In this document: piece by piece, positions 1 to 52,441 of the stretch | Layout of the letters: every line of letters begins with the position of its first letter | Numbering within the stretch: position 1 is the stretch's first letter | Origin: Paracoccaceae bacterium | GTDB taxonomy: Bacteria > Pseudomonadota > Alphaproteobacteria > Rhodobacterales > Rhodobacteraceae | DNA: 52,441 bases | Assembly: GCA_024640245.1 (NCBI GenBank) | Contig: JAHEFH010000004.1 | Coordinates: 1 to 52,441, forward strand | Reading direction: 5' to 3' | The notes under the pieces: generated by a model | What the model saw: only the letters and a program-made list of their open reading frames with translations | What the model was told of the DNA's origin: nothing | The model's database searches: none | Position numbers and translations under genes: made by a program

Positions 1-355
1 CGGCATCAACCAGGCCATGCGTCCCAAGCATATCGGAGTTCCAGCCGATCAGAACGGCAGCCAGACCGACGAAGCTGTGCAGTGCTGCCACAAGCTGCGG
101 CATCTCTGTCATCTCGACGCGCCTGGCGACGGTCAGACCCGCGAAAGAGCCGATCGCAAGGATCGGGATCAGGAGGACATAAGACCATCCGCCAACGCCC
201 GGTCCGAAGATCGTCGTGACAATGGCGATCGCCATGCCGACAATGCCGTACCAGATCGCCCGTTTGGCTTTTTCCTGGTTGCTCAAGCCGCCAAGGGCGA
301 GAATGAACAAAACGCTCGCAGCAATATAGGCTGCAGTTACAAGACCTGCGCTCAT
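1..355 (-). CDS. pntB: NAD(P) transhydrogenase subunit beta (N-terminal part, cut by window edge)
   Basis: This is the membrane subunit of the proton-translocating transhydrogenase, which uses the proton gradient to reduce NADP+ with NADH. The first ~118 residues are visible, starting MSAGLVTAAYIAASVLF and running into GGWSYVLLIPILAIGSFAG and LHSFVGLAAVLIGWNSD, all hydrophobic helices typical of the PntB N-terminus. The start codon lies 12 bp after the pntA stop on the same strand, so pntA and pntB form one operon. The gene continues beyond position 1. The call is confident because of both sequence and synteny. Confidence 0.93.
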   Translation of the reverse strand, partial: MSAGLVTAAYIAASVLFILALGGLSNQEKAKRAIWYGIVGMAIAIVTTIFGPGVGGWSYVLLIPILAIGSFAGLTVARRVEMTEMPQLVAALHSFVGLAAVLIGWNSDMLGTHGLVDA

Positions 356-367
356 CACACTTTCCCC

Positions 368-1939
368 TTAAGATTTCTGGAACATTTGCAACATGCGGCG
401 GGTGACCATGAAGCCGCCCACCACGTTGATCATCGCCACCAGCACCGACACGCTGGCCAGCGCCTTGACGATAAATCCGCCATCCCCGAGTTGCAGCAAC
501 GCACCCAGAATGATGATGCCGGAAATCGCATTCGTAATCGCCATCAGCGGCGTGTGCAGCGAATGGCTGACATTCCAGATGACCTGGAAGCCAACGAAAC
601 AAGCCAGGGCGAACACGATGAAGTGCTGCATGAAGCTGGCCGGTGCGAAACCCCCTATCAGGATCATCAGCAAACCGCCGACAACCAGCAGACCAGTCTG
701 CTGCATCCCGGCTTTGCGCATCGCTGCCGCCTCCGCCGCAGCAATCTCTTCAGGCGTTCTTTCCGGAACGGACGGTTTCTTCTTTGCCGCGATGGCCTGC
801 ACCTTTGGCGGTGGTGGCGGGAAAGTCACCTTGCCCTCGAAGGCGGCAGTTGCCCCCCGGATAACGTCGTCCTCCATGTTATGGACAATCTTGCCGTCAT
901 TTTCCGGCGTCAGGTCATCCATCATGTGGCGGACGTTTGTTGCATAGAGCGTCGAGCTCTGCGCCGCCATCCGGCTTGGGAAATCAGTATAGCCGATGAT
1001 GGTGACCCCGTTGTCCGACACGATCTTCTCATCCGGAACCGTCAGGTCACAGTTGCCGCCGCGCTCGGCGGCAAGATCGACGATCACGGATCCCGGCTTC
1101 ATCGCCTTGACCATGTCGTCCGTCCACAGTTTCGGGGCCGGACGACCCGGGATCAGCGCGGTGGTGATCACGATATCCATTTCCGGCGCTAACTCGCGGA
1201 ACTTCGACAACTGCTTTTCGCGGAACTCGGGGCTTGAAGGGGCCGCATAGCCGCCGGTCGCCGCACCATCCTGCTGTTCCTCCTCGAAATCTAGGTAAAC
1301 GAACTCTGCGCCCATGCTTTCGATCTGCTCGGCCACTTCGGGGCGCACATCAAACGCAAAGGTCATGGCACCCAGACTGGTTGCGGTTCCGATGGCGGCA
1401 AGGCCGGCGACGCCCGCGCCAACGACCAGAACCTTGGCAGGCGGCACCTTTCCCGCAGCGGTGATCTGTCCGGTGAAGAACCGGCCGAAACTGTTACCTG
1501 CCTCCATCACGGCCCGGTAACCGGCAATATTCGCCATGGATGACAAAGCATCCATTTTCTGGGCGCGACTGATTCGCGGCACCATGTCCATTGCGATTAC
1601 GTTCGCGGACTTGGCATTCATCGCGTCGAGCAGTTCGGTGTTTTGCCCCGGATAAAAGAAACTGATCAGGGTTTGGCCCTTGCGAAAGCGCTTCACCTCC
1701 ACCTCTTCAGGCGGGCGGACTTTCGCAACTATATCGACCTCTTTCCACAATGCGGCGGCCGTCTTCACAACCGTCACACCCTTGTCCTTATATGCCTTGT
1801 CTGAAAATCCGGCGCCTTGTCCTGCACCTGCCTCGATAAAACATTCATGCCCAAGTTTTTGCAAAATAACTGCGCTGTCCGGCGTCATTGCGGCCCGGTT
1901 TTCGCCTTCAAAAATTTCCTTGGGTGATCCGATGCGCAT
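368..1939 (-). CDS. pntA: NAD(P) transhydrogenase subunit alpha
   Basis: NAD(H)-binding subunit of the proton-translocating transhydrogenase (523 aa, a normal length for the unsplit form). Residues ~1-370 form the cytoplasmic domain I with a dinucleotide-binding glycine motif GAGVAG at 174-179. A proline-rich linker (PPPPP near residue 375) leads to about four membrane helices from ~418 to the end. In some alphaproteobacteria this subunit is split into PntAA and PntAB; here it is fused. The start is supported by AAGGAGG six bases before the ATG. It heads the pntA-pntB operon, which supplies NADPH. Confidence 0.95.
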
Positions 1940-2091
1940 GACAAACCTCCTTGTTCAAGCGTCGCCCGATCCGGGACAATCCCGCCGAGCGTATTTATAC
2001 AATCGCAATTTGCAGTAACATCGCCGTATCAAATAGTGAAGTGCCGGAAACCGGTAAAACGGGATTAACCCCGTTTTGCTATCCAAGAGAC

Positions 2092-2118
2092 ACAAAAAAA
2101 CCCGGCAAAAGCCGGGTT
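2092..2118 (-). terminator. Rho-independent terminator after the YebC-type gene
   Basis: Read on the minus strand, a GC-rich stem (AACCCGGC / GCCGGGTT, four-base loop TTTT) is followed by a run of T residues. It lies about 30 bp after the stop of the YebC-type gene, so it separates that gene from pntAB. Confidence 0.85.
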
Positions 2119-2147
2119 CAGATGTATTTTCTGGAAGAAAATTATTT

Positions 2148-2888
2148 TCAGAGTTGTTCCATGATCTCGTCGGAGATCTCGAAGTTGGCTGTTACCGTCT
2201 GCACATCGTCATCGTCTTCCAGCGCATTGATCAGATTCATCAATTTTTGCGCGCCTTCGAGATTGAGTTCCGTCGTCGTGGTCGGCTTCCAGATCAACTT
2301 GGTGGTCTCGGATTCACCCAGCGCTCCCTCCAAAGCAGTAGAAACCGCATGCAGGTCTGTCGCATCGCAATAGACGTCATGGCTTTCCTCGGAGCTTTCG
2401 ACATCCTCGGCACCCGCTTCGATTGCAGCCATCAGGACTGTGTCGGCATCGCCAACAGAAGCAGGATAAGACACGAGGCCCTTGCGTTCGAACATGAAAG
2501 ACACCGCGCCGGTTTCCGCAAGGTTGCCACCGGATTTGGTGAACAGCGAGCGGACGGAGGATGCCGTCCGATTGCGGTTGTCGGTCATCGCCTCGACGAT
2601 AACCGCGATACCTTCAGGACCGTAGCCTTCGTAGCGCACTTCTTCGTAATTCTCTTCGTCGCCGCCCGTTGCTTTGTTGATAGCGCGGTCGATAACTTCC
2701 TTCGGCACCGAGACAGCCTTGGCTTCTTTCACGGCAAGTCGCAAGCGCGGGTTCTTGTCAGGGTCAGGTTCGCCCATCTTGGCCGCAACTGTGATCTCTT
2801 TGGACAGCTTTGAAAACAGCTTGGACCGCTGTGCGTCCTGCCGGCCCTTGCGGTGCTGGATGTTTGCCCATTTGGAATGGCCTGCCAT
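2148..2888 (-). CDS. yebC: YebC/TACO1-family protein
   Basis: Full-length (246 aa) member of the YebC/TACO1 family. The N-terminus [18 protein letters not shown] is the family hallmark, followed by the [15 protein letters not shown] region and an acidic C-terminal half. Family members are described as DNA-binding transcriptional regulators and, more recently, as ribosome-associated factors that help translation of difficult peptides such as polyproline; the sequence alone cannot say which applies here. It is transcribed alone with its own terminator. It may be relevant that the neighbouring PntA contains a PPPPP run. Confidence 0.92.
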
Positions 2889-3494
2889 AGTGCCCTACTC
2901 CTGCAATTCGAATTTCAGCCGCTATATAGGCGAGCGAGGCGTAGGAGTTCAAGCACTTGAATTCGATATAGGCCTGTCGGAAAGAATTTTCAGCACGCAA
3001 CTGCGGCGCCATACCATAATTCCTGAGGTAGGCAGGTTTACATGCCGGAAATGTGGCTTCGGATCAGCCAGGGGATTTTGAAACGCTATGGATTAGCTCA
3101 GAATTTACTCAAAAATGACGGCTGTTCGCATATTGAAATCGCCAGCATTGAATTTTCCAGCCAGAATTTCGCACCGCCAGCACCGCCTTTGAACCTGTCC
3201 AGTACGGAATCGGCCACCGCCAGTGTATTTTTGGAACTTCCAGTCGGCCGATACGGAGACTAACATCCAACTCTGGTCCGCCAGTGGTTGGTCCTGATGT
3301 CCGGCTCCTGCGAATTCGAGTTTCAGGGCGGGTCCGTGACTATCCGAAAGGCAGGTGACTGGGTCATGCTGGATGATCGCCTCGGCAAAGGGTACCGGAC
3401 GGGGGTTCTGGGAACGGAACCGGCCCGTATTGCAGCCACTCACTTTTCATGACTTCTGCGCACCCGAAATGCGGTTGCTTCGGGAAGCAACCTT
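2889..3494. other. 606-bp region with no convincing gene
   Basis: The stretch between the YebC-type gene and the SLC13 transporter has no long frame with plausible protein composition. It holds a possible 51-codon frame (3297-3452, plus) and a perfect hairpin at 3473-3492, listed separately. Several short frames interrupted by stops on the plus strand read like fragments of a decayed gene, but I cannot identify a parent family. Confidence 0.5.
3297..3452 (+). CDS. Possible 51-aa hypothetical ORF or gene remnant
   Basis: An ATG-initiated frame encodes a short hydrophilic peptide, starting MSGSCEFEFQGGSVTIRKAG and ending in ATHFS. The composition (VTIRKAGDWVMLDD, GKGYRTGVLG) looks like the end of a beta-rich protein rather than random sequence. 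A perfect hairpin with TTTT follows 20 bp later, as expected for a transcript on this strand. There is no clear ribosome-binding site, and the frame upstream is closed by TAA. It could be a C-terminal remnant; no family is recognised. Confidence 0.25.
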   Translation: MSGSCEFEFQGGSVTIRKAGDWVMLDDRLGKGYRTGVLGTEPARIAATHFS

Positions 3495-3496
3495 TT
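3473..3496 (+). terminator. Hairpin with short T-run (weak terminator)
   Basis: GGTTGCTT and AAGCAACC form a perfect 8-bp stem around CGGG, followed by TTTT on the plus strand. It abuts the stop codon of the minus-strand SLC13 gene, so it may also end that transcript, although there is no T-run in that direction. Confidence 0.45.
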
Positions 3497-5273
3497 ACAG
3501 CGGCCAGAAAAACGGAATCAACAGGCTGGCCGGCACCGCAATGATCAGATTCATCGGCACGCCAACCTTCAGGAAGTCGGTGAAAGAGTAACCACCCGGA
3601 CCGTAGACCAATGTGTTTGTCTGGTAACCGATGGGCGTCGCGAAACTACATGACGCAGCAACCATCACTGTAACGACGAGCGGGCGCGGGTCGACGCCCA
3701 GAACCGACGCCAAAGCGATAGCGATAGGCGTCATGACAACCGCGACCGCGTTGTTCGAAACCAGTTCCGTCAATATCGAAGTCAGCAGAAACACCGCCCC
3801 GACGACAAGGAACGGCGGCAGGCTCTGCAGATACGGCGCCACGGCTCCGGCAATCAGGGCCACGGCGCCTGATTCCTCCAAACCGGCGCCGATCGCCAGC
3901 ATCGAAAAGATCAGAACCAGCAGCGGACCATCGACCGAGGAAAAGGCTTCATCGGCATCGATGCAGCGCGTTATCAGCACCACCGCGACAGCCACGCCGG
4001 CCAGCGCAAAAATTGGCGCTACGCCCAGCGCCGCCAAAATCACGACAAGCGCCAGAGAGACCAGCACCAAAGGTGCGTGGCGGCGACGGTAGGGGCGCTC
4101 TGCCGGCTCCGACAAGTCCACCAGTCCGAGGTCCTGCGACATGCGGCGGATGTCTTCGGCCGGGCCCTCCAGCAACAGGGTATCGCCGACCTTGATCCGG
4201 ATGCTGTCGAGTTGGGTTCCGATATTCTGGTTCCGCCTGTGCACCGCCAAGGGATAAACACCGAAGCGGCGGCGCAGGCGCAACTGTTCCAAGGTGCGCC
4301 CGACCATCAGGCAGTCCGGCGATATCAGCGCTTCCACTGTCGTTGTCTCGCGCTCCGAAACCTTGTCGGCCAGATGGACATCCTTGCTGGTGCGCAGCCC
4401 CAGCAGTTCACCAACCCCGGTTCGCAGGATTATCCGGTCGCCCGCCTCAAGTTCGACGTCGGGGAATTCGCGCCGCAAGGAATCGTCGCCACGGACCAGA
4501 TCGACGATCCGCACGCCCTGACGCTTGAACATGTCCACTTCGAAAGGTTTCTGGCCGATCAAGCCGCTATCGACAGGCAATATCACTTCGGTGAAAAACT
4601 TCTTGGCCGAACGCTGACCCAACATGTCGGCCATGCTCTCGCGCTCGGGCAAAAGGCGGTTCCCGAATAACCGGAGGTACAGCGCGCCGAAAGCAACCAG
4701 AAAAATCGCCAACGGCGTTATTTCGAACATGGTGAAGGGTTTCAAACCCGCGGAACGTGCAACACCGTCAACCAGAAGGTTGGTAGAGGTTCCTATCAGC
4801 GTACACATGCCGCCCAAGATCGCCAGATAGGACAACGGGATCAGAAATTTTGAACCGGTGGTCTTGAACACGCGCGCCATCTGCAAGGCAATCGGGATCA
4901 TGATAACAACGACCGGCGTGTTGTTCATAAAAGCGGAGGACACTACGATGAAGACCGCCAATGCCGCCAGAACCGACTTTGGCCGCTTGGCGCCATGCGT
5001 TGACACATACTGCGCCACCGTGGTCAGCGCACCGGTACGCACCAGAGCGCCCGACAGGATGAACATGGCGGCGATGGTCCACGGCGCGGGATTGGAGAAC
5101 ACTTCCAGCGCCTTTTCATAAGGCAGAATACCCGTGAACAGCAGAAACGCCGCACCGGACAGGGCGACAACCTCTGTCGGATAGGTTTCCCGCAAGAACA
5201 GCACGAACATGCCGATCACCGTCAGGATCGACAGCGCTGCAAACCAAGCTTCCGGAATCAGGCTTTGTAGCAT
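3495..5273 (-). CDS. SLC13-family permease with two TrkA-C (RCK_C) domains
   Basis: A 592-residue inner-membrane transporter. About five hydrophobic helices (residues 1-205) precede two cytoplasmic RCK_C/TrkA-C domains (~225-390; for example VELEAGDRIILRTG and IRIKVGDTLLLEGP), and a second helical block fills ~400-590. This layout is that of the DASS/SLC13-like permeases annotated as sodium:sulfate or dicarboxylate symporters, often linked to sulfur-compound uptake. Motifs NNTPVVVIMIPIA and SNNAVAVVMTPIAIA are the two matching Asn-Asn transport motifs. The substrate cannot be read from the sequence. It appears monocistronic. Confidence 0.85.
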   Translation of the reverse strand: MLQSLIPEAWFAALSILTVIGMFVLFLRETYPTEVVALSGAAFLLFTGILPYEKALEVFSNPAPWTIAAMFILSGALVRTGALTTVAQYVSTHGAKRPKSVLAALAVFIVVSSAFMNNTPVVVIMIPIALQMARVFKTTGSKFLIPLSYLAILGGMCTLIGTSTNLLVDGVARSAGLKPFTMFEITPLAIFLVAFGALYLRLFGNRLLPERESMADMLGQRSAKKFFTEVILPVDSGLIGQKPFEVDMFKRQGVRIVDLVRGDDSLRREFPDVELEAGDRIILRTGVGELLGLRTSKDVHLADKVSERETTTVEALISPDCLMVGRTLEQLRLRRRFGVYPLAVHRRNQNIGTQLDSIRIKVGDTLLLEGPAEDIRRMSQDLGLVDLSEPAERPYRRRHAPLVLVSLALVVILAALGVAPIFALAGVAVAVVLITRCIDADEAFSSVDGPLLVLIFSMLAIGAGLEESGAVALIAGAVAPYLQSLPPFLVVGAVFLLTSILTELVSNNAVAVVMTPIAIALASVLGVDPRPLVVTVMVAASCSFATPIGYQTNTLVYGPGGYSFTDFLKVGVPMNLIIAVPASLLIPFFWPL

Positions 5274-5404
5274 CGGAAATCCTCTCTGGCGTCAACATTG
5301 ACGTATGTTTAGGGAAGGCTCAAGCGGTTACTGGGGGCGGCAAAACTATAATCAGGCGGTCCGATCACTGTCCGGAAAACTGACTATACGCGCAAGTCCA
5401 TGCG

Positions 5405-6217
5405 TCAGGCGGGGCCGGATTGTTGCAAACGGCCGCCAAAGCGCACTGGACTGACCGTAGTCGCCAAGCCGTTTCGGTCGGTTTCGACGAAGACCCCCGA
5501 AAGCGTTGCTTCGCCCTCTGCAGGTTGGAACCGCCCCTTGGCCATACCGGTGACAAAACGGTTCAGCGGCTCGTCTTTTTGCATGCCGATGACGCTGTTA
5601 TAGTCGCCGCACATACCCGCATCGGACTGGAAGGCTGTGCCCTTGGGCAGGATTTGAGTGTCCGAGGTCGGCACGTGGGTATGGGTGCCGACAACCAGAG
5701 ACGCGCGCCCGTCCAGCCAGTGCCCCATGCCCATTTTTTCCGACGTGGCCTCGGCGTGAAAATCCACGATCACAGCGTCCGCAAGGCCGCCCAGCGGCGC
5801 CGATCTAAGTGCGGCATCCAGCGCCGAGAACGGATCGTCGAACGGCCGCTTCATGAAAACCTGGCCCAGCGCCTGCACCACAAAAACCTTTTTGCCGCTT
5901 TGCGTGTTGAACAGGCGCGCACCCTTGCCCGGAACCGATTTCGCATAGTTCAAGGGCCGGATCACACGCGGTTCTCTCTCGACGAATCCGAGCATGTCTT
6001 TCTGGTCGAAAGCGTGATCGCCCAGCGTGATGCAGTCTGCTCCTGCCTCCAGCAACTTTTGCGCGTGCGCGCCCGACAGGCCGACACCCGCGGTCGCGTT
6101 CTCGCCGTTCACCACGACAAAATCGAGCCGCCAGTCGTTCCGCAGCTTCATCAGATTTTCGGAAACCGCACGGCGACCCGCGCGTCCAACGACATCACCC
6201 AGAAATAGTAGTCTCAT
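5405..6217 (-). CDS. TIGR00282/YmdB-family metallophosphoesterase
   Basis: A 270-aa binuclear-metal phosphoesterase of the YmdB type; family members hydrolyse 2',3'-cyclic nucleotides in vitro. Metal-binding positions seen are D8, E39 and N40 (NGEN), residue 67, H154 (FHAE), H179 and H181 (GTHTH). Residue 67 is Asp (GDHAFD) where characterised members have Asn (GNHxxD). It is the third gene in a minus-strand run with fau and the 6S RNA upstream, separated from fau by 47 bp, so co-transcription is likely. Confidence 0.9.
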   Translation of the reverse strand: MRLLFLGDVVGRAGRRAVSENLMKLRNDWRLDFVVVNGENATAGVGLSGAHAQKLLEAGADCITLGDHAFDQKDMLGFVEREPRVIRPLNYAKSVPGKGARLFNTQSGKKVFVVQALGQVFMKRPFDDPFSALDAALRSAPLGGLADAVIVDFHAEATSEKMGMGHWLDGRASLVVGTHTHVPTSDTQILPKGTAFQSDAGMCGDYNSVIGMQKDEPLNRFVTGMAKGRFQPAEGEATLSGVFVETDRNGLATTVSPVRFGGRLQQSGPA

Positions 6218-6264
6218 CCGTCACCGTTATCGGTCAATTGCCGGTCAAACAAGCCATAGGCGGC

Positions 6265-6837
6265 TTACAGGTCAAAAAAATGGATTTCCTTTTCGGTCAC
6301 CAGCGCGTCCAGCGGCTGGTCCGTTGCCTCGCGCGGAACCTTTTGCACTTCCTGCGCGGAATAGGCGAACCCGACAGCGATGGTTCGGCGTCTGGCGCGC
6401 AATTGCTCGAGCGTCCGGTCGTAATATCCGCCACCATAGCCCAACCGGTATCCCTTACGGTCCCAGGCCAACAAGGGCGTGATCAAGAGTTCCGGTTCCA
6501 ATACCGCGGTTCCGACCGGAATCAGGGCACCGAATGCACCCTCGGCCATCTCGCACTGTGGCGTCCATTCCCGGAATTCAAGCGGCTGATCCTTACCTGG
6601 GATCACCGGCACACATATACGTTTATCCTGTCCGTGCATCACGGTCATGGCCGCCAAGGGGCTGATTTCCGTGCGCATTGGCATATAACCGGATATAATG
6701 GAAATTTCGGCGTTCATCGCCAGATACCCAAGCAGCCAGGCGTTCGCGGGTTCGTCCAGCCCCTGACCGAAAGCGGCCTTTCGGCGGGCGAAGGCCGCGG
6801 TACGGGCCTCGGCTTTTTCTATGATTAGATTTTTCAT
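6265..6837 (-). CDS. fau: 5-formyltetrahydrofolate cyclo-ligase
   Basis: A 190-aa enzyme that converts 5-formyl-THF to 5,10-methenyl-THF using ATP, returning the stored folate to one-carbon metabolism. The family signature GYGGGYYDR is at 133-141, and the N-terminal Lys/Arg-rich helix and the PLEFREW segment (85-91) also fit. In enterobacteria and many other proteobacteria this gene (ygfA/fau) lies directly downstream of the 6S RNA gene; the same arrangement occurs here, which supports both calls. A small CAGGT-GGAA-ACCTG hairpin at 6870-6883 sits in its leader. Confidence 0.93.
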   Translation of the reverse strand: MKNLIIEKAEARTAAFARRKAAFGQGLDEPANAWLLGYLAMNAEISIISGYMPMRTEISPLAAMTVMHGQDKRICVPVIPGKDQPLEFREWTPQCEMAEGAFGALIPVGTAVLEPELLITPLLAWDRKGYRLGYGGGYYDRTLEQLRARRRTIAVGFAYSAQEVQKVPREATDQPLDALVTEKEIHFFDL

Positions 6838-6895
6838 GGCGCGTTAATAGGCATTATCTCGACGCCTGTCAGGTGGAAACCTGCTGTAGGTAGAT

Positions 6896-6914
6896 AAAAA
6901 AGCGGCGGGCCCGC
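6896..6914 (-). terminator. Terminator-like hairpin after the 6S RNA
   Basis: On the minus strand GCGG-GCCCG-CCGC is followed by six T residues. A second small hairpin (ACGC-TTCG-GCGT) precedes it. It lies between the folded 6S RNA and fau, so it could end the 6S transcript or be read through into fau. Confidence 0.65.
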
Positions 6915-6937
6915 AAACGCCGAAGCGTCGCAACGGT

Positions 6938-7086
6938 AGAGGATGTTTATTCCCAAGAGCCTAGTTATACTAGGTGGGCACCGGGTGAGATAGGCCACGG
7001 CCAGTCACAGAGCCAGTTCCCTCAAGGAAAATTATCGGCCACTGGAATAGGTCCCCATACCAGAAGGGCAGCACCCGCCTTCCTCT
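6938..7086 (-). ncRNA. ssrS: Probable 6S RNA
   Basis: The ~149-nt minus-strand segment folds into one long irregular hairpin. The ends pair (AGAGGA at 7086-7081 with TCCTCT at 6943-6938). Inner helices are CGGGTG/CACCCG and CCAGT/ACTGG, closed by an apical stem (GCC/GGC, TTCC/GGAA). The 3' side of the large internal bubble holds a small perfect hairpin, CCTAGT-ATA-ACTAGG. Length, architecture, the downstream T-run terminator and the position immediately upstream of fau on the same strand all match 6S RNA, which binds sigma-70 RNA polymerase as an open-promoter mimic. I could not run a covariance model, so the family call is inferred and the exact ends are approximate. Confidence 0.7.
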
Positions 7087-7143
7087 CAGATAGGCTTCTA
7101 TCGTGTGCAAAGCAAGGGGAACGCTGTGACGCGTCAATTCTAA

Positions 7144-7158
7144 TTAAATCTTATTTAA
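7144..7158. promoter_or_regulatory. CtrA-type site TTAA-N7-TTAA
   Basis: A perfect full CtrA consensus: TTAA at 7144-7147, seven bases, then TTAA at 7155-7158. A third TTAA lies at 7162-7165. It sits 47 bp before the glycosyltransferase start and about 60 bp upstream of the divergent 6S RNA. CtrA is the alphaproteobacterial response regulator of cell cycle, motility and surface functions. Which of the two transcripts it would act on is not clear. Confidence 0.5.
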
Positions 7159-7204
7159 GTGTTAACTGCCAAACAGGTCGCGCCACTTGCCGGAGCAGCA
7201 TGCA

Positions 7205-9667
7205 ATGAAGATCGACCGAATTACCGGAAAGAAATGCCTTGATAGCGTGAAGGCCCTTCCCACTCCGGAAAAGCGCATCATCCTGTTTGCGGATTTCCTG
7301 CCATCCGAAACAGATATCGGTATTGCGGCTTGCGATCTTGTAGTGGCCGCAGAAGCGTCGGGGGTAGACATTACGTCGGCAACGTTCGCCGGCGAATCGT
7401 TCGCACAGGTTGCACTTTCCTGCCGGACGCCGATGCATTTCGACCGGGCCGCAAAAAGCATTGCGCGGATGGACTTGCCCGCCGCCGCAGCGGTGGTCAT
7501 CATTCTGGACAGCTTCATGCGGGCCGAAGTTCAATCCACGACGCGCTTCCGCAGGGTCAAGGAAAGACGGCGGATGCTTCTGCTGTTGGCCGAGATACTG
7601 CGCCAGAGACCGGATGCGATACTTTTCGCGTCCGGCAGTATCGAACTTTGCTACCTGACGGCGGCGCGGATACTTTCGGCTGTGAAATCCGGAGAGTTTC
7701 ATCGGCCTGTAATTCGGCAACTTTCGGAGTTTCTGGACGGGAAACTTGCGTGCGATATCGGGCTGTTACCAACGGCGTCAAATCCCGAAGATAGGTATCG
7801 CCTATTGCAGTGGCACTCCGGCCTCGGCCCGCGCCGGATGACTTTGCAGACCCTGCTCACACAGGCCAAGACCTCGAACCACGAGGCGGACCTGCGCTTT
7901 CTATTCAAGGTAGCTTCAACCGCCGAGCTGAAAAATCACCCGACAATCCGTTGGCTGCGCTCCGAATTGGCCTGGCAACGCGAAGTGCACGAGTGCCCGG
8001 GACAGCACCGGATGCTGGAAAAAGCGCAGGCCTTGGCGCCGGAGGCCGAGCGATTTAATCTGCCGATCACGCAGTACATGATGCATTTGCACAAAATCCT
8101 GCAATTGGAGCGTGAATTTCCGCTAGCGACCAGATCGCAAGCACAGACCTACCTGAACTGGTACCAAAAACGCTGTTTCGAGCGGGTTCCTGCCCGCTGG
8201 GTTCCTGCCCTGCCTGCGAAGCTCCTCAACACAGTAAGCGACGGCAGAGAATCGCACACCAGAGCCGAACGGGCCCAGCGGATATTGTTGGCGGTCCTGG
8301 AGTCGACCCCGAAATCGGAGGGCTTCGACACGGAGATGCTTGCATACCTTTCCGGCAATCCCGCAGGCATCGGTCCTTCGCGATTTGCCATTCTGCTCGC
8401 CGCTCTGTGCCAAGTGCCCGTCCGGTTAAACAACGACAAACCAGTCTGGAAGTCGGTCGAAATCCGCGACTGGTTCCAAGGGACTGCCTGTCGCCTTCTG
8501 CCGGGATGCCGGCAATTTTCACCGTTGCAAAAGCGAGCGGAACCAAGCCGCAAAACATTCACCATTTACGGAATAGCTGACGGCAAAACCGGACTGGGCG
8601 CCAACACGGTCATGGCGAAGAAAATGGCCGAAATTATGAATTTACCGTTTATTATCCGAGATTTAAAATCACTTGAACCGACACGGAACGCGTTGCCGCC
8701 CGCCGGCGGTTCAAGGACAATGCAGCGCGATGTCATCCTGCACCATGTCAATGCCGACCGGATTCCCCTACACGTCATGTCTCCCGAACTGGCGCGGCGA
8801 AATGATACGTTTCACATCGGATTTCTGCTTTGGGAACTCGACCGAATTCCGCAGGCGCACCGGTTGGGGATCGGGATGCTGGACGAAATCTGGGCACCCA
8901 GCCGGTTCGTTGCCAACATTTATTCAGGCCAGACTTCGACCCCGGTGCATCTGGTCAAAAAGGGACTGACCGACCTTGAAGGGTTGCAGAAAATCTCCGC
9001 GGCCGGCCGCAAGGAAACCGCCCGCTTCACCGCAATGGTCTGCTTCGATTTCCATTCCTCTGTCGAGCGCAAGAATCCTTTGGCCGCGGTACGGGCCTTC
9101 CAGATCGCATTTCCGAAGCGCAGCCACGGCGACTGCCGCCTGATCGTCAAGACAACACCTACCAGTTGCGGACATTGGGGCGACCCAGTGGATCAGATGG
9201 GACAGATCAGAAGGTTGGCGGACAAGGACTCGCGCATCGAAATCATCGAGGGGTTCGTCAGCCAGTCCGACCTGTGGCAGATGATGAATTCCGCCGACTG
9301 CCTTCTGAGCACGCATCGAGCAGAGGGTTTCGGCTATATTCCTGCCTACGCGCTCGCACTGGGAAAACCTCTGGTAACAACGGATTATGGCGGGCAGAGA
9401 GATTTCTGCGACCTCCGCACAAGCTTTCCGGTTGCTGCACCGCTTGTGGAAGTACCCGAAGGCCACGCGCTTTATTCACTGGCAGGTGCAAAATGGGCGG
9501 ATATCTCGCCAGATGCCGTCGCGGCCTCCCTGCGGCAGGTTTATGGCGATCCGGAGATGGCCGCGGCACGTGCGCGTTGCGGGCAGCGCTTGCTGCAGAA
9601 GGACTATTCCATGGCGGCCTACTCAGCGCGCTGTCGGCAACGTCTGGAACAGGTCGGGGCGCTGTAG
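7205..9667 (+). CDS. Large GT4-like glycosyltransferase with long N-terminal region
   Basis: An 820-aa protein. Residues ~453-820 read as a GT-B (family 4-like) glycosyltransferase: TIYGIADGKTGLGANT near 453, a middle linker, then the nucleotide-sugar half with HRAEGFGYIPAYALALGKP from residue 704 and TTDYGGQRDF. The first Glu of the EX7E motif is E707, but the second position is Tyr. Residues 1-450 are not recognised. They contain no membrane helix, and the stretch ~195-330 is helix-rich with repeat-like character. The ATG at 7205 was chosen because GGAG lies nine bases upstream; an upstream TTG at 7187 is in frame. It is preceded by a CtrA-type site, which would fit a surface-polysaccharide role. 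Sugar and acceptor are unknown. Confidence 0.75.
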   Translation: MKIDRITGKKCLDSVKALPTPEKRIILFADFLPSETDIGIAACDLVVAAEASGVDITSATFAGESFAQVALSCRTPMHFDRAAKSIARMDLPAAAAVVIILDSFMRAEVQSTTRFRRVKERRRMLLLLAEILRQRPDAILFASGSIELCYLTAARILSAVKSGEFHRPVIRQLSEFLDGKLACDIGLLPTASNPEDRYRLLQWHSGLGPRRMTLQTLLTQAKTSNHEADLRFLFKVASTAELKNHPTIRWLRSELAWQREVHECPGQHRMLEKAQALAPEAERFNLPITQYMMHLHKILQLEREFPLATRSQAQTYLNWYQKRCFERVPARWVPALPAKLLNTVSDGRESHTRAERAQRILLAVLESTPKSEGFDTEMLAYLSGNPAGIGPSRFAILLAALCQVPVRLNNDKPVWKSVEIRDWFQGTACRLLPGCRQFSPLQKRAEPSRKTFTIYGIADGKTGLGANTVMAKKMAEIMNLPFIIRDLKSLEPTRNALPPAGGSRTMQRDVILHHVNADRIPLHVMSPELARRNDTFHIGFLLWELDRIPQAHRLGIGMLDEIWAPSRFVANIYSGQTSTPVHLVKKGLTDLEGLQKISAAGRKETARFTAMVCFDFHSSVERKNPLAAVRAFQIAFPKRSHGDCRLIVKTTPTSCGHWGDPVDQMGQIRRLADKDSRIEIIEGFVSQSDLWQMMNSADCLLSTHRAEGFGYIPAYALALGKPLVTTDYGGQRDFCDLRTSFPVAAPLVEVPEGHALYSLAGAKWADISPDAVAASLRQVYGDPEMAAARARCGQRLLQKDYSMAAYSARCRQRLEQVGAL

Positions 9668-9711
9668 CTGTCAGCCCTTGACCTTGGCGTCTCGAAGCGG
9701 CCAAATAAAGC

Positions 9712-10158
9712 ATGGAACCAGCCCTTCAACCCGGACAGCTTTTGGCGCGCGGATGCGCCCGCGCCTTGCGTCAACTGGATTTCAACTGTCTGGAAGAATT
9801 CGTTCCCACACCTGGCTTGCGGGTCGATCTTATGGCGATCGGGCCAAAAGGCGAAATCTGGATTGTGGAGTGCAAATCGAGCCGCGCCGACTTTCAGTCG
9901 GACAGCAAATGGCACGGCTATATGGATTGGTGCGACAAGTATTTCTGGGCAGTCGATGCGGCGTTTCCGAGTGACTTGTTGCCCCAACACACAGGGCTGA
10001 TCATCGCAGACAGCTACGGCGGCGAACTAATCCGCGACGCGCCCGAGGACAGGCTGCCGCCTGCCCGCCGGAAAAAGATCATGCTGAAATTCGCCCGCAA
10101 CTGCGCCGACCGGTTACGAGGTTATATCGACCCAACAGTCGCGACGCGGTTCGAATAG
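9712..10158 (+). CDS. mmcB: MmcB-family DNA repair protein
   Basis: A 148-aa protein of the MmcB family (formerly DUF2289), first described in Caulobacter as a mitomycin-C resistance determinant. The core reads as a PD-(D/E)XK nuclease-like fold: RVDLMAIGPKGEIWIVECKS carries the Asp and the ExK motif (ECK), followed by DWCDKYFWAVD. In Caulobacter the gene is LexA-controlled. Here I see no GAAC-N7-GAAC box in the 44-bp gap upstream, so it may be read from the preceding gene. Confidence 0.88.
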   Translation: MEPALQPGQLLARGCARALRQLDFNCLEEFVPTPGLRVDLMAIGPKGEIWIVECKSSRADFQSDSKWHGYMDWCDKYFWAVDAAFPSDLLPQHTGLIIADSYGGELIRDAPEDRLPPARRKKIMLKFARNCADRLRGYIDPTVATRFE

Positions 10159-10159
10159 G

Positions 10160-10351
10160 TCAGCGTTTTTCGGTCGCCCGCGCACGCGCGGCGGCGGCCT
10201 TCAGTTCCTCGGCGATTTCGTCGGCCTCGTCCGGTTCGAAGTCCAAGGGCAGTTCGACACCCTCAGCCTCGATGTAAAGTCGGACCATACCAAGTGTGGT
10301 AGGCCCGATTTGAAGATTGGCAGCTATATCGCTGGCTTTGTTGATACCCAT
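10160..10351 (-). CDS. Small DUF6324-type protein
   Basis: A 63-aa acidic soluble protein beginning MGINKASDIAANLQIGPTTL and ending in an Ala/Glu-rich helix. It resembles a small protein conserved in Rhodobacteraceae, annotated as DUF6324, of unknown function. The ATG at 10351 is chosen because AGGAGA stands six bases upstream; a longer frame with a further Met exists but has no ribosome-binding site. It is convergent with mmcB, with one base between the stops. Confidence 0.72.
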   Translation of the reverse strand: MGINKASDIAANLQIGPTTLGMVRLYIEAEGVELPLDFEPDEADEIAEELKAAAARARATEKR

Positions 10352-10454
10352 TTGCGTCTCCTGCTTCGCAGGTTCGCTATCAAGAGTTTTGACGCAAATC
10401 AAGGCGTGATCGGTCTTGCAATCAGTTCCGGCTGGCGCTAAGTGGATGCGCAGT

Positions 10455-10531
10455 GCCGACGTAGCTCAGTAGGTTAGAGTACTAGATTGTGGATCTAGGG
10501 GTCCCCCGTTCGAGCCGGGGCGTCGGTACCA
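10455..10531 (+). tRNA. tRNA-His (anticodon GTG)
   Basis: Complete cloverleaf of 77 nt including an encoded CCA. Acceptor GCCGACG/CGTCGGT (G1:U72 wobble), D-stem GCTC/GAGT, anticodon stem CTAGA/TCTAG with loop TTGTGGA, T-stem CCCCG/CGGGG with TTCGAGC loop. The discriminator base is A73, and the base before G1 in the DNA is T. The universal extra G-1 of tRNA-His is therefore not encoded, as is known for a large group of alphaproteobacteria. Confidence 0.97.
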
Positions 10532-10539
10532 CTCCCTCC

Positions 10540-11577
10540 CTAGAGATGTCCCTCCGGTTTCGCCAATGCCTGGACGATTGCGAAACCGCGCCCTTTATCC
10601 TTTGCTGCATACAACAGTTTGTCCGCTTCCTCGAGAATATAATGAGGATCCAGCGTCCAGGTTCTGTCGAACAACACGCCTCCGATGCTGGCCCCCACCT
10701 GGCAACTGAAGTTTCCAAAAATGACAGGCGTCGAAATCTTTTCGATCAGGCGGTCAGCCAGCGTCTGTATCTGGGCTATATTGTCCACATGCCCCAGAAC
10801 TGCGACGAATTCGTCACCTCCGAGCCTCGCCAGAACATCGTCGGGACGGGTTTCAACCTGTAAAACCCTGGCAACCTCCTGCAAAACAGCGTCGCCGGCC
10901 GAGTGTCCAAATGCATCGTTTATGTTTTTGAACTTATCCAGATCTATGTGGAGCAAAGCGAAGCTCGACGACTCCCGCGCCTGCAACCGTTGCAGATAAT
11001 CTGCCAGCAAACGCCGGTTCCCAAGTCCGGTGAGAGGATCGCGCGACGCCCGCGCTTCTGCCGAACGCTTGGCGCCGTCCAATCGCTGGTTAAGGCGCAC
11101 CGACTCGTTCAAGAGAAAAGACTGCATTTCTGTCATGCACAGCAGTTCCGCCGTCGGGTCGGAGGACGAGAAATCTGACGCTTTGAGACCGAACCTGTTG
11201 ACGACCCCGTACAGGTTCGGCCCGAGTCCGAAATTCAGCAAATAGCCTTGCTTGTCGGGTAAAGTGACACAATTTCCACGCAGTCCGCCAACGCTGCCGT
11301 TTATCAGGTGTGCCTTAAGGACAGACCCAGTATTGGCTGCGAGATCATCAATTGTTGCCAGAGGCTTGTTCTGCCGGAAAACCAGAACCTTGAACAAGTT
11401 CCGCCCGACAAAGGATTTGCGTTCCTGGAACTTACGGAATGTGGGACCAACGTGCAAAATCTGCCCATCCAACCCGACCAAGATGTGCATCGGCATGAAA
11501 CTGTCGATCATGCTGGTCGAAAACCGCAAATAATTTTCGTTCTGCGCCACGTCCAGCGCCAGTGACCCCGCTCTCAT
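10540..11577 (-). CDS. HNOBA-GGDEF diguanylate cyclase
   Basis: A 345-aa predicted cytoplasmic diguanylate cyclase. Residues ~25-150 resemble the H-NOX-associated (HNOBA, PAS-like) domain: FMPMHILVGLDGQILHVGPT, then GRNLFKVLVFRQNKP and a beta-rich half. A helical, probably coiled-coil linker (~145-178) leads to a GGDEF domain (PLTGLGNRR from 181). The active-site GGDEF at 253-257 is intact, and an inhibitory-site RxxD (RPDD, 244-247) stands the usual five residues before it, so it should make c-di-GMP and be product-inhibited. Its start overlaps the upstream H-NOX gene by 4 bp, so the two are translationally coupled and presumably act as a sensor-output pair. Confidence 0.88.
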   Translation of the reverse strand: MRAGSLALDVAQNENYLRFSTSMIDSFMPMHILVGLDGQILHVGPTFRKFQERKSFVGRNLFKVLVFRQNKPLATIDDLAANTGSVLKAHLINGSVGGLRGNCVTLPDKQGYLLNFGLGPNLYGVVNRFGLKASDFSSSDPTAELLCMTEMQSFLLNESVRLNQRLDGAKRSAEARASRDPLTGLGNRRLLADYLQRLQARESSSFALLHIDLDKFKNINDAFGHSAGDAVLQEVARVLQVETRPDDVLARLGGDEFVAVLGHVDNIAQIQTLADRLIEKISTPVIFGNFSCQVGASIGGVLFDRTWTLDPHYILEEADKLLYAAKDKGRGFAIVQALAKPEGHL

Positions 11578-12167
11578 GTTACGACCAACCTCCGTATTTC
11601 CGCGGGACGCTGCCAGCGTTCTTCATGCAACCTGATATCGAACCTGTCGCGCTGCACGGGTCCCTTCAATTTTGTATGATGCTCTATCGTGACGAGCGCC
11701 CCATAGTCATCAGCCATCGCCCGCAAAAGCCCTAACAGCACTGGGGCATATCCCGGCATCGCATACTCGCAGTGCACTGCGTAAAGATTGCCGGGCCGCG
11801 CTTCCAAGTGCAGTTTGGGAACTTCCAGAAACGGCATGGAAACTTTGAACCGGGCACTGAAATCTTCCAGAGACATCAGGAAATCCACATAGGTTTCGCC
11901 CCCGAACCGCAGAAGCCTGCGGATGCCCGACAACCGCTCATCGGTGACAACATAAGTTCCGAAATCCTCTAGAATTTCTTCACTCGTACGTTCCAGAACG
12001 ACGCTGAGGGTCTCCAGCAAACGCTTGGTCACGTCGTTTTCGTAGTGGACAAGGGTTTCAAAGGAATAAAAAGGAAAGTTTGCCGCAACGCAGGTTTCTT
12101 CCCACTTTCTGGCCCCGTAAAAATCGTGCACGAAGCTCTGCAAGCCCCGATTTATAAATCCATGCAT
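11574..12167 (-). CDS. H-NOX domain protein lacking the heme ligand
   Basis: A 197-aa H-NOX fold protein. The N-terminus MHGFINRGLQSFVHDFYGAR and the later DFLMSLED and LLGLLRAMAD segments match the family. Aligned without gaps to the bacterial heme-binding form (NFLMMMDEVH), the proximal heme histidine is replaced by Ser104. The YxSxR heme-propionate motif is also absent; the equivalent stretch is HCEYAMPG (132-139). Canonical H-NOX proteins bind NO or O2 through that heme, so this one probably does not. The start at 12167 has GGGGG six bases upstream and gives the usual family N-terminus. It forms a two-gene operon with the HNOBA-GGDEF protein. Confidence 0.85.
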   Translation of the reverse strand: MHGFINRGLQSFVHDFYGARKWEETCVAANFPFYSFETLVHYENDVTKRLLETLSVVLERTSEEILEDFGTYVVTDERLSGIRRLLRFGGETYVDFLMSLEDFSARFKVSMPFLEVPKLHLEARPGNLYAVHCEYAMPGYAPVLLGLLRAMADDYGALVTIEHHTKLKGPVQRDRFDIRLHEERWQRPAEIRRLVVT

Positions 12168-12319
12168 TTGTAACCCCCGCATATTCGCGAGGATCATGGC
12201 CTTCCTCAGGTTAAGAAAATCCAACCAGGGGAACGGGAAATAATTAGAATTTTCATGAAACAGTCAGATCGCGGACGATATCGGCTCTGCGCAAGTCGAA
12301 AATCGTCGCAAAGTCGGCA

Positions 12320-13030
12320 TTAGATTCCCAAAGCGGCCGGCAATTCCGAAATGTCTGCCAGAATGATATCCGCATGCGGTGCCAAATCCTCATGCCCTGC
12401 AGGGCCGGACAGGACAGCCACGTTCATCCCGACGCCCGCCGCGCGGCCCGCATTCAGATCGTGAGTACTGTCGCCGACCATAGCGACAGCCGAAGCCGGC
12501 AGGTCAAGTTGCCTGCAAAACGCCTCGATCATTCCCGGGGCGGGCTTGGAGCCGTGACCGCTGTCAAAGCCCGCGACAAACGTGAAGTACCCGTCAGCGC
12601 CAGCCTCTTTCAACTGTGACCATGCACTGGCCTCGTAATCGTTGGTTGCGACCCCGAGCAGTCGACCGGACCCATGCAATTGTCCCAAAACAACGCCGAA
12701 ATCGCACACGGGTATGTTGGGCAGGCTTTCAATATGACGCATGCTAACCTGATTGATGTGGTCTTTGGAATAATGCGGAACCTTGCTGCCCCACACGGCG
12801 ATGACCTCGTCCACGGTGCCGTTTACGATCACCGATCCCGACCGGAAAGTCCGGTTGATCATGTCGAAACCGCAAGCCTGCGCCATGTCCTGCATCAATG
12901 CGGCCTGACCGTCCGCCAGTTCGGCAAGAACCTGTTCGCACCATGCCCCCCATGTTGCTTCATATCCGAACAGAGTTCCGTCCTTGTCGAAAAGAACCGC
13001 ACGAATATCAGTGCGCGGAAAAACCGCCAT
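12320..13030 (-). CDS. HAD-superfamily hydrolase (phosphoglycolate phosphatase-like)
   Basis: A 236-aa HAD phosphatase. Motif I is FDKDGTLF (nucleophile Asp and acid Asp both present), motif II is the Thr in GVATND, and motif III/IV are K in GSKPAPGM and MVGDSTHDL. An alpha-helical cap follows motif I. It is Gph-like, but the substrate cannot be assigned. The start at 13030 is taken because AGGAG stands six bases upstream. It is divergent from the MarR-type gene, with the promoters in a 95-bp gap that contains inverted repeats, so MarR may control it. Confidence 0.85.
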   Translation of the reverse strand: MAVFPRTDIRAVLFDKDGTLFGYEATWGAWCEQVLAELADGQAALMQDMAQACGFDMINRTFRSGSVIVNGTVDEVIAVWGSKVPHYSKDHINQVSMRHIESLPNIPVCDFGVVLGQLHGSGRLLGVATNDYEASAWSQLKEAGADGYFTFVAGFDSGHGSKPAPGMIEAFCRQLDLPASAVAMVGDSTHDLNAGRAAGVGMNVAVLSGPAGHEDLAPHADIILADISELPAALGI

Positions 13031-13104
13031 GTCATTCTCCTTGAACCCACTGCATGATTCCCCGCAATCCGGGTTCCTGTGCAATTGCATTGACAATCAT
13101 CGTT

Positions 13105-13129
13105 CCATTATTAACGGTGTCAATAATGG
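13105..13129. promoter_or_regulatory. Inverted repeat, probable MarR operator
   Basis: CCATTATT and AATAATGG form perfect 8-bp arms separated by 9 bp, with the right arm covering the MarR-type start codon. A second pair, ATTGACA (13089-13095) and TGTCAAT (13118-13124), interleaves with it. Placement in the divergent gap suggests autoregulation and control of the HAD gene. Confidence 0.5.
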
Positions 13130-13581
13130 AAAACACAAAACGATACAGCCTTCAAAAGGGTCTCGGCTACCGTCTGAGCCTGCTGGCCTCGATAACGTCG
13201 CGCAAAATTGAAACCCATCTCACCGATTTGGGGCTTACCCGGCTTATGTGGTGTGTTTTGCTTGCAATTGAAGAGGAGGGCCTGACACAGCCATCCGAAA
13301 TTGCTGAATTCATCGGCATCAACCGGACTGCGGCGTCTCGAACCCTGCGACAGATGCATGAGCGGAAGCTGATAAACCGTCTGCCCGGGCGCGACGACGG
13401 GCGCAATATTGTTGTGACGGCCACTGAAAAGGGAAAGCAGGCGCTTGACTCGGCGATCCCCAAGGCACTGGTCGTAGCGCAGGAAATCCGGTCCAAACTG
13501 AGCCCGGAAGAGGTTGTGACTTTTGAAGAGCTCGTCGACAAGATGCTCGTCGGCGAGATCCGCGATCTATCGAAGTTTTAG
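13126..13581 (+). CDS. MarR-family transcriptional regulator
   Basis: A 151-aa winged-helix repressor-type protein. The helix-turn-helix region reads LTQPSEIAEFIGINRTAASRTL, and the beta-wing carries the usual LPGRDDGRNIVVTATEKG motif with the conserved Asp-x-Arg. The flanking helices form the dimer interface. No Cys suited to redox sensing is seen except one near residue 40. The start at 13126 gives a standard MarR N-terminus; upstream in-frame codons lie inside the divergent promoter region. The likely targets are itself and the adjacent HAD hydrolase gene. Confidence 0.88.
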   Translation: MENTKRYSLQKGLGYRLSLLASITSRKIETHLTDLGLTRLMWCVLLAIEEEGLTQPSEIAEFIGINRTAASRTLRQMHERKLINRLPGRDDGRNIVVTATEKGKQALDSAIPKALVVAQEIRSKLSPEEVVTFEELVDKMLVGEIRDLSKF

Positions 13582-13600
13582 GAACACAGAAACAGCGACA

Positions 13601-13879
13601 TCACGTCCAGTGAACCTGCTCGCCGCCCGGCAGCGAATAGCGTGCAACCGGAACGTTTTCGGGCGACATGTTAGCCGATCTGGCAAAATCCAAGACCATT
13701 CTGTCGTCCGTCAGGATGAAATCCATGACCGAGCACAGAACTTCGGGTTGGTCGGCACCTTGCCGAAGCGCCTGAAGATCGGCACCCGACATGCCCAAGA
13801 ACCTGAGAGTCATGTCCTCGTCCTCTAAAATCCAGACGAGGGCTTCAAGCGCAACGGTTTCTGCCTGTTCCGGGTTCAT
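13601..13879 (-). CDS. DUF3572-family protein
   Basis: A ~92-aa soluble helical protein (MNPEQAETVALEALVWILED ... ending PGGEQVHWT) that matches the conserved alphaproteobacterial DUF3572 family of unknown function. In this group it commonly sits beside a pleD homologue, as it does here (divergent). The start is uncertain: AGGAG lies seven bases before an in-frame TTG at 13885, which would add two residues, while the ATG at 13879 is 13 bases away. Confidence 0.85.
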   Translation of the reverse strand: MNPEQAETVALEALVWILEDEDMTLRFLGMSGADLQALRQGADQPEVLCSVMDFILTDDRMVLDFARSANMSPENVPVARYSLPGGEQVHWT

Positions 13880-13984
13880 CTGCAAAGCCAAACTCCTAAA
13901 AGTGTCCCGACTTATAGTAAGGATTCATTAACCTAGATTGTGTTCACTGGCGATGCGCAAAACAGAAGCACCCAGGGGTATATC

Positions 13985-15364
13985 TTGCCAGGCCGGATTC
14001 TCGTTATCGACCCTGTTAACACCAATCGGATGGTTCTGAAAACCCGCCTGCTGTCAGAGTATTATGACGTAGACCTTTGCGAGGATGCCGCGTCAGGATG
14101 GGCAAGTATCCTGCGGGATCCGCCAGACACGGTGCTGGTGAACTGCACCCTGCCGGATGCCAATGGTTACGGCTTTTGCGCCAAGATCAAGTCGCACCCG
14201 GAAACTGCTCACATTCCAGTGGTTCTTATCGCTTCCGCGAGCGCGGACATCAGTTGGGCCAAAGCGTATTCCAGCTTCGCCGACGACATCCATCAACTGC
14301 CGCTGGATTTTCCGCTGCTTGTACCGCGCCTGCAAAGCCTGTTGCGCGCAAAGGCTTCTCTGGACGAATTGCGCCTGCGCAACCAGACCAGCGAGGATAT
14401 CGGTCTGGCCGAACCCAAATCTTTTCTCGGAACGGTATCCTTGCGAAGGGTTTCCGTTGCTGTCGTTGGAAGTACAGCCGACGTCCGCACACGAATGATC
14501 TCTGCCTTGCGCACAATTCTCGACGCCGAAGTAGTCGACCTTGGACGCGACTGGGCCGGAGCGCTCGGCTGCACGCAGGAAACGGTGGTTGTTCTGGGTC
14601 AGGGACAAGACAGGTCCGAGGCATTACGACTGATCGCCCGCCTGCGCTCCAACCGCGCCAGTCGCTTCGTATCCCTGCTGTTTTCCGGCGGACCGGACGG
14701 CATCGAGATGGCTGAACGCGCACTTTCGCTTGGCGCCAATGATGCGTTCTATGGCGCGATCGACGATTATGCGCTGGCCGCACGGGTACGCGCCGTCAAC
14801 AATCACGCCATGCTGGCCAATATGCTGCGCGAAAACATGAACAACAATCTGCGGTTGGCCATGGTGGACCCTTTGACCGGGCTTTTTAACCGCCGCTATG
14901 CGGAGCAATATCTAAGAAAGGCGGTTACCCGCGCCGCGGACACCGGTCGCAACCTGTTCGTGATGATGCTCGATCTGGATAATTTCAAAACAGTTAACGA
15001 CCTGCACGGACATTCCGCAGGCGACAAGGTCCTGAAATCCATGGCCGAACGGTTGCAGGGCAACCTGCGTGGTCTTGACCTGGTGGCACGCGTCGGTGGC
15101 GAGGAATTTCTGGTGGTTCTTGCCGATATCTCGAAAGGACGCGCCCTGGATATCGCACAGCGCATCCGTTCGGTCATCGCCAATTCGGCTTTCGATGTCA
15201 GAAACGGGTGCCCCCCCGTCCCTGTTACAATCAGCATCGGCATCGCACAGGCCGACCCAGGGAAAAGCAGCGAGGCTAAATTGCTCGCGGCAGCGGATCA
15301 GGCGCTCTATGAATCCAAAAACCTCGGCCGGAACACCGTTACATTTGCCGCAGAAGCCGCCTAG
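13985..15364 (+). CDS. pleD: PleD-type diguanylate cyclase with degenerate receiver domains
   Basis: A 459-aa protein with the PleD order REC1 (1-120), REC2 (~150-275) and GGDEF (~295-459), collinear with Caulobacter PleD. The cyclase motif GGEEF is at 371-375 with an RxxD inhibitory site (RGLD, 362-365), so catalysis looks intact. REC1 is unusual. The acidic pair is D9-P10 instead of DD, the phosphoacceptor Asp53 is Asn (LVNCTLPD), and the conserved Lys is Leu. REC2 also lacks receiver acidic residues. The TTG at 13985 was chosen because AGGGG lies six bases upstream and the protein then begins exactly like PleD (LPGRILVID); an upstream GTG at 13940 is in frame. Confidence 0.9.
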   Translation: MPGRILVIDPVNTNRMVLKTRLLSEYYDVDLCEDAASGWASILRDPPDTVLVNCTLPDANGYGFCAKIKSHPETAHIPVVLIASASADISWAKAYSSFADDIHQLPLDFPLLVPRLQSLLRAKASLDELRLRNQTSEDIGLAEPKSFLGTVSLRRVSVAVVGSTADVRTRMISALRTILDAEVVDLGRDWAGALGCTQETVVVLGQGQDRSEALRLIARLRSNRASRFVSLLFSGGPDGIEMAERALSLGANDAFYGAIDDYALAARVRAVNNHAMLANMLRENMNNNLRLAMVDPLTGLFNRRYAEQYLRKAVTRAADTGRNLFVMMLDLDNFKTVNDLHGHSAGDKVLKSMAERLQGNLRGLDLVARVGGEEFLVVLADISKGRALDIAQRIRSVIANSAFDVRNGCPPVPVTISIGIAQADPGKSSEAKLLAAADQALYESKNLGRNTVTFAAEAA

Positions 15365-15372
15365 ATTCCCGG

Positions 15373-15849
15373 CTACTCGGGGCGCGGCTTGCGCTCGAAA
15401 GTCTTCAGCTTGGCAATGAATTGCGCACGTTCGTCTTTCGACATGTTCGCCAGTATCTCGACCAATGCGTGATGGCCTTTTGCCGCAATTGCATCATAGA
15501 CGGACCGCTGCGCGGTAAATGCCGTGTTCAGCGCATCGGCATTAAATGGCTCGACGGTAATCGCATCGCGCACATCCTGGGCGCTCTTGCGGAGTTCCTG
15601 TCGGGCCGCACGCGCGGTTTCGCGGTTCGCAAGCAATCGGTCCCGCACATATTCGCGCTGGCCCTGCGGCAGCGAGGCAACGTATGGCCGCATTCCACCG
15701 CCGAAAAAAGGATCCGACCGGTCGCCTTTTCTATGACCGAAGGCCGAGCCCACAACCATTCCGGCAACCAGAAGGTTCACGCCCAGCGATACGACCAGCA
15801 GGGTCTTGGTCCAGTTCCAGTTTCGTTTCATGTCTTGATCCTTGGCCAT
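15373..15849 (-). CDS. Periplasmic heavy-metal-sensor-like protein
   Basis: A 158-aa protein with one N-terminal membrane anchor (residues ~13-35, TKTLLVVSLGVNLLVAGMVVG) and a helical periplasmic domain (SLPQGQREYVRDRLL ... MSKDERAQFIAKLK), typical of the CnrR/ZraP/Spy-like heavy-metal-resistance family. Such proteins bind metal or misfolded protein and modulate an envelope-stress sigma factor. The gene starts 2 bp after the preceding stop in the sigma/anti-sigma operon. A second Met (residue 7) is also a possible start. Confidence 0.78.
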   Translation of the reverse strand: MAKDQDMKRNWNWTKTLLVVSLGVNLLVAGMVVGSAFGHRKGDRSDPFFGGGMRPYVASLPQGQREYVRDRLLANRETARAARQELRKSAQDVRDAITVEPFNADALNTAFTAQRSVYDAIAAKGHHALVEILANMSKDERAQFIAKLKTFERKPRPE

Positions 15850-15851
15850 TG

Positions 15852-16229
15852 TCAGCCCTCCATCAACAGATCGTCAATGTCGGAATAGAAAGTATTATCG
15901 ACAGTCGACGCGCCGCCAGTCAGGGAAAAACTTCCGTCAAACAAGTTGGCGGTATCCGGCGCGGCGTAACCGATCCAGATGCCGAAGCAGGCACTGACGG
16001 CAAGAGCCGATATGCTTTGCCAGCCTCCGATACCGTTCAAGGCTTGCCGGAACCAGCCTGTAGCAGCCGGTCTGGCGGGTACTGCATCAGGCGCCGCAAG
16101 CGCATCCGCCGCATCGCGCAGAATAGCCTGCATCAGACGGTCAGACGGCGGTTGCACATCATCCCGCGCGGCCTCAAACATGAGGTCAAGCTCCTGATCC
16201 ATTTCTTTGCCGTGTTTCTGTGTCATCAC
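15852..16229 (-). CDS. Putative anti-sigma factor (single-pass membrane protein)
   Basis: A 125-aa protein with a cytoplasmic N-terminal helical part (ELDLMFEAARDD, PPSDRLMQAILRDAADAL), a membrane segment around 72-92 (ISALAVSACFGIWIGYAA) and a short periplasmic tail. There is no recognised zinc-binding motif. Position is the main evidence: its ATG overlaps the stop of the ECF sigma gene (ATGA), and size and topology fit a membrane anti-sigma factor. Function is inferred from context. Confidence 0.7.
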   Translation of the reverse strand: MMTQKHGKEMDQELDLMFEAARDDVQPPSDRLMQAILRDAADALAAPDAVPARPAATGWFRQALNGIGGWQSISALAVSACFGIWIGYAAPDTANLFDGSFSLTGGASTVDNTFYSDIDDLLMEG

Positions 16230-16801
16230 TCCAGACCCAACTCTTGTTTTCTGCCGCTTAATATTGCGGCCAGATTTCGTTTTCCCCTTGCTGTCAGGCT
16301 TTCGACAGCTTCGACCGACAGGCCCATGACCTCTGCTATTTCGGGGTTGGGCAGTTCGTCTATGTGCCGCAGCGTGACGGCGATCCTCTGGCGCTCCGGC
16401 AGTTCGTCCAGCGCCCTATAGAGCGCGCGGGTCCGGTCGTCCGACTGCATCGCCGCCTCGACCGAAGGCGCATCATCTTCTGGCTCCGCGATACTATCCA
16501 ACTGTGTTCCACGCCGTTTGCGAAGCCGGTCGGTGCAAAGGTTGGCTACAACACGGTACAGCCATGTCGAGACCTTTGCCTCGCCCTGACGCCATTCCGG
16601 CGCGATTTTCCAGAGCCGCAACATCGCTTCCTGCGCGACATCTTCGGCCTCTGCCGCATCGCGCAACAGCCGGTTGGCCTGAGCGACGAGGCGCGGTGTG
16701 TGACGAAATGCCAAAGATCGTGCGGCGGCCAAATCCCCGTTGGAATACAGGACCATCAGAGCGTCGTCGCCAACGTCTTGCAGTGCGTCAAAGGCCATCA
16801 T
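16226..16801 (-). CDS. ECF-type RNA polymerase sigma factor
   Basis: A 191-aa sigma-70-family protein with region 2 (AEDVAQEAMLRLWKIAPEW, TWLYRVVANLCTDRLRKRR) and region 4 (LPERQRIAVTLRHIDELP, followed by the helix-turn-helix EIAEVMGLSVEAVESLTARG). No region 3 is present, which defines the ECF group. It is the first gene of a three-gene operon (sigma, anti-sigma, periplasmic sensor). The EF-hand gene just upstream on the same strand may belong to the same regulon. The inferred role is an envelope or metal stress response. Confidence 0.9.
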   Translation of the reverse strand: MMAFDALQDVGDDALMVLYSNGDLAAARSLAFRHTPRLVAQANRLLRDAAEAEDVAQEAMLRLWKIAPEWRQGEAKVSTWLYRVVANLCTDRLRKRRGTQLDSIAEPEDDAPSVEAAMQSDDRTRALYRALDELPERQRIAVTLRHIDELPNPEIAEVMGLSVEAVESLTARGKRNLAAILSGRKQELGLE

Positions 16802-16842
16802 TATGCCTTACAAGTAGTTGCCCGCGCCGGTTATGGCAACGG

Positions 16843-16869
16843 GGCAGAGCCGGCGAAACCGGCTCTGCC
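16843..16869. terminator. Strong 11-bp hairpin after the EF-hand gene
   Basis: GGCAGAGCCGG and CCGGCTCTGCC pair perfectly around CGAAA. It lies 7 bp after the EF-hand stop (minus strand) and before the sigma gene. There is no T-run on either strand, so it could terminate inefficiently or protect the 3' end of the upstream mRNA. Confidence 0.5.
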
Positions 16870-16876
16870 GTTGGGT

Positions 16877-17392
16877 TTAGTCGTGACGTTGGCCGTGGCG
16901 TTCGCCTTTGTGACCTATCCGGAATTTGGACTTTGCATCATCGAATTCAGCTTTGGAGATTTTTCCGTCTTGGTCAGTGTCAAACCGGGAGATCATTCTT
17001 GCCGCGCCATCGCCGGGCATTTCGTCGAAGGCCACTTTGCCGTCGCCGTTTTCATCCATGTACCGAAGCATCCGCTGGGAACGATCCGCCATTTTTTCGG
17101 CGTCATGTTGGCGGCCTTTTCCTTCAAGTCGCTTCATGGTACCCGCCTGCATTTCCTCCAAGGACAAAAAACCGTCCTGATCAGTGTCCTGCTCGGTGAA
17201 GCGCGCCAACCGGCGGGCTTCCATTTCCTCGGCGGTTACAAAGCCGTCGGCATTGGAGTCCAGAATTTCAAAGCGCGGTCCCTGACGTTCGCCATGATCT
17301 CCCTTGGCCAATGCGGGTCCGGCAATAGCCAGACCAGCCAAACCAAGTGACAGGGCACCGAGGACGGAATATTTTACAACAGGTTTCATCAT
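16877..17392 (-). CDS. Exported four-EF-hand protein
   Basis: A 171-aa protein with a Sec signal peptide (MMKPVVKYSVLGALSLGLAG, cleavage near PALA-KG at 29) and four canonical 12-residue Ca2+-binding loops: 45-56 (DSNADGFVTAEE), 69-80 (DTDQDGFLSLEE), 113-124 (DENGDGKVAFDE) and 138-149 (DTDQDGKISKAE). All have Asp at position 1 and Glu at position 12. The tail is His/Lys-rich (GHKGERHGQRHD). It is likely a periplasmic calcium-binding protein. It sits upstream of the ECF sigma operon on the same strand, separated by a hairpin. Either of two adjacent ATGs could be the start; AAGGAA precedes them. Confidence 0.88.
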   Translation of the reverse strand: MMKPVVKYSVLGALSLGLAGLAIAGPALAKGDHGERQGPRFEILDSNADGFVTAEEMEARRLARFTEQDTDQDGFLSLEEMQAGTMKRLEGKGRQHDAEKMADRSQRMLRYMDENGDGKVAFDEMPGDGAARMISRFDTDQDGKISKAEFDDAKSKFRIGHKGERHGQRHD

Positions 17393-17559
17393 ATGTTCCT
17401 TAAATGCACGATTATTTTTTCCCACTCTCAATATGATTTACGGCCCATCGCCGTGGTTCCGTCGCAATCGTTGCAAAAAAATTTGCGACATCCGGACGCA
17501 AGACAGGTTGTCCCACTCCCGTTGCGCCAAAATTGTACTATATAGGCCAAATGCTTCAA

Positions 17560-17970
17560 ATGACCGATCCTAAAACAGCGCTGTCAGAGCGCCCAGCCAA
17601 ACCTGCGATGATACTCGGGTGGAAGCGGCTATGCCCGAATTGCGGCACAGGGCCGATGTTCAACGGCTACCTCAAGGTCCGCGACGCCTGTCCGGTCTGC
17701 GGCGAAGAGCTGCACCACCATCGCGCTGATGACGGGCCGGCCTATTTGACGATCTTGATCGCTGGCCACATCATGGCACCGCTGATCCTGTTCGCGTTCG
17801 AGTATTTCCGGCCTGATCCACTGGTACTGACAGTAGTGTTCTCGGTGATTTTTGTGGCCCTGGCCCTGTACCTGCTGCCACGGCTGAAAGGCGCTTTGGT
17901 AGCTCTTCAGTGGGCCAAGCGCATGCACGGATTTGGCCGCGAACCCGACAAACCGTCCTCTCCGGGCTGA
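17560..17970 (+). CDS. DUF983-family membrane protein
   Basis: A ~136-aa inner-membrane protein. A zinc-ribbon-like N-terminus (CPNCGTGPMF and CPVCGEEL, two CxxC pairs) is followed by HHHRADDGPAY and two membrane helices (YLTILIAGHIMAPLILFAF; LVLTVVFSVIFVALALYLL). This matches DUF983, found in alphaproteobacteria and sometimes near cytochrome oxidase or ctaG-type genes, with unknown function. Starts at 17551 and 17560 are both possible. A TATATA element ends 6 bp before the first, so a leaderless or very short leader is possible. Confidence 0.85.
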   Translation: MTDPKTALSERPAKPAMILGWKRLCPNCGTGPMFNGYLKVRDACPVCGEELHHHRADDGPAYLTILIAGHIMAPLILFAFEYFRPDPLVLTVVFSVIFVALALYLLPRLKGALVALQWAKRMHGFGREPDKPSSPG

Positions 17971-17989
17971 CGGGCCGCCGGTTATCGGG

Positions 17990-18895
17990 TCAGATGGCTA
18001 TCACCAGCAAAACGATACTGCCTATAACGAAGGCAATGCCGGTAAGTTCCCGGCGATTGCTCGTTTCCTTAAAAAACAGGTAGGAACCGAGGAAAGTGAA
18101 CACCAGTTCGATCTGGCCCAGGGCTTTGACATAGGCCACGTTCTGAAGGGTGAATGCCAGAAACCAGCATAGTGATCCCAGCATGCCCAGTCCACCAACC
18201 AACCCAGTCACTTTCCAGTTGCGCAGCACCTTTGTGACCTGCCCTCGCTGCGTCACCTGCAAATATGCCGCCATGGCAACAGCCTGAAAACTCGTGACAC
18301 ATGCAAGAGTAAGTGCCGCCCGGGTCAGTGTATCGGCCCCCAGCGACAGGGACGCCGCGCGATAGGCGATCCCCGAAACGCCGAAAAAAGCACCCGACGC
18401 CAGCCCAAGCAGCGCCGCACGGTTGCAAATGCGGCGAACAAAGCTTCCTTGCCCAACGATCCGGGGCGGATCGGACAGCAGGACAACGCCCACCAGTCCC
18501 ACCAGCAAGGCCAGAAATCCGGCAAAGCTGATACGGTCCCCCAGAACGATCAGGCCGAACAGTGCCGCCTGCATCGTTTCGGTTTTCTTGAAGGTAATCC
18601 CGACCGCGAAATTGCGCTGGGTGAACAACTCCACCACCATCATGGTCGCGAGGATTTGCGCTATGCCACCGGCGGAGGCAAAGGCTAGGAACCGAAACCC
18701 GATCGCGGGCAATTCCGCGCCGGTAGAGGCCAAGATCGCCGCTACCAGCGCAATCGCCAGCGGCGCGGCAAAGACAAAGCGAGAGAACGTCGCCCCCGCC
18801 GTCGTCAGGCTGGTGGTGCGCAGGTGCTTTTGTAGCATGAACCGCAGGTTCTGGAAGAACGCGGCGGCGATGGTGATCGGTATCCAGAGTGCCAT
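17990..18895 (-). CDS. DMT-superfamily (EamA-type) transporter
   Basis: A 301-aa inner-membrane protein with ten predicted hydrophobic helices in two EamA-like halves. Clear segments include IAAAFFQNLRFMLQKHL, FVFAAPLAIALVAAILA, FLALLVGLVGVVLLSD, and the C-terminal TGIAFVIGSIVLLVIAI. EamA carriers move metabolites or drugs, but the substrate cannot be predicted. The ATG at 18895 gives the usual start in TM1; an upstream GTG at 18925 would add ten residues. It is convergent with the DUF983 gene (19 bp apart). Confidence 0.85.
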   Translation of the reverse strand: MALWIPITIAAAFFQNLRFMLQKHLRTTSLTTAGATFSRFVFAAPLAIALVAAILASTGAELPAIGFRFLAFASAGGIAQILATMMVVELFTQRNFAVGITFKKTETMQAALFGLIVLGDRISFAGFLALLVGLVGVVLLSDPPRIVGQGSFVRRICNRAALLGLASGAFFGVSGIAYRAASLSLGADTLTRAALTLACVTSFQAVAMAAYLQVTQRGQVTKVLRNWKVTGLVGGLGMLGSLCWFLAFTLQNVAYVKALGQIELVFTFLGSYLFFKETSNRRELTGIAFVIGSIVLLVIAI

Positions 18896-18950
18896 GGCGG
18901 GACTGATGACACAGAGCCCCGCCACGGTCTATCTTTTTAAGTCGCGAGTC

Positions 18951-19994
18951 CTAATAGGGCATCGGATGCGCCTTGTGCGCCTTGGAGATATCGTCCAGCA
19001 CCGCCTGATCCAGAACCATATCGGCGGCCCCCAGAACGGTTTCCAGTTGCGAGAGGTTTGTCGCGCCGAAGATTGAAGAGGTCACAAAAGGCCGGCTGTT
19101 GCACCAGGCCAGCGCCATTTGCGATGGGTCCAGCCCGTGTTTGGCGGCGATCGCCAGATAGGCATCCACGGCGGGCCAGACCCGTTCCGTGACGCGGCCG
19201 CCCAGTGTATCGTTCAGGGAACGCCTTGATCCGGCCGGTATCTTGCCGTTCTGGTATTTGCCGGTCAGCAACCCGACTGCCAAGGGTGAAAACGCCAGCA
19301 GGCCGATGTCTTCGTTGTGACTGAGTTCAGCCATATCCGTATCGTACAAACGACACAGCAGGCTGTATTCATTCTGGATCGACTGCATTCGCGGCAGTTT
19401 GTGTTCTTCGGCGATCCGAAGCCACTGGGCGGTGCCCCATGCACTTTCGTTCGACAGGCCTACATAACGGATTTTTCCGGCATCTACGAATTCTTGCAAG
19501 GTTTCCAGAGCTTCGAGCATGCTGGCCAGGGTTTCGGCCTTGTTCTGCTTTGTCGGATCGTAGGCCCAGTTCTGGCGAAACATGTAGGACCCGCGATTGG
19601 GCCAATGCAACTGGTAGAGATCGATATAATCGGTTTGCAACCGGCCAAGCGAGTCATGCACCGCCTGCGTGATCGTAGCGCGGGAAATAGGCTCGCCGTT
19701 ACGTACGGAACCGGCGCCATTGCCGGCCACCTTGGTCGCAAGGATGATGTCGTCCCGCCGACCGTTTTTCGCCAGCCATTTGCCGATAACCCGTTCCGTT
19801 TCGCCTTGGGTTTCCTTCGACATCGGATTGACGGGATAGGCCTCCGCCGTGTCGATGAAGTTGATGCCGTGGTCCAAAGACATGTCGATCTGGGCGTGAC
19901 CCTCTTCGGTCGTGTTCTGCGTACCCCATGTCATTGTCCCGAGGCACAGGTCGCTGACCATCAGATCGGTCGTTCCTAATTTATTGTATTTCAT
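18951..19994 (-). CDS. Aldo/keto reductase (Tas-like)
   Basis: A 347-aa NADP(H)-dependent oxidoreductase, the same length as E. coli Tas. It has the MKYNKLGTTDLMVSDLCLGT N-terminus, NFIDTAEAYP (catalytic Asp and Tyr), a Lys in ILATKVAG, QLHWPNR with the conserved His, and a C-terminal cofactor-binding region (FVTSSIFGATNLSQLETVL). The start at 19994 is chosen because AGGAG is five bases upstream. It reduces carbonyl compounds; the physiological substrate is unknown. It is divergent from the SOS-controlled ImuA-like gene. Confidence 0.9.
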   Translation of the reverse strand: MKYNKLGTTDLMVSDLCLGTMTWGTQNTTEEGHAQIDMSLDHGINFIDTAEAYPVNPMSKETQGETERVIGKWLAKNGRRDDIILATKVAGNGAGSVRNGEPISRATITQAVHDSLGRLQTDYIDLYQLHWPNRGSYMFRQNWAYDPTKQNKAETLASMLEALETLQEFVDAGKIRYVGLSNESAWGTAQWLRIAEEHKLPRMQSIQNEYSLLCRLYDTDMAELSHNEDIGLLAFSPLAVGLLTGKYQNGKIPAGSRRSLNDTLGGRVTERVWPAVDAYLAIAAKHGLDPSQMALAWCNSRPFVTSSIFGATNLSQLETVLGAADMVLDQAVLDDISKAHKAHPMPY

Positions 19995-20056
19995 AAAAAC
20001 TCCTTTGCTGGTCGGGATACTGGCGCGATTTCCTTGGGGGTTCAACGCGAAAATCC

Positions 20057-20085
20057 TTGAGAACAAAATGTGAACATTGTAAATG
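20057..20085 (+). promoter_or_regulatory. Candidate promoter of the ImuA-like gene
   Basis: TTGAGA (20057-20062), a 17-bp spacer and TAAATG (20080-20085). The SOS box lies within this promoter, the ideal position for LexA repression. Transcription would then start near 20092, at or next to the second possible ATG. Confidence 0.4.
20061..20075 (+). promoter_or_regulatory. LexA (SOS) box GAAC-N7-GAAC
   Basis: A perfect direct repeat GAAC-AAAATGT-GAAC, the SOS operator known in Rhodobacter and other alphaproteobacteria (equivalently GTTC-N7-GTTC). It ends 7 bp before the first ATG of the ImuA-like gene. Confidence 0.8.
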
Positions 20086-20091
20086 CTTCAA

Positions 20092-20691
20092 ATGACTCTA
20101 CCGCTTTTGACACGAAAACCCTATCGCGATGCGCCCGGACAGGTACTGGTTGGCGACTTGCGCCTGACGCAGGCGCGCGTACATGAATTTTGCGGCCCCG
20201 CGCGGCGTACACTGGCGCTGATCGTCGCGGGCCGGATGCAGGGTCCGGTGTTCTGGATCGTCAGCCACTGGCAAGGAGATCACCTGCTGGGTGACGGGGT
20301 GCAGGGCTATATGGCCCCCGGACGCATCACCTTCGTCCGCCCCAAGCGCACCGAGGATATCCTTTGGGCAGCCGAAGAATGCCTGCGCGCGGGCTGTGTG
20401 CCTCTGGTGGTGGCCGAACTGCACGAACCGCCGGCGCTGACGCCTGTACGGCGGCTGCATCTGGCAGCGGAGACAGGTGGTAAGCAGGGCAAGCCAGCTC
20501 CGCTGGGCCTCTTGTTGACCCCCGGCGACGGCGGCGCGCAGGGGGTGGAGACCCGCTGGCACCTGTCGCCGCGCCACCAGACCGGCCAGACCGGCTGGAT
20601 GTTGCAGCGCCGCCGCGCGCGCATGGCACCGCCCGCCGCCTGGGCACTGGACTGGAACGACGGCGCACCGGACCTGTCTGCCGAGGTTTAA
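20092..20691 (+). CDS. ImuA-like SOS protein
   Basis: A ~199-aa protein resembling the short ImuA/SulA-like (RecA-fold relative) proteins of Rhodobacteraceae: ARVHEFCGPARRTLALIVAG, GPVFWIVSHWQG, the DILWAAEECLRAG region, then LTPVRRLHLAAETG and GLLLTPG. ImuA acts with ImuB and the polymerase DnaE2 in SOS mutagenesis. The SOS box directly upstream strongly supports a DNA-damage role, but no imuB or dnaE2 follows here, so it is an orphan copy or its partners lie elsewhere. Two in-frame ATGs (20083 and 20092) compete; the second fits the predicted transcription start. The C-terminus is Arg/Ala-rich. Confidence 0.72.
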   Translation: MTLPLLTRKPYRDAPGQVLVGDLRLTQARVHEFCGPARRTLALIVAGRMQGPVFWIVSHWQGDHLLGDGVQGYMAPGRITFVRPKRTEDILWAAEECLRAGCVPLVVAELHEPPALTPVRRLHLAAETGGKQGKPAPLGLLLTPGDGGAQGVETRWHLSPRHQTGQTGWMLQRRRARMAPPAAWALDWNDGAPDLSAEV

Positions 20692-20753
20692 ACTATTGCG
20701 AAAAAGGCAAAAAAGCGCCTTAATGAAGCCGAAAACCACTATGCAGGCCGCCC

Positions 20754-21233
20754 ATGCAAGTCCGCCGAGCCACCGAAGCCGATGCCACCGCCGTTGCCGC
20801 GATCTGGAACCACTATATCCGCGACACCATCGTGACTTTCAACTCCCAGGAAAAAACCGCCACCGAACTTGCAGCAGCGATTGCGGACCCGAAAACCCCT
20901 TTTTTCATGGCCGAACAGGATGGCCGGATCACGGGTTTTGCCACCTACAGCGATTTTCGCAAAGGGGTCGGTTACGCCTATACCAAAGAGCATACAGTAA
21001 TGCTTGCAACCGACGCGACCGGCAAGGGGATGGGGCGGGCCCTGCTTGCGGAAATCGAACGGCACGCGGCACGGAACAGGATCAAGAGCCTCTTCGCCGG
21101 CGTCAGCGCAGAAAATACCGAAGGGGTCGCCTTCCATGCCGCCTGCGGTTATGCCAAAGTGGCAACGCTGTCCAAGGTCGGATGGAAATTCGACCGATGG
21201 CACGATCTGGTCTTGATGCAAAAGTTCCTGTAG
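20754..21233 (+). CDS. GNAT N-acetyltransferase (phosphinothricin/methionine-sulfone type)
   Basis: A 159-aa acetyltransferase. Features of the Pat/MnaT subgroup are visible: the N-terminal MQVRRATEADATAVAAIWNH, the substrate-side FNSQEKT, and the acetyl-CoA loop DATGKGMGRALLAE (consensus Q/RxxGxG/A), followed by AGVSAENTEGVAFHAACGY and the C-terminal VGWKFDRWHDLVLMQKFL. Characterised relatives acetylate methionine sulfone/sulfoximine or phosphinothricin. The substrate here is inferred only at subgroup level. Confidence 0.85.
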   Translation: MQVRRATEADATAVAAIWNHYIRDTIVTFNSQEKTATELAAAIADPKTPFFMAEQDGRITGFATYSDFRKGVGYAYTKEHTVMLATDATGKGMGRALLAEIERHAARNRIKSLFAGVSAENTEGVAFHAACGYAKVATLSKVGWKFDRWHDLVLMQKFL

Positions 21234-21263
21234 CCTGACAGAATTGCAAGAGCGGGAATAAAG

Positions 21264-21947
21264 ATGTCAATTTGGTCACGCATATCGGAAGCTCTTTCCG
21301 CCCTTGCCAAAGGCGAAAGTCTGGCAACTGTTCTTGAAAAGCTGAAATCCCCGCCTGAACGCAGTATAGCGTTCACCATCGCGGTCATTGCGCTCGGAGC
21401 CAAGATGGCCAAGGCCGACGGACTGGTGACCAGAGACGAGGTCGCGGCCTTTCGTCAGGTCTTCCACATTCCGAAGAACGCCGAGAAACAAGCCGCTTAT
21501 GTTTTCAACCTGGCAAGGCAGGATGTCGCCGGCTATGAAATATATGCCAAGACCATAGCCAGAATGTTCCAGAAAGGCAGTCCGGCGCTGGAAAACATGA
21601 TAGAAGGCCTGTTCCACATAGCCATAGCGGACGGCAGATATCACCCCGGTGAGGACGACTTCATACACGAAGTCGCTCGCATATTCGGTGTCGACGAGGC
21701 CGCCTTCCGTGGATTGCGGACCCGTTTCGTCCCGAATGCTGAGGCCGACGCCTATGACGTGCTGGGCGTCACACCGGATATGTCGCTAATCGAAATCCGT
21801 AAGGTCTGGCGCAAGAAAGTCCGCGACACCCACCCTGACCGGATTATTGCTCAGGGCATGCCGGAAGAGGCGATCACGCTGGCGACAAAAAGAATGATTG
21901 CGCTCAATGAAGCCTGGGAAGAGATTGCTGAAAAGAAGGCGGCATGA
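21264..21947 (+). CDS. TerB-DnaJ (DjlA-like) co-chaperone
   Basis: A 227-aa protein. An N-terminal TerB-like helical domain (~30-160; IALGAKMAKADGLVTRDEV and IAIADGRYHPGEDDFI, the two acidic repeats typical of TerB/DjlA) is followed by a C-terminal J domain (DAYDVLGVTPDMS) with the essential HPD at 190-192. It resembles DjlA but lacks a clear N-terminal membrane helix, so it is probably soluble. It would stimulate DnaK ATPase. Its stop overlaps the next gene (ATGATG), giving translational coupling. Confidence 0.88.
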   Translation: MSIWSRISEALSALAKGESLATVLEKLKSPPERSIAFTIAVIALGAKMAKADGLVTRDEVAAFRQVFHIPKNAEKQAAYVFNLARQDVAGYEIYAKTIARMFQKGSPALENMIEGLFHIAIADGRYHPGEDDFIHEVARIFGVDEAAFRGLRTRFVPNAEADAYDVLGVTPDMSLIEIRKVWRKKVRDTHPDRIIAQGMPEEAITLATKRMIALNEAWEEIAEKKAA

Positions 21948-22984
21948 TGCGGCTGGCGACCTACAACGTCGAATGGTTCGCCAACCTGTTCGATCAGGAT
22001 AACAGGCTGATCGAGGACAATAGCTGGTCGGGGCGCTATGACGTAACAAAACTTCAGCAGATCAATGCGCTGGGCGATGTTTTTAAAGCTTTGAATGCCG
22101 ATGCTGTTCTGATAATTGAGGCTCCCAACACTGGCAACCGTCAAACCAGCGAAATTGCGCTTCAGAACTTTGCCGCCCGCTTCGGCCTTCGCACTAACAA
22201 GGCGCTGCTGGGATTTGTCAACGACACCCATCAGGAAATCGCACTGCTGTACGATCCGACCAAAATGGACGCCCTGCACGATCCGAAAGGCGCGCATCCG
22301 GCAGCCAAAAACGGGGCGTGGCGCTCGCCGCGTTTCGACGGCGTCTTCCGGCTGGATGTCGATATGGACGACAAGCCTGATAAGATCATCTTTTCCAAAC
22401 CGCCGCTTGAAGTATCCATGCGCACAGTCAATGGCACCTCGTTACGATTGATCGGCGTCCACACCAAGTCCGTTGCGCCCCACGGCGCCGATAGCAAGGA
22501 AGAGGAAATCGCCCTTTCCATCGCCAACAGGCGCAAACAGTTGGCCCAATGCATCTGGATACGACAGCGTGTAGAGAGCCATCTGGAACACGGAGATAAC
22601 CTGATCGTCCTGGGCGACTTCAACGACGGTCCAGGGCTGGACGGCTATGAAAAGCTATTCGGGCAATCCAGCGTGGAAATTGTACAGGGGATCGGCAAGC
22701 CGGAAGCTATGCGTCTGCAAGAACCCAATGCCGACGCCGCGCGCTCCACCCACCACGGGCCACATCCGGCGACGTCCCGGTTCTATAACCGTGAAACCAA
22801 AACCTTCATGAATGCACTGCTGGACTACATCATGGTCTCTGAACAGTTGTATCAGCAGGCAAAGCCGGTCTGGCGGATATGGCATCCGTTTGACGATCCC
22901 CTCTGTTTCGAAAATGAGGAATTGAGCAAATCATTGCTGACGGCCTCGGACCATTTCCCGGTCACCATTGATCTGGACATCTGA
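21944..22984 (+). CDS. Endonuclease/exonuclease/phosphatase-family protein
   Basis: A 346-aa DNase-I-like phosphoesterase. Typical motifs are seen: RLATYNVEWFANLF at the start (Asn metal ligand), then a Glu motif shifted to IIEAPNT, IGVHTKS, LGDFNDGPG (Asp/Asn pair) and TASDHFPVTIDLDI with the terminal SDH catalytic motif. There is no signal peptide. The substrate (nucleic acid, inositol phosphate or lipid) is not predictable. It overlaps the DjlA-like gene by 4 bp. Confidence 0.85.
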   Translation: MMRLATYNVEWFANLFDQDNRLIEDNSWSGRYDVTKLQQINALGDVFKALNADAVLIIEAPNTGNRQTSEIALQNFAARFGLRTNKALLGFVNDTHQEIALLYDPTKMDALHDPKGAHPAAKNGAWRSPRFDGVFRLDVDMDDKPDKIIFSKPPLEVSMRTVNGTSLRLIGVHTKSVAPHGADSKEEEIALSIANRRKQLAQCIWIRQRVESHLEHGDNLIVLGDFNDGPGLDGYEKLFGQSSVEIVQGIGKPEAMRLQEPNADAARSTHHGPHPATSRFYNRETKTFMNALLDYIMVSEQLYQQAKPVWRIWHPFDDPLCFENEELSKSLLTASDHFPVTIDLDI

Positions 22985-23025
22985 CGCCTCTGGAATTGTA
23001 GCCGGACGCGGCTTATATCACTTTC

Positions 23026-23361
23026 ATGAACAGATTGACGACACTCACCGCCGCCGCTCTGATTGCCTTCAGCCCTGCCGCCGAGGCGCAAGACTCTGAG
23101 TGGTCCGAGTTCGAGAAACTGCTAGAGCAGTTTTCCGAAGAATCCCGCACCTTCCTGCAAAACTGGCTGACCGAGATAACACCGATGCTGGAAAGCCTGA
23201 GCGAGAAGATTGACGATCTGTCGCATTACGAGGCACCGGAGGTGATGCCGAACGGCGACATCATCATTCGCCGCAAACCGGACGCACCGGATCAGGAGGC
23301 GCCGGAAACAGGTCCGGAAGAAGTAACCCCGGTCCCGCCACAAGGACAAATCGAGCTTTGA
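23026..23361 (+). CDS. Small exported protein, conserved in Rhodobacteraceae
   Basis: A 111-aa protein with a Sec signal peptide (MNRLTTLTAAALIAFSPAA, cleavage after AEA), an amphipathic acidic helical core (SEFEKLLEQFSEESRTFLQN and WLTEITPMLESLSEKIDDL), the segment YEAPEVMPNGDIIIRRKPD, and a Pro/Glu-rich tail. Similar proteins are common in roseobacters and sometimes carry a misleading AAA+ ATPase label; no ATPase motif is present here. The predicted location is periplasmic and the function unknown. Confidence 0.75.
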   Translation: MNRLTTLTAAALIAFSPAAEAQDSEWSEFEKLLEQFSEESRTFLQNWLTEITPMLESLSEKIDDLSHYEAPEVMPNGDIIIRRKPDAPDQEAPETGPEEVTPVPPQGQIEL

Positions 23362-23439
23362 GGATTCCACGATCTGGCCTTTCCCTTCCGTTCCGAACCC
23401 CCTACATCTGACTGACAAATTTCTGCAGGAGAATAACGC

Positions 23440-25281
23440 TTGTTCCACCACATTATGCCCCCCGAACAGAGCCTTCATCGTGACGCCCGCACCGAAGGCG
23501 GTGCCGGAAAGGATTTCGGTGATCTACCAGAGTGGAACCTGACCGACCTCTATGCTGCTGAAGACGCGAAAGAGTTGAAGCGTGACATGTCCTATCTGGA
23601 AGGTGAATGCGCGGCTTTTGCCAAGGATTATGAAGGCAAACTGGCTGGACTGAATGCGGCCCAAATGTTGGAATGCATTCTGCGCTATGAAAAAATCCAG
23701 TCGGTCTCCGGCCGTGTAATGTCTTTTGCCGGACTGCGTTATTACCAGAACACCACGGATGCGGGCCGCGCCAAGTTCATGGCCGACTGCCAGACCAAAC
23801 TGACGGACTATTCGACGCCTCTGGTGTTTTTCTCGCTGGAGATGAACCGTATCGACGATGCGGTACTGAACGGGTTGCTGGACGCGAACGAGGAACTGGC
23901 ACGCTATCGTCCTGTTCTGGACCGGATGCGCAAGATGAAGCCCTATCAACTGTCCGACGAGCTGGAAAAATTCCTGCATGACCAGTCCGTTGTAGGCGCT
24001 ACCGCGTGGAATCGGCTGTTCGACGAGACCATGGCCGCACTGACCTTCGACGTTGACGGCGAGGAAATGAGCCTCGAGGCAACGCTGAACCTGCTGTCCG
24101 ACAGTGACCGCGCGCGGCGCGAGGTCGGAGCCAAGGCTCTGGTCGCGGTGTTCAAGAAAAACACCAGCCTGTTCGCGCGGATCACCAACACGCTCGCCAA
24201 GGAAAAAGAGATCGAGGATCGCTGGCGCAAGCTCCCGACACCGCAGATGGGGAGGCACCTGTCCAACGATGTGGAACCCGAGGTCGTGCAGGCCTTGCGG
24301 GATGCGGTTGTCGCCGCCTACCCTAAACTGTCGCATCGCTATTACGCCTTGAAAGCCAAATGGCTGGGTCTTGAAACGCTGGAAGTCTGGGACCGCAACG
24401 CGCCCCTGCCCGATGAAGACAGGAAACCCGTCCAGTGGGACACCGCCCGCAAGATGGTGCTCGACGCCTATTCGGATTTTTCCCCGAAAATGGCGGAACT
24501 TGCAGAGCCGTTCTTTGACAAGGGATGGATCGACGCAGCTGTGAAGCCCGGCAAGGCGCCAGGAGCTTTTGCGCATCCGACCGTAACGGACGTCCACCCC
24601 TATGTGATGCTGAACTATCTGGGCAAACAGCGCGATGTGATGACTCTGGCGCACGAATTGGGCCACGGCGTGCATCAGGTACTGGCCGCGGATCAGGGCG
24701 AATTGCTGTCTTCAACACCGCTGACGCTGGCCGAGACGGCTTCAGTGTTCGGCGAGATGCTGACCTTCCGCAAACTGCTGGAGGCGGCACCGGATAAAGC
24801 GACACGCAAGCGCCTGTTGGCCGGCAAGGTCGAGGACATGATCAACACGGTTGTGCGCCAGATCGCCTTCTACGACTTCGAGTGCAAGTTGCATGCGGCC
24901 CGCGCCGAGGGTGAACTGACACCGGACCAGATCAACGCGCTGTGGATGTCGGTCCAGGCAGAGAGCCTTGGCCCCGTGTTCAACTTCATGGATGGCTATG
25001 AGACCTTCTGGTCCTACATTCCGCATTTCATCCACTCGCCGTTCTACGTCTATGCCTATGCGTTCGGCGACGGCTTGGTGAACGCGCTCTACGCTGTATA
25101 CCGCGAAGGCGATGCGGGTTTCGAGGACAAGTATTTCGAGATGCTGCGCGCCGGCGGATCGAAACACCATTCTGAACTGCTGAAGCCCTTCGGGTTGGAT
25201 GCAACCGATCCGGAATTCTGGGACAAGGGTCTGTCACTGATCAGTTCGATGATCGACGAGTTGGAGGCGCTAGAGGGCTAG
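23440..25281 (+). CDS. pepF: M3-family oligoendopeptidase (PepF-type)
   Basis: A 613-aa zinc metallopeptidase. The catalytic HExxH is HELGH at 405-409, followed by the downstream Glu in LAETASVFGEM. The N-terminal helical domain (residues ~30-300) is that of the PepF/M3B clade, which cleaves short oligopeptides in the cytoplasm. There is no signal peptide. The TTG at 23440 was chosen because AGGAG stands eight bases upstream; an ATG at 23455 is 23 bases from that site and would shorten the protein by five residues. Confidence 0.93.
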   Translation: MFHHIMPPEQSLHRDARTEGGAGKDFGDLPEWNLTDLYAAEDAKELKRDMSYLEGECAAFAKDYEGKLAGLNAAQMLECILRYEKIQSVSGRVMSFAGLRYYQNTTDAGRAKFMADCQTKLTDYSTPLVFFSLEMNRIDDAVLNGLLDANEELARYRPVLDRMRKMKPYQLSDELEKFLHDQSVVGATAWNRLFDETMAALTFDVDGEEMSLEATLNLLSDSDRARREVGAKALVAVFKKNTSLFARITNTLAKEKEIEDRWRKLPTPQMGRHLSNDVEPEVVQALRDAVVAAYPKLSHRYYALKAKWLGLETLEVWDRNAPLPDEDRKPVQWDTARKMVLDAYSDFSPKMAELAEPFFDKGWIDAAVKPGKAPGAFAHPTVTDVHPYVMLNYLGKQRDVMTLAHELGHGVHQVLAADQGELLSSTPLTLAETASVFGEMLTFRKLLEAAPDKATRKRLLAGKVEDMINTVVRQIAFYDFECKLHAARAEGELTPDQINALWMSVQAESLGPVFNFMDGYETFWSYIPHFIHSPFYVYAYAFGDGLVNALYAVYREGDAGFEDKYFEMLRAGGSKHHSELLKPFGLDATDPEFWDKGLSLISSMIDELEALEG

Positions 25282-25348
25282 CGCTTTCAAACCCGGTCGA
25301 AATTAGCCTGTCACACAGGGCCGGACGCGCAACCGCGTCGAGCTCCGC

Positions 25349-25534
25349 TCAGTTATGTTTGTTATCGTCAAAACCGCGGGAGAACTCGAACCACGAGCAA
25401 AAGGCGTTCACGACCGGGGCTATCCAGGCAATAACCAGCAGGCCAGGCACCGGCCAATCAAGCGAATTTTATTCATAGGACAACTTTGGATTGGCCGCTC
25501 TCCATTCGGACAGCGTCTGAATTTTGTTTTCCAT
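25349..25534 (-). pseudogene. Small membrane-protein gene interrupted by an in-frame TAA
   Basis: The minus strand holds a 61-codon frame that is continuous except for one stop. It begins MENKIQTLSEWRAANPKLSY, meets TAA at codon 22, and continues in the same frame as NSLDWPVPGLLVIAWIAPVV then NAFCSWFEFSRGFDDNKHN before a TGA. The second part contains a convincing membrane segment followed by a charged tail, which is unlikely by chance. It looks like a small single-pass membrane protein inactivated by a nonsense mutation (or a sequencing error). A TACAAT element stands 9 bp before the ATG. No family is recognised. The neighbouring DUF4389 gene upstream is on the same strand. Confidence 0.55.
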
Positions 25535-25597
25535 GGATTGTATTGTAGCAGCGATTTTCACATAGCGGCCGCACTACCTCAGACGCCTGCCCGATAC

Positions 25598-25885
25598 TCA
25601 GGATTTCCAGCTTGTCCACGGAAATGGCTTGTCCTCGGATCGTCCGGACTGGAATTCAGCCGTCTTTTTCAGCCATTCACCCAGACTTTCACCGAATTCG
25701 ACAAGAAGACGGTTCTTTTCCTTGGCAAACAGCATCCAGAAGAACTGGATTAACGCCACGGCAACCAGAACCGTTTCGGCTATACCGAACAGAATGACAA
25801 GAACCAGCATCCAAAGTCCCCGGAGCCAGATATCTTTTCTGTCGAGCGGGGCGTCCTGGTGTATTTCCGGATCTTCTACTGGCAT
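25598..25885 (-). CDS. DUF4389-family membrane protein
   Basis: A 95-aa protein with one or two hydrophobic stretches (LWMLVLVILFGIAETVLVAV and LIQFFWMLFAKEKN) and the FGESLGEWLKKTAEFQS amphipathic segment typical of DUF4389, a widespread small membrane-protein family of unknown function. GGAG lies ten bases before the ATG. It lies 18 bp downstream of the host-attachment-type gene on the same strand, so the two are probably co-transcribed. Confidence 0.85.
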   Translation of the reverse strand: MPVEDPEIHQDAPLDRKDIWLRGLWMLVLVILFGIAETVLVAVALIQFFWMLFAKEKNRLLVEFGESLGEWLKKTAEFQSGRSEDKPFPWTSWKS

Positions 25886-25903
25886 AATGACAATTCTCCG
25901 ATG

Positions 25904-26350
25904 CTAAAAGGCGATCATCTCGGAAAAGCGCGCGACCAGTCCTTCAGGTTTTTCAGCGATCAGATTCTTGTCCAATTCAAACCGCTCTATCTCGGCCAGT
26001 TTGCCTTTCATCCCCGCCCTAAGGGTTCCGAGCATCTTGGGTGGAGCAGCCATGGCAACACGATCAAAGCCACCGCGCTTCAGGTGCCCTTCAGCAGCTT
26101 CGAGGACGTGGACGGCGAACGCTTCGCGCTCTTGCTCGCGCTCGCTTGTGGTGCGATCAAATGCGTGCACAGCCGTGCCTCGCGCGGCCGCGGAGCGCCC
26201 CGGAAAATCGGAATATTGCTTGTCGGAATCCTTGAAACTGGATTTTTCGAAGCTTTGCAGTTCGACCAATGGCTCATTCACGCCGCGCTTTTCATAGATA
26301 CGAGCATGTTCCTCGTCGGCCAACAGAACAAGGGTAGTTGTGGGTTTCAT
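25904..26350 (-). CDS. Host-attachment-type (baeRF-like) protein
   Basis: A 148-aa soluble protein beginning MKPTTTLVLLADEEHARIYE, with HAFDRTTSEREQERE and a helical C-terminal half (GGFDRVAMAAPPKMLGTL). It belongs to the family annotated as host attachment protein, originally named for an Agrobacterium gene needed for plant attachment and structurally related to release-factor eRF1-like domains. The real function is unclear, and the name should not be read as evidence of a host. The start has GGAGGAG six bases upstream. Confidence 0.82.
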   Translation of the reverse strand: MKPTTTLVLLADEEHARIYEKRGVNEPLVELQSFEKSSFKDSDKQYSDFPGRSAAARGTAVHAFDRTTSEREQEREAFAVHVLEAAEGHLKRGGFDRVAMAAPPKMLGTLRAGMKGKLAEIERFELDKNLIAEKPEGLVARFSEMIAF

Positions 26351-26467
26351 TTTGGACTCCTCCACGTTGTGTGGTGTGTAGTTACCAATTGCACCTGGAA
26401 ATTACCTTGATTTACCTCAAGCCGCCGACCCGATTTTTAAAACATAATTTCGCTGGCTCGGTCCCGG

Positions 26468-27436
26468 TCATGACTTGCCACCGGCAGCAAAAACCATATC
26501 GATCATGGCCTGCGTCCCGCGCGAGAACTCCAGTGGGCACGGATAAGGCGCGCCAGTCCTAACCGAATTGCAGAAGTTTTCGACTTGTAACTTGTATTGG
26601 CGCACAGCGGGGAAGCGTTCTGTCCGAACTGCCAACTCTGGCTGGTGTATCTCGATCTGGGCTTGCCCGTAGATACCGGCATTGAAGGGCGCGGTCAGAG
26701 TGAAGAAGCCCTCGTCGCCGTGAAATGTCATCTGTTGGCGCGGAAACATGCGTGTGGACACGACGCTGCGGTGACGAAAGGCGCCGAAATCGGCACTGAC
26801 TTCTGCCACGACATCGACGCCGTTTTCGTAGCGGATGCGGGCGTCTAGCGCCACAGGCTCAGCACCGGTAACGAACCGGGTCGAGCCATATGTGTAGACA
26901 CCGATATCACGGATGCCGCCGCCGCCGGTCTCGGGTTTATTGCGGATATTTGCGGGGTCCGGATTGTTGAACGAAAAGAAGCCGTCAACATGCAGCAGGT
27001 TGCCAATCGCGCCGGTCTGGACCAGTTCCCTTGCACGAATCCATTGCGGGTGGTGGACGATCATGTAAGCCTCTGCCGCCAGCAACCCGGTCTGGTCCCG
27101 AAGCACAATCAATTCGTCTATCTCTTCCGCGTGCATTGCAACGGGCTTTTCTGTCAGCACATGCTTGCCGGCCAGAAGCGCCTTTTTTGTCCATTCGACA
27201 TGCATGTGGTTCGGCAGGGGAATGTAGACCGCATCGATATCGGGCGCGGCCAGCAGGGCGTCGTAATCCTTAAAGACCTTGAGGTCAGGGCAGAACGCCA
27301 GAAATGGCTCGGCCTTGTCCGCGTTACTCGTGCCTAGCGCCACCAACGAAGCCCCGTTCGCCTCGTGAATGGCTGGCGCCATGTGTTGCAATGCGAAATT
27401 CGCTGCGCCCAACACGCCCCAACGGACCGGTTTCAT
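26468..27436 (-). CDS. Gfo/Idh/MocA-family NAD(P)-dependent oxidoreductase
   Basis: A 322-aa sugar or inositol dehydrogenase-like enzyme. The N-terminal Rossmann fold has the short glycine motif in RWGVLGAANFA, then VYIPLPNHMHVEWTKKALLA, the family EKP motif (HVLTEKPVAMHA) and the C-terminal Gfo/Idh domain (GGIRDIGVYTYGSTRFVTG). It resembles the D-xylose 1-dehydrogenase/trans-dihydrodiol dehydrogenase branch. The substrate is not predictable. The start is supported by GGAGG seven bases upstream of the ATG. Confidence 0.88.
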   Translation of the reverse strand: MKPVRWGVLGAANFALQHMAPAIHEANGASLVALGTSNADKAEPFLAFCPDLKVFKDYDALLAAPDIDAVYIPLPNHMHVEWTKKALLAGKHVLTEKPVAMHAEEIDELIVLRDQTGLLAAEAYMIVHHPQWIRARELVQTGAIGNLLHVDGFFSFNNPDPANIRNKPETGGGGIRDIGVYTYGSTRFVTGAEPVALDARIRYENGVDVVAEVSADFGAFRHRSVVSTRMFPRQQMTFHGDEGFFTLTAPFNAGIYGQAQIEIHQPELAVRTERFPAVRQYKLQVENFCNSVRTGAPYPCPLEFSRGTQAMIDMVFAAGGKS

Positions 27437-27495
27437 GAAAAAGCCTCCCCTAAAAGTTCAGGGAAGGCTATCAGACTCAATCTGCATGGCAAGTA

Positions 27496-28389
27496 TCAAC
27501 TGGCCGCGCGCATGCCTTTCTCTGCTGCAAGCTCGCGCATACGCTCCTGCAATTTCTCGAAGGCGCGAACCTCAATCTGCCGGATACGTTCACGACTGAC
27601 GTTGTACTGGCTCGACAGTTCTTCAAGCGTCGTCGCATCGTCCTGCAGCTTGCGCTGCGTCAGGATATCTTTCTCGCGCGGGTTCAGCACATCCATCGCC
27701 TCGAACAGCATTTCGCGCCGGATGGTCAGTTCGTCGTCGGCCTCGTATTGGGCGGCCTGATCGGCACTGTCATCGGTTAGCCAGTCCTGCCATTCTGCCT
27801 TGCCGTCCTCGTCACTTCCGACGGTCGCGTTCAGCGAGGCGTCGCCACCCGCCAGACGTCGGTTCATCGAGATGACTTCGTCCTCGGTTACGTTAAGATC
27901 TTGCGCGATTTTGGCAACGTTTTCGGGGCGCATGTCGCCTTCTTCCAGCGCGCCTATCTTCTTCTTGGCTTTGCGCAGGTTGAAAAACAGCTTTTTTTGA
28001 GCACTCGTCGTGCCCAGCTTCACCAACGACCAACTGCGCAAGATATATTCCTGAATGCTGGCGCGGATCCACCACATGGCATAGGTCGCCAGACGGAAAC
28101 CCTTTTCGGGGTCGAAGCGTTTGACCGCCTGCATCAGACCGACGTTGGCTTCTGAAATGACTTCTGCCGTCGGCAGACCGTAGCCGCGATAGCCCATGGC
28201 TATCTTGGCCGCCAGCCGCAGGTGCGACGTGACCAGCTTGTGCGCGGCCTCGGTATCCTCGTGATCGACCCAGGACTTGGCCAGCATATATTCCTCTTCG
28301 GGTTCCAGCATCGGGAACTTCCGGATTTCCTGCATATAGCGGGTCAGACCTTGTTCCGGCGACGGGGCCGGCAGATTAGAATAACTCAT
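27496..28389 (-). CDS. rpoH: RNA polymerase sigma-32 factor
   Basis: A 297-aa heat-shock sigma factor. Region 2 (LRLAAKIAMGYRGYGLP, FRLATYAMWWIRASIQEYIL) is followed by the RpoH box QKKLFFNLRK, diagnostic for sigma-32 and involved in FtsH/DnaK control, and region 4 ([18 protein letters not shown]). Rhodobacteraceae often carry two rpoH genes; which one this is cannot be settled here. AAGGGG precedes the ATG. The leader and candidate promoter lie in the 166-bp gap upstream. Confidence 0.95.
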   Translation of the reverse strand: MSYSNLPAPSPEQGLTRYMQEIRKFPMLEPEEEYMLAKSWVDHEDTEAAHKLVTSHLRLAAKIAMGYRGYGLPTAEVISEANVGLMQAVKRFDPEKGFRLATYAMWWIRASIQEYILRSWSLVKLGTTSAQKKLFFNLRKAKKKIGALEEGDMRPENVAKIAQDLNVTEDEVISMNRRLAGGDASLNATVGSDEDGKAEWQDWLTDDSADQAAQYEADDELTIRREMLFEAMDVLNPREKDILTQRKLQDDATTLEELSSQYNVSRERIRQIEVRAFEKLQERMRELAAEKGMRAAS

Positions 28390-28450
28390 GATCCCCTTTC
28401 CACTCGAACTGCACCAAATTTACAGCACATCGGGCACTCCACCCGAGACA

Positions 28451-28479
28451 TAGCTACGTAATCGTAGAAACTGTTACAA
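28451..28479 (-). promoter_or_regulatory. rpoH: Candidate promoter of rpoH
   Basis: On the minus strand TTGTAA, a 17-bp spacer and TAGCTA are followed by a leader of about 55 nt before the rpoH ATG. CTACG-ATTA-CGTAG forms a small palindrome overlapping the -10 region. Confidence 0.45.
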
Positions 28480-28555
28480 GACGATGCACGCATTTGTGAG
28501 CACTGCTTAATATTTGTTTCAAATTTAATACGCGTGTAACACCAAATTCCGTCGG

Positions 28556-29599
28556 TCAGACGGGAAACTTACGCAAAATATCATGTAATTCCTTCATATC
28601 CTTTGGCATTTCGGCTTCGAAATATAATGATTCGCCGGTAACCGGATGAATAAAACCGAGTGACGCGGCATGCAAAGCCTGACGGGGGAAGTCCGAAACG
28701 AAAGCAGCGTCGTGCGCATCCAGCGTTTGAAGGCCAATGCGCTTTTTGCGGCCATACACAGGATCACCGATCAAACCGTGGCCGATGTGACTCATATGTA
28801 CGCGGATCTGGTGGGTGCGGCCTGTTTCCAGGCGGCATTCGACCAGACTGGCGCGATTGCCGCCAAAAATCTCCAGAACCTTTACACGGGTGATAGCGTG
28901 GCGTCCTTCATGCGCCGTCACGGCCATGCGCTTGCGGTCAGCCTTGTGCCGGGCGATGTTCGTCGCGATCCGCAACACGCCGCCGTCCTCAAATGACACG
29001 CCATTGATCCCCGCCAGTCGCGGATCGCCCTTGGAGGGCGCGCCATTGGCGAAGCCCAGATAGCGACGCTCGATGGAATGGTCCTTGAACTGCCGCGCCA
29101 ATCCCTGATGCGCCGCGTCTGATTTCGCCACGACCAGAATGCCCGAGGTATCCTTGTCGATCCGATGTACGATGCCGGGCCGCTTTTCTCCGCTGATCCC
29201 CGACAGGCTGTCGCCGCACAGATGCAGCAACGCATTGACCAGCGTACCGGATTCCGAACCGGGCGCAGGATGAACCACCATGCCGGCCGGTTTATTGACG
29301 ACGATCAGATGCTCGTCCTCGAACAGGACTTCCAGCGGGATTTCCTCTGGCTGGGCGTCGTAGTCCTGAACTTCGGGCAGGGTAATGCGGAATTCCTCAC
29401 CCGGTTGCCCCTTGGTTTTCAACGCCGTGACCACGGTGCCGTCGACATGCGCCACGGCGCCTTCCTCGATCAGTTTCGCAAGGCGAGAGCGGCTGAGCGT
29501 AACATCCTCTGGCACAACCTGCGCCAACGCCTTATCAAGACGGGGCGGCGGCGCCTCCGACAATGTTAACACCAGAACCTGAACCGAAAGACCTGTCAT
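28556..29599 (-). CDS. rluD: RluA/RluD-family pseudouridine synthase
   Basis: A 347-aa rRNA pseudouridine synthase. The N-terminal S4 RNA-binding domain (PPRLDKALAQVVPEDVTLSR) is followed by the catalytic domain with HRIDKDTSGILVVAK (catalytic Asp) and the RTHQIRVHM motif. RluD-type enzymes modify helix 69 of 23S rRNA, but the precise target sites are not certain from sequence. The first ATG shares bases with the divergent DUF6476 start; an internal GTG nine codons on, with AGG upstream, is an alternative start. Confidence 0.9.
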   Translation of the reverse strand: MTGLSVQVLVLTLSEAPPPRLDKALAQVVPEDVTLSRSRLAKLIEEGAVAHVDGTVVTALKTKGQPGEEFRITLPEVQDYDAQPEEIPLEVLFEDEHLIVVNKPAGMVVHPAPGSESGTLVNALLHLCGDSLSGISGEKRPGIVHRIDKDTSGILVVAKSDAAHQGLARQFKDHSIERRYLGFANGAPSKGDPRLAGINGVSFEDGGVLRIATNIARHKADRKRMAVTAHEGRHAITRVKVLEIFGGNRASLVECRLETGRTHQIRVHMSHIGHGLIGDPVYGRKKRIGLQTLDAHDAAFVSDFPRQALHAASLGFIHPVTGESLYFEAEMPKDMKELHDILRKFPV

Positions 29600-29912
29600 G
29601 AACGAAAAAAACCCTCAGGATATTCCAGAACCCGCGAACCTGCGGTTTCTGCGTAGATTGATCACCGTTCTGACCCTGACGATGATTTTCGGCCTTTTAA
29701 CGATCATTGGACTGATTGTCATGCGCTTTACGGGCGAGGTCGAACCGCCGTTGCCGACAGAGATCGTGTTGCCGGATGGTGCAAAGGTGCAGAGTTTCAC
29801 CATTGGGTCCGACTGGGCCGCTGTCGTGACGCAGGACAACCGGATCATCGTGTTCAACCGCGACGACTATTCTATCCGTCAGACGATACAGATTTTACCG
29901 AAACAGAACTGA
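29598..29912 (+). CDS. DUF6476-family membrane protein
   Basis: A 104-aa protein with one membrane helix (VLTLTMIFGLLTIIGLIVM, ~28-47) and a periplasmic beta-rich tail (IVLPDGAKVQSFTIGSDWAA, DNRIIVFNRDD). It matches the small DUF6476 proteins conserved in Rhodobacteraceae, of unknown function. It precedes dnaG by 53 bp on the same strand. Its ATG overlaps the divergent pseudouridine synthase start codon (CATG). Confidence 0.8.
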   Translation: MNEKNPQDIPEPANLRFLRRLITVLTLTMIFGLLTIIGLIVMRFTGEVEPPLPTEIVLPDGAKVQSFTIGSDWAAVVTQDNRIIVFNRDDYSIRQTIQILPKQN

Positions 29913-29965
29913 GGTCGGACCGCAAGCCCCTTGCCTAAGCGGGCGACAGCGCCGATATTACTGGC

Positions 29966-31894
29966 ATGAGTCTGTCCCCCGGTTTCCTTGATGAATTGCG
30001 CACCCGCCTGTCGTTAAGTCAGGTTGTCGGGCGTAAAGTCACATGGGACCCGAAAAAGACCAATCAGGGCAAGGGCGACTACTGGGCCCCCTGCCCCTTC
30101 CACCAGGAAAAATCGGCCTCTTTTCACTGCGACGACCGCAAGGGTTTTTACTATTGCTTTGGCTGCCATTCGAAGGGCGACGCAATCAGTTTTGTCCGCG
30201 AAACAGAGAATGTCGGCTTCATGGAGGCGGTCGAAATTCTGGCCCGCGAAGCTGGCATGCAGATGCCCGCCGCCGATCCTCGCGCCAAGGAGAAAACGGA
30301 CCGGAACACCCGACTGGCGGAAATCAACGAACAGGCGGTCAACTATTTCCGGCTACAGCTCAAAACCAACCGCGCGTCCGGCGCGCGGGACTATCTCGAA
30401 CGCCGCGGTCTGCCACAAAAAACCCTCGACACGTTCGAGATCGGATTTGCCGCCGACGACCGGACGGCCCTGTTCAAGCACCTGAGCGAAAAAGGCTGTA
30501 AACCCGCCGATATTGTCGAAGCCGGACTGGTAATAAAGCCCGACGACGGCGGCACTCCGTATGACCGGTTTCGCGGCCGTATCATGTTTCCGATCCGCGA
30601 CGCGCGTGGCCGCTGTATAGCATTTGGCGGACGGGCCATGGACCCTAACGCGCGGGCCAAGTACCTGAACTCTCCGGAAACGCCGCTTTTCGACAAGGGC
30701 CGATCGCTTTACAATCACGCCCCTGCACGCGAGGCGTCGGGCAAGACCGGACAGTTGATCGTCGCCGAAGGCTACATGGACGTAATCGCACTGTGGCAGG
30801 CAGGTTTCGAACATGCAGTCGCGCCTCTTGGCACCGCCATAACCGAGAATCAACTGCAACTGATGTGGCGTCTGTGCCCCGAACCGGTGATCGCGCTGGA
30901 CGGCGATACGGCCGGACTGCGCGCCGCGATGCGGCTGATCGATCTGGCGCTGCCGCTGCTGGAACCGGGCAAATCGCTGCGGTTCTCGATCCTTCCAGAA
31001 GGTCAGGATCCCGACGACCTGATCAAATCCTCTGGCGCATCCGCGATGCAGATTCTGCTGGACAAGGCCGACCCTATGGTCAACCTGCTGTGGCGGCGCG
31101 AAACCGAAGGCAAGGTATTTGACAGCCCAGAGCGGCGATCCGCGCTTGATGCAGCATTGCGCGACGCTATCAAGAAAATTCCCGACCCGTCGCTGCGCCG
31201 CCATTACGGCGAGGCCGTAAACGAATTGCGCCGCAGCCTGTTCTATGCCGCGAAGGAGAGCCGTCAAGGGTTCAAACCATGGAGCAAGGACCGCAAGCCG
31301 ATTGCGACCGCCGACACGAAATCGTCGCTTCTGGCCCGCGATGGAACAGAAGAGACAATCCGCGCCAGCCTGATACTCGCCATCGCCCTGCGCTATCCGA
31401 ATGGGGCAGTGCCGTTCGAAACGGAACTGGAAAAGGTCGATTTCGTGCAGGCGGATCACCGGACAATCAGAAATGCGCTGGTCCGATACGTGCACGACCA
31501 TTCCAAGGACCCGCAGGGCCTGTTGGCTGCCGTCATCGAAGAAGTTGGTCAGACGGCAATCGACAAGCTGTTTGCCCTGCCGCATGTCCGCACATCGCCC
31601 GCTATTTTAACTAATAGGGAAGACAATTACGCAACATTGGCCTTGGCAGAAGAACTGGCGAAGCTACATGCCATAAAAGGGTCGAATGCAGAGATCAGGG
31701 AAGCGGAGCAAGACCTGATGGGATCGGCAGACGAAGGCATAACATGGCGTTTGCAACAGGCTGCCGCTGCGCGCATAAATGCAACACGGGCAGAGCCGAA
31801 AACCAAGGACGCCGCACAAGATCAGGACGCTAATCTATCGCAAGCATTGCAAAAATTGATAGACGAACAGGTCTGGGTAAAGAAAAAAAGGTAA
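29966..31894 (+). CDS. dnaG: DNA primase
   Basis: A 642-aa primase that makes RNA primers for replication. The N-terminal CHC2 zinc-binding domain has C43, H46, C64 and C67. The Toprim catalytic core shows AEGYMDVIAL (acidic Glu) and LDGDTAGLRAA (DxD). The C-terminal third (from ~430) is the helicase-interacting region. It lies immediately upstream of rpoD, the classic macromolecular-synthesis operon order (without rpsU, as in other alphaproteobacteria). Confidence 0.96.
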   Translation: MSLSPGFLDELRTRLSLSQVVGRKVTWDPKKTNQGKGDYWAPCPFHQEKSASFHCDDRKGFYYCFGCHSKGDAISFVRETENVGFMEAVEILAREAGMQMPAADPRAKEKTDRNTRLAEINEQAVNYFRLQLKTNRASGARDYLERRGLPQKTLDTFEIGFAADDRTALFKHLSEKGCKPADIVEAGLVIKPDDGGTPYDRFRGRIMFPIRDARGRCIAFGGRAMDPNARAKYLNSPETPLFDKGRSLYNHAPAREASGKTGQLIVAEGYMDVIALWQAGFEHAVAPLGTAITENQLQLMWRLCPEPVIALDGDTAGLRAAMRLIDLALPLLEPGKSLRFSILPEGQDPDDLIKSSGASAMQILLDKADPMVNLLWRRETEGKVFDSPERRSALDAALRDAIKKIPDPSLRRHYGEAVNELRRSLFYAAKESRQGFKPWSKDRKPIATADTKSSLLARDGTEETIRASLILAIALRYPNGAVPFETELEKVDFVQADHRTIRNALVRYVHDHSKDPQGLLAAVIEEVGQTAIDKLFALPHVRTSPAILTNREDNYATLALAEELAKLHAIKGSNAEIREAEQDLMGSADEGITWRLQQAAAARINATRAEPKTKDAAQDQDANLSQALQKLIDEQVWVKKKR

Positions 31895-31903
31895 AACGCC
31901 ATT

Positions 31904-31953
31904 GCGAATCAGTGAGTCGCAGTGTTGATTCGACTCATCCTCTTGTGATTCGC
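31904..31953 (+). promoter_or_regulatory. Nested inverted repeat between dnaG and rpoD
   Basis: Outer arms GCGAATCA (31904-31911) and TGATTCGC (31946-31953) pair perfectly. Inner arms GAGTCG (31914-31919) and CGACTC (31931-31936) also pair. It has no T-run, so it is not a standard terminator. It may shape rpoD expression by processing or attenuation, or bind a regulator at an rpoD promoter. Confidence 0.5.
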
Positions 31954-31990
31954 TGGTCGCGACCACATATCGGTTTTTTAGGAGTATATC

Positions 31991-33988
31991 ATGGCCGCAA
32001 AAGATAACGCAGAAGCAAAAACCGAAGACCAGTCAGAGAATTCTTCAGGCATGGGCGACATGAGCCAGGACGCTGTCAAAAAGATGATCGCCGCTGCGCG
32101 CGAGCGTGGCTATATCACCTATGACGAGTTGAACGAGGTTCTGCCGCCGGAGCAGGTTTCCTCCGAGCAGATCGAGGACGTAATGTCCATGCTGTCCGAG
32201 ATGGGCATCAACATCATCGAATCCGACGAGGTGGACGAAGACAGCGTAAAAGATCTGGCAGTTGTCGACACCGATAACAAAGAAGTCACGGTTGCCGCCA
32301 CCGGCAAGGAAACACTGGACCGTACCGACGACCCCGTGCGCATGTACCTGCGCGAAATGGGTTCGGTCGAGCTACTGTCGCGCGAAGGCGAAATCGCCAT
32401 TGCGAAACGCATCGAGGCCGGTCGCAAGACCATGATTGAGGGCCTCTGCGAAAGCCCACTGACATTCCAGGCGATCACCATCTGGCGCGACGAACTGCTG
32501 GACGAGGAAATTCTGCTGCGCGATGTGATCGACCTTGAAACCACATTCAGCGGCACAATGGACGAGGACGAGGAAGGCCCGGTCATCGGCGGCGTGAAAA
32601 CCTCCGGCGGCACTTCCGACTCCACCGACAACGGTTCGGAGAAACCCCAGGAAGTGGATGCTGACGGCAACCCGATCGAAGTCGATGATGATGACGAGGA
32701 CGAGGACGAGCAGGCCAACATGTCGCTCTCCGCGATGGAGGCCGCACTGAAGCCGGAAGTTCTGGCCACTCTCGAAAAAATCGCCAAGAACTATGAAAAA
32801 CTGGCGGAGATGCAAAATATCCGTATTTCGGCGACCCTGAACGAGGACGAGAAATTCTCGAACTCCTCCGAGTCCGCCTATCAGACGCTGCGCCAGAAGC
32901 TTGTCGATCAGGTAAACGCGCTGCACCTGCACAACAACCGGATCGAGGCGCTGATTGACCAGCTTTACGGCATCAACCGCCGGATCATGTCACTCGACAG
33001 CGGCATGGTGAAACTGGCCGACCAGTCACGCATCAACCGTCGCGAGTTCATCGACGCCTATCGCGGCGCGGAGCTCGACCCGCAGTGGATGGACCATATC
33101 GCAGACAAGGAAGGCCGCGGCTGGCAGTTGTTCAACGAGAAGCACCGCCCGAAAGCCGAGGAAATCCGCGCCGAGATGGCCCAAGTCGGACAATATGTCG
33201 GTGTGGACATCCCCGAATTCCGCCGCATCGTCAATCAGGTTCAAAAGGGCGAGAAAGAAGCCCGTCTCGCGAAAAAGGAAATGGTCGAGGCCAACCTGCG
33301 TCTCGTTATCTCCATCGCCAAAAAGTACACGAACCGCGGCCTGCAATTCCTTGATTTGATTCAAGAAGGTAACATCGGCCTGATGAAGGCAGTGGACAAG
33401 TTCGAATATCGCCGCGGCTATAAATTCTCGACCTATGCGACGTGGTGGATACGTCAGGCGATTACGCGCTCGATCGCGGATCAGGCCCGCACCATCCGTA
33501 TTCCGGTACACATGATCGAGACTATCAACAAGCTTGTCCGCACCGGTCGCCAGATGTTGCATGAAATCGGCCGCGAGCCGACACCGGAAGAACTAGCTGA
33601 AAAGCTGCAAATGCCGTTGGAAAAGGTCCGAAAGGTGATGAAGATCGCCAAGGAGCCGATTTCCCTCGAAACGCCGATCGGCGACGAGGAAGACAGCCAG
33701 CTCGGCGACTTCATCGAGGACAAGAACGCGATCCTGCCGCTGGAAAGCGCCATTCAGGGCAACCTGAAAGAAACCACGACACGGGTTCTGGCATCGCTCA
33801 CCCCGCGCGAAGAACGCGTCCTGCGCATGCGCTTCGGCATCGGCATGAACACAGATCACACGCTAGAGGAAGTCGGCCAGCAGTTCAGCGTGACCCGCGA
33901 ACGTATCCGGCAGATCGAGGCCAAGGCCTTGCGGAAGCTGAAGCATCCGAGCCGGAGCCGGAAGTTGAGAAGTTTCCTGGATCAGTGA
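31991..33988 (+). CDS. rpoD: RNA polymerase primary sigma factor
   Basis: A 665-aa sigma-70, a normal length for alphaproteobacteria. Region 1.1 (~25-90), region 1.2 ([20 protein letters not shown]), the non-conserved acidic insert (~190-260 with [10 protein letters not shown]), region 2 ([20 protein letters not shown]), region 3 and region 4 ([20 protein letters not shown]) are all present. AGGAG lies seven bases before the ATG. It is followed by a strong terminator, and it directs most housekeeping transcription. Confidence 0.97.
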
Positions 33989-33997
33989 TTTAGAGAG

Positions 33998-34019
33998 GCG
34001 CCCTTCGGGGCGCTTTTTT
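33998..34019 (+). terminator. Rho-independent terminator of rpoD
   Basis: GCGCCC-TTCG-GGGCGC with a UUCG tetraloop, followed by six T residues, 10 bp after the rpoD stop. Confidence 0.95.
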
Positions 34020-34082
34020 GTTGGTAGCAATCCCAAAAAAGCATTTTCTATGAAAACAGAATTTATTGCTTAGCATTATGAA

Positions 34083-34568
34083 ATGCTCAATCACGAAGTA
34101 GTTGATATCCATGCCAGATCAGACAGATTAGAGCAATTTTTCGTAGTGACCATTGGTGGCATCTACGGCTTCGCATTAACTAAACCAATTACTCTTGAGG
34201 ATCCGGTATTCGTTGTCCCTGTGCTCATAGCTCTTTTTGCATTTATTCGAATGGAGCTTCTAAGCAAGGTGCGACACATAATCAGAGCCAAGCAAATTGA
34301 GTTCGAAAAGTTATTGGCCACCTCCGACAAGGCAAAAGGTGAAAGCCAAATTACAGGTATGGCAGAGCATTTTCAAATTGCATTTTATGACTCCAAATTG
34401 CCCGAACTGGACAGTAGCGTTGGATTTCGAAGCCTATTCCGCAAAAAGGTTTCTGACCGAGCCGTATTTTGGAGAAGAATTGTTTTCATGACTAGTATCG
34501 TAGCATTGATACAGAACTGGAATTTGATCACCAATCTTGCGTCCAAAGCTTGCAATCTTCTAAAATAG
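34083..34568 (+). CDS. Hypothetical membrane protein of AT-rich composition
   Basis: A 161-aa protein. Hydrophobic stretches lie at about 19-34 (FFVVTIGGIYGFALT), 43-60 (FVVPVLIALFAFIRMELL) and 133-148 (FMTSIVALIQNWNLI), with a charged cytoplasmic-looking middle (residues 61-125, Lys/Glu-rich). No family is recognised. Its base composition and codon use (many AT-ending codons such as TTA, ATA and AAA) differ clearly from the GC-rich neighbours rpoD and the hydrolase, suggesting recent acquisition. There is no clear ribosome-binding site before the ATG. It is followed by a cluster of hairpins and a terminator. Confidence 0.6.
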   Translation: MLNHEVVDIHARSDRLEQFFVVTIGGIYGFALTKPITLEDPVFVVPVLIALFAFIRMELLSKVRHIIRAKQIEFEKLLATSDKAKGESQITGMAEHFQIAFYDSKLPELDSSVGFRSLFRKKVSDRAVFWRRIVFMTSIVALIQNWNLITNLASKACNLLK

Positions 34569-34595
34569 ATTGCCCTAAAAAATCTACAGACGATC

Positions 34596-34651
34596 CCAAC
34601 GCTTTCGCGTTGGAGGTTCAAACGGCAGAAATCTTCACTGCCAAAAATAGG
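34596..34651 (+). ncRNA. Hairpin cluster, possible small RNA or 3' UTR
   Basis: Two hairpins, CCAACGC-TTTC-GCGTTGG (34596-34613) and GGCAG/CTGCC (about 34624-34642), precede the bidirectional terminator. Together with the terminator this is the layout of a ~90-nt structured RNA. It could equally be the 3' untranslated part of the AT-rich gene. No known family is recognised. Confidence 0.25.
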
Positions 34652-34652
34652 C

Positions 34653-34683
34653 AAAAAAACGGGCCACTAAGGGCCCGTTTTCT
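34653..34683. terminator. Bidirectional terminator
   Basis: ACGGGCC and GGCCCGT form a stem, with seven A residues on the left and a T-run on the right. It lies between the plus-strand AT-rich gene and the minus-strand dienelactone hydrolase gene and can serve both. Confidence 0.85.
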
Positions 34684-34709
34684 CTTACAATTTAAACGCG
34701 GAAACCGCT

Positions 34710-35597
34710 TTACGCCAAATTCTGATTGAAGAACGCCACCGTGCGGTCCCAGGCCAATTCCGCCATTTTCTCGTCATAGCGCGGCGTTGAATCGTTGTGG
34801 AACCCGTGGTTGGCGCCTTCATAGATGTGCGCCGAGTATGTTTTCCCGTGCTCTTTCAAGGCGGCTTCATAAGCGGGCCAGCCTGCGTTCACACGCTCGT
34901 CCAGCGCACCGTAATGCAAAAGCAGCGGAGTCTGTATTTTCGGAACGTCCTCCGACGCCGCCTGGCGGCCGTAAAACGGTACAGAGGCCGACATCTCCGG
35001 ATAAGCCACCGCCAGCGCGTTGCACACGCCACCTCCATAGCAGAACCCGACAGCGCCAACCTTTCCTGTACTGTCCTCGCGGGTCAGCAAGTGTTCGAAG
35101 CCGGCGAAAAAGTCGTTCATCAGCTTGGTGCCGTCCACAGTCTTTTGCAGTTCCCTGCCCTTCTCGTCATTGCCGGGATAACCACCGACGCTGGTCAAAC
35201 CGTCGGGCGCAAGCGCCATGAATCCGGCCTTGGCGACACGGCGCGCCACATCCTCGATATACGGGTTCAGGCCGCGGTTTTCGTGCACGACCAGAACCGC
35301 GGGCAGCTTGCCTTCGGCCTTGGCCGGGCGCACAAGATAGCCGCGCACGTCGCCATGACCGTTCGGCGACGGATAGGTGATGTATTCGCCGGCAACGTCC
35401 GGATCGTTGAAAGAGACCTGCTCGGCCATCGCATAATCGGGGCTGAGCATGTTTAAAAGCGCGACAGCGGTAACGCTACCGACCGCAAATTTGCCGGCCT
35501 TTTCAAGAAACTCGCGCTTCGAGATGATGCCATGGGCGTAAAAATCGTAAAGTTCCAATAATTCCGGATCGAAATCCGCGGCGGTCATACGGTTCAT
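34710..35597 (-). CDS. Dienelactone hydrolase family protein with Tat-like N-terminus
   Basis: A 295-aa alpha/beta hydrolase of the carboxymethylenebutenolidase family. The triad is visible as Cys in GFCYGGG, Asp in GALDERV and His in GANHGFHND. The N-terminal ~60 residues carry [10 protein letters not shown] followed by a hydrophobic stretch ([14 protein letters not shown]) and YAMA, resembling a twin-arginine leader with Lys-Arg in place of Arg-Arg. This suggests export to the periplasm. The substrate is unknown; relatives act on lactones or esters. It is divergent from yjbQ. Confidence 0.88.
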
Positions 35598-35733
35598 TTT
35601 GTCTCCCTTCCCAATTGGTTGCAGTTATGCCCGGCGTCCTTGGTTTGCGTACGACCGGGTTGTTCGATACTAAAACGTATACGCAATCCGTGGTATAAGC
35701 GGATCACAAAAAAGCGAGCAGCGGGAGCGAATT

Positions 35734-36153
35734 TTGCAAACCAGATTTACCGTGAAGACGCGAGGTCAGGGACTTTACGAATTTACCCCGCAAGTGATCG
35801 CCTTTGTCAGCGACAGTGGTGCATCGTCGGGCCTGTTGACACTGTTCGTGCAACACACCTCTTGCTCTCTGCTGATTCAGGAAAATGCCGATCCGGAGGT
35901 CCAGACCGATTTGAAAAACTACTTTGCCTGCCTTGTGCCGCCAACGACCGATCCCTCAATGTCCTATCTGACCCACACTTACGAAGGCCCCGACGACATG
36001 CCGGCCCACATCAAGTCGGCCATGATGCCGGTTTGCCTGTCGATCCCCGTCGTGAACGGGCGTCCGGCATTGGGAACATGGCAGGGCATATATCTGTTCG
36101 AACACCGTGACGCGCCGCATTCCCGGCAAGTGGTCGGGCATATCGCCCCCTGA
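35734..36153 (+). CDS. yjbQ: YjbQ-family protein (UPF0047)
   Basis: A 139-aa protein of the YjbQ/UPF0047 family, with the characteristic HTSCSLLIQENADPE motif and the C-terminal TWQGIYLFEHRD. YjbQ has been described as having secondary thiamine-phosphate synthase activity, possibly not its main role. The start is TTG at 35734, with GGGAG six bases upstream. The family usually begins with a short basic strand as here (QTRFTVKTRG). Confidence 0.9.
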   Translation: MQTRFTVKTRGQGLYEFTPQVIAFVSDSGASSGLLTLFVQHTSCSLLIQENADPEVQTDLKNYFACLVPPTTDPSMSYLTHTYEGPDDMPAHIKSAMMPVCLSIPVVNGRPALGTWQGIYLFEHRDAPHSRQVVGHIAP

Positions 36154-36222
36154 GTCCGCAACAACTCGGTTTTCCCCCCATATTTCGTGTTCAAACAATC
36201 CCTCTACACAAAGTCTAGAAGC

Positions 36223-36246
36223 CACTGTATAGTTTTTTCCACAGTG
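36223..36246. promoter_or_regulatory. Inverted repeat upstream of nrdR
   Basis: CACTGT and ACAGTG are perfect arms 12 bp apart, ending 26 bp before the nrdR ATG, around a T-rich stretch. It resembles part of an NrdR-type box and could serve autoregulation; the match to the consensus is imperfect. Confidence 0.35.
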
Positions 36247-36272
36247 ATAAATTGAACCCGAGGATCTGGTTA

Positions 36273-36743
36273 ATGAGATGCCCCTTTTGCGGTAACACCG
36301 AAACCCAAGTCAAAGACTCCCGTCCGGCCGAGGATCACGTTTCGATCCGGCGCAGGCGGTTCTGTCCCTCTTGCGGCGGGCGCTTCACGACATATGAACG
36401 GGTTCAGTTGCGCGATCTGGTCGTGATAAAGAAAAACGGCAAGCGCGAGGACTTCGATCGTGACAAGCTGGAACGCTCGATCCGCATCGCTCTGCAGAAG
36501 CGTCCTCTCGACCCAGATCGCATAGACCAGATGATTTCCGGCATCGTCCGGCGGCTGGAAAGCATGGGCGAAAGCGATATCGAAAGTGACAAGGTTGGCG
36601 AGATCGTAATGGACACGCTGGCCCGGATCGACACCGTCGCCTATGTGCGCTTTGCTTCGGTCTACAAGAACTTTCAGGCCGCCGACGACTTCAACGACTT
36701 CGTTCAGGAACTGCGCCCCGGCTCACCGAAAGAAGAAGCCTGA
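36273..36743 (+). CDS. nrdR: Transcriptional repressor NrdR
   Basis: A 156-aa repressor of ribonucleotide reductase genes. The N-terminal zinc ribbon has CPFC and CPSC, and the ATP-cone follows ([20 protein letters not shown]). It senses ATP/dATP and blocks nrd transcription when dNTPs are plentiful. The start at 36273 gives the standard N-terminus MRCPFCGN; an upstream in-frame TTG would add seven residues. It is followed 3 bp later by ribD, the usual nrdR-ribD order in proteobacteria. Confidence 0.96.
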
Positions 36744-36746
36744 GCC

Positions 36747-37841
36747 ATGGCCACGCGCGCCGGTGACGAACGCTGGATGCGTCTGGCCATCGGCCTGGGA
36801 AGGCGAGGACTGGGTCAGGTTTGGCCCAATCCGGCAGTCGGCTGTGTGATCGTGCGCGATGGCCGCGTCGTCGGCCGGGGCTATACGCGGCCCGGCGGAA
36901 GGCCCCATGCTGAAACCGAAGCTCTGGCGCAGGCTGGCAGCGCGGCCGAGGGCGCAACGGCCTATGTTTCGCTCGAACCCTGCGCACATCACGGTAAAAC
37001 CCCGCCCTGCGCAGATGCTCTGATCGCAGCCAAGGTCGCCCGTGTGGTCAGCGCAATGCTGGACCCCGATCCACGCGTCGCGGGACAGGGCCATGCAAAG
37101 CTGCGAGCCGCGGGCATCGAGGTGGAAACCGATGTCCTGTGTGCCGAAGCACAGGACGCCAACACCGGCTTTCTCGCCCGAATAATAAAGGGTCGTCCTG
37201 CCGTGACGTTGAAACTCGCGATGACGCTGGATGGCAAGATCGCAACCAGAACAGGCGACAGCCAGTGGATCACGGGGCCCGAGGCGCGGGCCTATACCCA
37301 CCTGCTACGTTCAAATCACGATGCGATCATGGTCGGTTCCGGCACGGTTCTGGCCGACAATCCGGACCTGCGGGTACGACACCACGGTCTGGCAAACCGC
37401 AGTCCGGTGCGCGTAGTGCTGGACACTACCCTTAAGACTCCGGCCGACTCAAAACTGGTCCAGAGCGCCGGGGAAACGCCTGTCTGGCTTTGCCATGGCG
37501 ATTCAATGGCGGCCGATGCGGCATGGGCGGAAACGGCCGCGCAACTGCTGCCGTGCCGCATCGTTGACCGGACACTGGACATTGGGGACGTACTCCAGGT
37601 TCTTGGGGAGAAGGGACTAACCCGTCTGCTCTGCGAAGGCGGCGCGGCAGTTGCCGCCAGCCTCCTGCGTGCGGGCGCGGTGGATCGTCTGATCGTGATG
37701 ACGGCCGGCGCCGCCATAGGAAGCGACGGTCTGTCAGGACTTGGGTCGCTCGACATAACTTCGCTGGCCGACGCACCACGTTTCAGACTGTACGACATGC
37801 GCCGCTTCGGCGATGATGTGGTTACGGATTGGCGGACCTGA
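36747..37841 (+). CDS. ribD: Bifunctional riboflavin biosynthesis deaminase/reductase
   Basis: A 364-aa enzyme carrying out the second and third steps of riboflavin synthesis. The N-terminal cytidine-deaminase-like domain has HAETEAL and PCAHHGKTPPC (zinc ligands). The C-terminal reductase (from ~145) shows LKLAMTLDGKIATRTGDSQW and CEGGAAVAASLL. It is co-transcribed with nrdR (3-bp gap). No FMN riboswitch is seen upstream, and the usual downstream ribE/ribBA genes are not in this window. Confidence 0.95.
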   Translation: MATRAGDERWMRLAIGLGRRGLGQVWPNPAVGCVIVRDGRVVGRGYTRPGGRPHAETEALAQAGSAAEGATAYVSLEPCAHHGKTPPCADALIAAKVARVVSAMLDPDPRVAGQGHAKLRAAGIEVETDVLCAEAQDANTGFLARIIKGRPAVTLKLAMTLDGKIATRTGDSQWITGPEARAYTHLLRSNHDAIMVGSGTVLADNPDLRVRHHGLANRSPVRVVLDTTLKTPADSKLVQSAGETPVWLCHGDSMAADAAWAETAAQLLPCRIVDRTLDIGDVLQVLGEKGLTRLLCEGGAAVAASLLRAGAVDRLIVMTAGAAIGSDGLSGLGSLDITSLADAPRFRLYDMRRFGDDVVTDWRT

Positions 37842-38437
37842 GAAAATCGGTCCTAGTGCCGGACCGAAGTTTGGCGAGAGGTCATTCGTGGCGGACTTTT
37901 TTTGCCCCTTCGGCCTACTGCCTTCAGACTAGAGAATACGCACTCGGCATCCCTGTTCGACCAATCTCACCTATCGATTTCATGTGGCCGGAAATGCTCG
38001 CGGGGGCCTCCCGAAGCCACGCCATCATCCCTGACTGGTTTCGCGCCATCCGTCCCGTCAAATATTGTAACCGGATGGGTGTCAGAGACTTCTGTTCCGG
38101 CTTTCAACGGGTCTCTGCAGGCAATTCGCTGAAACCTCTAACGGCTCAGACGTCCGATATACGACCAAGAGTCCAGATGAGGACTTCATTGGGTCCAGAA
38201 AGTGAATGTAACGCCCCTTCTCCCTGCACATAATTGAAATACCGAACAAAATCCACTCCAGGAGGGAAACTTCGGGGGCTTGGCAAGTCTATTAAAAATT
38301 TGACTCAATGCAAAGCGGCTGTCTACTCTTGATGTGTTGAATAAGAGCTCTGCCATTGGAACAGACAGTTGGTTAACGACTTTTAAGGGCGGAGCAACGA
38401 ACAAAAAACTAAATAGAATTTTCAACGGGAGACCAAA
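37842..38437. other. 596-bp region without a convincing gene
   Basis: Between ribD and the ABC importer, frames on both strands are short or of implausible composition. A plus-strand frame running out of the ribD end (37829-38233) has no ribosome-binding site and looks like chance. The last ~150 bp turn AT-rich and hold the likely promoter of the ABC operon. Confidence 0.6.
38300..38329 (+). promoter_or_regulatory. Candidate promoter of the ABC importer operon
   Basis: TTGACT (38300-38305), an 18-bp spacer and TACTCT (38324-38329) lie about 110 bp before the substrate-binding-protein gene, in an AT-rich stretch. The -10 match is weak. Confidence 0.35.
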
Positions 38438-39433
38438 ATGAGAAAGACAATAGCAACACTACTGGTGAGCGCTTCGATGGCCGTTTCGGCGACAGCCAGC
38501 ATGGCGCAGGAAGAGATCACAGTAGCCTATTTCACGGAATGGCCGATGCCATTCCAGTTTGCCAAGGTGAACGGCACATACGATGAAGAAATGGGCGTTA
38601 AAGTCAACTGGGTGGCCTTCGACACCGGCACGGCAATGTCAGCCGCTATGGCATCCGGCGACGTGCAAATCTCCGTCAGCCAAGGCGTTCCTCCATTCGT
38701 AGTTGCCGCGTCTGCTGGCCAGGACATCCAGATCGTGGATGTGGCTGTAAGCTATTCCGACAACGACAACTGTGTCGTGCGCACCGATCTTGAAATTGAC
38801 AAGAACAGCGCGGGCGAACTGGCTGGTAAAAAAGTCGCCGTTCCGCTCGGCACAGCTGCGCATTACGGCTTCCTAAGCCAGATGAACCATTTCGGCGTTG
38901 ACCTGGCCAGCCTCGAAGTCGTTGACATGGCTCCGGCCGAAGGTGCAGCAGCGTTGGCCCAAGGCTCGATAGACATGGCTTGCGGCTGGGGCGGTGCGCT
39001 GCGTCGCATGAAAGAAAGCGGCAACATACTTCTGACAGGTGCCGAGAAGGAAGAGCTTGGAATTCTCGTCTTCGACGTGACCTCGGTTCCCGCCAACTTC
39101 GCTGCTGAACACAGCGAGCTTCTCGCGAAGTTTCTCGCTGTGACCGGAAAAGCCAACGATATGTGGAACGAAGGCAGCATGAAAGACGAGATGCTTCCCG
39201 TCATCGCAAAGGACGCCGGTATGGACATGGAAGCAACCGCTTCCACCATGGCGACATTTGTCTTTCCGAGCATTTCTGAACAGCTTGGCCAAAAATGGCT
39301 TGGCGGCGGCGCACAATCCTTCATGAAGGGTGTTGCAGACGTGTTTGTGGCGGCGAAATCGATTGATGCCGCACTCGACAGCTATGACGCAACTGTAAAC
39401 GTCGGCCCGCTGACCGCTGCAAGCGGCATGTAA
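38438..39433 (+). CDS. ABC transporter substrate-binding protein (taurine/nitrate type)
   Basis: A 331-aa periplasmic binding protein of the NrtA/TauA class. It has a Sec signal peptide (MRKTIATLLVSASMAVSATA, cleavage after SMA near residue 23), EITVAYFTEWPMPFQFAK at the mature N-terminus, and SVSQGVPPFVVAASAGQDIQ and KVAVPLGTAAHYGFL as ligand-site regions. The arrangement and the TauA-like second lobe suggest taurine or a related small sulfonate or amine, but the ligand cannot be fixed from sequence. It is the first gene of a three-gene importer operon and is followed by a strong hairpin. Confidence 0.88.
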   Translation: MRKTIATLLVSASMAVSATASMAQEEITVAYFTEWPMPFQFAKVNGTYDEEMGVKVNWVAFDTGTAMSAAMASGDVQISVSQGVPPFVVAASAGQDIQIVDVAVSYSDNDNCVVRTDLEIDKNSAGELAGKKVAVPLGTAAHYGFLSQMNHFGVDLASLEVVDMAPAEGAAALAQGSIDMACGWGGALRRMKESGNILLTGAEKEELGILVFDVTSVPANFAAEHSELLAKFLAVTGKANDMWNEGSMKDEMLPVIAKDAGMDMEATASTMATFVFPSISEQLGQKWLGGGAQSFMKGVADVFVAAKSIDAALDSYDATVNVGPLTAASGM

Positions 39434-39445
39434 GCTCCAAACCTT

Positions 39446-39475
39446 CGGGCCCGTCGCCATTCGGCGGCGGGCCCG
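39446..39475 (+). terminator. Strong intercistronic hairpin after the binding-protein gene
   Basis: CGGGCCCGTCGCC and GGCGGCGGGCCCG pair over 13 bp around ATTC, 13 bp after the stop. There is no T-run. It probably causes partial termination or protects the binding-protein mRNA, giving more binding protein than membrane components. Confidence 0.7.
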
Positions 39476-39506
39476 TTGATTTACCCAAAAGTTTCTGGAG
39501 GTGCTG

Positions 39507-40313
39507 ATGTCAGGTTTGGTTCTCGACAATATTTCCATGCGGTTCGACCTGCCCAATGGAGATCACGTACAGGCGTTGCAAGACGTATCGCTGGACATCA
39601 AAAGCGGCGAATTGATGAGTGTGCTGGGTCCGTCCGGCTGTGGCAAGACAACACTTCTGAACATCATCGCGGGTTTTCTGGCTGCAACCGGCGGCAAGGT
39701 CATGCTCAATGACCACATCGTTACGGGCCCAGCACAGGAACGCGGAATGGTATTCCAGAAAGGCGCACTCTTTGAATGGATGAATGTCAGGGAGAACGTG
39801 GCCTTCGGTCCACGAATGAACGGTGTCCCGAAATCCGAAAGTGATCCGAAGGTGGACCACCTTCTGGATGTCGTAGGCCTTCAGGATTTCAAGGAAAAAG
39901 CGATCTACGAGTTGTCCGGCGGGATGCAACAGCGGGTGGCCTTGGCCCGGTGCCTTGCCAACGACCCGGACGTGATCCTTATGGACGAACCGCTGGGCGC
40001 TCTCGACGCGCTGACCCGTGAGAAGATGCAAGGCCTGGTTCTGAAACTGTGGAAAGAGACAGGCAAGACGATCATCCTGATCACGCACTCGGTCGAAGAA
40101 GCATTGTTGCTGGGCGAACGTCTGATCGTGATGGCGCCGCGCCCTGGCCGCATTCACAAGGAATACCAATTGCCGTTTGCCGAAATGGGCGTAGGTGCTG
40201 ACTTGCGGCAGGTTAAAAAACACCCGGATTATGAAAAAACGCGCGAAGAAATCCTGAACATGATCTGGAACATGGAAGAAGAAATCATGGGCCGGACGGA
40301 GGGCGCAGCATGA
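39507..40313 (+). CDS. ABC transporter ATP-binding protein (taurine/nitrate type)
   Basis: A 268-aa ATPase with Walker A GPSGCGKTT, Q-loop (MVFQKGALFEWM), signature LSGGMQQR, Walker B VILMDEPLGALD and the switch His in ILITHSVEEAL. It belongs to the TauB/SsuB/NrtD group. The start at 39507 has GGAGG five bases upstream. Its stop overlaps the permease start (ATGA). Confidence 0.93.
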   Translation: MSGLVLDNISMRFDLPNGDHVQALQDVSLDIKSGELMSVLGPSGCGKTTLLNIIAGFLAATGGKVMLNDHIVTGPAQERGMVFQKGALFEWMNVRENVAFGPRMNGVPKSESDPKVDHLLDVVGLQDFKEKAIYELSGGMQQRVALARCLANDPDVILMDEPLGALDALTREKMQGLVLKLWKETGKTIILITHSVEEALLLGERLIVMAPRPGRIHKEYQLPFAEMGVGADLRQVKKHPDYEKTREEILNMIWNMEEEIMGRTEGAA

Positions 40314-41575
40314 CAATCCTGATCATATATGTCGCTATATTTGTCGGTGCCTTTTTTGCCGTGAAATTTGTGAACTCTCGCCTGGACGCTCGGCATGACT
40401 TCACCTCGCTCAAGACGGTGACCTTCGGCGATGAAAGTGCTGTTCGCCCAAACCGGGCTGCCAGCATCATTTCAATCATCGCGATTTTTCTGATCTGGGG
40501 CGCATTTACCGGCTCAAAACTGACACCGATCCACGCACCCGGCCCGTTTGTGGGCAACAGTTCATTCACCTACACTGCGCAAGCGGCAAATGGCGAAAGC
40601 GACGAAGCCACAGTGAACGTCACTGTCTTTCGCGTAGGCGAGGAAGCCTCTGCAGCCAAGGTCGATCCGGGTGACGGATTTGCCAAGAACGACTCCGACA
40701 CAGTTGGCGCATGGCGATCCAAACTCATCAGGGTGGACTCCAACGACGAATTAGGCCGCGCCGACGGCGTTAAGGTCGTGGCGGTTGACGGACAACCGAT
40801 AGAGCCGAACGGAACCGTGCAAGTCGCGTCCGGCGAAGTATCCATGACCTCCAAAGGCACTCTGAACTACAAACCTGCCCAAGGCTGGCAGATGGAGCCG
40901 ATCTGGTTGCCGGCACCCGAAGCCGTATGGAGCCGGATCGTGGAAATTTCCAAGGAAGGCTATCAGAACTCCACCCTATTTGAACACCTTGGATGGTCGC
41001 TGTTCCGGGTTATTGTCGGTTTTATCTGTGGCGCGCTGGTGGGTATTCCGCTGGGCTATGCCATGGGTCTCAGCGACTGGTTCCGGGGCTGGTTTGACCC
41101 CATCGTGGAATTCATGCGCCCTGTGCCACCGCTGGCGTTGATCCCGCTCGTAATCATCTGGGCCGGCATCGGCGAAGTGGGCAAGATCATCCTGCTGTTC
41201 CTGGCCGCTCTCTGGATCATGACCATTGCGGCGCGGGCCGGCGTGTCGGGCGTCAACATTACCAAGGTGCACGCCGCCTATTCGCTTGGCGCGTCCAAGC
41301 GGCAGATAATGCGCCACGTGATCGTGCCGAACTCATTGCCGGAAATCTTCACCGGTGCCCGTGTGGCAATGGGCGTCTGCTGGGGTACGGTTGTTGCGGC
41401 AGAACTCGTTGCCGCGGAAAAGGGTGCGGGCATGATGATCATGGTCGCGTCAAAATTCCAGCTGACCGATATCGTCATCATGGGGATCATTCTGATCGGC
41501 ATCATCGGCTACGGGATCGACATTCTGATGCGTAAGGCGGAACAGTATCTGGTCCCATGGAAAGGCAAGGCATAG
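40310..41575 (+). CDS. ABC transporter permease with VCBS/cadherin-like periplasmic insertion
   Basis: A 421-aa permease. Residues ~200-421 are a normal TauC/SsuC-type core (WLPAPEAVWSRIVEI onward) with the coupling EAA loop AAYSLGASKRQIMRHVIVPN. Two extra helices (1-20 and 51-66) precede it. Between the second helix and the core there is an insertion of about 115 residues (81-195) that is absent from ordinary family members. Its beginning (SFTYTAQAANGESDEATVNV) and end (VVAVDGQPIEPNG, then SKGTLNYKPAQG) read like bacterial Ig/cadherin or VCBS repeats of adhesins. The insert should face the periplasm, where the binding protein docks. Coupled to the ATPase gene by a 4-bp overlap. Confidence 0.88.
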   Translation: MTILIIYVAIFVGAFFAVKFVNSRLDARHDFTSLKTVTFGDESAVRPNRAASIISIIAIFLIWGAFTGSKLTPIHAPGPFVGNSSFTYTAQAANGESDEATVNVTVFRVGEEASAAKVDPGDGFAKNDSDTVGAWRSKLIRVDSNDELGRADGVKVVAVDGQPIEPNGTVQVASGEVSMTSKGTLNYKPAQGWQMEPIWLPAPEAVWSRIVEISKEGYQNSTLFEHLGWSLFRVIVGFICGALVGIPLGYAMGLSDWFRGWFDPIVEFMRPVPPLALIPLVIIWAGIGEVGKIILLFLAALWIMTIAARAGVSGVNITKVHAAYSLGASKRQIMRHVIVPNSLPEIFTGARVAMGVCWGTVVAAELVAAEKGAGMMIMVASKFQLTDIVIMGIILIGIIGYGIDILMRKAEQYLVPWKGKA

Positions 41576-41616
41576 GCACCGCGGTTACCGTCCGGAAATC
41601 GCTCGGATAGAAAAAT

Positions 41617-41645
41617 GAACCACCGGCCGGCCAAGCCGGTGGTTC
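41617..41645 (+). terminator. Terminator hairpin of the ABC operon
   Basis: GAACCACCGGC and GCCGGTGGTTC pair perfectly (11 bp, 7-base loop), 41 bp after the permease stop. The following sequence is only moderately T-rich. Confidence 0.65.
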
Positions 41646-41797
41646 TTGCGGTTTTGCAAGGTGCCTGCGACAGAATCTGGTGGATGGCCCACCTCCCCCC
41701 GCTTGATACCAGAGTCAATTCCATGCACATTTTGCTGATGGTCTCTACGCAATTCCGGGTTTAATGATATAACCTTGGGAAAAGAGGCCGGATTGCC

Positions 41798-42988
41798 ATG
41801 CAGGACAAGACAAGAACCATCGTGTTTCTGGTACTGGCCACCGCCGCGGGAATGAGCTTGTGGTTCATGACCGCTGCAATTCTTCCCGATATCACTGCAG
41901 AGGCAGGCCTGTCTTCCGGGCACCAGACTCTACTATCGAGTGCGGTACAGGCCGGCTTCGTAGCTGGCGCCCTGATCATTTCGATCAGCGGCGCAGCCGA
42001 CAGATTCGATCCCAGATTTGTTTTCGCCACCTGCGCGGTCGGGACTGCTGTCGCAAATGCGCTGTTGCTGGCGGTCCCGATCGGCAGCGATATGGCGATC
42101 GCTCTGCGCTTCGTCACCGGCGGCTTGATGGCAGGCGTCTATCCCGTCGGTATGAAAATCGCGGTCGGCTGGGGTCTTAAGGACCGGGGCCTGCTGGTCG
42201 GAATACTGGTGGGAGCACTGACACTCGGCAAATCGGTGCCCTACGGGCTGGCCTGGTTGGGCGGCGCCGACTGGCGCCTTGCCCTGACGGCGGGATCGGT
42301 CGTGGCAGCGGCTGGCGGGCTGCTAGTGTTGCGCGCCAGTCTTGGGCCGCATCACAGGCATTCGCCAGAATTCCGCCCCGGCGCTATAATTCTGGCCTGG
42401 ACGGACACACGTATCCGAAGCGCCTACCTGGGTTATTTCGGTCATATGTGGGAATTGTTTGCGCTCTGGGCCTGGATGGCCGCCGCCGCAACGGCCTCTT
42501 ACGGCGCAACGCTGGATCCCCATGCAGCGGTGGATCTGGGCAAGTTGACAGCTTTCGTGGCGATTTCTGCAGGCGCACCGGTCTGTATTCTGGCCGGCAG
42601 GATCGCCGACAGCTTTGGGAAGGCACGGGTTGCGATGGTGTCCATGGCGGCAAGCGGAACGCTGGCGCTGGCAACAGCGGCAAGTTTCGGCGGACCGGCG
42701 GGGCTGACCTTCGTTCTGTTCGTATTGTGGGGTATTGCGGTTATCCCTGACTCGGCGCAGTTCTCGGCCCTCGTCGCGGATTTCGCGCCACCGGAATGGT
42801 CGGGCAGCCTCATGACGTTTCAAACCGCACTCGGTTTTTTGCTGACCGTCATAACGGTCCAGTTGTCGCCTGTAATCGCCGCAACTTTCGGCTGGCCGGC
42901 ACTTTTGGCCGGGCTGGCTGTTGGCCCCTTCTTTGGCGTAATCGCCATGCTGCCACTGTCACGACTGTACGCAGCCGAGCGCGGGTGA
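41798..42988 (+). CDS. MFS transporter
   Basis: A 396-aa major-facilitator protein with twelve predicted helices. The N-terminal half carries MSLWFMTAAILPDITAE and the loop-2/3 motif variant SGAADRFDPRFVF. The C-terminal half has AGRIADSFGKARVAMVS (the GRxxDxxGR-like loop). The overall impression is a cyanate/nitrate-type or drug-type MFS carrier, but substrate and direction are undetermined. It is transcribed alone. Confidence 0.85.
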   Translation: MQDKTRTIVFLVLATAAGMSLWFMTAAILPDITAEAGLSSGHQTLLSSAVQAGFVAGALIISISGAADRFDPRFVFATCAVGTAVANALLLAVPIGSDMAIALRFVTGGLMAGVYPVGMKIAVGWGLKDRGLLVGILVGALTLGKSVPYGLAWLGGADWRLALTAGSVVAAAGGLLVLRASLGPHHRHSPEFRPGAIILAWTDTRIRSAYLGYFGHMWELFALWAWMAAAATASYGATLDPHAAVDLGKLTAFVAISAGAPVCILAGRIADSFGKARVAMVSMAASGTLALATAASFGGPAGLTFVLFVLWGIAVIPDSAQFSALVADFAPPEWSGSLMTFQTALGFLLTVITVQLSPVIAATFGWPALLAGLAVGPFFGVIAMLPLSRLYAAERG

Positions 42989-43150
42989 TCGAACGACATC
43001 AATCCGGACCGCGAGAAGCTGCATACGGAACCGTGTCGGGACAAGCCGGCATGTAGCCAAAGACAGGATGCCCATGGCTATTGTACTCAAGGTCTTTCCG
43101 GCCTAGGTGTTGGCACTGGAAATACGCGAACAAGTGGAATGGAACCTGTC

Positions 43151-43804
43151 ATGCATGCGATAATCTTTGATTTGGACGGAACTCTGATCGACAGCGCGCC
43201 GGATATCCATGCCGCCGTCAACCGGGTCATGCGCGACCTTGAAGCTCCGCTTTTCCAATATTCGGAGGTCAAATCATTCATCGGAAATGGCGTTCCGGTT
43301 CTGATGCAGCGGGCCATGGCCGCACGCGATCTCGATAGCTCTGAACACGGCTCACTGGTAGCGCGGTTTCTGGAATACTACGGGGCCGATTCAACCACGC
43401 TCACAAAGCCATACCCGAACGCGCTCGAAACACTTGGTAAACTCCGCGCAAAAGGCCACGTACTCGGGATTTGCACAAACAAACCCGAAGCGCCGACCCG
43501 CAAAATTCTGGACGAATTCGGGATGACAGAACTATTCGGCACAGTGATCGGCGGCGACACGCTGGCGCAAAGAAAGCCCGACCCAGCCCCGCTGGCATAC
43601 GCCAAGGCGGAACTCGGCGATGGTCCGGCAATCTTCGTCGGCGACAGCGAGGTCGACGCCGAAACCGCCCAACGTGCCAGCTTGCCGTTTGCCCTGTTCA
43701 CCGAAGGCTACCGAAAATCGTCGCTTCAGGACATGCACCATGGTGTGAGTTTCAGCGACTTCTCCGAATTACCCGATGCTCTCAGACGCCTTATGGCGAC
43801 CTGA
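43151..43804 (+). CDS. gph: HAD hydrolase, phosphoglycolate phosphatase-like
   Basis: A 217-aa HAD-IA phosphatase. Motif I is FDLDGTLIDSAPDI, motif II is the Thr in GICTNKPEAPTR, motif III is Lys in AQRKPDPAPLAYA and motif IV is FVGDSEVDAETA. The DSAPDI segment after motif I is typical of Gph, which removes phosphoglycolate formed in DNA repair and by Rubisco. The start at 43151 was chosen because the family begins immediately before motif I and GGAA lies six bases upstream; an ATG at 43139 is also open. Confidence 0.88.
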   Translation: MHAIIFDLDGTLIDSAPDIHAAVNRVMRDLEAPLFQYSEVKSFIGNGVPVLMQRAMAARDLDSSEHGSLVARFLEYYGADSTTLTKPYPNALETLGKLRAKGHVLGICTNKPEAPTRKILDEFGMTELFGTVIGGDTLAQRKPDPAPLAYAKAELGDGPAIFVGDSEVDAETAQRASLPFALFTEGYRKSSLQDMHHGVSFSDFSELPDALRRLMAT

Positions 43805-43915
43805 TTGGCCAAGTTCGAGTTAAGCCAGGAAACTGGCAAAATCCGATCCAGGCTGCACTGCCTCATGAACCATCTGTAACTTTTTTACCACTAAGTTGGC
43901 CGCAGATTCTTAGCC

Positions 43916-43929
43916 TTGACCCACGTCAA
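43916..43929. promoter_or_regulatory. FNR/CRP-type box TTGAC-N4-GTCAA
   Basis: A perfect palindrome TTGAC-CCAC-GTCAA, close to the FnrL/FixK consensus TTGAY-N4-RTCAA of alphaproteobacteria, centred about 92 bp upstream of the cupredoxin start. It suggests oxygen-dependent (or nitric-oxide-dependent) control. Confidence 0.6.
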
Positions 43930-44014
43930 CGCGGAGGCTGAGTCGCCCCCGTAACGGTTATCTTACGGAGTTCGTCGATCCTGACGACTTGGGAAGAGAA
44001 AAAAGGGAAACCAG

Positions 44015-44467
44015 ATGAAAACCTTAATTGCCGCTACCGCCGTATTGGCGCTTGCCCATGCAGTTCCTGCTTTGGCCGAAGGTGATTTGAGCCGTGCCAA
44101 TGTAATCGACGTAACAATCGAAATGGGAAGCAATGACTCGGGCATGTACCTGAAACCCGATCACTACGAATTCGTGACCGGTCAGGCGTACAAGCTGGTT
44201 CTCGTCAATGTGGACGAAATCAAGCATGAAATCTCGCTGAATGAGATGGTTGAGAGGGTTTTTACCCGAAAAATCGAGATTGAAGATGACAAAGGCGACC
44301 TTGTTGCCGAGATCAAGGGTTCGGTTCGTGAAGTTGAAGTGGGAGCCGGAAAAACTGTCGAATGGTTCATCGTTCCGGTACAAACAACCGATGAACCGGT
44401 GGAAATCACATGCGAGCTGCCTGGCCACTATGACTCCGGGATGCATGCATCTGCCGTGATCAAATAA
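44015..44467 (+). CDS. Exported cupredoxin (blue-copper-like) protein
   Basis: A 150-aa protein with a Sec signal peptide (MKTLIAATAVLALAHAVPAL, cleavage after ALA near 21) and a beta-sandwich. The likely type-1 copper ligands are H71 (KHEISL), C133, H138 (CELPGHYDSGM) and M143, in the order and spacing of small cupredoxins. It probably carries electrons or handles copper in the periplasm. An FNR-type box upstream hints at expression under low oxygen. GGGAAA-type Shine-Dalgarno bases precede the ATG. Confidence 0.88.
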   Translation: MKTLIAATAVLALAHAVPALAEGDLSRANVIDVTIEMGSNDSGMYLKPDHYEFVTGQAYKLVLVNVDEIKHEISLNEMVERVFTRKIEIEDDKGDLVAEIKGSVREVEVGAGKTVEWFIVPVQTTDEPVEITCELPGHYDSGMHASAVIK

Positions 44468-44530
44468 GGGGCGCGTGACGCCTCCCCGTCACGCCCCCTC
44501 ACTGCACCGGGCCAAAGCGCCCCGGTGCAG
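44468..44530 (+). terminator. Two consecutive hairpins after the cupredoxin gene
   Basis: The first (44468-44497) pairs GGGGC...GTGACG with CGTCACGCCCC. The second (44502-44530) pairs CTGCACCGGG with CCCGGTGCAG perfectly. Neither is followed by a clear T-run; they separate the cupredoxin gene from the convergent quinone oxidoreductase gene. Confidence 0.6.
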
Positions 44531-44569
44531 TCCAATAACGCATTAACTCATTGTAAATATGTCGTATTT

Positions 44570-45556
44570 CTATACCGTCAGAATGGTCGCGCCGGTTGTT
44601 TTGCGGGCCTCGAGCGCGCGGTGTGCCTCAGCGACTTTTTCCAGTGGATAACGTTGGTCGATACGGACCGAAACCTGGCCGGTCGTCACCTTTTCAAACA
44701 ACTCACGAGCCATCTGCTGACAGGCCTCGAAATCGCTAATGTGAGTGAAGATAGTCGGCCGCGTGATTTTCAGAGATCCTTTTGCGGCCAGCATGCCAAC
44801 GTCGAACGGTGGAACCTTGCCTGACGCGTTGCCGAAGGTAATCATCATGCCAAACGGCTTAAGGCTGTTCAGCGAGCCTTCGAAAGTCGCTTTTCCGACG
44901 GAATCCATCACGACGTCCACACCCTTACCGGATGTTATTTCTCTGACGCGGGCCGCAAAATCCTCTGTGTTGTAGTTGATGACATGGGACGCGCCGTTTT
45001 CGCGGGCCAAGGCGCATTTTTCGTCCGATCCAGCGGTGCCGATCAGCGTGATACCTTCCGACCGCGCCCATTGGCAGGCAAACAGACCAACACCCCCGGC
45101 AGCAGCGTGGAACAGCACGGTGTCACCCTTGGCAATCGGAGTCGTGCGCCGGAACAGATACTGGACAGTCAAACCCTTGAGCATCATGGCCGCTCCATCC
45201 TCGAAGGAAATCGCGTCGGGCAAAGGGCAAACCTGCGCTGCGGGCATGACACGCGCCTCGCAATAGGCACCGGGCGGCATGCTGGCGTAGGCAGCGCGGT
45301 CCCCTGCCTTCAGATGGACCACGCCTTCGCCGACGGCCTCGACGATACCGGCGCCTTCCATGCCCAGCGCGGTCGGCAATTGCAGTGGATACAGACCCAC
45401 GCGCTGATAGACGTCGATGTAATTCAAGCCGCAAGCCTTGTGGCGGATGCGGATCTGGCCCGGCCCCGGATTGCCGATCTCCCTGTCAACGAGCTTCATG
45501 ACCTCCGGGCCACCGAATTCCTCTATGATTATTGTTCGTGAAGGAGTGCTATTCAT
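44570..45556 (-). CDS. Quinone oxidoreductase (zinc-free MDR family)
   Basis: A 328-aa NADPH-dependent quinone reductase of the Qor/QorA branch of medium-chain dehydrogenases. It has GLNYIDVYQRVGLY, MEGAGIVEAVGEG, the nucleotide-binding AAAGGVGLFACQWA and the C-terminal LEARKTTGATILTV. The cysteines and histidines that bind zinc in alcohol dehydrogenases are missing, as expected. It reduces quinones, often in oxidative stress. It lies 66 bp from the end of the GntR-type gene on the same strand, so it may be in the same transcript. Confidence 0.9.
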   Translation of the reverse strand: MNSTPSRTIIIEEFGGPEVMKLVDREIGNPGPGQIRIRHKACGLNYIDVYQRVGLYPLQLPTALGMEGAGIVEAVGEGVVHLKAGDRAAYASMPPGAYCEARVMPAAQVCPLPDAISFEDGAAMMLKGLTVQYLFRRTTPIAKGDTVLFHAAAGGVGLFACQWARSEGITLIGTAGSDEKCALARENGASHVINYNTEDFAARVREITSGKGVDVVMDSVGKATFEGSLNSLKPFGMMITFGNASGKVPPFDVGMLAAKGSLKITRPTIFTHISDFEACQQMARELFEKVTTGQVSVRIDQRYPLEKVAEAHRALEARKTTGATILTV

Positions 45557-45622
45557 TTTCGACCCTTTCGAGGTTCTATATTTGTTGTGGGTTCATAGCC
45601 GCTGGAGCACAGTTTCCAGCAT

Positions 45623-46327
45623 TTATCCGGCGTCCTGTGATGCGCTCCGCCGCAGGGTGGACAGCAGATCGGCAAACCGGTCGCCCTGGATAGCAACGTG
45701 GCTGCGCATCGCTTCCGCAGCCTCGTCCCCAGCGCCGGAAGTAATCGCATCCACGATCCGTTTGTGTTCGTCGAGGGAATTACGAACCCTGTCGCGTGCG
45801 CGCAGCTGGATGCGCCGATAGGCCTTCAACCGTTTCTGCAAACCACCCAGCTGCTCCAGCAGAAACTCATTTCCGGCAACGTCGCGGATGCGCTGATGGA
45901 ACTGTTCATTTGAATAGTAATACGCGTCACTCTCGCTCGGGCTGGCGTCCGCCTGACATGCCCTTTCGGCCGCCTTGGCGCAGGTAGCATGCGCTTCTCT
46001 TATTTCTGCAATATCCTGCGCTGTCGCACGTCGGGCCGCAAGTCCTGCACAGAGCGCCTCCAGCTCCGCGACGACTTCGAACATTTCGCTCAGGCGGCGC
46101 AAACCGATCTCGGCCACAAAAGCTCCGCGACGCGGACGGTGCTCAATCAATCCGGTCGCCGCCAGCTGGAAAAGCGCCTGTCGAATCGGCGTGCGGGAGA
46201 CTCCGAATTTTTCTGCCAGAGCGATTTCTTCCAGGCGGGTGCCTGGCGTCAGTTCACCGGTAATAATCTGGTCCTCAAGTGCGTCGCGCAGCGCGTCGGA
46301 CCGGTTTTCCTTTGATTTAACTGACAT
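45623..46327 (-). CDS. GntR/FadR-family regulator, probable malonate repressor (MatR-like)
   Basis: A 234-aa FCD-type GntR regulator. The N-terminal winged helix has LEEIALAEKFGVSRTPIRQA and a wing with RPRRGAFVAEI. The C-terminal FCD helical domain has metal-binding-type residues (EQFHQRI and DEHKRIVDAI). It is divergent from the dctPQM-matAB operon. In Rhizobium the mat operon is controlled by the GntR-type MatR, so by context this is its counterpart, probably releasing the operator when malonate or malonyl-CoA is present. The family call is firm; the effector is inferred. Confidence 0.85.
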   Translation of the reverse strand: MSVKSKENRSDALRDALEDQIITGELTPGTRLEEIALAEKFGVSRTPIRQALFQLAATGLIEHRPRRGAFVAEIGLRRLSEMFEVVAELEALCAGLAARRATAQDIAEIREAHATCAKAAERACQADASPSESDAYYYSNEQFHQRIRDVAGNEFLLEQLGGLQKRLKAYRRIQLRARDRVRNSLDEHKRIVDAITSGAGDEAAEAMRSHVAIQGDRFADLLSTLRRSASQDAG

Positions 46328-46395
46328 TATTGTGGAACCTCACATACTCAATACTACAAGCTTACTTTGGATTTCTGCATATGTAAAAGCCAATC

Positions 46396-46405
46396 TTGTA
46401 TACAA
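46396..46405. promoter_or_regulatory. GntR-type operator TTGTATACAA
   Basis: A perfect 10-bp palindrome of the FadR/VanR-type GntR class, five bases upstream of the -35 element of the malonate operon promoter and 69 bp upstream of the regulator gene. It is the obvious binding site for the adjacent regulator. Confidence 0.7.
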
Positions 46406-46410
46406 TAAAG

Positions 46411-46439
46411 TTGATATTGCACATCTAAATGGCTACAAA
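46411..46439 (+). promoter_or_regulatory. Promoter of the malonate operon
   Basis: TTGATA, a 17-bp spacer and TACAAA (followed by T) form a good sigma-70-type promoter. The predicted start is near 46446, leaving a ~65-nt leader before dctP. The operator is centred about 46 bp upstream of that start. Confidence 0.6.
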
Positions 46440-46510
46440 TAAAAATTCAAAGTGGCCGGACCCCGTCGATGCACAATTGTCAGGGCCGGACCAGACTCAG
46501 GGAGGAACCT

Positions 46511-47500
46511 ATGAAACTGTTTAATTTTGGCGTGGCCGGCGTAGTGTCATCGCTTCTGATCGCTTCGGCAGCCTCGGCGACCGAGCTAAAACTCAGCCAC
46601 CAGTGGTCCGAAGGCGACGTACGCCATCAGGTCGCACAAATGGTCGCTGACGACGTGGCTGCTGCAAATGTTGATCTGACGATCAAGATTTTCCCATCGC
46701 AATCGCTGTTCAAAGCACGCGAGCAGTATACACCGCTCAGCCGCGGTCGTCTCGATATGACCGTGTTGCCCTTGTCCTACGCAGGTGGCCAGCAACCCGC
46801 CTACAACCTGACCCTGATGCCCGGACTCGTAAAAAACCACGACCACGGCAACCGTTTGTCGCATTCGCCTTTCATGACTGCGATCGAGGATATCATGGCC
46901 AAGGATGACGTTATGGTTCTGGTCCACGGCTATCTGGCCGGTGGCTTCGGCACCAAGGACCGCCCCTGCATCACGGGCCCTGAAGACGCCAAGGGATCGA
47001 CGATCCGCGCAGCTGGCAAGGCTTTCGAGCAAATGCTGGCAGGTGCCGGTGCGTCCATCTCTTCCATGGCCTCTTCCGAGATCTACAGCGCGCTGCAAAC
47101 TGGCGTTCTGAATGCAACCAACACTTCATCCGAAAGCTTCGTCAGCTACCGTTTGTACGAGCAACTGACATGCTACACACCTGCGGGCGACTATGCTCTC
47201 TGGTTCATGTACCAGCCCCTGCTGATGAGCAAATCGATCTTTGAAGGCCTGACACCGGAACAACAGGACGCGCTGCGGGCAGCTTCCGCAAAAGCCGAGG
47301 CTTTCTATCTCGAAGAAGCCAAAAAGGGCGATGCGGTTGCAGCCAAGGCGTTTTCTGACGCAGGCGTAGAGCTGGCTGAAATGACCGAGGAAGACTTCAA
47401 CGCATGGCGCGAGTTGGCCAAAACCACCTCCTATCCAGCTTTCGTGGCAGAAACACCTGACGGTCAGGCGCTGCTGGATCTGGCACTCTCCGTCGAGTAA
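46511..47500 (+). CDS. dctP: TRAP transporter substrate-binding protein (probable malonate)
   Basis: A 329-aa periplasmic DctP-family receptor. The signal peptide is MKLFNFGVAGVVSSLLIASA (cleavage after ASA), followed by TELKLSHQWSEGD, the DctP motif GSTIRAAGKAFEQML with the carboxylate-binding Arg, and LQTGVLNATNTSSESF. The start at 46511 has GGGAGG five bases upstream. It is co-transcribed with dctQ, dctM and the malonyl-CoA decarboxylase and synthetase genes, which suggests malonate as ligand. TRAP systems use the sodium gradient and bind carboxylates through that Arg. Confidence 0.9.
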   Translation: MKLFNFGVAGVVSSLLIASAASATELKLSHQWSEGDVRHQVAQMVADDVAAANVDLTIKIFPSQSLFKAREQYTPLSRGRLDMTVLPLSYAGGQQPAYNLTLMPGLVKNHDHGNRLSHSPFMTAIEDIMAKDDVMVLVHGYLAGGFGTKDRPCITGPEDAKGSTIRAAGKAFEQMLAGAGASISSMASSEIYSALQTGVLNATNTSSESFVSYRLYEQLTCYTPAGDYALWFMYQPLLMSKSIFEGLTPEQQDALRAASAKAEAFYLEEAKKGDAVAAKAFSDAGVELAEMTEEDFNAWRELAKTTSYPAFVAETPDGQALLDLALSVE

Positions 47501-47511
47501 TGCAGAAGACA

Positions 47512-47539
47512 CCGCAGCGGACAGTTTTGTCCGCTGCGG
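47512..47539 (+). terminator. Intercistronic hairpin after dctP
   Basis: CCGCAGCGGACA and TGTCCGCTGCGG pair perfectly (12 bp) around GTTT, 12 bp after the dctP stop. The following TTCATTT is moderately T-rich. It probably limits expression of the downstream genes relative to the binding protein. Confidence 0.7.
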
Positions 47540-47584
47540 TTCATTTCCCACACCGGTCGCAGCCTGCAACGAGGAATCCGAGCC

Positions 47585-48142
47585 ATGAGTTCTGAAAATC
47601 TGACTAAAGGCGAAACCATTTTGCCGCTACCGATGCGGATCATAGGCGCTATTTCGACGATCTGCGGAGTGCTTGCGTCCTTTATGATCCTCGCCTCAGT
47701 TTTAATCACCTGCCAGATGATCTGGGTGCGTTTTGTCCTTACAAAATCGACAGTCTGGCAGACCGAAGCGGTGATCTACCTGATGATCGGCGCTACGCTG
47801 ATCGGCTTGCCCTACGTTCAGAAATTGCGCGGTCATGTCAGCGTCGACCTGCTGGAAACCATGATGCCGCCACGCATGCGACGCGGGCTCGCCATCTTCA
47901 CCCTTGTTATCACGACACTGATGATGGGCCTCATGCTGTACTATGCTTGGGAGATGTTCCATCTGGCGTGGTCACGCGGCTGGAAATCGGAAACAGTCTG
48001 GGCAGTTCCGTTGTGGATACCGTATATCTCGGTTCCGATTGGCCTGTTTCTGTACCTGCTCCAGATATTGAGTGACCTTTTGGCCTTCATATTGCGCCTC
48101 GATCCACAATCAATTGAAATCAAACAAGACAGGAGGCACTGA
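47585..48142 (+). CDS. dctQ: TRAP transporter small permease
   Basis: A 185-aa DctQ-family protein with four membrane helices (IIGAISTICGVLASFMILAS, the GLPYVQKLRGHVSVDLL motif typical of DctQ in the loop, LAIFTLVITTLMMGLML, and PLWIPYISVPIGLFLYLL). It pairs with DctM in the membrane. The stop codon overlaps the dctM start. Confidence 0.92.
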   Translation: MSSENLTKGETILPLPMRIIGAISTICGVLASFMILASVLITCQMIWVRFVLTKSTVWQTEAVIYLMIGATLIGLPYVQKLRGHVSVDLLETMMPPRMRRGLAIFTLVITTLMMGLMLYYAWEMFHLAWSRGWKSETVWAVPLWIPYISVPIGLFLYLLQILSDLLAFILRLDPQSIEIKQDRRH

Positions 48143-49461
48143 TGGACCCGCTTATCGTCGGAGGCATGGTGGCGCTGGCCACTGTCATCGTTCTTTTCTC
48201 GGGCGTATCCATAGGTGTAGGCCTTCTGATTGTCGCCGCTGGATTCCTTTTCATTTTCGACGGCGCGCGTTCGCTGGAAGCCCTTCCCGAAGTCTTCTAT
48301 GGCGAGCTGAACAGCTTCGCCCTGCTTTCCATTCCGATGTTCATTATCATGGGAGCGGCTATTTCCTCCACCCGAGCCGGTCCGGACCTTTACGAGGCTC
48401 TCGAGCGCTGGTTGACACGCGTACCCGGTGGACTGGTTGTCTCCAACCTCGGTGCCTGTGCATTGTTTGCCGCGATGTCCGGTTCCTCACCTGCCACCTG
48501 TGCGGCGATCGGCAAGATGGGAATTCCCGAGATGCGCAAGCGCGGCTATCCGGACGAGGTCGCTGCCGGCTCAATCGCCGCGGGCGGAACTCTTGGCATC
48601 CTGATCCCGCCATCGGTTACGATGATCGTTTACGGCATTGCCACCGAAACATCTATCGGCCGCCTGTTCCTTGCGGGCGTACTGCCCGGCATCTTGCTGG
48701 TCTGCCTGTTTATCGCCTGGGCGATCTACGACACCTGGCGCCGCGGCGCAGGCCAAGCTGCACTGGGCGGCATTTCCTACACTTGGGCGCAGAAGATCGA
48801 AATCCTGCCGCGTGTACTGCCGTTTCTGGCAATTATCGTCGGCGTTCTCTACGCGCTCTATGGCGGAGTCGCGACGCCCTCGGAAACAGCTGCCGTTGGG
48901 GCATTGATGTGTTTCATCGTCGCGATCCTAGTATACCGCATGTACCAGCCCGCCGCGCTCTGGGCCGTCTTGCGGGATTCAACCCGTGAAAGTGTGATGA
49001 TCCTGTTTATCATCGGGGCCGCCGGCGTGTTTTCCTTCATGCTGTCATCCTTGTTCGTCACGCAGTCGGTGGCCGGCTGGATTGCCGACTTGGACGTGAA
49101 CCGCTGGGTGCTTATGGCAATCATCAACGTGTTCCTTCTTGTCGCGGGTTTCTTTTTGCCACCGGTAGCAGTCATCCTGATGTCGGCGCCGATCCTTCTG
49201 CCGATTATCACATCGGCCGGTTTTGACCCCTACTGGTTTGCAGTCATCCTGACGATCAATATGGAGATCGGTCTTATAACCCCGCCTGTCGGCCTGAACC
49301 TCTATGTCATCAACGGCATCGCGCCTGACATTTCCCTGCGCAAGATCCTGACCGGTTCGCTGCCGTTCGTTTTCTGCATGGTGCTGGCAATTGTCATTCT
49401 CTCGGTCTTTCCCGCGATCACCACGTGGCTACCGAATTTGCTGATGGGCCCTGCTCTATGA
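48142..49461 (+). CDS. dctM: TRAP transporter large permease
   Basis: A 439-aa DctM-family protein with about twelve helices. Family motifs are ALLSIPMFIIMGAAIS, FAAMSGSSPATCAAIGKMGI (sodium-site region) and GTLGILIPPSVTMIVYGI, then NMEIGLITPPVGLNLYVIN in the second half. It is the ion-coupled translocation subunit. Its stop overlaps the start of the malonyl-CoA decarboxylase gene (ATGA), tying transport to catabolism. Confidence 0.95.
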   Translation: MDPLIVGGMVALATVIVLFSGVSIGVGLLIVAAGFLFIFDGARSLEALPEVFYGELNSFALLSIPMFIIMGAAISSTRAGPDLYEALERWLTRVPGGLVVSNLGACALFAAMSGSSPATCAAIGKMGIPEMRKRGYPDEVAAGSIAAGGTLGILIPPSVTMIVYGIATETSIGRLFLAGVLPGILLVCLFIAWAIYDTWRRGAGQAALGGISYTWAQKIEILPRVLPFLAIIVGVLYALYGGVATPSETAAVGALMCFIVAILVYRMYQPAALWAVLRDSTRESVMILFIIGAAGVFSFMLSSLFVTQSVAGWIADLDVNRWVLMAIINVFLLVAGFFLPPVAVILMSAPILLPIITSAGFDPYWFAVILTINMEIGLITPPVGLNLYVINGIAPDISLRKILTGSLPFVFCMVLAIVILSVFPAITTWLPNLLMGPAL

Positions 49462-50741
49462 CACCCGGAACAAACCTGCTCAGCGATCTGGTCACGCGCA
49501 TCGCGGATGCCGGGCGAGGGTTGCTGTCACAGTCCGGAACGCCGCCCGACATCTCGAAAATGTGCGATACCTTGCTTACCGGCAAAGGCGAGGCCACCGG
49601 CCTCGCAATTGCCCGCGCCATACTGGATCAATACAAGAAACTCAAACCGGCGGAACGTCTCGCCTTCTTCACCGACCTGCGCGACCGGTTTGGTGTGGAC
49701 CGGGATGCCCTGGATGCCGCCATGGCATCGGCGATCGACACGGGTCCAGCGGAATTGCGGCAGTTGCACATTGCTTCCGAACCCCGCAGTCAGGAACTGA
49801 TCCGCCGGTTGAACCGGGCACCGGGCGGGACATCGCAACTGGTGGCGATGCGCCGCGATCTGCTGGACATCCTAAAAAAGGACAGTTCGTTCAAAGTGCT
49901 CGACGCCGATTTTCGCCACCTGTTCGCATCCTGGTTCAACCGCGGATTTCTGGAACTCAAGCGGGTCGACTGGTCAACCTCGGCCGCCGTTCTGGAAAAG
50001 ATCATACAATACGAAGCCGTACACGAGATTGCCGGCTGGGGCGACCTGCGCCGCCGCGTTGCCGCTACAGACCGGCGGCTCTACGGATTCTTTCACCCTG
50101 CCCTGAAAGACGATCCGTTGATCTTTGTTGAGGTCGCGCTGACGGTGGAAATTCCCGGCGATATCGGAAAAATTCTGGCCGAGGAACGACCCGAAGTGCC
50201 ACCAAAGACTGCTGTTGTTGCAGTGTTTTATTCGATTTCGAACTGTCAGGAAGGCCTGCGCGGCATTTCCTTCGGCAACTTCCTGATCAAGCAGGTGGTC
50301 GAGGAATTGCAGAGCGAGTTTGCAAATCTTAAAACCTTTGTAACGCTGTCCCCGGTACCAGGCTTGCGGAAATGGGCACTGGAACAAAAGAACGAAGAGG
50401 TACTGGCTCCGCGCCTGAAATCCGCCGTCAAACGACTGGAAGCGGGCGAGGCGGTCGGCACCGAAGTCTCCGAAATTGCAGCACACTACCTGGTGGAAGC
50501 ACATGCTCCCGATGGCGGAGCTGTCGATCCCGTCGCCCGGTTCCATCTGGGCAACGGAGCGCGGCTTGAGAATATACACACCGGCGCCGATAGCAGCGCG
50601 CGCGGCAGGGCGGGATCGTGGGGTGTCATGGTGAACTACCTCTACGACCTGTCTACAATTGAAAAGAACCACGAGGCCTATTCGAACGCCGGAGATGTCA
50701 TAACATCAACGGCGGTTCGGCGCCTGCTCAAGGCCCATTAA
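49458..50741 (+). CDS. matA: Malonyl-CoA decarboxylase
   Basis: A 427-aa enzyme that decarboxylates malonyl-CoA to acetyl-CoA. It has an N-terminal helical oligomerisation domain (~1-120) and a C-terminal GNAT-like catalytic domain with FYSISNCQEGLRGISFGNFL and FVTLSPVPGLRKWALE. The catalytic Ser/His pair fits TLSPVPG and FHLGNGARLENIH. The start at 49458 is taken from the 4-bp overlap with dctM. With matB and the TRAP system it forms the malonate pathway. Confidence 0.93.
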   Translation: MTPGTNLLSDLVTRIADAGRGLLSQSGTPPDISKMCDTLLTGKGEATGLAIARAILDQYKKLKPAERLAFFTDLRDRFGVDRDALDAAMASAIDTGPAELRQLHIASEPRSQELIRRLNRAPGGTSQLVAMRRDLLDILKKDSSFKVLDADFRHLFASWFNRGFLELKRVDWSTSAAVLEKIIQYEAVHEIAGWGDLRRRVAATDRRLYGFFHPALKDDPLIFVEVALTVEIPGDIGKILAEERPEVPPKTAVVAVFYSISNCQEGLRGISFGNFLIKQVVEELQSEFANLKTFVTLSPVPGLRKWALEQKNEEVLAPRLKSAVKRLEAGEAVGTEVSEIAAHYLVEAHAPDGGAVDPVARFHLGNGARLENIHTGADSSARGRAGSWGVMVNYLYDLSTIEKNHEAYSNAGDVITSTAVRRLLKAH

Positions 50742-50752
50742 GAGGAAGTAAG

Positions 50753-52279
50753 ATGTACAAGAGCAACCTGTTGGCCTCCACCCTGCGCCACGCCTCCGTT
50801 GGTCATGACAACAAGGTATTCGCTACCCTGTCCGGCAGTGGCGAAACGCTGACTAACGGCAAGCTTTGGGACAATGCCCACAAGGTTGCCGGCGCCCTGG
50901 TGGATGCCGGCGTTGTTCCGGGCGACCGGGTTGCGGCACAGGTCGAAAAGTCGTTACCGGCGCTGGAGCTGTATCTGGGAACAATTCTGGCAGGTGGGGT
51001 CTATCTGCCTCTGAACACCGCTTATACGGCTAGAGAACTGGATTACTTCCTCGAGAACGCAGAGCCGAAAGTCTTCGTTTGTGCATCCGACCGCGCAGGT
51101 TCGCTGGAGCGGATCGCGGCCAAAGCCGGTGTCTCTCGCGTATTTACGCTCGGCTCGGACGGGTTGGGCAGCCTGACCGACGCCGTGGAAGCCGCTGGCC
51201 CCATCCCTCGCGCTGTGGCCCGCGGCGAAGACGATCTGGCGGCAATTCTATACACCTCCGGCACGACCGGACGCTCCAAGGGTGCAATGCTGACGCATGG
51301 CAATCTGGCGTCGAACGCACGCGTCCTGACAGAAGTCTGGCGGTTCACGGATGACGACGTCCTGATCCACGCCCTGCCGATTTTCCACACGCATGGATTG
51401 TTCGTGGCGACCAATGTGGCGCTGGTGGCTGGCGCCTCGCTGATTTACCACACAAAATTCGACGCGGCCGCGATCTTTGCCGATTTCGCCCGCGCCACGA
51501 CGCTGATGGGCGTCCCGACATTTTATACCCGTCTGCTGGATTTGCCGGAACTGACAAAAGAGGCTGCAGCCGGCATGCGGCTGTTCATTTCCGGTTCTGC
51601 GCCTCTGTTGGCGGAAACCCATGTCCAATGGCAACAGCGGACCGGTCAGGCCATTCTTGAACGCTACGGCATGACAGAGACCTGCATGAACACGTCGAAC
51701 CCCTATGACGGGCCGCGTAAGCCCGGAACAGTCGGTCTGCCGCTGCCCGGCGTAGAGGTGCGGATCGTCGATGAAAACGGCAGCGCCCTTCCCGACGGCG
51801 AAATCGGCGGTATCGAAGTGCGGGGGCCGAATGTTTTCAAGGGATACTGGCGCATGCCGGAAAAAACCGCAGCGGAACTACGAGAGGACGGGTTCTTCAT
51901 CACCGGCGACGTGGGAATGATCGACGAGGACGGCTATGTTTCGATTATCGGCCGATCCAAGGACCTGATCATTTCAGGCGGCTTCAACATCTACCCCAAG
52001 GAAATCGAGCTGGTTGTGGATGCTGTCGACGGCGTGAAGGAAAGCGCCGTTTTCGGTTTGCCGCATCCGGACTTCGGTGAGAGTGTCGCGGTAGCAGTCG
52101 TTCCCGAAGACGGAGCCGACTTGTCTGTCGAGGATATTACCAGCGCAGTTGCGCCCCAACTGGCGCGGTTCAAACATCCGCGGCACGTAGTGTTTCTGGA
52201 TGCGCTACCACGCAACGCCATGGGAAAAGTTCAGAAAAACCAGTTGCGCGAAACCTATGCGGATGTGTTCACCAAGTGA
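50753..52279 (+). CDS. matB: Malonyl-CoA synthetase
   Basis: A 508-aa acyl-adenylate-forming ligase that activates malonate with ATP and CoA. Motifs: P-loop-like YTSGTTGRSKGAMLTHGNL, A5-type ERYGMTETCMNTSNPYDG, A8 hinge GRSKDLIISGGFNIYPKEIE and A10 Lys in PRNAMGKVQK. The length and the MTETCMNTSNPYDGPR segment match MatB. It follows matA by 11 bp with GAGGAAG before the ATG. It also can supply malonyl-CoA for fatty-acid synthesis. Confidence 0.93.
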   Translation: MYKSNLLASTLRHASVGHDNKVFATLSGSGETLTNGKLWDNAHKVAGALVDAGVVPGDRVAAQVEKSLPALELYLGTILAGGVYLPLNTAYTARELDYFLENAEPKVFVCASDRAGSLERIAAKAGVSRVFTLGSDGLGSLTDAVEAAGPIPRAVARGEDDLAAILYTSGTTGRSKGAMLTHGNLASNARVLTEVWRFTDDDVLIHALPIFHTHGLFVATNVALVAGASLIYHTKFDAAAIFADFARATTLMGVPTFYTRLLDLPELTKEAAAGMRLFISGSAPLLAETHVQWQQRTGQAILERYGMTETCMNTSNPYDGPRKPGTVGLPLPGVEVRIVDENGSALPDGEIGGIEVRGPNVFKGYWRMPEKTAAELREDGFFITGDVGMIDEDGYVSIIGRSKDLIISGGFNIYPKEIELVVDAVDGVKESAVFGLPHPDFGESVAVAVVPEDGADLSVEDITSAVAPQLARFKHPRHVVFLDALPRNAMGKVQKNQLRETYADVFTK

Positions 52280-52311
52280 TCCGGCAAAGGCGTCGCAAAG
52301 CACTGAAGCTT

Positions 52312-52441
52312 CTATAACCCGAACTTGTCCCTTGCGCGATATGCCATCACTGCCGGTGCCAGAAACCATGGCCTGCCAGTATACAGCGGCCGCGTAGGGA
52401 ACGGAATCTCGTCGAAGGCAGTCGCGCCGTCGCCGGTTCCG
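52312..52441 (-). CDS. FAD-dependent oxidoreductase (C-terminal end only, cut by window edge)
   Basis: The minus strand encodes the last 42 residues of a protein, FDEIPFPTRPLYTGRPWFLA followed by PAVMAYRARDKFGL and a TAG stop. This tail is typical of DadA/glycine-oxidase-like FAD oxidoreductases in Rhodobacteraceae (PLYxGxPWFLP). The rest lies beyond the right edge. It is convergent with matB. Confidence 0.65.
   Translation of the reverse strand, partial: GTGDGATAFDEIPFPTRPLYTGRPWFLAPAVMAYRARDKFGL

Follow-up and report, generated by a model that had tools for sequence, protein, structure and literature searches.

In heme-containing H-NOX proteins, action on the partner begins once NO has broken the bond between the iron and the proximal histidine (PMC12329717; PMC7108781). 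The parts that move during H-NOX signalling are described as a pair of hinge glycines together with a proline on the proximal side (PMC7108781). Section 14 of the same paper compares the V. cholerae H-NOX with 598 relatives and finds the proximal His in all of them, which implies that this set contained no sequences of the His-less clade considered here. Such sequences had been described elsewhere. The proximal His is absent from the H-NOX proteins of P. denitrificans and R. sphaeroides, as was noted by 2017 (PMC5588039), and section 10 of PMC8738867 reports that less than 10% of Group 5 H-NOX proteins have this residue while most have Pro, and asks how the His-less members could sense NO or anything at all. 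In P. denitrificans, deletion of hnoX led to less biofilm and a double cyclase mutant formed more; the mutants were taken to indicate that H-NOX inhibits the cyclase DgcA (PMC5588039). Association of an H-NOX with a c-di-GMP enzyme, as in the locus presented below, is also known from D. shibae (H-NOX/Dgc1), Shewanella woodyi and Legionella (Hnox1). These proteins, however, reportedly contain heme and respond to NO (PMC8846402), whereas the one studied here is devoid of both heme motifs.

We analysed a 52,441-nucleotide stretch of DNA from a Paracoccaceae bacterium, referred to as the window. Its minus strand carries an hnoX-like gene at 11574..12167, read without interruption from 12167 to 11574 (197 codons), the product of which was recognized as an HNOB/H-NOX fold by Pfam, phmmer and a family profile. 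Pfam HNOB (PF07700) matched residues 2-163 over the whole length of the profile (1-163/163) with 78.9 bits (E 5.2e-22), above the curated cut-off of 25.5 bits. The window's genome (assembly of 2.86 Mb, completeness 96%) yielded no other HNOB gene. In a phmmer search against PDB sequences, residues 1-178 aligned to residues 1-179 of Alr2278, the Nostoc H-NOX (4iae, E 1.5e-16), with a single one-residue gap near residue 36 and a gap-free heme region. There, FLMSLEDFSARFKVSMP aligned on FMENLDNLHARVGLSFP, so that Ser104 (codon AGT, 11856..11858, minus strand) falls on His105, the proximal heme ligand, and C-E-Y-A-M (codons 133-137, 11757..11771, minus strand) stood on YQSTR, the Y-x-S-x-R propionate motif. 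A profile of 58 relatives, window included, gave the identical register on Alr2278 (E 3e-31). A preliminary description of this DNA had proposed both the Ser at the ligand position and the loss of YxSxR, and both are borne out by these alignments.

The same description had held that the remainder of the fold was kept. This agrees with the full-length HNOB match and with the retention, in the window protein, of 39 of the 40 columns that are conserved at ≥90% in the 176-member clade described below. The hinge glycines of H-NOX, which we take to be Gly71 and Gly147 of Alr2278, are present as Gly70 (11958..11960, minus strand) and Gly146 (11730..11732, minus strand), and the conserved proximal heme-contact proline, presumably Pro118 of Alr2278, as Pro117 (11817..11819, minus strand). 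By alignment, all three were invariant in the clade, 100% in His-bearing and His-less members alike. This invariance would suit a protein that still senses NO through heme, bound by a different ligand or weakly without one, and the responsiveness of P. denitrificans biofilm to NO (PMC5588039) points in the same direction. We nevertheless regard such a heme sensor as improbable. His, Cys and Tyr are all absent from residues 95-114 of the window protein, YxSxR is gone, and eleven different residues occupy the proximal site in the clade, mostly Pro, which offers no side-chain ligation of the iron. Moreover, NO derived from NirS stimulates biofilm in hnoX mutants of P. denitrificans too (PMC5588039).

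As for a substitute proximal ligand within residues 95-114, the only candidates were Met98, Met111 and Lys108. Position 98, Met in the window protein, is His in 93 of the 151 His-less clade members, and the idea that another residue generally stands in for the proximal ligand was rejected.

The relatives came from several scans. HNOB was found in 23 of 33 genomes of the window's genus and in 223 of 296 genomes of its family, about 195 of the latter having one match as counted by eye among the matches listed. From the family scan, 100 regions were chosen in score order from the lower-scoring rows among the matches listed; a scan of named genomes gave 281 relatives of the window, of which the best 80 were retained. 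Titles in the named scan gave Rhodobacteraceae, Rhodobacterales or genera that we assume to be members of these, and Alphaproteobacteria only in one case. Altogether, 240 loci yielded 216 unique sequences for the tree. The window protein fell into a Rhodobacteraceae clade of 176 sequences (SH-aLRT 99) and, inside it, into a genus-level, Amylibacter-like subclade of 23 sequences (support 100), the inner branching of which is unsettled.

At the proximal site, His was present in 25 of the 176 clade members and another residue in 151 (P 113, Q 11, Y 9, R 5, A 4, S 3, N 3, E 1, T 1, K 1), proportions that are no unbiased estimate of the His fraction because loci were picked by score. That the absence of His is peculiar to this gene was not supported: it prevails in the clade as sampled and is already in print. 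Joint loss of His and YxSxR was not supported either. YxSxR was found in none of the 176 clade members, the 25 with His included, as opposed to 38 of the 40 rows from outside the clade. A class-wide scan with the clade profile gave matching proteins in 12 of 387 genomes: in the six genomes outside the family all had His and YxSxR, and in the six inside it the proximal residues were S, P, P, P, P and, in one case, H together with YYSER.

By its shared features, the clade matches Group 5 (seed Pden_3719 of P. denitrificans). Both have an HNOB fold with His mostly missing, and in Group 5, as in the window, the gene overlaps that of a GGDEF protein with a non-catalytic N-terminal domain (PMC8738867; PMC5588039). 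As in Group 5, no conserved set of cysteines was found, the best Cys column reaching 85 of the 151 His-less members. Where Group 5 has mostly Pro at the proximal site (PMC8738867), the window has Ser, and its Amylibacter-like subclade holds relatives with His, Tyr, Gln or Asn. The window protein is thus a member, with an unusual Ser, of an H-NOX group that has been described but not explained.

Two observations on the proximal residue concern other sequences. Nine members of the genus subclade have Tyr at this position (L018, L021-L023, L027-L030 and L076); Tyr is able to ligate ferric heme in other proteins, and these members may not be heme-free. Outside the clade, among the H-NOX proteins with YxSxR, the proximal residue of one sequence (L142, G111:C4) is Gln, an isolated replacement of His.

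Since YxSxR is missing even in the His-bearing members of the clade, the propionate motif was probably lost ahead of the proximal ligand. The nearest row outside the clade, in a tree rooted on Alr2278 (support 88), was a protein with His, YYSER and a cyclase (L031); its position fits an ancestor that bound heme and was linked to a cyclase. By parsimony, the proximal site switched between His and another residue at least 15 times on the clade tree (14 on the larger tree) and its residue changed at least 38 times (35 on the larger tree), counts in which loss and gain are not distinguishable. Such frequent change is expected at a site that has been freed from its role as a ligand.

Loss of these motifs might also be the mark of a decaying gene heading for disappearance, and the rather long end branch of the window sequence (0.76 against a median of 0.37) could be taken in this sense. 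We hold decay to be very improbable given the intact frame, the start-stop coupling to the cyclase gene and the near-complete set of clade-conserved columns mentioned above. Furthermore, the His-less relatives are under purifying selection: dN/dS was 0.03-0.26 in His-less pairs more than 70% identical with finite dS, many of them with dS >1, values that come from related pairs because the window gene itself has no relative close enough. The earlier proposal that selection maintains the sensor fold is thereby supported.

The main rival to the reading that we favor below is that the protein is still a sensor, its empty heme pocket now serving a different ligand or a redox signal. We consider this rather unlikely, although several observations are in its favor: selection maintains the fold and the hinge in members without His; a clade-specific His2 occurs in 94-96% of members, at a position mostly occupied by Lys (87%) or Tyr (7%) in the other H-NOX rows; and the Tyr of YxSxR is replaced by Cys in 85 of the 151 His-less members, window included. 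His2, however, is equally conserved in members with the proximal His and is therefore no mark of a new pocket, and the Cys column is otherwise filled by Val (36), Ile, Leu, Ser, Thr, Tyr, Ala or Met. Among the columns listed, none was shown to change together with His, in a comparison that had no power with its four usable independent pairs.

Redox sensing is described for the zinc/Cys H-NOX of V. cholerae, which works without heme in vitro, as is proposed for the window protein, but which keeps the proximal His and a Cys motif where the window protein has neither (PMC7108781). With C26 and C133 as its only cysteines, the window protein lacks the V. cholerae-type set of three Cys plus His/Gln; a three-Cys motif is impossible, as the preliminary description had suspected in finding no evident zinc cysteines. 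This counts against the takeover of the pocket, and the zinc/redox version of it was rejected for want of cysteines.

The presumed partner is encoded by the adjacent diguanylate cyclase gene (10540..11577, minus strand, 345 aa, from ORF and Pfam). The hnoX stop and the cyclase start share the four nucleotides ATGA (11574..11577, minus strand), and the two genes are likely translationally coupled, which upholds the earlier view of an intact gene coupled to a cyclase. Pfam and motif matches place the GGDEF domain at 10588..11049 (minus strand), with its GGDEF signature and, upstream of it, the I-site RPDD. For the preceding part, approximately residues 18-172 (11062..11526, minus strand), the sequence family identifies an HNOBA/PAS domain with a signalling-helix region. 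The window cyclase alone scored below the cut-off against HNOBA (12 bits, E 0.15), and the assignment is made on family evidence: HNOBA matched at E ≤1 in 26 of 28 cyclase family members, window included (best 5.8e-9), and the family profile reached residues 209-384 of sGC beta1 (E 3.4e-7). It also matched the signal-transduction histidine kinase structures 2p04 (E 6.4e-6) and 2p08 (1.3e-5). Given this HNOBA/PAS assignment, H-NOX and cyclase together reproduce the domain order of sGC, distributed over two genes and with GGDEF as output.

The arrangement was general in the clade. A cyclase lay beside H-NOX in 172 of the 176 members, downstream on the same strand in 170 and fused to it in two (L012 and L015); the other four reached the end of their stretch. 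Of the 188 cyclase sequences, 170 from unique clade members and 18 duplicates, all had the GGDEF signature and 186 the RxxD I-site. Among the 80 named loci, 40 had, in the flanks retrieved, a gene like the HAD-type gene upstream of the window hnoX, and this recurrent neighbour is a hint that the locus was inherited vertically. The fusions L012 (= L061) and L015 (= L065), from two genomes of the window's genus, are single HNOB-HNOBA-GGDEF genes with an sGC-like layout.

Our preferred reading, to which we assign a probability of about 55%, is that the window protein, as a Group 5 member, would serve as a heme-free regulatory subunit dedicated to the adjacent cyclase and lower c-di-GMP synthesis by protein contact. 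The H-NOX fold, both hinge glycines and a set of clade-specific residues have been kept while the residues that hold the heme drifted away. H-NOX would dock on the HNOBA/PAS and helix region of the cyclase, a site suggested by the way in which the H-NOX domains of sGC do so, and the docked protein would lower c-di-GMP synthesis, a sign of action that we take from the published genetics of P. denitrificans. In heme H-NOX proteins it is the cleavage of the Fe-His bond by NO that leads to the form inhibiting the partner. Where no such bond tethers the fold, the simplest expectation is a resting state that is already inhibiting. Heme-free H-NOX would thus remain constitutively at, or near, the state that inhibits the partner, and inhibition might be tuned by the amount of H-NOX or by some other signal. 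A resting state of this kind fits the P. denitrificans mutants and would apply to the window protein by analogy. It is from the residues at the heme site that we infer the absence of heme.

Several points count against a heme-free subunit. Twenty-five of the 176 clade members retain His, and the window cyclase by itself matches HNOBA below the cut-off, as given above. The biofilm of P. denitrificans is stimulated by NO, and the authors retained a NO-sensing model (PMC5588039). In D. shibae, also a member of the Rhodobacteraceae, H-NOX is tabulated as a heme sensor the NO-bound form of which inhibits its cyclase (PMC8846402). Nor were conserved columns significantly concentrated where contact with the cyclase would be expected: in His-less members, 15 of 45 columns were conserved in the region corresponding to the sGC-type PAS contact (82-126) versus 26 of 120 (p 0.16), and the value of p 0.012 for 82-107 belongs to a range chosen after inspection of the data.

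In sGC, the order of H-NOX, HNOBA/PAS, helix and cyclase is the same as in the window pair, and the H-NOX domain of its alpha subunit is a heme-free module that has been kept, to which the window H-NOX may be likened (eLife.50634). In contrast to sGC, the pair is split into two genes, GGDEF stands for the guanylate cyclase domain, and a second, heme-bearing H-NOX was not found in the window's genome, which has one HNOB gene. A wider version of the heme-free reading would extend it to the whole clade, as a passage from gas sensor to obligate heme-free cyclase subunit, the counterpart of the sGC alpha H-NOX. The Amylibacter-like genus, with its His, Gln, Asn, Tyr and Ser, would then be in the midst of this change, the motif would have been lost before the ligand, and the pocket may answer to a new ligand. 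We put this forward as a tentative possibility, itself on the doubtful side.

On the question of NO as the signal, nitrite reductase was scored in 121 genomes with a typed clade member, with NirS counted as PF02239 above 300 bits and NirK as TIGR02376 over its cut-off. A 95-bit PF02239 fragment in G256 was left uncounted, G031 was typed via locus L076 by matching coordinates, and L142 and L146, which are outside the clade, were set aside. NirK or NirS was found in 11 of 22 genomes with His and in 30 of 99 without (Fisher p 0.087). This slight excess leaves some room for the improbable heme sensor, in that a NO role may persist in some members. For NirS alone, the figures were 9 of 22 and 18 of 99 (p 0.044). 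Outside the window's genus, nitrite reductase was present in 8 of 13 His versus 25 of 85 His-less genomes (p 0.03), while inside it (3 of 9 versus 5 of 14) there was no trend. With control for the tree, just three pairs were usable, and a link between His retention and nitrite reductase is unproven. The window's genome gave no match to NirK or NirS, which, like the absence of both from the matches in 69 of the 99 sampled His-less genomes, speaks for the heme-free reading. In view of these 69 genomes, caution is advisable before a His-less H-NOX gene is annotated as a NO sensor.

To what was known of the group, the present work adds the loss of YxSxR in His-bearing members, the at least 15 changes of His state, the invariant hinge glycines, the purifying selection and the HNOBA/PAS domain in the cyclase family. 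In the open-licence literature, we found no report of a mixture of ligand residues within a genus, of YxSxR loss before that of His, or of natural fusions. Relatives within one genus that have His, Gln, Asn, Tyr or Ser at a single site, each beside an HNOBA-GGDEF cyclase, make the fate of a sensor after loss of its cofactor directly testable.

The surroundings of the pair deserve a brief description. A second diguanylate cyclase, with receiver and GGDEF domains (PleD-like), is encoded on the plus strand at 13940-15364, some 2 kb away from hnoX and its cyclase; the genome has four GGDEF matches, two of them in the window. P. denitrificans likewise has one H-NOX-linked and one receiver-linked cyclase (PMC5588039). 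On the other side, a MmcB-like DNA repair protein gene (PF06319; 9712-10158, plus strand) adjoins the cyclase gene. The gene at 7187-9667 (plus strand) encodes a protein of 826 aa, in which a long N-terminal stretch that matches nothing in Pfam precedes a glycosyltransferase group 1 domain at the C-terminus.
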